Virus record (IMG/VR): IMGVR_UViG_3300020404_002380
Location: 1-20,277 of that record
DNA length: 20,277 nucleotides
From: a virus
Reading direction: 5' to 3' (one strand)
Part shown: positions 1 through 20,277 of the stretch, in pieces
How positions within the stretch are numbered: the first letter of the stretch is position 1
Layout: the number at the start of each line of letters is the position of its first letter
Program-made: the position numbers and the translations under genes
Notes under the pieces: model-generated
Told to the model about the DNA's origin: nothing
Databases searched by the model: none
The model's input: only the letters and a program-made list of their open reading frames with translations

Positions 1-2
1 TA

Positions 3-2108
3 AGTGGACAAGAAATAACCGGTGGAACCGTACCAATCGGAAGTGGTGGTACAGGAGCAACTTCAGCAGGTGCAGCGAGAACCGCACTTGGTGTAGATGC
101 AGCAGGAACAGATAACTCAACTAATGTAACTCTTGTAACAACATCACATGATTATTTATCATTAAGTGGACAGGCAATAACATTAGGAACAATACAAAAT
201 GATGATTTAGCAAATTCATCAATTACAATTAATGGTTCAGCTGTCTCACTAGGAGGTTCAGTATCAACTCCAAACGATAACACTCAATTATCAACAGAAG
301 AAGTTCAAGATATAGTAGGTGGAATGTTAGGTGGTACTGAAACAGGAATTACAGTAACTTATCAAGATGGTACTGGTGATATTGATTTCGTAGTAGCATC
401 TCAAACAGATAATAATTTTACTACTACATTAAAGAATAAATTAGATGGTATAGAAGGAGGTGCAGATGTAACAGATGCAGCAAATGTATTAGCATCATTA
501 CCGGGAGGTGTAGTATCTGGTTCATCACAAATAAGTGGTGTAACTAACTCACAATTAGCTGGTTCAATTGCAAATTCTAAACTTGCAAATGATAGTGTTA
601 GTTTTGGTGGAGTATCAGTAGATTTAGGTTCTTCAGATTCAACACCAGCATTTGATTTATCAGATGCAACTAATTATGCAACTTCTAATTTAAGTGGTAC
701 AATAACAAACTCACAATTAGCAGGTTCAATTGCAGCAAGTAAATTAGCTGGTTCAATTGGAAACTCTAAACTTTCAAACTCAGCAATTACTATTAGTGGA
801 ACTTCAGTATCACTTGGTAGTAGTATTAGTGATGAAACTTTATTTGGTGGAACTGGTATAGTATCTGGTTCTTCACAAGTATCTTTAGAAACTGTGACTG
901 GTGGTAGTGGAATCCAATCAGGTTCTATTACAAATGCAGATTTAGCAGGTTCAATAGCAAATGGTAAATTAGCAAACTCAAGTATATCAGTAGATGGTGT
1001 ATCTATCTCATTAGGTGGTTCAGTATCAACTTTACAATTAGGTACAAGTTCAACAACTGCACTTGCGGGTGATACTACAACTATTACAACTTCACAAGCA
1101 AATGCAATTACTGCGAATACTGCTAAAAATACAAACGTAAGTACAGATTTATCTAAAACAACTGCAGCTTCACAAATAACAATTCATTCATCAGATGGTG
1201 ATGATGTAGTTATTGGAGAAGCAACTGGTACTATCGCTGGTTTAATGAGTACAACTCATCATGATAAATTAGATGGTATTGAATCTAGTGCTGATGTTAC
1301 TGATATGGGTAATGTTAGGAGTGCACTTAACAATGCAATGACTAGTAATACACTTACTATTGGTGATGGTTCTACAACAACAACCTTCCCTGGTAGTATC
1401 GTAGTAACTGGAACAACAACTACAAATAATGTAGAAACTGTATCAACATCAAATGGTGTTGTATTTGAAGGAAATAATGCAGATTCTAACGAAGTAACGT
1501 TATTAGCTGGAACTGTATCAGCCGATAGAACAGCAACTTTACCAGATAAGACTGGTACAATTGCAATGACATCTGATATACCAACAAATAACTCTGGATT
1601 AACAAATGGAGCTGGATATATCACATCATTCGATATTACAACTCAAACAGATAGTAAATACTTAAGAAGTAATGCTAATGATACTGCAACTGGTATTATA
1701 TCAATCACAAACTCAACTGCATCAACATCCAAAACGACTGGAGCACTTAAAGTAACTGGTGGTGTTGGTATTAGTGGAGCATTGAATGTTGGTGGTGATG
1801 TTGTAGCATACGCTTCTTCGGATGAAAGATTAAAAGATAATATAGAACTTATCTCTAACCCAATTGAAAAAGTACAATCTTTAAAAGGTGTAACATGGAA
1901 TTGGAACTCAAATGCAGATGAATTGCAACAATCATTACCAAATGTTGGTGTAATTGCACAAGATGTTGAGAAAGTTCTACCACAGTTGGTAACTGATAGA
2001 GATAATGGGTTCAAGGGCGTTGATTACGCTAAACTTACAGGACTACTTATCGAAGCTATCAAAGACCAACAAAAACAGATTGATGAATTGAAAAGTAAAC
2101 TTTCTTAA
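3..2108 (+). CDS. Tail fibre with C-terminal S74 self-cleaving chaperone, 5'-truncated
   Basis: The reading frame is open from base 3, so the gene starts before the window; an ATG at 324 lies inside continuous fibre-like sequence and is not a credible start. About 701 residues are visible. They are Gly/Ser/Thr/Asn-rich with fibre repeats: GSGGTGATSAGAARTALGV near nt 45-100, two KLDGIE..ADVTD segments (nt ~433 and ~1267), several SGSSQ motifs and LAGSIA-type repeats. The last ~97 residues form an intramolecular chaperone (peptidase S74) with the S-S-D-E-R-L-K cleavage motif (Ser codon 1818-1820, Lys codon 1833-1835), a GVIAQDVEKVLPQLV core and a heptad-like C-terminal helix. In this family the domain trimerises the fibre and then cuts itself off. 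I infer a trimeric receptor-binding fibre. The family call is firm; the host receptor cannot be told. Confidence 0.92.
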   Translation, partial: SGQEITGGTVPIGSGGTGATSAGAARTALGVDAAGTDNSTNVTLVTTSHDYLSLSGQAITLGTIQNDDLANSSITINGSAVSLGGSVSTPNDNTQLSTEEVQDIVGGMLGGTETGITVTYQDGTGDIDFVVASQTDNNFTTTLKNKLDGIEGGADVTDAANVLASLPGGVVSGSSQISGVTNSQLAGSIANSKLANDSVSFGGVSVDLGSSDSTPAFDLSDATNYATSNLSGTITNSQLAGSIAASKLAGSIGNSKLSNSAITISGTSVSLGSSISDETLFGGTGIVSGSSQVSLETVTGGSGIQSGSITNADLAGSIANGKLANSSISVDGVSISLGGSVSTLQLGTSSTTALAGDTTTITTSQANAITANTAKNTNVSTDLSKTTAASQITIHSSDGDDVVIGEATGTIAGLMSTTHHDKLDGIESSADVTDMGNVRSALNNAMTSNTLTIGDGSTTTTFPGSIVVTGTTTTNNVETVSTSNGVVFEGNNADSNEVTLLAGTVSADRTATLPDKTGTIAMTSDIPTNNSGLTNGAGYITSFDITTQTDSKYLRSNANDTATGIISITNSTASTSKTTGALKVTGGVGISGALNVGGDVVAYASSDERLKDNIELISNPIEKVQSLKGVTWNWNSNADELQQSLPNVGVIAQDVEKVLPQLVTDRDNGFKGVDYAKLTGLLIEAIKDQQKQIDELKSKLS
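196..1032 (+). repeat. Degenerate intragenic fibre repeats
   Basis: A unit of the form N(S/D)xLAxSIAxxKLANSSI..G.SxSLGxSxS recurs in the first fibre at about nt 196-270, 541-630, 703-825 and 925-1032. At DNA level, the run from 546 and the run from 708 share AACTCACAATTAGC and GGTTCAATTGCA. Such repeats are common in trimeric fibre shafts and allow growth or shrinkage by recombination. Confidence 0.7.
1077..1120 (+). repeat. 44-nt module shared with second fibre (copy 1)
   Basis: By eye, 41 of 44 bases match 3196-3239 in the neighbouring fibre gene. Both copies encode TTITTSQANAITANT, in the same orientation and the same codon phase. It is either a shared structural module or a footprint of recombination between fibre genes. 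Confidence 0.75.
1815..2105 (+). other. Peptidase S74 / intramolecular chaperone domain
   Basis: This is the C-terminal domain of the first fibre. The visible hallmarks are Ser-Asp at 1818-1823 and Arg-Leu-Lys at 1827-1835, followed by the family's LKGVTWNWN and GVIAQDVE blocks. Established for endosialidase-type fibres: the Ser/Lys dyad cleaves next to the conserved Ser and releases the chaperone after trimerisation. All these residues are intact, so cleavage is expected. Confidence 0.88.
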
Positions 2109-2160
2109 ATAAGAAGTTAACTTAACGATTCAAATTTAATAAAATTAAATAGTATATATG

Positions 2161-2178
2161 TATCTTTATATAAAGGTA
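2161..2178. promoter_or_regulatory. Quasi-palindrome in the fibre intergenic gap
   Basis: The 118-nt gap between the two fibre genes (2109-2226) holds an 18-nt near-palindrome with the perfect core CTTTATATAAAG (2164-2175). There is no T-tract, so it is not a terminator. It could be an operator or part of an AT-rich promoter for the second fibre. AAGG about 12 nt before the ATG at 2227 may serve as ribosome binding site. Function is unproven. Confidence 0.25.
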
Positions 2179-2226
2179 ATATACTGTTTAGGGTAGATAA
2201 TTATATAAAAAAGGTAAGTCATATAT

Positions 2227-3843
2227 ATGGCACAAGTAGTTAGACTAAAAAGAACATCGGTTGCTGGTAGAAAACCTACCACATCAAATTTGGAACTCGG
2301 AGAATTAGCGATTAATACTTACGATGGTAAGATATTTTTCGAAAAAGATTCGGGAACTCCTTCCATTAGAGAAATAGCCACAGAAGATACTTACTATTTT
2401 TATACAACCTCACTAGATTCAAGATATGTTAACCTCACAGGTAATGAAACCATTGCAGGTAACAAAACATTCTCAGACGATATAACAATATCAGGAAACC
2501 TTTCAGTAGAAGGAACTACAACTACAATTGATTCAACTACTGTTAATATAGGTGATAATCTTTTAGAACTTAATTATGGAGGTTCTCAAACCTCAGGTGG
2601 TATCTTAATAAAAGATGCAACTGGTGATTCAACTACTTCGGGTTCATTCTTATGGAATTCAACAACTGATAGATGGACTGCTGGAAAATTAGGTTCTGAA
2701 TCAAACATATTATTATCAAATGGTGATGGTATAATTTCCTCATCTGCACAATTAACTTCAACATTTTTAGAAATCAATGGAGATGGTGTACTAAGTGGTA
2801 GTAATTTAGATGGAATGACCGTAAGTGGTTCATTTAGTGGTTCATTTAAAGGAGATGGAAGTGGATTGACTAATGTAACTGCAGAAATTTCAACAGTTGC
2901 AACAGTAACCGATACTTTTACAAATGCAACTTCAAAAACAGTAACACACAACTTTAATACTAAAAATGTAATAGTATCTGTATATGATGATAGTGATGGA
3001 TATTTTATACCAAATACAATCGTAACAACAGATGCAAATACAGTAACAGTAACATTCTCATCAGCAGAAAGTGGTAGAGTAGTAGTTGCAAAAGGAGGTC
3101 ATATTGTACAAGGAGTTGCAGCTGATGATTCAAACTTACTAGATGGTCAAAATGCAGCATATTACTTAAATTATAATAATCATACAAATACTCCAACAAC
3201 TATTACAACTTCTCAAGCAAATGCAATAACTGCTAATACAAGTAAGGTAGGATATACAGATGCACTTGTAAAAACTAAATTAGATGCAGATGGAGTTCAT
3301 AGTGGTTCTACAATTACAGAAAGTAGTGATTTTACAATTGATGCAGGTGGTGATATCATTTTAGATGCAGATGGTACAGATATAATCTTAAAAGATGGTG
3401 GTACTTCATTTGGTAGATTTAAAAGAGATAGTTCTGATTTTATTGTAAAATCTGAAACCAACAATAAAGATATTGTATTTAGAGGACAAGATGGTGGTTC
3501 AACCATAAATGCTTTAACTTTAGATATGTCTGAAGCAGGTACTGCAATATTTAATAACGATATTCAAGCAGTAGGTAATATTAGTGGTTCATCATTTAAT
3601 GGTACAGGTCTTATAAGTGGTTCAGCACAAATAACAAACTTAACAACTCATAAAGAAACAGTTAGTGGAGCATCTTCTTATGATGTAGACCACAACTTAG
3701 GTGAACAATATCCAATTGTTCAAGCATGGAATACTGCAACTTCAAAACAAGAATTACCTAATTCTATAACAACAAATTCAGTAAATCAAGTAACTGTTGA
3801 TTTTTCTACAACTTTTGCAGGAATTATAATCGTAAAAAAATAA
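2227..3843 (+). CDS. Second tail fibre / receptor-binding protein
   Basis: This 538-aa protein has no S74 domain. Its N-terminus (residues 1-45, VVRLKRTSVAGRKP and LELGELAINTYDGKIFF) resembles the adaptor-like start of many marine phage fibres. Residues 65-215 are shaft-like, with TISGNLSVEGTTTTIDS and the GSFSGSFKGDGSGLTN linker. Residues 222-289 and 471-538 are two related beta modules with a shared pattern: H-N, then V.....P..I.T...N.VTV.F....G.(I/V)(I/V)V.K. Residues 360-450 look like beta-helix shaft (IDAGGDIILDADGTDIILKD). It ends at the second module and is followed 3 nt later by the glycosyltransferase. I infer a fibre or receptor-binding protein without self-cleavage. The fibre call is solid; adhesin specificity is unknown. 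Confidence 0.85.
   Translation: MAQVVRLKRTSVAGRKPTTSNLELGELAINTYDGKIFFEKDSGTPSIREIATEDTYYFYTTSLDSRYVNLTGNETIAGNKTFSDDITISGNLSVEGTTTTIDSTTVNIGDNLLELNYGGSQTSGGILIKDATGDSTTSGSFLWNSTTDRWTAGKLGSESNILLSNGDGIISSSAQLTSTFLEINGDGVLSGSNLDGMTVSGSFSGSFKGDGSGLTNVTAEISTVATVTDTFTNATSKTVTHNFNTKNVIVSVYDDSDGYFIPNTIVTTDANTVTVTFSSAESGRVVVAKGGHIVQGVAADDSNLLDGQNAAYYLNYNNHTNTPTTITTSQANAITANTSKVGYTDALVKTKLDADGVHSGSTITESSDFTIDAGGDIILDADGTDIILKDGGTSFGRFKRDSSDFIVKSETNNKDIVFRGQDGGSTINALTLDMSEAGTAIFNNDIQAVGNISGSSFNGTGLISGSAQITNLTTHKETVSGASSYDVDHNLGEQYPIVQAWNTATSKQELPNSITTNSVNQVTVDFSTTFAGIIIVKK
2890..3093 (+). repeat. Duplicated beta module, copy 1
   Basis: Encodes residues 222-289 of the second fibre. It aligns by eye with residues 471-538 (nt 3637-3840): HNFNTKNVIVSVYD against HNLGEQYPIVQAWN, then IPNTIVTTDANTVTVTF against LPNSITTNSVNQVTVDF. 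Confidence 0.6.
3196..3239 (+). repeat. 44-nt module shared with first fibre (copy 2)
   Basis: Near-identical to 1077-1120, with three mismatches seen, in the same coding phase. It lies between the first beta module and the beta-helix-like region of the second fibre. Confidence 0.75.
3637..3840 (+). repeat. Duplicated beta module, copy 2 (C-terminal)
   Basis: This is the C-terminal 68 residues of the second fibre, a diverged copy of residues 222-289. Its terminal position suggests it is the exposed tip, while copy 1 is embedded in the shaft. Confidence 0.6.
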
Positions 3844-3846
3844 AAT

Positions 3847-4842
3847 ATGTATGATGTTTATTATACAACTGGTGGTGGTCCTTGGGTAAACGCTGGAACT
3901 GATACATGGGTAAATTTATGGATGGAATTGATTGCACCTAAGTTAGATGTAAAACCAATTCTTTTAATTCATAGAACAAAACCAAAAGAATATGGAGATT
4001 ATGATTTTCCAATAGAAGCTCATTGGCATGGAGATGATATTGAATTTGCAGAAAACCTTTGTAAAAATGCAAGAAGAATAAATATATTACATGGTCATTA
4101 TACTCCAATGAAAATTCTTCAAGATAATAAAGATAAAATACATTCAAATATATTACATAATTCAGTTGACCATATTTTAAAATCACAACTAGGAACAGAT
4201 GCATCACTTGGTTGGCATCCTTATTTAGATTCAAGTTGGGAAAAACAAATAAACGAATGGGCAACTTATTCTATATGGATTGGAGTTTTTGATATTTTAT
4301 TTGAAAATAAAAATATACCTAACTTTTATGAGTTCAAACAAAACTTACCTTTATCAAAATCAAACACACTTGGATTCGCTTCAAGATGTGAAGGTAGAAA
4401 AAATCCACATTACTTAGACGGATTAAAATCTTTTATATTCACAAATTCTGTTGAATTTAGTAGAGTTTGGAAACAAGGTACTAAATTAGATACATCTAAA
4501 TCAAAAATATATCATTACAATTCTAAATTTAAAGATACCTTTTATAATATGGATTGGGGAATATCTCATTCAGCATTTACAAATGAACCATTTGGATATG
4601 GAATTTTTGAAGCAGTTGATTATGGTAAGTTGCCAATTTTACATAAAACATGGTGTACTGATTTTGAATATCCATATAGGGTTTCATCAAAAAAAGAATT
4701 TAATCATATTTATACTAAGTTAACAGAAACTCCTCATTCCGAAAGAAACAAGTGGTTCAAATTATTAAAAGAATTTATGATTAGTAATTACACGAACAAG
4801 AATAAGTGGATTGAAGATTTTCTTAATATTTATAATATATAG
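3847..4842 (+). CDS. GT-B glycosyltransferase (GT4-like) in fibre cluster
   Basis: A 331-aa protein. Residues 247-255 read E-P-F-G-Y-G-I-F-E, a clean EX7E motif of retaining GT-B glycosyltransferases, followed by AVDYGKLPIL, typical of the nucleotide-sugar-binding half. An N-terminal TTGGGPWVN (residues 7-15) fits the glycine-rich acceptor-side loop, and LGFASRCEGRKNPHYLDGL (175-193) fits the start of the C-terminal Rossmann half. It starts 3 nt after the upstream fibre stop with no clear Shine-Dalgarno, so translation is probably coupled. No signal peptide or membrane segment is seen, so it should act in the cytoplasm. From its position I infer glycosylation of a fibre or virion protein; modification of host surface glycans is the alternative. 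Fold and class are fairly sure; donor and acceptor are unknown. Confidence 0.8.
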   Translation: MYDVYYTTGGGPWVNAGTDTWVNLWMELIAPKLDVKPILLIHRTKPKEYGDYDFPIEAHWHGDDIEFAENLCKNARRINILHGHYTPMKILQDNKDKIHSNILHNSVDHILKSQLGTDASLGWHPYLDSSWEKQINEWATYSIWIGVFDILFENKNIPNFYEFKQNLPLSKSNTLGFASRCEGRKNPHYLDGLKSFIFTNSVEFSRVWKQGTKLDTSKSKIYHYNSKFKDTFYNMDWGISHSAFTNEPFGYGIFEAVDYGKLPILHKTWCTDFEYPYRVSSKKEFNHIYTKLTETPHSERNKWFKLLKEFMISNYTNKNKWIEDFLNIYNI

Positions 4843-4854
4843 GGAAAAATATAT

Positions 4855-6168
4855 ATGGCAACATTAAGTTCAGGAGATACTCTTTCATTAAATAATTTAG
4901 CGGGAGCAAATGGTGTAACACAAAACTCTAATGTATCACTAGGTACTATTAAAGGAGGTTCACCAAGTGGAGGTGATAATATTACTTTATCTTCATTTGC
5001 TGTAAATTCTATTGATTCAATGAGTGGATTTACATATGCAGTAGAAAGTACAACAGAAACATATACAATAGGTTCAACAGGAGGAGGTTCAAATTTCGGA
5101 ACACATAATGCAGTTTATAGTGGAAATGTAACTTGGACAATTCCAGTAGGTTCAAAAATATCATTAAATACTAATAGTGGATTATCTGCAACATTTGATG
5201 TAGCAGCAATGGATAATTCAGATGGAGTATTAGATACTCAAATAACACATACTATTAGAGGAGTTTTTGCAGATGGATATAACGACCACATTGGTTCAGC
5301 GAATGGATATGGTGTAAATAAAGATAAAACAGTTTATTCAATTGATACTTACGATGGTAACACAACAGGATTATGTTTAACATCAGATACACCAGTTACA
5401 TTAGATGATGGTTCAACGATTCCAATAGGAGATGTAGAAGAAGGAATGAAATTACAAGGATATTCTCTATATGGATTGGGAGATTTTGAAGATTCTGAAT
5501 ATATGCAATGGCGTTCTAATAATTTAAATGCAGAAAAGGTTGAAGTAGAAGTTGAAAATGCAATTTTTTCATTTGCAAGTAAATATTACGATATAAATTA
5601 TGGAGATGTAAAATGTACATCAGAACATCCTTTCCTAATATTAGAAGGTGGTGAATATAGATTTAAAAGAGCTCACTTATTAAATGAAGGAGATATTTTA
5701 ATAAAAGGTAATGATAATCTTACAGAAGAAGTAACGATTGAAAAAATTGAAGTTGTTGAAGAAGATGTAGAAATAGTATCTTTAGATGTATCAAATACAG
5801 ATACATATATAGCTAATGGTTATATAACACACAACAAAGGAACAAATTCACATACAGATTTTGATGGACCAACTGCACCAACAAGTGTATCATACTCACA
5901 TCCAAATTTATCATGGAGTGGAGGTACTGCAGATACTGATTCTGGTGGTATTACTGCTTATGATATTCAAGTAGATAATAATTCTAATTTTAGTTCACCA
6001 ATAATCGATGAAACTAATTGGAATGCAACAACAATGCAATTATCTGGTAATATTGCAGCTGGTACATATTATGCAAGAGTAAGAAACGTACAATCTGGTT
6101 TGAGGTCAGCTTATCAAACTGTTGGAGGTAATAATACTGCTATTACAGTAGCTTCATGGCCAGCATAA
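4855..6168 (+). CDS. Virion-cluster protein with Hint (intein-like) domain and FN3-like C-terminus
   Basis: A 437-aa protein in three parts. Residues 1-173 are Gly/Ser/Thr-rich and beta-like; they start MATLSSGDTLSLNNLAG, a style seen in small marine phage structural proteins. Residues 174-327 form a Hint fold: C174 opens block A (CLTSDTPVTLDDGS), block B carries the TxxH motif (T255, H258 in CTSEHPFLIL), and block F ends in Y-I-T-H326-N327. Residues 328-437 begin K-G-T and run into a fibronectin-III-like domain (GPTAPTSVSY, GGITAYDIQVD, GTYYARVRNV). The residue after HN is Lys, not Cys/Ser/Thr, so canonical splicing is unlikely. From Hint biochemistry I infer self-cleavage at one or both junctions, as in bacterial-intein-like domains. 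Its place between the fibre and tail genes suggests a virion part. The Hint call is strong; the role of the host protein is unknown. Confidence 0.82.
   Translation: MATLSSGDTLSLNNLAGANGVTQNSNVSLGTIKGGSPSGGDNITLSSFAVNSIDSMSGFTYAVESTTETYTIGSTGGGSNFGTHNAVYSGNVTWTIPVGSKISLNTNSGLSATFDVAAMDNSDGVLDTQITHTIRGVFADGYNDHIGSANGYGVNKDKTVYSIDTYDGNTTGLCLTSDTPVTLDDGSTIPIGDVEEGMKLQGYSLYGLGDFEDSEYMQWRSNNLNAEKVEVEVENAIFSFASKYYDINYGDVKCTSEHPFLILEGGEYRFKRAHLLNEGDILIKGNDNLTEEVTIEKIEVVEEDVEIVSLDVSNTDTYIANGYITHNKGTNSHTDFDGPTAPTSVSYSHPNLSWSGGTADTDSGGITAYDIQVDNNSNFSSPIIDETNWNATTMQLSGNIAAGTYYARVRNVQSGLRSAYQTVGGNNTAITVASWPA
5374..5835 (+). other. Hint / bacterial-intein-like domain, HN-Lys junction
   Basis: Codons for residues 174-327 of the protein at 4855-6168. 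First residue Cys (TGT, 5374-5376), block-B TxxH, and penultimate His plus terminal Asn are all present; the +1 residue is Lys. At 154 residues it is mini-intein sized. The middle (about residues 205-245) is too short for a homing endonuclease and shows no LAGLIDADG or HNH motif. Confidence 0.82.
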
Positions 6169-6190
6169 AAAATTACGTTTAGTAAAAAAC

Positions 6191-6211
6191 TATATATTTA
6201 TATATACGAAC
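6191..6211 (+). promoter_or_regulatory. Recurring AT-rich motif, candidate late promoter (site 1)
   Basis: TATATATTTATATATACGAAC lies 25 nt before the ATG at 6237. Close relatives stand before the genes at 9607 and 18856, and a variant stands before 8997 and 10644. It recurs only in gaps before genes on this strand, which suggests a phage promoter. Confidence 0.5.
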
Positions 6212-6236
6212 AGAATATTAACTTAAATATATCAAA

Positions 6237-6533
6237 ATGGCAGAACAAATCAAGTTTACAGAAGAAGAAGTTTCACAAATAAATACCTTAAGACAAAACG
6301 TTGCTAACGTATTTACAAGATTAGGTCAACTACAAATCGAAAAGAAGAGAAGAGTTACTGAAATTGAAAATCTAGAAAAAGGTATTTTTGATGAACATCA
6401 ATCTTTAATAGAAGAAGAAAATAAACTTTTTCAAGGTTTAAATGAAAAATATGGTGATGGTAATTATGACCCAAATACCAATGAATTTATACCAGCAGAA
6501 AAAGAAACAGAAAATATTGAAGAGAGTAAATAG
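6237..6533 (+). CDS. Small coiled-coil protein upstream of tail sheath
   Basis: A 98-aa protein I cannot name. Residues 5-70 are predicted long helix and coiled coil from their heptad-like hydrophobics (INTLRQNVANVFTRLGQLQIE and on), with dense Lys/Glu. The tail is acidic and contains KYGDGNYDPNTNEFIP, then PAEKETENIEESK. Proteins of this shape, often with a KYGxG...F-P end, occur among structural genes of marine T4-like phages, but I know of no demonstrated role. The motif at 6191-6211 sits just upstream, so it may head a transcript that includes the sheath gene 80 nt downstream. There is no strong Shine-Dalgarno. A scaffold or core-type assembly role is only a guess from shape and neighbourhood. 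Confidence 0.7.
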   Translation: MAEQIKFTEEEVSQINTLRQNVANVFTRLGQLQIEKKRRVTEIENLEKGIFDEHQSLIEEENKLFQGLNEKYGDGNYDPNTNEFIPAEKETENIEESK

Positions 6534-6613
6534 TAAAAATTATATTTTGAATAAACTTATTAATACTTATATAAGAGTATCATAATACAAAAACATAACA
6601 AGGAGTAAATAAA

Positions 6614-8938
6614 ATGGCAGAAAAAATTGTATCACCTGGTGTATTTACGAGAGAAAACGACCTTTCTTTCTTATCACAAGGGATTGGTGAAATCGGAGCA
6701 GCAATAATTGGACCTTTCCACAAAGGACCTGCTTTCGTTCCAACCGTTGTTAATACACAATCAGAATTTGAAGAAAAATTTGGTACACCTGATGGTTCAT
6801 ACTATACAGGATATACCGTACAAAACTACCTAAGAGAAGCAGGAACAGTAACTATTGTTCGTGTAGGAAATATAGGTGGTTATACACAAACAGTTCCACT
6901 TGGTATTCAAGCAGGTGGAAAAATAGTTGGAACACTATTCGAAACTCATAATGGAAAAGGAACACTTGGAGGCTCAACTGCAACAAGTGCTTCTGCAGCA
7001 GCAGATGAATTGAATATTGATTTAACTGGTTCAGCAGTAGCTGTATCAGCATCTATTGACCCATCAGCTGGAAATGATTTAGAAAGTGTATTTGGAAGTA
7101 ACCCAAGAGGAAGTAAAGATGCATATGTTTACAATTACTTCGAAAGTACTGCGGCAAGTGCTTCAGCAGCAACACATGATGATATCCAAATTGTAGAACT
7201 AAGTGATAATGTTTTTGCAAACGATATTCAACACGCAACTACTCCTTATATACAATCACAGTTGATTTCTGGTGAAAGACATGACTTATTTAGATTCCAC
7301 ACTTTAGGTGATGGTACTAACTATAATAAAGAATACAAAATTGGTATTTTTAACGTAAAAGCAGCAGGTTCTTCGAACTCTACTGATTATGCAACATTCT
7401 CAGTTGTAGTTAGAAAATATAGTGATATAAATAAAAGAAGTAGTGTACTTGAAACGTTCAATAACTTGAACTTAGACCCTGCATCTCCAAACTATATCAA
7501 AAAAGTAATTGGTGATAGAAACCTTACAATCGATGCTAATGGAAAACAAACAGAAAATGGTGATTACCCTAACTACTCAAACTTTATTAGAGTAGAGTGT
7601 AGTGAAGAGGGTTCATTCCCAATAACTGCGGCACCATTTGGACATGGAGCTTATACTAATCCAATTTTCCTTGGAAGTAGTGAATCTAGAGTACCTGCAG
7701 TAATATTTGCGACAGGTTCAGAAAACAACACAGCATCTAATTCAGTACAATATAGTGGTATTGATTTAGAAACTGCACAAGTTAAAATTAATAATAACAA
7801 TTATCTAGCTCCAATCCCAAGTAGTGCAACTACTGGTGGAAACACTGCTTTTGCATTCGATGCAGCATTTACTGCAATCGTTGGAGGAGTTCTTTCAACT
7901 AAAAACTTTGGATATACAATATCTACATCAGATAGTACTTCAGATATTAACAAGAGACAGTTTATCGTTGGATTCCAAAGTGGATTTGATGGTGCTAACC
8001 CAACAGTAAAAGAAGCTAAATATGGTGATGCTGATTGGGGTGCTGGTAACTCTCAAGGATTTAACTTATCTAGTTCAACTGCAAGTGGTTCAGTTGCTTA
8101 TGTAAAAGCAATTAACGCAGTATCTAATCCAGATGATTTTGATATCAACTTGGTATCTACACCTGGTGTTGTAAGAAGATTACATTCTTATGTATTTGAT
8201 AAAGTAGTTGATATGGTAGAAGCTAGAGAAGATGCATTCTTTATTGGTGATGCAACTGATGGAGCAGATACAATAGCTCAAGCAGTTACTCAAGGTGAAG
8301 CAGTAGATTCTAACTATGTTGGTGTTTACTACCCATGGGTTAAAACAATAGATAGAAATACAAACAAACTTACTGCAGTTCCACCATCAGTATTGATGCC
8401 TGGAATTTATGCTGCTAATGATGCAGTTGCAGCTGAGTGGTTTGCACCTGCTGGATTGAACAGAGGTGGTATCGTGGGAGCGGTTAGTGTATTAAATAGA
8501 TTAACTCACTCAGAAAGAGATACATTATATGAAGGAAAGATTAATCCAATTGCTCAGTTCCCTGGCGAAGGTATTGTAGCGTTTGGACAAAAAACTTTAC
8601 AAGATAAGGCATCTGCTTTAGATAGAATCAACGTAAGAAGATTAATGATTAAAGTTAAGAAGTATATTGCTTCAACTTCAAGATACTTAGTATTCGAACA
8701 AAACACTTCTCAAACAAGAAGTAGATTCTTAAATACTGTGAATCCTTATTTAGAAGGAATACAACAAAGACAAGGACTATATGCATTTAGAGTGGTGATG
8801 GATGAATCAAACAACACACCTGATGTAATCGACAGAAACATATTGGCTGGGGCAATTTACCTACAACCAACGAAAACTGCTGAATTCATCGTGTTAGATT
8901 TCAATATATTACCGACTGGAGCATCGTTCTCGGCATAA
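6614..8938 (+). CDS. Contractile tail sheath protein (gp18-like)
   Basis: A 774-aa protein, longer than T4 gp18 (659 aa). The N-terminus reads VSPGVFTRENDLSF and then AAIIGPFHKGPAF, the typical start of contractile sheath subunits. The C-terminal ~160 residues (about 612-774) carry the sheath core: GGIVGAV, then INPIAQFPGEGIVAFGQKTL, then INVRRLMIKVKKYIASTSRYLVFE, with the conserved end LAGAIYLQPTKTAEFIVLDF. The middle (about 110-480) is Ser/Thr/Asn-rich and variable, as expected for surface-exposed sheath domains, and explains the extra length. A good Shine-Dalgarno, AAGGAG (6600-6605), sits 8 nt before the ATG. The tube gene follows after 58 nt. Subunits stack around the tube and contract on infection. 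The call is very secure. Confidence 0.96.
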   Translation: MAEKIVSPGVFTRENDLSFLSQGIGEIGAAIIGPFHKGPAFVPTVVNTQSEFEEKFGTPDGSYYTGYTVQNYLREAGTVTIVRVGNIGGYTQTVPLGIQAGGKIVGTLFETHNGKGTLGGSTATSASAAADELNIDLTGSAVAVSASIDPSAGNDLESVFGSNPRGSKDAYVYNYFESTAASASAATHDDIQIVELSDNVFANDIQHATTPYIQSQLISGERHDLFRFHTLGDGTNYNKEYKIGIFNVKAAGSSNSTDYATFSVVVRKYSDINKRSSVLETFNNLNLDPASPNYIKKVIGDRNLTIDANGKQTENGDYPNYSNFIRVECSEEGSFPITAAPFGHGAYTNPIFLGSSESRVPAVIFATGSENNTASNSVQYSGIDLETAQVKINNNNYLAPIPSSATTGGNTAFAFDAAFTAIVGGVLSTKNFGYTISTSDSTSDINKRQFIVGFQSGFDGANPTVKEAKYGDADWGAGNSQGFNLSSSTASGSVAYVKAINAVSNPDDFDINLVSTPGVVRRLHSYVFDKVVDMVEAREDAFFIGDATDGADTIAQAVTQGEAVDSNYVGVYYPWVKTIDRNTNKLTAVPPSVLMPGIYAANDAVAAEWFAPAGLNRGGIVGAVSVLNRLTHSERDTLYEGKINPIAQFPGEGIVAFGQKTLQDKASALDRINVRRLMIKVKKYIASTSRYLVFEQNTSQTRSRFLNTVNPYLEGIQQRQGLYAFRVVMDESNNTPDVIDRNILAGAIYLQPTKTAEFIVLDFNILPTGASFSA

Positions 8939-8959
8939 TTTAATAAAAATAAAAAAGAA

Positions 8960-8980
8960 CTATATTTATAGTAGAATATA
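8960..8980 (+). promoter_or_regulatory. Recurring AT-rich motif, variant CTATATTTATAGTAG (site 2)
   Basis: Lies in the 58-nt sheath/tube gap, 16 nt before the ATG at 8997. The first 15 nt are identical to the site at 10600. AGGAG (8984-8988) follows as the ribosome binding site of the tube gene. Confidence 0.5.
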
Positions 8981-8996
8981 ATTAGGAGAAAACAAA

Positions 8997-9488
8997 ATGG
9001 CAGAAGTATTAGAATTTAACGATATGTTTTATACCAACTTCGAACCGAAGATGAAGAATAGGTTCATCATGGAAATCGATGGTATCCCTTCATATCTTAT
9101 AAAAACAGCAAACAGACCTTCAATACAATTTGAAACTGTTACACTAGACCACATTAACGTTAAAAGAAAACTTAAGGGAAAAGGTGAGTGGCAAGATGTA
9201 GAGATTACTCTATATGACCCAATCGTTCCTTCAGGAGCTCAAGCGGTAATGGAATGGGTGAGATTATCTCACGAATCTCTAACTGGTAGAGATGGATATG
9301 CAGATTTCTATAAGAAAGATATCCAATGTTACCTATTAGGACCAGTTGGTGATAAAATTGAACAATGGACTCTTAAAGGTGCATTTATCAATAATGCAGT
9401 ATTTAATGATTTAGATTGGGCAAATTCAACTGACCCAGTCGAGATTTCATTAACATTATCTTATGATTACGCAGTTTTAGAATTCTAA
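8997..9488 (+). CDS. Tail tube protein (gp19-like)
   Basis: A 163-aa protein, the same length as T4 gp19. It shows the family's opening (EPKMKNRFIMEIDGIPSYLIK), the middle block KRKLKGKGEWQDVEITLYDP, and the C-terminal half with AFINNAVFNDLDWANSTDP and the final strand DYAVLEF. These are the beta-barrel subunits whose hexameric rings form the inner tube that crosses the envelope when the sheath contracts. The gene directly follows the sheath, as in T4, P2 and Mu. It has its own strong Shine-Dalgarno and a candidate promoter in front, and an intrinsic terminator behind. A separate transcript would suit a protein needed in very high copy. The call is very secure. Confidence 0.96.
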   Translation: MAEVLEFNDMFYTNFEPKMKNRFIMEIDGIPSYLIKTANRPSIQFETVTLDHINVKRKLKGKGEWQDVEITLYDPIVPSGAQAVMEWVRLSHESLTGRDGYADFYKKDIQCYLLGPVGDKIEQWTLKGAFINNAVFNDLDWANSTDPVEISLTLSYDYAVLEF

Positions 9489-9515
9489 TACATATTCAAC
9501 ATATTTTTATAAAGG

Positions 9516-9544
9516 AAAAAGTTCTCTTAGTGAGAACTTTTTTT
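9516..9544 (+). terminator. Intrinsic terminator after tail tube gene
   Basis: GTTCTC (9521-9526), a 5-nt loop and GAGAAC (9532-9537) form the stem. The stem is extended by A16-20 pairing with T38-42, and a 7-T run ends it. It begins 28 nt after the tube stop codon. Confidence 0.9.
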
Positions 9545-9571
9545 ATGTCTTTATTTCAACTTTTTAAAAGT

Positions 9572-9590
9572 TATATATTTATATACAAAC
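9572..9590 (+). promoter_or_regulatory. Recurring AT-rich motif, candidate late promoter (site 3)
   Basis: TATATATTTATATACAAAC lies just after a terminator and 16 nt before the ATG at 9607, a position that supports a promoter role for the downstream chaperone gene. Confidence 0.5.
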
Positions 9591-9606
9591 AAATAAATTA
9601 AATGTT

Positions 9607-10371
9607 ATGGCAAATTACGATTTTCCTACGGAAATAATAGATTTACCTTCAAAAGGTAAATGTTACGAAGAATCAAACCCATTATCAAAGGGTAGTGTTG
9701 AAATCAAGTATATGACAGCAAAAGAAGAAGATATACTTGCATCACAAAATTTGATAAGGAAGGGGGTGGTACTTGACAAACTCTTCGAATCAATTGTGGT
9801 TCAAAAAGATATTAAAGTTGACGATATTTTAATCGGTGATAAGAATGCTATTTTATTAGCAACTCGTATTTTAGGATATGGTAAAGATTACAATGTAGAT
9901 GTGATAGACCCTTTTACAGGTGAAAATCAAAAAGTTGTAATAGACCTTTCAAAAGTACAAATCAAAGAATCAAACAATGACTTATTTAATTCTAGTAATA
10001 GATATGAATTTGAATTACCTATTGCAAAAAAGAAAGTTATTTTTAAGTTATTAACTCATAAAGATGAGAAAGATATAAGTAGTGAAATACAAGCACTACA
10101 AAGAATACAAAAAGGAGAAACTGTTTCTCAAGATATCACTACTCGTTTAAGATATATGATACAAGAAGTTGATGGAAAGAGTGATACAGGATTCATTAAT
10201 AACTTTGTAAAAAACAATCTATTAGCTAGAGATTCAAGAAGCTTAAGAAATTATGTAAAAGATTTATCTCCAGATTTAGATTTAACATATCAGTTTACTT
10301 CTGATATAACAGGTGAAAAGGAGGCACTTGACATACCTTTAGGTGCCGGGTTTTTTTACCCTACCGACTGA
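9607..10371 (+). CDS. gp26-like baseplate/tail assembly chaperone, frame-0 product
   Basis: A 254-aa protein of the T4 baseplate gp26-like family, longer than T4 gp26 (208 aa). The N-terminus has the diagnostic IDLPSKGKCYEESNPLSKG and then IKYMTAKEEDILAS; the middle includes VDVIDPFTGENQKVVIDLS; it ends IPLGAGFFYPTD, a Phe-Phe-aromatic-Pro ending typical of the group. It lies between tube and tape measure, the place of the tail assembly chaperone in long-tailed phages. The last 29 nt overlap the ORF at 10343-10579 in the +1 frame over a TTTTTTT run, and the frame-0 stop is TGA. If ribosomes shift at the run, the long product has about 323 residues (248 + FF + 73). No Shine-Dalgarno is seen before the ATG. 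The family call is good; chaperone function is inferred from position and overlap. Confidence 0.85.
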   Translation: MANYDFPTEIIDLPSKGKCYEESNPLSKGSVEIKYMTAKEEDILASQNLIRKGVVLDKLFESIVVQKDIKVDDILIGDKNAILLATRILGYGKDYNVDVIDPFTGENQKVVIDLSKVQIKESNNDLFNSSNRYEFELPIAKKKVIFKLLTHKDEKDISSEIQALQRIQKGETVSQDITTRLRYMIQEVDGKSDTGFINNFVKNNLLARDSRSLRNYVKDLSPDLDLTYQFTSDITGEKEALDIPLGAGFFYPTD

Positions 10372-10579
10372 TTACTCGATTCAACTTCATAATCAGATTT
10401 GGGAAATGGTTAACTATGGTAATGGATTTACTTGGTCAGAAGTTTATACCATGCCAATCCATTGGAGAAGGTTCTATTTCAAGAAGCTAGCAGATGCTAA
10501 AAAGAAAGAAAAAGAACAATACGATAAATCAAACAAAAAAAGTGGTCCAAGAGGACCAAATGTAAGAGTGAGGAAATAG
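10343..10579 (+). CDS. Second-frame extension of the tail chaperone (E'/T-like)
   Basis: The frame opens after a TAG at 10340-10342 and encodes 73 residues downstream of the T-run: LPTDYSIQLHNQIWEMVNYG, then FTWSEVYTMPIHWRRFYFKK, then a Lys-rich tail ending GPNVRVRK. The block with aromatic residues, TMPIHWRRFY and a charged tail resembles the short ORFs that follow gp26-like genes in marine myoviruses. Independent initiation is weakly supported: GTG at 10343 has no well-spaced Shine-Dalgarno, and the ATG at 10406 would drop conserved-looking sequence. I therefore favour expression as a frameshift fusion with the 9607 gene, as for lambda GT and P2 E+E'. The stop TAG sits in the loop of the terminator at 10568-10596. 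Confidence 0.8.
   Translation: MPGFFTLPTDYSIQLHNQIWEMVNYGNGFTWSEVYTMPIHWRRFYFKKLADAKKKEKEQYDKSNKKSGPRGPNVRVRK
10351..10357 (+). promoter_or_regulatory. Candidate frameshift site, TTTTTTT
   Basis: Frame 0 reads GGG-TTT-TTT-TAC-CCT-ACC-GAC-TGA. The overlapping ORF reads TTT-TTT-ACC-CTA. tRNA-Phe on the second TTT can slip one base forward and still pair with TTT, giving the +1 frame; a -2 slip or transcriptional slippage on the T-run gives the same frame. It is the only position in the 29-nt overlap where re-pairing is clean. An AAAGGAGG sits at 10316-10323, about 27 nt upstream, probably too far to act as a classic stimulator. A homopolymer sequencing error is the main alternative. Confidence 0.55.
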
Positions 10580-10596
10580 TTCCTCACTTTTTTTTT
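10568..10596 (+). terminator. Strong intrinsic terminator overlapping a stop codon
   Basis: GTGAGGAA (10568-10575), loop ATAG, TTCCTCAC (10580-10587), then nine T. The 8-bp GC-containing stem is perfect, and the loop includes the TAG of the ORF ending at 10579. Confidence 0.95.
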
Positions 10597-10599
10597 ACC

Positions 10600-10620
10600 C
10601 TATATTTATAGTAGTATAAA
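10600..10620 (+). promoter_or_regulatory. Recurring AT-rich motif, variant CTATATTTATAGTAG (site 4)
   Basis: Begins 4 nt after the terminator T-run and 44 nt before the ATG at 10644. It is identical over 15 nt to the site at 8960. The terminator-then-motif order supports a promoter for the tape-measure operon. Confidence 0.5.
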
Positions 10621-10643
10621 ACTATATAAAGGAAACCAATATT

Positions 10644-10862
10644 ATGTCCAAAAATAAAATAGATGAATTAAACATGGTCTCTCGTTTCTTTGGAGATGTA
10701 TTTGATAATTTAAAAAATGGTACTGCTGATAGAATTATTAAACAAGTAAAAAAGCAAGGTATGCCAAAAGATGTTATTAAATCCATCGAACAACTTAACA
10801 AAGATTCAGAGAAGTTAAGACAAACTTTACAAAAACTTAAAAAGTACAACAAGAAAAAATAA
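10644..10862 (+). CDS. Small helical protein upstream of tape measure
   Basis: A 72-aa, Lys-rich, helical protein I cannot name: VSRFFGDVFDNLKNGTADRI, then KQGMPKDVIKSIEQLNKDSE, ending in a basic run (LKKYNKKK). A Shine-Dalgarno-like AAAGGAAA lies about 10 nt before the ATG. It is the first gene after the terminator and motif pair at 10568-10620, and the tape measure follows 13 nt later, so the two are surely cotranscribed. A partner of the tape measure or of the chaperone complex would fit the position, but nothing in the sequence proves it. The compact gap and codon style support a real gene. Confidence 0.75.
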   Translation: MSKNKIDELNMVSRFFGDVFDNLKNGTADRIIKQVKKQGMPKDVIKSIEQLNKDSEKLRQTLQKLKKYNKKK

Positions 10863-10875
10863 CGAAAGTTAAACA

Positions 10876-13245
10876 ATGGCTGGCGAAAGAAGTAGATTAC
10901 AAGTTCTTAAGGAAATAGAAGCTCTTGAAAAGAAGATAGCGGATTTCAAGATTAAGAACGATATGCGTCTTAAAAAGAGTAGGGAACAAGAAAAGAAAGA
11001 CCTTATACAACTTAGAGATTTACTAAAAGAATCCAATGATATAAAATTAAAAAATCTAACTACGTTAGCCAATGAAGAAAAAAGTATAGGAAATATATCT
11101 AGTTCCTATGGAGACTTCCAACAAAGTCAACAAGAAGTATTAGATATCTCAAAAGCGGCTGGTGATTTAGGACAAGAAGAACTTCAACTTATTACAAGTG
11201 CACTTCAAAGTTCTAGAGATTTATCAGACTTAACTGCTGAAGATAAAGTACAGATTGAACAAAAGAATGCTGAATTCCTTGCATCCCTAGATGCACTTTC
11301 ACAAATTGATGGAATTAATGAAGAAATTTTAGAAAAATTAAAACAACAAAATGGTATTGCAGGTACATATGCCGCAAAAACTAAAGAACAAAAACAAGTA
11401 TTAGATAGAAGTACACAAGCAAATGAAGAACTAAAAGGAAAAATGCAAGCATTTTCTGAAAATGTTGAAACTGCTTTACATCATCTTAAAAGTGCATATG
11501 GTGTAATGGGATTAATGCTTATTGTAGGAGGTAAAATACTAGATAAGTTTTATGAAACTGGAAAAACACTTGGTGAAGTAGGAGCAGGAATATCTAGAGC
11601 AAATGTTCAAGCTAGTATATTATCACTTGTATTTGAAGGTGCGGCAGAATCTTCATTAGATTTAGCAAATAACTTAGGTGGAACTGAAAAAGTTTCTGCA
11701 ATGCTCAGATTAAATACTTTACTCATAGCAAATAATATGGGTATTAGTAATAGTGAATCTGCACAATTAGTAACAAGTTTTACATTATTAAACCAAGGTT
11801 CATCAGATACCGCTGCTAATATGGCGGAAACTGCAAGAGCTTTTGCAAAAGCTAATAATATTCCTATTGCTAGTATGATGGGAGATTTAGCAAAATCTTC
11901 AGAAGAATTTGCCTTATTTGGTGGTCAAGGTGGAAAAAATATTATTGAAGCAGTTGGTGCTGCTAAAAAGTTGGGTGTTGAAATGGCTCAAATATCTGGT
12001 ATAGCTGATAACTTATTAGATTTCGAATCATCTATTACTAAAGAATTAGAACTATCTGCAATGTTAGGTAGGAATATTAATTTATCAAAAGCTAGACAAT
12101 TAGCATTTGATGGTGATTTAGCAGGAGCAACACAAGAAACTCTTAAACAATTAGGTGGTATTGCCGAGTTTGAGAGAATGAATTATTATCAGAAGAAACA
12201 AGCAGCTGATTTATTGGGTGTTTCTGTTGCAGAAATGCAAAAGATGGTTACCAATCAAGGAGCTTTAAATGATTTATCAGCAGTTCAAACTTCAGAATTT
12301 TCAGCAGCTGCAGATGGATTATCAATGTTAGCTGGAAAATTTGGACCAGGATTACTAAAAGCTGCAGGTGGGTTAGCTCTTCTAAAGTCACTTGCAAGTG
12401 GAGCTGGTGGTGTAGTAGGTAAGGTAGCCAAAAGTGTTGGTAAGGGTATGGAAAGTATGGGTAGTGCTGTTGGAAATACAATGAAAAAAGTTGGAGGAGG
12501 TATTAAAGGTTTCTTAGGTAATCTAGGAAAAGGAATAGGTGCATTCTTAAGAGGAGTAGCGTTTGGATTAAAAGCTATAGCTAGTCCAAAGGTATTACTT
12601 GGTTTAGGAGCAATTACCTTAGCTTTTATTGGTATAGGATATGCATTAAAACTTATGGCACCGGCTATTGAAGCAGTAGGTAGTGTAATGAATGCAGTAT
12701 TTGGAGGATTAACAGGTATGTTAGGTGTAATAACATTAGAAAAAGCGGCGGCTATGGTTGCACTTGGTCTTTCATTTAATATGTTAGCACTTGGTATAGG
12801 AGCACTTGGAATAGCTGCACTATTGGGTGGTGGAAAAGTTGTAAGTTTTATAGAAAAAGTTGGTGCAATTAATACTTCTTCTTTATCTAAAAATGCAATG
12901 GCAATTAATAGTTTTGCAGAGGGTGTAGGAAGATTAAATCAAGAAATAAAAGGTTTAGATATTGAAAAATTAGCTGCTCTTGAAGAGGTTTCATTAAGTT
13001 TATCAGTAGGTGCGGCAGTATCAGGAATTGGAGCTTCTATTGGTGGAATGATTGATGCAGCATCAAATTCATTATTTGGTGAAGGTGGAACTGATATACA
13101 GACAAAAATGCATAATGAATTAGTATTAATTAGAGAACATTTAGCAACACCAAGAGTTGTACAAATTGATAGAGAAAAAGCAGGTAAAGAATTAGCAAAA
13201 TCAACAGATGCTGAAGCAGCAAATGTATCAAGTATGGATAGATAG
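10876..13245 (+). CDS. Tail tape measure protein
   Basis: A 789-aa protein. Residues 1-65 are charged coiled coil (LKEIEALEKKIADFKIKND and on); a further helical Gln/Lys/Glu-rich part runs to about 195. Around 208-240 sits a hydrophobic patch (GVMGLMLIVGGKILDKF). Residues 500-560 are Gly/Lys-rich, and 569-655 hold long hydrophobic stretches (LLGLGAITLAFIGIGYALKL and MVALGLSFNMLALGIGALGI), as expected of the membrane-inserting part of tape measures. The C-terminus has MHNELVLIREHLATPRVVQ, which may bind the baseplate. Position after the tail chaperone is diagnostic. At the usual ~1.5 angstrom per residue, the tail would be very roughly 115-120 nm (inference). No lysozyme or peptidase motif was seen. 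The start lacks a clear Shine-Dalgarno. Confidence 0.88.
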   Translation: MAGERSRLQVLKEIEALEKKIADFKIKNDMRLKKSREQEKKDLIQLRDLLKESNDIKLKNLTTLANEEKSIGNISSSYGDFQQSQQEVLDISKAAGDLGQEELQLITSALQSSRDLSDLTAEDKVQIEQKNAEFLASLDALSQIDGINEEILEKLKQQNGIAGTYAAKTKEQKQVLDRSTQANEELKGKMQAFSENVETALHHLKSAYGVMGLMLIVGGKILDKFYETGKTLGEVGAGISRANVQASILSLVFEGAAESSLDLANNLGGTEKVSAMLRLNTLLIANNMGISNSESAQLVTSFTLLNQGSSDTAANMAETARAFAKANNIPIASMMGDLAKSSEEFALFGGQGGKNIIEAVGAAKKLGVEMAQISGIADNLLDFESSITKELELSAMLGRNINLSKARQLAFDGDLAGATQETLKQLGGIAEFERMNYYQKKQAADLLGVSVAEMQKMVTNQGALNDLSAVQTSEFSAAADGLSMLAGKFGPGLLKAAGGLALLKSLASGAGGVVGKVAKSVGKGMESMGSAVGNTMKKVGGGIKGFLGNLGKGIGAFLRGVAFGLKAIASPKVLLGLGAITLAFIGIGYALKLMAPAIEAVGSVMNAVFGGLTGMLGVITLEKAAAMVALGLSFNMLALGIGALGIAALLGGGKVVSFIEKVGAINTSSLSKNAMAINSFAEGVGRLNQEIKGLDIEKLAALEEVSLSLSVGAAVSGIGASIGGMIDAASNSLFGEGGTDIQTKMHNELVLIREHLATPRVVQIDREKAGKELAKSTDAEAANVSSMDR

Positions 13246-13254
13246 GAGAATAAT

Positions 13255-15573
13255 ATGGCAAGAACAATTATGGAATTATTTAATGACCAAAGTTCGTACA
13301 AATACGGTACTAACTATTCTTCTGTCAAAGCAGATACAGAAACTTTGATTGAACAAGAAACAACTGGTATTAGAATAAAATCTGCAGTTGATATTAATAA
13401 TCCTCTAATATATGGTAACGAATCAACTCGTATTGCAATAAGAAGTACACCTTCAGTTGAAAAAATGAAGGGAGCTACCGGTGGTGAAGGTGGTGATGGT
13501 GGATTAATTGGAAGGGGTTTAGGTGCAATTACTGGTGGAAGAATAAATTCATTAAGTGAAGGAAGAGATTATGTAAATTCAAAATTAGGTATTCCTGGTT
13601 CTCCAATACCAACATACGTTGATGGGACGGGTGAGTTACAAAAAGGAAAAGAACCTGATACCATGATTACTCTTGGTAAAATAAAAAAAGATGCAGCTGG
13701 AACTGAACTTGGTAGATTTCTAAAACAAACAGGTGGTGGTAACTTTAGAACTATTGGAAGAAATATTATTGGACAGGGTATATCCCTTGTTAAAGATAAA
13801 GTAAGAGATACTTTATTTGGTTCTCCAATATCCCTTGGTTCAAATGTTGCATCAAATCAATCATATGAGTATAGTTCATTTGAACCATATTCAACTACAA
13901 TTCGTAATGCAAAAAATAATGAACCTGAAGAGGATAAATTACAACTTGTACAATCTCAAGCAAAAGAAAAGATTGATGAATTAAAAAATAAAACAAAAGA
14001 CTTACTTAAAAAGAATAAAAAGATTGATGAAGAAGTTGAAGATAAATCTACATCTGATGAGGAAATATATTCTGTAAAAAATGAACAACTAAAAGTAAGA
14101 GATAGTAAAGAAACTAATCTTTCAATACCAACTGATGAATCAAATGATGAGGTTAAGAAAGATACTGATAATAAGTTAACTGAATCTGCTCCTTTCGGTG
14201 AAGAAGAAAAAGAAAGAGTTGATTATAGTGAAGGTAATAAATACTCTGATATAATTAGAGAAGAACAAACTGATGATACATCAGATGGAAAATTTACAAG
14301 AATAGACTTAAGTTCATTACCAGGAAAAGTAGATAAAGAACCTACATTGAGTTCAACTATAAAAGAATTAAACTCAGCATTTAGTTCAGAAAATCCATAT
14401 TCAAAAGATATGCCAACATTAGAATCTTTGTATGGAATGGGAACAACTTTTGATAGTTTAAATGCAGATGGAAAAGAAGGTGAAAACTTTACAAGAAAAG
14501 AACTTGAAGAAAATGATTTAGTTCCAGTTTGGATTGCACCAAAAGGAGGAAAATCTGTACATTTTAGAAGTGTTATATCAGGTCTAACAGAAACAGTAAC
14601 ACCAGGTTGGAGTACTCAGAAGTTTTTAGGTAATCCATATGCTTCTTACAATTATGAAGGAGTTGAAAGAAGTTTATCTTTTAATTTAAAAATGTTCTGT
14701 TATTCTGCATCTGAACTTGCAAATATATGGACTAAAATTCAATTTATTACAACTAATTGTTATCCAAGTTTTGAGGTAGTTTCAGATAGTAAAGTAGTAA
14801 AACCACCTATTGTAGAATTTAGAATAGGAAATATGTATAAAAGTAAAGTATCATTTATTGAATCTCTTTCTTATACAATACCAGATGATTCTAATTGGGA
14901 AGTAGTTGATGGTTTACAATTACCAAAAATTGTAGAAGTTGCTATAACAATGAAATTCATTGAAAATGCAGGAATAGAAGATACTTTATATGCATATGAA
15001 ATAACTGATGAATCATTAAAGATTATTAACGAAAAAAGAGGAGTTTCTAGTGACAGTAGTGCACAATTTTCCGAAGAACCTCAAACTTCTACTGAAACTC
15101 CACCACCACTTGATAATACAGGTGTAGAGATTACAGAAGAAAGTGAAAAACAAAAAGATAATTCTGGTATCAATAAAAATCCTAAAGATGAAAGAACAGG
15201 AGAAACTTCACCTGAATTTGATGAAAGTGTAACTCCTAAAACAAGACAACAACAGATAAGAGAAAAAAATAGAAAAGACCTTTTAGCTACTGGTAAAATA
15301 CAAGAAGATGCTACAATTTTTTCTACATTAGTTAATGTTAGACAAACAATTGTTGCAGGTAGACAATTTGGTTTTAACTATGATACTTTGAGAAAAGAGA
15401 ATGAAGAATTTATTAGTATTGAATATCGAAATGGAAATAATATAACTAGAAGAGTTTTTTCTGTAATTAGTGGAAAGAAAGGTACGACTGGTATTCACTA
15501 TGATAAATGGAAAAGAGACCAAGCAAAAAAACAAGAAGCACCTAAAGAAAATAATTCAATAGAAACTTACTAG
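13255..15573 (+). CDS. Large baseplate protein (U-position / gp48-like candidate)
   Basis: A 772-aa protein. The start has a strong Shine-Dalgarno, AGGAG (13245-13249), overlapping the tape-measure stop. Residues 1-215 include a Gly-rich piece (GGEGGDGGLIGRGLG). Residues about 220-415 are low-complexity, Lys/Glu/Asp/Ser-rich and probably disordered. Residues about 420-585 form the one clearly folded block: VWIAPKGGKSVHFRSVISG, then YNYEGVERSLSFNLKMFCYS, then PPIVEFRIGNMYKSKVSFIE, ending LPKIVEVAITMKFIEN. The pattern 'property of the tip, then LP..VEV.ITMKFIE' recalls tail-tube-cap and hub-adaptor proteins (T4 gp48 ends with a comparable LPSTFTLEITM block). Another charged linker leads to a basic C-terminal part. 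It stands between tape measure and the X-like gene, the place of gpU in P2. Baseplate role is likely; the exact counterpart is uncertain. Confidence 0.65.
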   Translation: MARTIMELFNDQSSYKYGTNYSSVKADTETLIEQETTGIRIKSAVDINNPLIYGNESTRIAIRSTPSVEKMKGATGGEGGDGGLIGRGLGAITGGRINSLSEGRDYVNSKLGIPGSPIPTYVDGTGELQKGKEPDTMITLGKIKKDAAGTELGRFLKQTGGGNFRTIGRNIIGQGISLVKDKVRDTLFGSPISLGSNVASNQSYEYSSFEPYSTTIRNAKNNEPEEDKLQLVQSQAKEKIDELKNKTKDLLKKNKKIDEEVEDKSTSDEEIYSVKNEQLKVRDSKETNLSIPTDESNDEVKKDTDNKLTESAPFGEEEKERVDYSEGNKYSDIIREEQTDDTSDGKFTRIDLSSLPGKVDKEPTLSSTIKELNSAFSSENPYSKDMPTLESLYGMGTTFDSLNADGKEGENFTRKELEENDLVPVWIAPKGGKSVHFRSVISGLTETVTPGWSTQKFLGNPYASYNYEGVERSLSFNLKMFCYSASELANIWTKIQFITTNCYPSFEVVSDSKVVKPPIVEFRIGNMYKSKVSFIESLSYTIPDDSNWEVVDGLQLPKIVEVAITMKFIENAGIEDTLYAYEITDESLKIINEKRGVSSDSSAQFSEEPQTSTETPPPLDNTGVEITEESEKQKDNSGINKNPKDERTGETSPEFDESVTPKTRQQQIREKNRKDLLATGKIQEDATIFSTLVNVRQTIVAGRQFGFNYDTLRKENEEFISIEYRNGNNITRRVFSVISGKKGTTGIHYDKWKRDQAKKQEAPKENNSIETY

Positions 15574-15588
15574 AAAAGGAAAATAATT

Positions 15589-15879
15589 ATGGCAGGTAGA
15601 TATGATAGTAATAAAGAGAAAAAGTTAAAGGATGGTAGAGTAGTCTATCGTACAAAAATATATCCTAATATTCCTAAAAAAGATAGCGATGTTTATGTTG
15701 TTACTCAAGGAGGTGATAGATTGGATACATTAGCTTATCAGTTTTATAAAGATTCTTCATTGTGGTGGATTATTGCAAATGCAAATAATATCCATGGAGC
15801 AGATTTTGCTTTAGGTGATGGAACAATACTCAGAATTCCAAAAGACCATATTTCAATTGTAAATAAAATAAACAAATAA
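15589..15879 (+). CDS. LysM/tail-X-like baseplate protein
   Basis: A 96-aa protein. Residues 31-90 read as one LysM-like domain: VYVVTQGGDRLDTLAYQFYK, then SSLWWIIANANNIHGADFAL, then GDGTILRIPKD, i.e. the 'GD.L..LA..FY....LWW.IA.AN.I......L..G..L.IP' pattern shared by phage tail protein X and the LysM-like part of T4 gp53. No signal peptide is present, so this is a virion part rather than a secreted wall-binding protein. AAAAGG lies about 8 nt before the ATG. The hub gene starts 2 nt after its stop, indicating translational coupling. In P2-type tails gpX sits directly before the hub gpD, exactly as here. Whether it binds peptidoglycan or only baseplate partners cannot be told. Confidence 0.85.
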   Translation: MAGRYDSNKEKKLKDGRVVYRTKIYPNIPKKDSDVYVVTQGGDRLDTLAYQFYKDSSLWWIIANANNIHGADFALGDGTILRIPKDHISIVNKINK

Positions 15880-15880
15880 G

Positions 15881-18433
15881 ATGAGTACTGGATTTCCTCA
15901 AAGAGCTAATTTAAATGAGAGTATTACCAAAACTATATTAAGTAGAGCGGGTAATAATACTTTAATGTCTGAAAAAGTACCTTGGATACGAGTTACTTCT
16001 TGTTTACATAAATTTTTAACCTTAGAATCAACTCCAATGACAGATTCATTTGGAGATAGATATGGTTCAAGTGGTAAAAGTGGTAGAATAGGAATTGATA
16101 GTGATGGTAAAAGTGTTTATGCTAATGAATTAAACGATGCAAGTGGAAACCCAATTGGGCAAGATAGAAGTTTCAGACCATCACCTACAATAGAAAGTGT
16201 AGCTGTAACTCAAGGTAACGAAGGATTATCTAAAAAAACTAACTTTACAATAAAATGCTTCACTATGGCACAAGCAGAGGCATTATTACAATACTTTTTA
16301 GAACCAGGTACTAATATTTTAGTAGAATGGGGATTTAATGAAAATGATTCTGTACTACAAAAAACTATTATAGATGCTTGTGAAATTGCAGATTATCATA
16401 ATATTAAAACCTTAACTAATAAAAGAAAAAAATCAAAAGGAACTTATGATGCTACTTTTGGTATAGTAACAGGTGGTGGAATGGGATTTGGTGATGCAGA
16501 AACTTATCAAATAGAAGTTGAAATAACTTCTATGGGAGAAATGCCTGCATATTTACAACATCATAAAAATACAAGAACAGGTACCGAAGGACTTAACGAT
16601 ACTGGTAAAGAATTTGATGTTGCAGATATTAATGATGATGCTGAAGAAGAAAATTCTGTTGGAAAGGCATTATTTAAACAAATGTTCAATGATTTACCTG
16701 CACATAAAAGAATAGATGTTATAAAAAACTTAGAGTTAGAACCTTGGGCAACTAATGAAGGTAACTTTGTTAATATGGATAAGGAGATTAGGACTGATTT
16801 AATAGAAGCTACAAAAAAAGGAGAGTTACATAGTGATAAAAAAGATGCTGATGGTGAAGATATATCAATACCAACAGATACTCCTTTATTTGATACTGAT
16901 AGATATATTAGAGCTGCTTTAGCTTTTACAATATTAGATTTAACTCACACTAAAGAGTTCAAATCTCAAAGACTTGGATGTAAAAATGTATCAACTCAAA
17001 ATCCTTATATAAATTGGAGAAAAACCATATGTAGAGCTCATAAAAATATTTTTTCAACTAGAGGTGATAAACTTATGATACCAAATAAATTTGCACCAAA
17101 TTTTGATTTGGCATCAGCATTAAGTAGTCAAGCAGAAGCAGGAGATACTATTGAAACTAATGAGGCTGGAAAAATTGTAGTACAAGGAGATAGAGGAACA
17201 ATGCCAGATGGTTTAAGTGATAATTTTAAATTTCCTCAAAGTGTTCCAATAGATTATGAGGGACAGGCAGCATTTGATTCAGATTATGAACCCCAATGTT
17301 ATGATGCACACCAATGGGGATATTTAAAAGATTTATTTATTAATTTTGATTTTTTTATAGATTGTATAAAAAGTCCTGGTTTATTAACAAAAGATGTTTA
17401 TTACAAAATTTTAAATGGACTTTCAAGTGGAGTTAATATGTATTGGGATTTTCAAATAGTAGAGAGAGGTAAAGAAATACCAGATGATGAAGATGAAAAA
17501 GACCCTTGTCTTAAGTGGTGGAGAAAAAACCTTGAAAATGAATGTAGAAATGGAGATAATGAATTACAAATTGTTTGTTTTAATTCAACAGGTAACACTA
17601 CTAATGAATTGGGTCAAGCTAAATTTCAATCTAGAGGATTAAAATCACCATTTCTATCAGCTGAACTAACTATGGATATACCTTCTGCAATGAAAGGTCA
17701 GTTAGTTATGCAAAAGGGTTCTGATAAAGATTCAACTCCTAATGCAGAACAAAAAGATAAAGATTTTCAAGGATTATTTACAAAGTATCAAGATGCAGTT
17801 AATGTAGTATTAAATCCTTTGAGAAAAGCAGATGAAAAGGCAGAAGAAGCTCGAAGAAAGGAAGAAGAAGAAGCGGCACTTGCAAAAGAACGAGAAGACG
17901 AAAGTCCAGGTGAAAGAAGAAGAAGAGAAAGAAAAGAAAAGAATGCAAAGAAGAAAGAAAGGGAAGAACAGAAAAAATCAAACTATGAAGCATTTGGTAA
18001 CATGGCAACAATTGTTCCAAGAGTACAATATAGAGATGCTAATTTAGATGTAAAGGCTTCATTTTTTAATTTGTCTGGTGATGATGTTAATATAGAAGAT
18101 TTAATGATGGTTGTTGCATATGATGATGAGAGTACTCTTAAAAGTGTAGAAGAGTATAATAGTGGAAAAATTGAAGGAAAATTTGAACAGGATAAAGATA
18201 AAGGAAGGAATGCAATCCCTTTACCTATTAAATTTAACTTTACAGTACATGGAATTAGTGGAATACGAGTAGGAGATACTTTTAATATATTTGATTTGCC
18301 AGGAAACTACAAGAAAAAAATATTTCAAGTTACACAAGTAGAACATGAAATAGAACAAAGTATTTGGAAAACATCTGTTCAATCAATGTTAGTTCAAATA
18401 GATGCATCAGATAAAACATATAAAATTAAATGA
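15881..18433 (+). CDS. Baseplate hub protein with charged helical linker (gp27/gpD-like)
   Basis: An 850-aa protein. The N-terminal part (residues about 15-250) has PWIRVTSCLHKF, then SPTIESVAVTQGNEGLSKKT, then YFLEPGTNILVEWGFNEN, a hub-type beta domain. Residues about 484-630 contain FINFDFFIDCIKSPGLL, KDVYYKILNGLSSGVNMYWD and FQIVER. Residues about 648-705 are an extremely charged Glu/Arg/Lys helix with almost no hydrophobics. The C-terminal block (about 715-850) ends HGISGIRVGDTFNIFDLP, then QVTQVEHEIEQSIWKTSVQS, the 'GI.GI..GD.F....LP' and 'V.HEI....W.T' pattern of hub proteins. No lysozyme or peptidase motif is evident. It begins 2 nt after the X-like gene and overlaps the next gene by ATGA. 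Hub assignment is good; mapping to one T4 gene is not, since the length far exceeds gp27 (391 aa). Confidence 0.75.
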   Translation: MSTGFPQRANLNESITKTILSRAGNNTLMSEKVPWIRVTSCLHKFLTLESTPMTDSFGDRYGSSGKSGRIGIDSDGKSVYANELNDASGNPIGQDRSFRPSPTIESVAVTQGNEGLSKKTNFTIKCFTMAQAEALLQYFLEPGTNILVEWGFNENDSVLQKTIIDACEIADYHNIKTLTNKRKKSKGTYDATFGIVTGGGMGFGDAETYQIEVEITSMGEMPAYLQHHKNTRTGTEGLNDTGKEFDVADINDDAEEENSVGKALFKQMFNDLPAHKRIDVIKNLELEPWATNEGNFVNMDKEIRTDLIEATKKGELHSDKKDADGEDISIPTDTPLFDTDRYIRAALAFTILDLTHTKEFKSQRLGCKNVSTQNPYINWRKTICRAHKNIFSTRGDKLMIPNKFAPNFDLASALSSQAEAGDTIETNEAGKIVVQGDRGTMPDGLSDNFKFPQSVPIDYEGQAAFDSDYEPQCYDAHQWGYLKDLFINFDFFIDCIKSPGLLTKDVYYKILNGLSSGVNMYWDFQIVERGKEIPDDEDEKDPCLKWWRKNLENECRNGDNELQIVCFNSTGNTTNELGQAKFQSRGLKSPFLSAELTMDIPSAMKGQLVMQKGSDKDSTPNAEQKDKDFQGLFTKYQDAVNVVLNPLRKADEKAEEARRKEEEEAALAKEREDESPGERRRRERKEKNAKKKEREEQKKSNYEAFGNMATIVPRVQYRDANLDVKASFFNLSGDDVNIEDLMMVVAYDDESTLKSVEEYNSGKIEGKFEQDKDKGRNAIPLPIKFNFTVHGISGIRVGDTFNIFDLPGNYKKKIFQVTQVEHEIEQSIWKTSVQSMLVQIDASDKTYKIK

Positions 18434-18822
18434 AAAGTATAGAAAGATATAATCAACTTAATCGTCCTTCACTTAAAGGAAAAATAAGTGAAATAAATAC
18501 TCATATACCAACTCCAACTAAAAATGATTATGATTTGGGATATGTTAGAAGATATTTTATACAATTGGTAAACGATAAAAATTCTCCAATATATGAAGTT
18601 AATGAAAGAATATATACTAAACATGAATCAAAATCATTTTATACAAGAACTTCTTTAAAATGGAGAATCACAGGTAATTTAGAAGAAAGCTATGATATAG
18701 AAGGAAACTTAATTAATAAATCAGTTAAAGAATCAAATAGAATAGCAATAAAATTAGCATCACAAAGAATCCCTAACCTAAAATTATACTTACCAAATTT
18801 ATTACAGTTTTATAAAAATTAA
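18430..18822 (+). CDS. Uncharacterised protein coupled to the hub gene
   Basis: A 130-aa protein I do not recognise. It overlaps the hub gene by ATGA (18430-18433), so its translation is probably coupled to the hub. The sequence is basic, mixed alpha/beta, with no membrane segment or signal: THIPTPTKNDYDLGYVRRYF, then KSFYTRTSLKWRITGNLEES, then NRIAIKLASQRIPNLKLYLP. The tight link to the hub suggests a baseplate or tail-tip component or assembly factor made in stoichiometry with it. No catalytic motif is visible. It closes the structural operon: the next gene has its own candidate promoter at 18824. Confidence 0.75.
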   Translation: MKSIERYNQLNRPSLKGKISEINTHIPTPTKNDYDLGYVRRYFIQLVNDKNSPIYEVNERIYTKHESKSFYTRTSLKWRITGNLEESYDIEGNLINKSVKESNRIAIKLASQRIPNLKLYLPNLLQFYKN

Positions 18823-18823
18823 A

Positions 18824-18842
18824 TATATATAAATATACGAAC
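18824..18842 (+). promoter_or_regulatory. Recurring AT-rich motif with exact TATAAATA (site 5)
   Basis: TATATATAAATATACGAAC lies 13 nt before the ATG at 18856. It contains TATAAATA (18828-18835), identical to the T4 late-promoter -10 box, and ends in the TACGAAC also found at site 1. Confidence 0.55.
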
Positions 18843-18855
18843 TAAATTAGGTTAC

Positions 18856-19623
18856 ATGAATTATCTTACAGAAGAAGAAAAACAACAATTACTTTTTGAT
18901 TGGAGATACAAAGGATTTTCTACAATAGAATTACTTAGTGAAGAAGAATGTGATGAATTGAATGAAGAATTAGAAAAACTTCGTAAGCAAAGACAAGAAA
19001 CTACAAAAGAAGATGGTAGTGAATGGGGAGATTATGACCCATTTATGTATCCACACAAATTATCAGAAAAATTTGAAAAAATATTTTCTCATCCTAAAAT
19101 TATAGAAGCAACAGAATTTTTACTAAATGGTAAAATAAGTGGAACACAAACTTGGTGTTATTTCAAACCACCAGGTCAATTAGGTAGAGATATGCATCAA
19201 AATGCATTTTATACAGGATGTAAACATAATGAATATTTAAACATTACTGTTGCACTAGATAATCACGATAAAGAAAATGGTGCAGTATGGAATTATGAAG
19301 GTACACATAGATTAGGTTTACTACCAATTGAAATAGATGAAGAAAGGGTAAAAACAAATCCTAAAAATTGGTCTAATGAAAGAGGTAAACCTTGTGTAAT
19401 GCCTGAAGGACATGATTTCAAAAAGGTAGAAGGTACTACTAAAAAAGGTAATGTAGTTTTATTACACTCCCATACCGTTCATGGTTCAGAAACAAATCAT
19501 TCAAATAGATTTAGAAGAAGTTTTTTAGCAGGTTATGCACTAGAAGGAACTGATTTTAAAAAAGGTGGACACATGAAAAGAGAACCAATTGATATATACA
19601 CTATGTATAAAAAATATTGGTAA
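18856..19623 (+). CDS. Phytanoyl-CoA dioxygenase (PhyH)-like protein with HQN metal motif
   Basis: A 255-aa protein. The layout is that of PhyH-type Fe(II)/2-oxoglutarate oxygenases: GFSTIELLSEEECDELNEEL (20-39) at the start, TQTWCYFKPPGQLGRDMHQN (97-116) around the proximal metal site, NITVALDNHDKENGAVWNYE and GTHRLGLLP (129-157), and a distal site KKGNVVLLHSHTVHGSETNH with NRFRRSF (H209 as expected iron ligand; R220/R221 near the 2-oxoglutarate carboxylate). The proximal H114-x-[D/E] is H114-Q115-N116, so the usual carboxylate ligand is Asn; the codon AAT at 19201-19203 is unambiguous. It may be inactive, metal-altered or halogenase-like, or the Asn may be normal in this subgroup. It lies outside the structural operon with its own candidate promoter. 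PhyH-like genes are common auxiliary genes in marine phages; the substrate is unknown. Confidence 0.85.
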   Translation: MNYLTEEEKQQLLFDWRYKGFSTIELLSEEECDELNEELEKLRKQRQETTKEDGSEWGDYDPFMYPHKLSEKFEKIFSHPKIIEATEFLLNGKISGTQTWCYFKPPGQLGRDMHQNAFYTGCKHNEYLNITVALDNHDKENGAVWNYEGTHRLGLLPIEIDEERVKTNPKNWSNERGKPCVMPEGHDFKKVEGTTKKGNVVLLHSHTVHGSETNHSNRFRRSFLAGYALEGTDFKKGGHMKREPIDIYTMYKKYW

Positions 19624-19627
19624 AAAG

Positions 19628-19659
19628 TTTGGATTTATCATAAAAATTGTTTATATTTA
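19628..19659 (+). promoter_or_regulatory. Bacteroidota-type promoter candidate (TTTG-N20-TATATTTA)
   Basis: TTTG at 19628-19631, a 20-nt spacer, then TATATTTA at 19652-19659, close to the -33 TTTG / -7 TAnnTTTG consensus. The -7 box ends only 3 nt before the ATG at 19663, so a transcript from here would be nearly leaderless or would use a later start. Moderate to low confidence in this AT-rich DNA. Confidence 0.3.
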
Positions 19660-19662
19660 GGT

Positions 19663-20061
19663 ATGATTAAAAAATACCCTAAACAATTTAATAAAGTTTC
19701 AAATTACCTCAAAGAGAAATTTGGAATAGATGTATTACTTGGACAAATTACTGCATTTATGGGAAGTAAAAACAAAAAGATTTTTATACACCATAATCAT
19801 AATTTAGAAAAAAATGGTTTATATGCTCTTTTACATGAAGTAGGTCATGTTCTTCAGAATGATAAAGATAACCATTTTAAAACCATAGATGAAGATAAAG
19901 AACCCAAAAAGTTCAAATTTTATCAATACCTTAATGAAATAGATGCTTGGAAAAAAGGTCTATTATTTGCTAATAAACTTGGTATTTCTGTTAATAAACA
20001 AGATTGGGTTAAGGTACAAAATGAATCCCTCCTCACTTATTCAAAAAAAATAGCAAAATAA
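19663..20061 (+). CDS. Minimal HExxH zinc metallopeptidase-like protein
   Basis: A 132-aa protein. H58-E59-V60-G61-H62 within LLHEVGHVLQ is a canonical zincin motif on a hydrophobic helix. NEIDAWKKGLLFANKLGI (91-108) follows after 29 residues, and E92 is a good candidate third zinc ligand, the gluzincin arrangement also used by ImmA/M78-like peptidases. IFIHHNHNLEKNGLYA (40-55) precedes the helix as the edge strand and loop. There is no signal peptide, so it would act in the host cytoplasm. The small size matches minigluzincin-type peptidases found in mobile elements. It lies alone after the dioxygenase with no Shine-Dalgarno. I infer cleavage of a host or phage regulator, but the substrate is unknown and activity is unproven. 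Confidence 0.8.
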   Translation: MIKKYPKQFNKVSNYLKEKFGIDVLLGQITAFMGSKNKKIFIHHNHNLEKNGLYALLHEVGHVLQNDKDNHFKTIDEDKEPKKFKFYQYLNEIDAWKKGLLFANKLGISVNKQDWVKVQNESLLTYSKKIAK

Positions 20062-20072
20062 GTCAAAAAAAG

Positions 20073-20104
20073 CTTGCGCAATCCAATTATTTTTCGTACA
20101 TTTA
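20073..20104 (+). promoter_or_regulatory. Bacteroidota-type promoter candidate (CTTG-N20-TACATTTA)
   Basis: CTTG at 20073-20076, a 20-nt spacer, then TACATTTA at 20097-20104, near the -33 TTTG / -7 TAnnTTTG consensus and with the same spacer as the site at 19628. It ends 34 nt before the ATG at 20139, a normal leader length. Confidence 0.4.
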
Positions 20105-20138
20105 CTATGTAAATGATTAATAATTAAACCTTAAAAGT

Positions 20139-20277
20139 ATGAAAAATATTCAACACCCTTTAGATTGTTTTATGATAACCGATAAGACCGATACTGGTTT
20201 GATACATGGTTGGGCAGATGGATATCATCAGTTCAATGCGTATGGAACTAAATCAAATCCTCAAGTTAGTATTAGAA
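20139..20277 (+). CDS. Unknown protein, 3'-truncated by window end
   Basis: ATG at 20139 opens a frame that stays open to the window end, giving 46 residues: MKNIQHPLDCFMITDKTDTG, then LIHGWADGYHQFNAYGTKSN, then PQVSIR. No family is recognised from this fragment. No Shine-Dalgarno is present, but a promoter-like pair ends 34 nt upstream and the codon style matches the neighbours. The gene may be an early or accessory gene rather than structural, going by the promoter type. Confidence 0.5.
   Translation, partial: MKNIQHPLDCFMITDKTDTGLIHGWADGYHQFNAYGTKSNPQVSIR

Follow-up and report, generated by a model that had tools for sequence, protein, structure and literature searches.

Bacterial intein-like (BIL) domains of type A form a thioester at their N-terminal junction and resolve their C-terminal junction by Asn cyclization, with a minor joined product arising by amine attack (PMC4031507). 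The settings described for them are variable stretches of bacterial proteins that are not conserved (PMC7765530). In the BIL2 domain of Tetrahymena thermophila BUBL1 (PDB 6TMM, 6Y75), splicing is reported to yield an isopeptide bond to the side chain of a lysine, and the N-terminal flank to become conjugated to other proteins (PMC8616854). Here we analyze a Hint domain encoded in the tail region of an uncultured phage, in which the first residue after the domain (+1) is lysine, together with further phage Hints followed by the same residue. Hints without Cys, Ser or Thr at +1 have hitherto been treated as weakened inteins.

Like BIL2, the phage Hint sits between two independently folded domains. 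BIL2 belongs to a eukaryotic polyubiquitin locus, however, and is activated by zinc via H48 and H125; by sequence, the only invariant His residues of the phage family are H258 and H326. With type A BILs such as that of C. thermocellum (PDB 2lwy), the phage domain shares the Hint fold, an N-terminal Cys, a C-terminal His-Asn and the lack of Cys, Ser or Thr at +1 (PMC4031507), and it differs from them in its fixed Lys, its single host protein and its conserved gene order. Class 1 (mini-)inteins of phages have blocks A, B and G and TIGR01445 in common with it; they carry Cys, Ser or Thr at +1, are inserted in conserved enzymes and have empty alleles, whereas the phage family has Lys and no empty allele. 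Phage NCTB (LT598654), which has an annotated tail protein with an intein domain, likewise carries Hints in an aquatic phage's tail gene cluster. A self-removing domain is also known from phage tail fibers, the S74 intramolecular chaperone; it shares with the phage Hint the self-removal on tail proteins that we propose below, but domain and chemistry are unrelated.

Results

A Hint-containing gene in a phage tail module

The 20,277-base window, by which we mean the whole stretch of DNA analyzed, is a complete IMG/VR virus record from an uncultured phage with a contractile tail and holds its tail module. A tail fiber with a C-terminal S74 chaperone domain and a second fiber-like protein are followed by a 331-aa protein (3847-4842), the 437-aa protein under study (4855-6168), a 98-aa protein (6237-6533), the tail sheath (6614-8938; phrog_23, E = 2.2e-72), the tail tube and a T4-type baseplate protein; the four genes with coordinates here, and all features of the 437-aa protein, lie on the + strand. 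The tail sheath beside the gene identifies the setting as a tail module, and the virion cluster proposed in a preliminary description of this DNA is borne out by the S74 fiber upstream and the sheath and tube downstream. Across 137 loci, the 331-aa upstream neighbor, which has no Pfam or PHROG match and looks glycosyltransferase-like by eye, is present at 110, the 98-aa protein at 134 and the sheath at 133. The order of the neighbors is identical wherever listed, the remaining loci being limited by contig or locus ends.

The S74 fiber (324-2108) represents a second type of self-cleaving domain in the cluster. The tail module closes with a PhyH-type dioxygenase (18856-19623; Pfam PF05721, E = 3.6e-21), and a 132-aa protein (19663-20061) has an HEVGH motif and a weak match, under the cut-off, to DUF6782, a putative metallopeptidase (E = 0.0069). 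No further Hint was found within the window, and Rfam and tRNA scans of its whole length returned nothing.

Build of the 437-aa protein

The N-part, or N-extein (residues 1-173; 4855-5373), is beta-rich, ends at L173 and has a pLDDT of 87.8 in an AlphaFold2 model. Against PDB folds it gave just unspecific Ig- or cadherin-like matches, none at E ≤ 1e-3, and a search in cultured phages gave zero matches. The Hint domain (residues 174-327; 5374-5835), recognized by Pfam, TIGR01445, Foldseek and a profile search of PDB sequences, opens with the block A nucleophile C174 (5374-5376), contains T255-S-E-H258 as block B (5617-5628) and closes with H326-N327 as block G (5830-5835), after which K328 (5836-5838) occupies +1. 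A linker and an FN3-like domain make up the C-part, or C-extein (residues 328-437, 110 aa; 5836-6165), in which Pfam fn3 was matched in 12 of 26 relatives and for which cultured phages returned weak FN3 matches alone. The catalytic residues, the 173-aa and 110-aa flanks and the FN3-like C-part had all been read from the sequence in the preliminary description; residues and flanks were confirmed on this ORF, and the FN3 nature of the C-part is supported by the Pfam matches.

AlphaFold2, supplied with 26 relatives, predicts three folded domains with a mean pLDDT of 80.8; as pTM is only 0.45, their mutual arrangement is unsure. In the model, pLDDT drops below 50 at residues 166-170 and in the linker at 330-336, adjoining both junctions.

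A Hint domain of BIL kind

TIGR01445 (intein_Nterm) scores the 437-aa protein at 27.5 bits, above its cut-off of 24.5 (E = 4.7e-6). Pfam Intein_splicing matches it at E = 8.9e-7, under the Pfam cut-off, and is matched in 21 of 26 relatives. By Foldseek, the top match for the Hint is the BIL2 domain of T. thermophila BUBL1 (E = 4.9e-9), and the C. thermocellum BIL is also near (PDB 2lwy; TM 0.85, normalized to the target). The placement by BIL2 is the same when PDB sequences are searched with a profile. With TIGR01445 over its cut-off and BIL2 as the top fold match, the Hint signal is far above chance.

The fold of the Hint superfamily is present, with its Cys in block A and its TxxH in block B. 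As in type A BILs, the domain ends in His-Asn (96/96 relatives) followed by a residue other than Cys, Ser or Thr (Lys, 96/96). The variable regions and non-conserved proteins that describe type A BILs, without defining them, are not its setting: host protein and gene order are fixed across the 137 loci. Three other assignments were rejected. A class 1 intein would have Cys, Ser or Thr at +1 and a sporadic distribution; here +1 is Lys in 96/96 and the Hint is in every full-length relative. Class 3 inteins lack Cys or Ser at Hint position 1 and use a block F Cys as nucleophile, whereas C174 is invariant in this family and the block F position is D311 (Asp in 91, Asn in 5 of 96). Hedgehog-type Hints (Hog) are C-terminal Hints without a His-Asn end, in which sterol resolves the thioester via a sterol-recognition region; here His-Asn is invariant, an FN3-like domain follows and there is no sterol region.

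The domain is fixed and constrained in its family

IMG/VR scans based on the full-length chain, on either flank by itself and on the Hint yielded 96 distinct full-length relatives, all built as N-part, Hint and FN3, and seven incomplete ones, each starting at a contig end. Though Hint identity among relatives falls to 41%, L173, C174, T255, H258, P259, T325, H326, N327 and K328 are, among others, invariant in 96/96; K328 is encoded by AAA in 89 relatives and AAG in 7. No relative has thus lost C174, H326 or N327, whose absence from relatives would have told against the preliminary description by its own account, nor has any lost H258 or K328. The C-part scan pattern contains THNKG and therefore favors Lys; the N-part scan and the Hint scan, the latter with patterns outside HNK, lack that bias.

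When the protein is divided into 44 ten-residue blocks, entropy is lowest at 321-330 (0.20) and 161-170 (0.36), both at junctions. Median dN/dS, from pairs at 80-97% protein identity, is 0.197 for the N-part, 0.131 for the Hint and 0.179 for the C-part, which makes the Hint the most constrained of the three. Neither a Hint-less allele nor an empty site was found in IMG/VR by N-part and C-part searches, including those with the N-part alone, and no endonuclease was found. Because it is always present, with gene order kept, no endonuclease, the lowest dN/dS and invariant catalytic residues, the Hint is very probably a resident of this tail-region protein, kept under selection and not selfish, as had been suggested for it as a BIL-like domain. 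Cellular genomes gave four weak matches; in the frames inspected, an HN motif is present in L181 alone (HNS), and the rest have no readable block G.

Lysine at +1 recurs in a second lineage of phage Hints

A scan for DTYxxNG[YF]xxHN that left +1 free gave Lys in 115 of 115 reading frames among the matches listed (here and below, such counts describe samples that include related contigs, not frequencies). Four of these 115 frames are other proteins, which end directly after HNK (HNK-stop). When NG[YF]xVHN was followed by one free codon and a stop, 15 matches were listed, 14 with Lys and one with Cys. With nothing fixed after NGFVVHN, 118 frames were listed (Cys 42, Ser 42, Thr 21, Lys 7, others 6); those with Cys, Ser or Thr are mainly inteins, some not being Hints, and six of the seven Lys frames are HNK-stop proteins, the seventh being without block B. 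Ordinary viral inteins in the same collection have Cys, Ser or Thr at +1. Relatives were then fetched with an alignment of HNK-stop Hints trimmed ahead of HNK: among 43 distinct proteins listed at E ≤ 1e-20, the junction is visible in 42, and it carries Lys in all 42. Of these listed relatives, 37 stop exactly at HNK, one is cut by a contig end and five continue past HNK (L456, L465, L468, L479 and L490). In the sequences at hand, +1 is locked to Lys just as that of inteins is locked to Cys, Ser or Thr.

The N-parts of HNK-stop proteins match phrog_32 (lambda gpI-type tail assembly), phrog_2048 (a tail protein family), DUF4815/phrog_358 or phrog_10938 (a virion structural family), and some match nothing; a Gly/Ser-rich stretch often precedes the Hint at the C-terminal end. 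These proteins suggest that Lys-ended Hints may be a widespread phage means to trim or weld tail proteins. Among the matches inspected in cultured phages there were no HNK-stop relatives: HNK-stop Hints matched ordinary inteins (for example L504, HNC) and a pretoxin-type Hint with Ala at +1 (L505).

Individual loci show a range of arrangements. L225, L438, L429, L446 and others combine a phrog_32 gpI-like part, a Gly/Ser-rich linker and a C-terminal Hint with HNK-stop. At L479 (2874-4823), the Hint is at the extreme N-terminus (MGKLS-Hint-KGGGG) of a protein that, by eye, resembles gpJ-type tail tip proteins, and the N-extein would be five residues. A 956-aa protein at L468 (1488-4355) carries a tandem pair of Hints, spaced by about 180 residues, each of which ends in HNKSIPEPPP. 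L500 (G004:C1:20000-25000), from a 276-kb phage record that also carries a gene of the window family, has a 765-aa frame with an HN-Ala motif, an HN-Arg Hint and then an HNK-stop Hint. A 333-aa frame at L301 offers a natural comparison: its C-terminal Hint has Cys as a one-residue C-extein (HNC-stop).

Hints without lysine at +1

Among cultured phages, the window Hint matched just ordinary inteins and phage NCTB. Three Hint proteins lie close together in the NCTB tail-protein cluster (L299, 7966-15225). Two of them, SBV38305 and SBV38301, have Ala at +1, and SBV38304, a stand-alone 153-aa Hint, ends VHNKVD. Ala at +1 also occurs in L501 and in a Ruminococcus phage Hint, and Arg, which is likewise positively charged, turned up a single time, in a Hint that is more distant. 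A tree built from 72 Hints gathers the window family in a single clade (99/98) separate from the HNK-stop Hints, with the two HN-Ala Hints of phage NCTB beside it, a placement that long branches make unsure. This tree shows no single origin of Lys at +1, which, given the long branches, may have arisen once or several times.

Discussion

We favor, with a probability of roughly one half (about 0.52), a reading in which a resident Hint of BIL kind uses Lys at +1 in place of the absent Cys, Ser or Thr, so that the Hint would be excised and the N-part joined to the Lys-FN3 part. Lys-mediated joining, taken by itself, we regard as evenly balanced, and we infer excision, ligation and the type of bond alike from sequence. 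C174, aided by T255 and H258, would convert the L173-C174 bond to a thioester. The amine of K328 would accept the N-part, with the side chain favored and the main-chain amine possible, and N327, aided by H326, would cyclize to release the Hint. The product would be the N-part carried on the Lys-FN3 part; attack by the side chain would make the link an isopeptide bond, as is reported for BIL2. In HNK-stop proteins, identical steps would trim off the Hint, and the tail protein would then end in one Lys.

The preliminary description had considered the nucleophile for ligation to be missing. There is indeed no Cys, Ser or Thr at +1, but Lys is fixed there in 96/96; because it varies no more than the catalytic Cys, His and Asn and is found again in a second lineage of Hints, there mostly as the last residue of the chain, it appears to be more than a missing nucleophile, and excision with transfer to Lys is favored over simple cutting. 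Such cutting, close to what the preliminary description had proposed, would proceed by thioester hydrolysis and Asn cyclization and divide the protein into its N-part, Hint and FN3, which would remain associated or separate in the course of assembly, with Lys aiding cyclization or positioning. It has a precedent in type A BILs, which end in His-Asn, have no nucleophile at +1 and mostly cleave (PMC4031507), and the linkers that the model predicts to be flexible between folded domains adjoin the junctions. We nevertheless judge cleavage alone unlikely, as it leaves unexplained the Lys-only +1 of both lineages and the retention of H-N-K where one residue follows the Hint. There, Asn cyclization alone would free a single amino acid, so that the kept H-N-K seems best explained by Lys receiving the N-part. 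The N-part thioester might instead be resolved in trans, by a lysine on a different virion protein or on a second copy of the chain, which would cross-link the tail. BIL2, which conjugates ubl4 to other proteins (PMC8616854), is a precedent, and the tail module is a setting in keeping with it; with no partner visible, and with an invariant local Lys and H-N-K pointing to the chain's own Lys as the acceptor, this appears quite unlikely.

Joining through the main chain, in which the K328 alpha-amine would attack the thioester after cyclization and form an ordinary Leu-Lys bond, is the mechanism proposed for type A BILs (PMC4031507). Any residue would serve for it, yet Lys alone is found in both lineages and other phage BIL-like Hints do have Ala or Arg, so that it would be surprising if Lys had been kept for some other reason; as this mechanism would not need Lys, the side-chain amine is the likelier acceptor. 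An inert or purely structural Hint that has lost its chemistry is hard to reconcile with catalytic residues that stay invariant at such low Hint identity, or with junctions that are the most constrained stretches, and we give it very little weight. Equally little credence is due to an ordinary mobile intein in decay after loss of the nucleophile at +1: intein-type profiles do match, but the Hint is in every relative, an empty site is absent even from the N-part-alone search, there is no endonuclease, purifying selection is the strongest of the three parts and Lys is invariant instead of drifting. Some points do count against Lys as the acceptor. At neutral pH and without suppression of its charge, Lys attacks less well than Cys, and it could serve Asn cyclization or positioning; type A BILs, moreover, can join via the main-chain amine with any residue at +1, and mostly cleave (PMC4031507).

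An aid to folding or assembly that is later discarded would fit both lineages, as a Hint removed after folding in the window family, where joining would leave a protein of two domains, or as a self-removing tail in HNK-stop proteins. The unrelated S74 domain, present on the neighboring fiber, is known to fill such a role on tail fibers. The fold, the superfamily and the chemical precedent of BIL2 are already known; we found no description of phage tail proteins that bear a class of Hints locked to Lys, and a literature search in which subscription journals were poorly covered returned no description of phage Hints with Lys at +1. As at least two lineages of phage Hints have +1 locked to Lys, and the virion proteins that carry them are of several unrelated kinds, the lysine probably has a job. 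More tentatively, these domains may form a widespread class of phage Hints with a chemistry of its own, in which Lys at +1 is the acceptor and a maturation step built into the chain welds tail proteins by an isopeptide bond or trims them to a C-terminal Lys, across many unrelated kinds (the window family, lambda gpI-like proteins, DUF4815 and other virion proteins). If the lysine does have a job, lysine-mediated splicing would be no Tetrahymena curiosity, protein engineering could draw on these Hints for compact, naturally occurring domains that direct ligation to lysine, and phage tail maturation would make use of ATP-free, self-contained protein ligation or trimming.

Follow-up and report, generated by a model that had tools for sequence, protein, structure and literature searches.

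A conserved +1 frameshift site in a T4 gp26-like phage gene points to a tail-assembly chaperone pair of the G/GT kind

Results

A gp26-like gene and an overlapping +1 frame in the tail module

The analyzed DNA is a 20,277-nucleotide viral stretch (IMG/VR record IMGVR_UViG_3300020404_002380, hereafter the window), in which a plus-strand open reading frame (ORF) of 254 amino acids (9607–10371) matches the T4_baseplate family PF12322 (3.5e-8, 33.8 bits, for a curated cut-off of 24.5) and the baseplate hub family phrog_150 (1.4e-11) in profile searches. Its 3′ end reads GGT GCC GGG TTT TTT TAC CCT ACC GAC TGA, and a second plus-strand ORF (10343–10579), in the +1 frame relative to the first, overlaps it exactly at the heptanucleotide TTTTTTT (10351–10357, plus strand). 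At this site, the 0-frame codons TTT TTT TAC would give way to ...TTT TTT ACC in the +1 frame, and the 0-frame stop TGA (10369–10371, plus strand) lies 18 nt past the first base of the site. If one T is skipped, the predicted product is a fusion of 323 amino acids (37.2 kDa) reading ...GAGFF-TLPTDYS..., whose predicted junction peptide has the window form GAGFFTLPTDYS.... The 254-residue protein would thus be the short, G-like product, and the 73 residues encoded in the +1 frame (TLPTDYS..., 10358–10579, plus strand) would form a T-like C-terminal domain. The ORF coordinates and the sequence bear out the +1 overlap at TTTTTTT that had been noted in the original prediction, and the 323-residue fusion proposed there is supported by translation as well as by the comparative evidence given below.

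Two hairpins resembling intrinsic terminators frame the locus on the plus strand, one 5′ of the gp26-like gene (9514–9544; −11.7 kcal/mol, z −5.1) and one spanning the stop of the +1 ORF (10564–10591; −14.6 kcal/mol, z −5.1). Because of these, the gp26-like ORF and the +1 ORF look like one transcription unit.

The upstream neighbor is a tail tube protein, gp19 (8997–9488, plus strand; PF06841, 1.8e-8; phrog_4542, 5.2e-29). Downstream, a plus-strand ORF of 789 amino acids (10876–13245), which has no family match, is by its position and size the probable tape measure protein, and Flavobacterium phage immuto has a gene annotated as tape measure in the equivalent position. The fusion gene is placed between the tail tube gene and this candidate tape measure gene, as in G/GT systems. 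Downstream of the fusion gene and ahead of the tape measure candidate lies a plus-strand ORF of 72 amino acids (10644–10862) with no convincing family; the ORF at its place is about equal in size in Mel-JY01 and shorter in immuto.

Elsewhere in the window, positions 3–2108 encode a long repetitive fibre-like protein with a C-terminal Peptidase_S74 intramolecular chaperone (PF13884, 1.2e-15), and a phytanoyl-CoA dioxygenase (PhyH, 3.6e-21) at 18856–19623 is an auxiliary gene ending the tail module. A tail-region ORF of 437 amino acids (4855–6168) contains an intein-like (Hint) domain running from CLTSDTPVTLDDGSTIPIGDVEEGM... to ...NGYITHN, with a match to PF14890 that falls under the cut-off (8.9e-7); its product may be a structural protein that splices or cleaves itself.

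Conservation of the site and of the +1 domain

TTTTTTT is frequent by chance in the AT-rich window (20 matches counting both strands) and a run alone means little; the case for recoding therefore rests on comparison with relatives, in which the conservation of the run goes beyond chance. We gathered 196 related loci (179 distinct) from scans of viral contigs, from MAG contigs and from cultured phages, a set whose members are mutually non-independent, though many are well diverged, and in which the hosts of the IMG/VR and MAG contigs are uncertain. Its cultured phages and genomes with the +1 arrangement are Mel-JY01, immuto, SP-15, LIS04, GXN1, RM378, and LR756508.

All readable contigs among the 80 viral contigs of the initial scan have Phe-Phe near the 0-frame end and a stop within 24 nt, and their +1 frame after Phe-Phe runs into one domain (xLPxxYSxxLHxQIFEL..GNGFTxxxVYxMPxHLRxFYYKKL). 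Across the 196 loci, this domain is ~60–95 amino acids long and is kept in all readable loci, the exception being two loci that have it as a separate gene. The junction carries a TTT codon with T or C after it (TTT-Y) in 196/196 loci. Aligning relatives had been put forward in the original prediction as one of its checks; the T-run or TTT-Y motif and the +1 offset proved conserved throughout, and one continuous ORF, the artifact considered there, was found in none of these relatives. The 0-frame stop lies 18 or 24 nt past the site in 73/75 non-redundant relatives and 21 nt past it in the remaining two.

Codon choice and substitution rates were also compared. TTT makes up 0.99–1.00 of the Phe codons at the junction pair, against 0.52–0.91 at other conserved Phe columns, and overall Phe codon use in the loci is 77% TTT (619:186). 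For pairs aligned without gaps, dN/dS comes to 0.16 in the +1 frame, compared with 1.5 and 1.47 in the remaining frames; the median over all alignable pairs, which includes gaps and saturation, is 0.64, the gapless value being the informative one. By this measure, the +1 frame only is under purifying selection. A programmed frameshift close to the 3′ end of the first ORF is, on this comparative evidence, conserved.

Direction of the slip

The +1 loci carry the site variants TTTTTTT, TTTCTTT, TTTCTAT, TTCTTTT, TTTTTTC, TTCTTTC, and TTTTTTA, all of which contain a TTT-Y at which tRNA-Phe could re-pair one base forward. The same frame would be reached, with one extra Phe, by a −2 shift in which the P-site tRNA-Phe slips back two bases, and such a shift is possible in the window and in 139/196 loci (site positions 2–4 being TTT or TTC). 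However, −2 re-pairing is impossible in the other 57/196 loci (TTTCTTT, TTTCTAT, TTCTTTT, TTCTTTC), whose domain, position, and frame are equal. The longest T-run at these 57 sites is 3 or 4 bases, and loci without a long T-run still hold the +1 relation; taken together with the barred re-pairing, the shift is therefore +1. The direction can thus be settled from sequence for the 57 loci, and in the window by parsimony. The original prediction had left the choice between +1 and −2 open; the former is the part that stands, and a −2 shift is improbable. For TTT CTT T, the variant of immuto, two slip positions are conceivable, TTT C and, as in prfB, CTT T.

The base before the site is strongly constrained. 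A T precedes the +1 site in 1/75 non-redundant loci, where 36.7 would be expected, and it precedes TTTTTTT in 0/121 sites. Within the +1 set, a preceding T is confined to sites that open with the codon TTC and therefore do not form T TTT TTT. In the window, the base at 10350 is G, hence the −1 heptamer T TTT TTT (of the form X XXY YYZ) is absent. This heptamer is the commonest form in G/GT-type frameshifts, though it does not strictly define them. One MAG contig (locus L204) reads AAC TTT TTT TTC, eight T followed by C, still with the +1 domain, and breaks the seven-T rule.

Start codons, two-gene relatives, and slippage by the polymerase

Alternatively, the +1 ORF might be an independent gene translated from GTG 10343 or from an unusual start, which could occur in hosts whose initiation needs no Shine-Dalgarno sequence. 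GTG 10343 is the sole start-like codon within the window overlap and is also present in close relatives, but 52/165 loci have no ATG, GTG, or TTG up to site+25, in line with the remark in the original prediction that the second ORF lacks a good start signal. In some loci, the first three quarters of the domain contain no such codon, and the first one lies at +217 and +223 in L029 and L043, respectively. Cleanly separate genes, which the original prediction had named as evidence against recoding, do exist in two relatives (L182 and L187), where the domain has an ORF to itself that begins with an ATG directly past the stop; these are precisely the loci without the slip site (TTC TTG and TTC CTT in its place). 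As read from their sequences, they are a natural control in which the site was lost and the domain has an ATG of its own. A separate gene would also leave unexplained both the conservation of TTT-Y and the avoidance of a preceding T, and we regard it as very unlikely.

About equally unlikely is transcriptional slippage, in which RNA polymerase would omit one U (or add two) on the T-run and the edited mRNA would be translated. The seven-T run with a hairpin just upstream, found in the window and near relatives, speaks for such a mechanism, but the +1 relation is intact in the 57/196 loci with a T-run of only 3 or 4 bases. Moreover, the +1 loci avoid a T ahead of the run, whereas the −1 clades described below always have one, and this avoidance fits a slip of the ribosome and not of the polymerase. 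Finally, an assembly or sequencing error in one continuous gene, homopolymers being frequent sites of indel errors, or a decaying gene, can be given practically no weight, as the offset is equal in independent metagenomes and in finished genomes of phages, even at sites that lack a homopolymer, and the +1 part is under purifying selection. As general explanations, −2 slippage, a separate gene, polymerase slippage, and assembly error were all rejected by comparison with relatives, leaving a programmed +1 ribosomal frameshift.

RNA signals around the site

In prfB experiments, UUU slips well in the +1 direction when it stands ahead of a stop (PMC10885494). The window shares the +1 slip with prfB (PMC10885494), whose CUU U is similar to the CTT T found as a variant in the immuto clade; in contrast to prfB, the A-site codon here is TAC/TGG and not a stop, and there is no Shine-Dalgarno-like stimulator. 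Indeed, Shine-Dalgarno-like sequences upstream of the site were not enriched (15/75 loci versus 90/375 controls), nor did downstream RNA folding show a clear excess (mean z −1.07 at the site, −0.09 to −0.81 elsewhere in the loci).

A hairpin, GGCACTTGACATACCTTTAGGTGCC, lies at 10323–10347 of the window, three bases 5′ of the T-run, and is kept in close relatives (GGCAC...GTGCC); in other relatives, a shorter ATYCC..GGRAT hairpin is possible upstream of the site. All five pairs of the upstream hairpin (P-x-G codons) can form in 34/75 loci, and covariation at the free pair is marginal (p about 0.05). Among these signals, none could be established as a stimulatory element.

Relatives with a −1 site: cyanophages and jumbo phages

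In cyanophage-like contigs, the run is preceded by a T in 80/80 cases (50 expected), which makes a canonical −1 site. The RaK2-type jumbo phages that we fetched have a T before the run in 10/10 cases, with a −1 site at the equivalent place, and PA5oct, Atu_ph07, LR756511, and the loci L192 and L193 also have the T and are of the −1 type. The heptamer is T TTT TTC in the −1 relatives and T TTT TTT in CM1. In the cyanophage-like contigs and the RaK2-type jumbo phages, the −1 site (T TTT TTC/T) adds a domain homologous to the +1 domain.

Cyanophage S-BM1 has a −1 ORF that overlaps gp26 at AGT TTT TTC, and the last part of this ORF is the gene labeled 'T4-GC_12 gp51'; as annotated, this gp51 is a truncated form that begins at an internal ATG. 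The gp26 and 'gp51' (T4-GC_12) of the Kyanoviridae thus have their protein pair and its junction in common with the window, as seen in S-BM1 and in 80/80 related contigs, whereas they use the canonical −1 site T TTT TTC and the window a +1 site. In public records (L228:3540–3752 and L217–L226), the second ORF is omitted or begun at internal ATGs, and its N-terminal part is therefore missing from cyanophage and jumbo phage records.

Links to T4 gp26 and gp51

The window ORF shares its family with T4 gp26 and gp51 (PF12322, phrog_150). The two T4 proteins both match these profiles and align with each other at an hhalign probability of 99.6%, and by sequence they are paralogs, gp51 being ~45 residues longer than gp26. 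A search for structures resembling the gp26-like model in BFVD returned the gp26 of SP-15 (E 4e-18) and a 'Baseplate hub assembly protein, bacteriophage T4-like', a fold thus shared with T4-like hub proteins.

The extra C-terminal region of T4 gp51 appears, via the cyanophages, to be homologous to the frameshift domain. The cyanophage −1 domain aligned with the C-terminus of gp51 at 96.9%, and the full cyanophage fusion aligned with gp51 at 98.9% over 233 columns. The window +1 domain reached 94.2% against the cyanophage domain and 94.9% against the jumbo phage domain, where reversed controls gave at most 1.1%; its direct match to gp51 is weak (16%), and the link passes through the cyanophages. 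Positions 227–280 of phrog_150 match the S-BM1 −1 ORF directly (E 6.7e-4); with HMMER, phrog_150 extended into the domain in the cyanophage only, and not in the SP-15 or jumbo phage fusions.

T4 lacks the frameshift site and has two paralogs instead, gp26 as the short form and gp51 as the long form, and differs from the window in that its short and long forms are two genes without a frameshift. Two full copies are present in the Straboviridae that we checked (T4, SFHK24, and RB43) and one in the frameshifting phages that we checked. The family would therefore make its short and long forms by three routes: a +1 slip in the window clade, immuto, Mel-JY01, SP-15, and RM378; a −1 slip at T TTT TTC in cyanophages and RaK2-type jumbo phages; and two paralogous genes in T4.

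Structure models

The 0-frame protein and the +1 domain were modeled separately with AF2. The model of the 0-frame protein (m444864eed21e) has a pLDDT of 90.6, and its best structural match in the PDB after re-alignment is the HK97 tail assembly chaperone 2ob9_B, a weak one (Z 5.0, rmsd 4.2, 95/104 aligned) for which Foldseek alone gave an E of 2.8. We give this match weight because the chaperone role had been proposed beforehand. A second structural match, 5ir0_B (Z 4.1), is ORF19 of a Vibrio cholerae PICI-like element, perhaps, to judge from this weak likeness, a tail-chaperone mimic borne by a phage satellite. The +1 domain was modeled as three helices (pLDDT 80.7), and its fold search gave no informative match. 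A PDB sequence search gave no match, and neither part matched lambda-type chaperones in sequence.

Discussion

Our results very probably describe a programmed +1 frameshift at TTT-Y that gives a G/GT-like tail-assembly chaperone pair of the T4 gp26/gp51 family. The frameshift itself is, on comparative grounds, near certain, and the chaperone role of the window pair is likely. Most ribosomes would end at TGA 10369, presumably yielding the 254-residue gp26-like protein, and some would slip one base forward as tRNA-Phe re-pairs from UUU to UUU or UUC, giving the 323-residue fusion, whose C-terminal domain is basic and helical. Like lambda gpG, the short form would cover the tape measure protein; like lambda gpGT, the long form, made in smaller amounts, would bring in subunits of the tail tube. 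Neither form would need to occur in the virion.

We read the pair as chaperones because of the position of the gene, the short and long products, the conserved frameshift, and the T4 literature, in which gp26 and gp51 are listed as hub assembly chaperones, gp51 is required yet absent from the particle, and the role of both in hub assembly is called unclear (PMC3004832). In lambda (G/GT), P2 (E/E′), and Mu, two overlapping ORFs likewise lie between the genes for the tail tube and the tape measure, with the second ORF entered by a frameshift near the end of the first and with short and long products (PMC5009743). The lambda-type shift is −1, whereas the one described here is +1, and the 0-frame protein, unlike lambda-type G, belongs to the T4 gp26 family, its likeness to known chaperones being limited to the weak HK97 fold match. 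A 'very likely +1' frameshift has been described for the haloarchaeal myovirus HSTV-2 (PMC5009743), which by this published description shares the +1 slip with the window. Phage 0305phi8-36 encodes short and long tail chaperonin forms as two genes, without a frameshift (PMC2147016), the layout proposed here for T4; they were described from secondary structure, charge, and position (PMC2147016).

A wider proposal, which we find reasonably probable, is that a single G/GT-like chaperone gene with a frameshift was ancestral to T4 gp26 and gp51. The frameshift would then be a feature of T4-like phages in general, its direction having switched between −1 (T TTT TTY) and +1 (not-T TTT TTT T) through the base before the run; T4 would have swapped the frameshift for a gene duplication, and gp51 would be the long-form tail chaperone. 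The connection between T4 baseplate gp26 genes and the G/GT chaperone system, raised in the original prediction, has comparative support.

G-T frameshifting in tailed phages is already known (PMC5009743). In the open-access literature, most subscription journals lying outside this scope, we found no published description of a gp26/gp51 frameshift. Nor did that literature contain the +1 version at TTT-Y, the −1/+1 switch within one family, or the reading of T4 gp26/gp51 as its split form.

The C-terminal part of the gene is absent or truncated in the annotations of immuto, SP-15, LIS04, S-BM1, and RaK2. The family offers a natural experiment on what determines the direction of a slip along a T-run. 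Frameshifting of the G-T kind has been called general 'except T4' (PMC5009743), and the two-gene form of T4 may explain why T4 seemed exempt from a near-universal tailed-phage frameshift. The tail-chaperone frameshift would thereby be extended to T4-like phages broadly, in both directions, and gp26 and gp51 gain a concrete candidate role as the short and long tail-assembly chaperone forms. If this is true, the 'T4 exception' vanishes, and gp51, whose function has long been obscure, would be the long-form tail chaperone.
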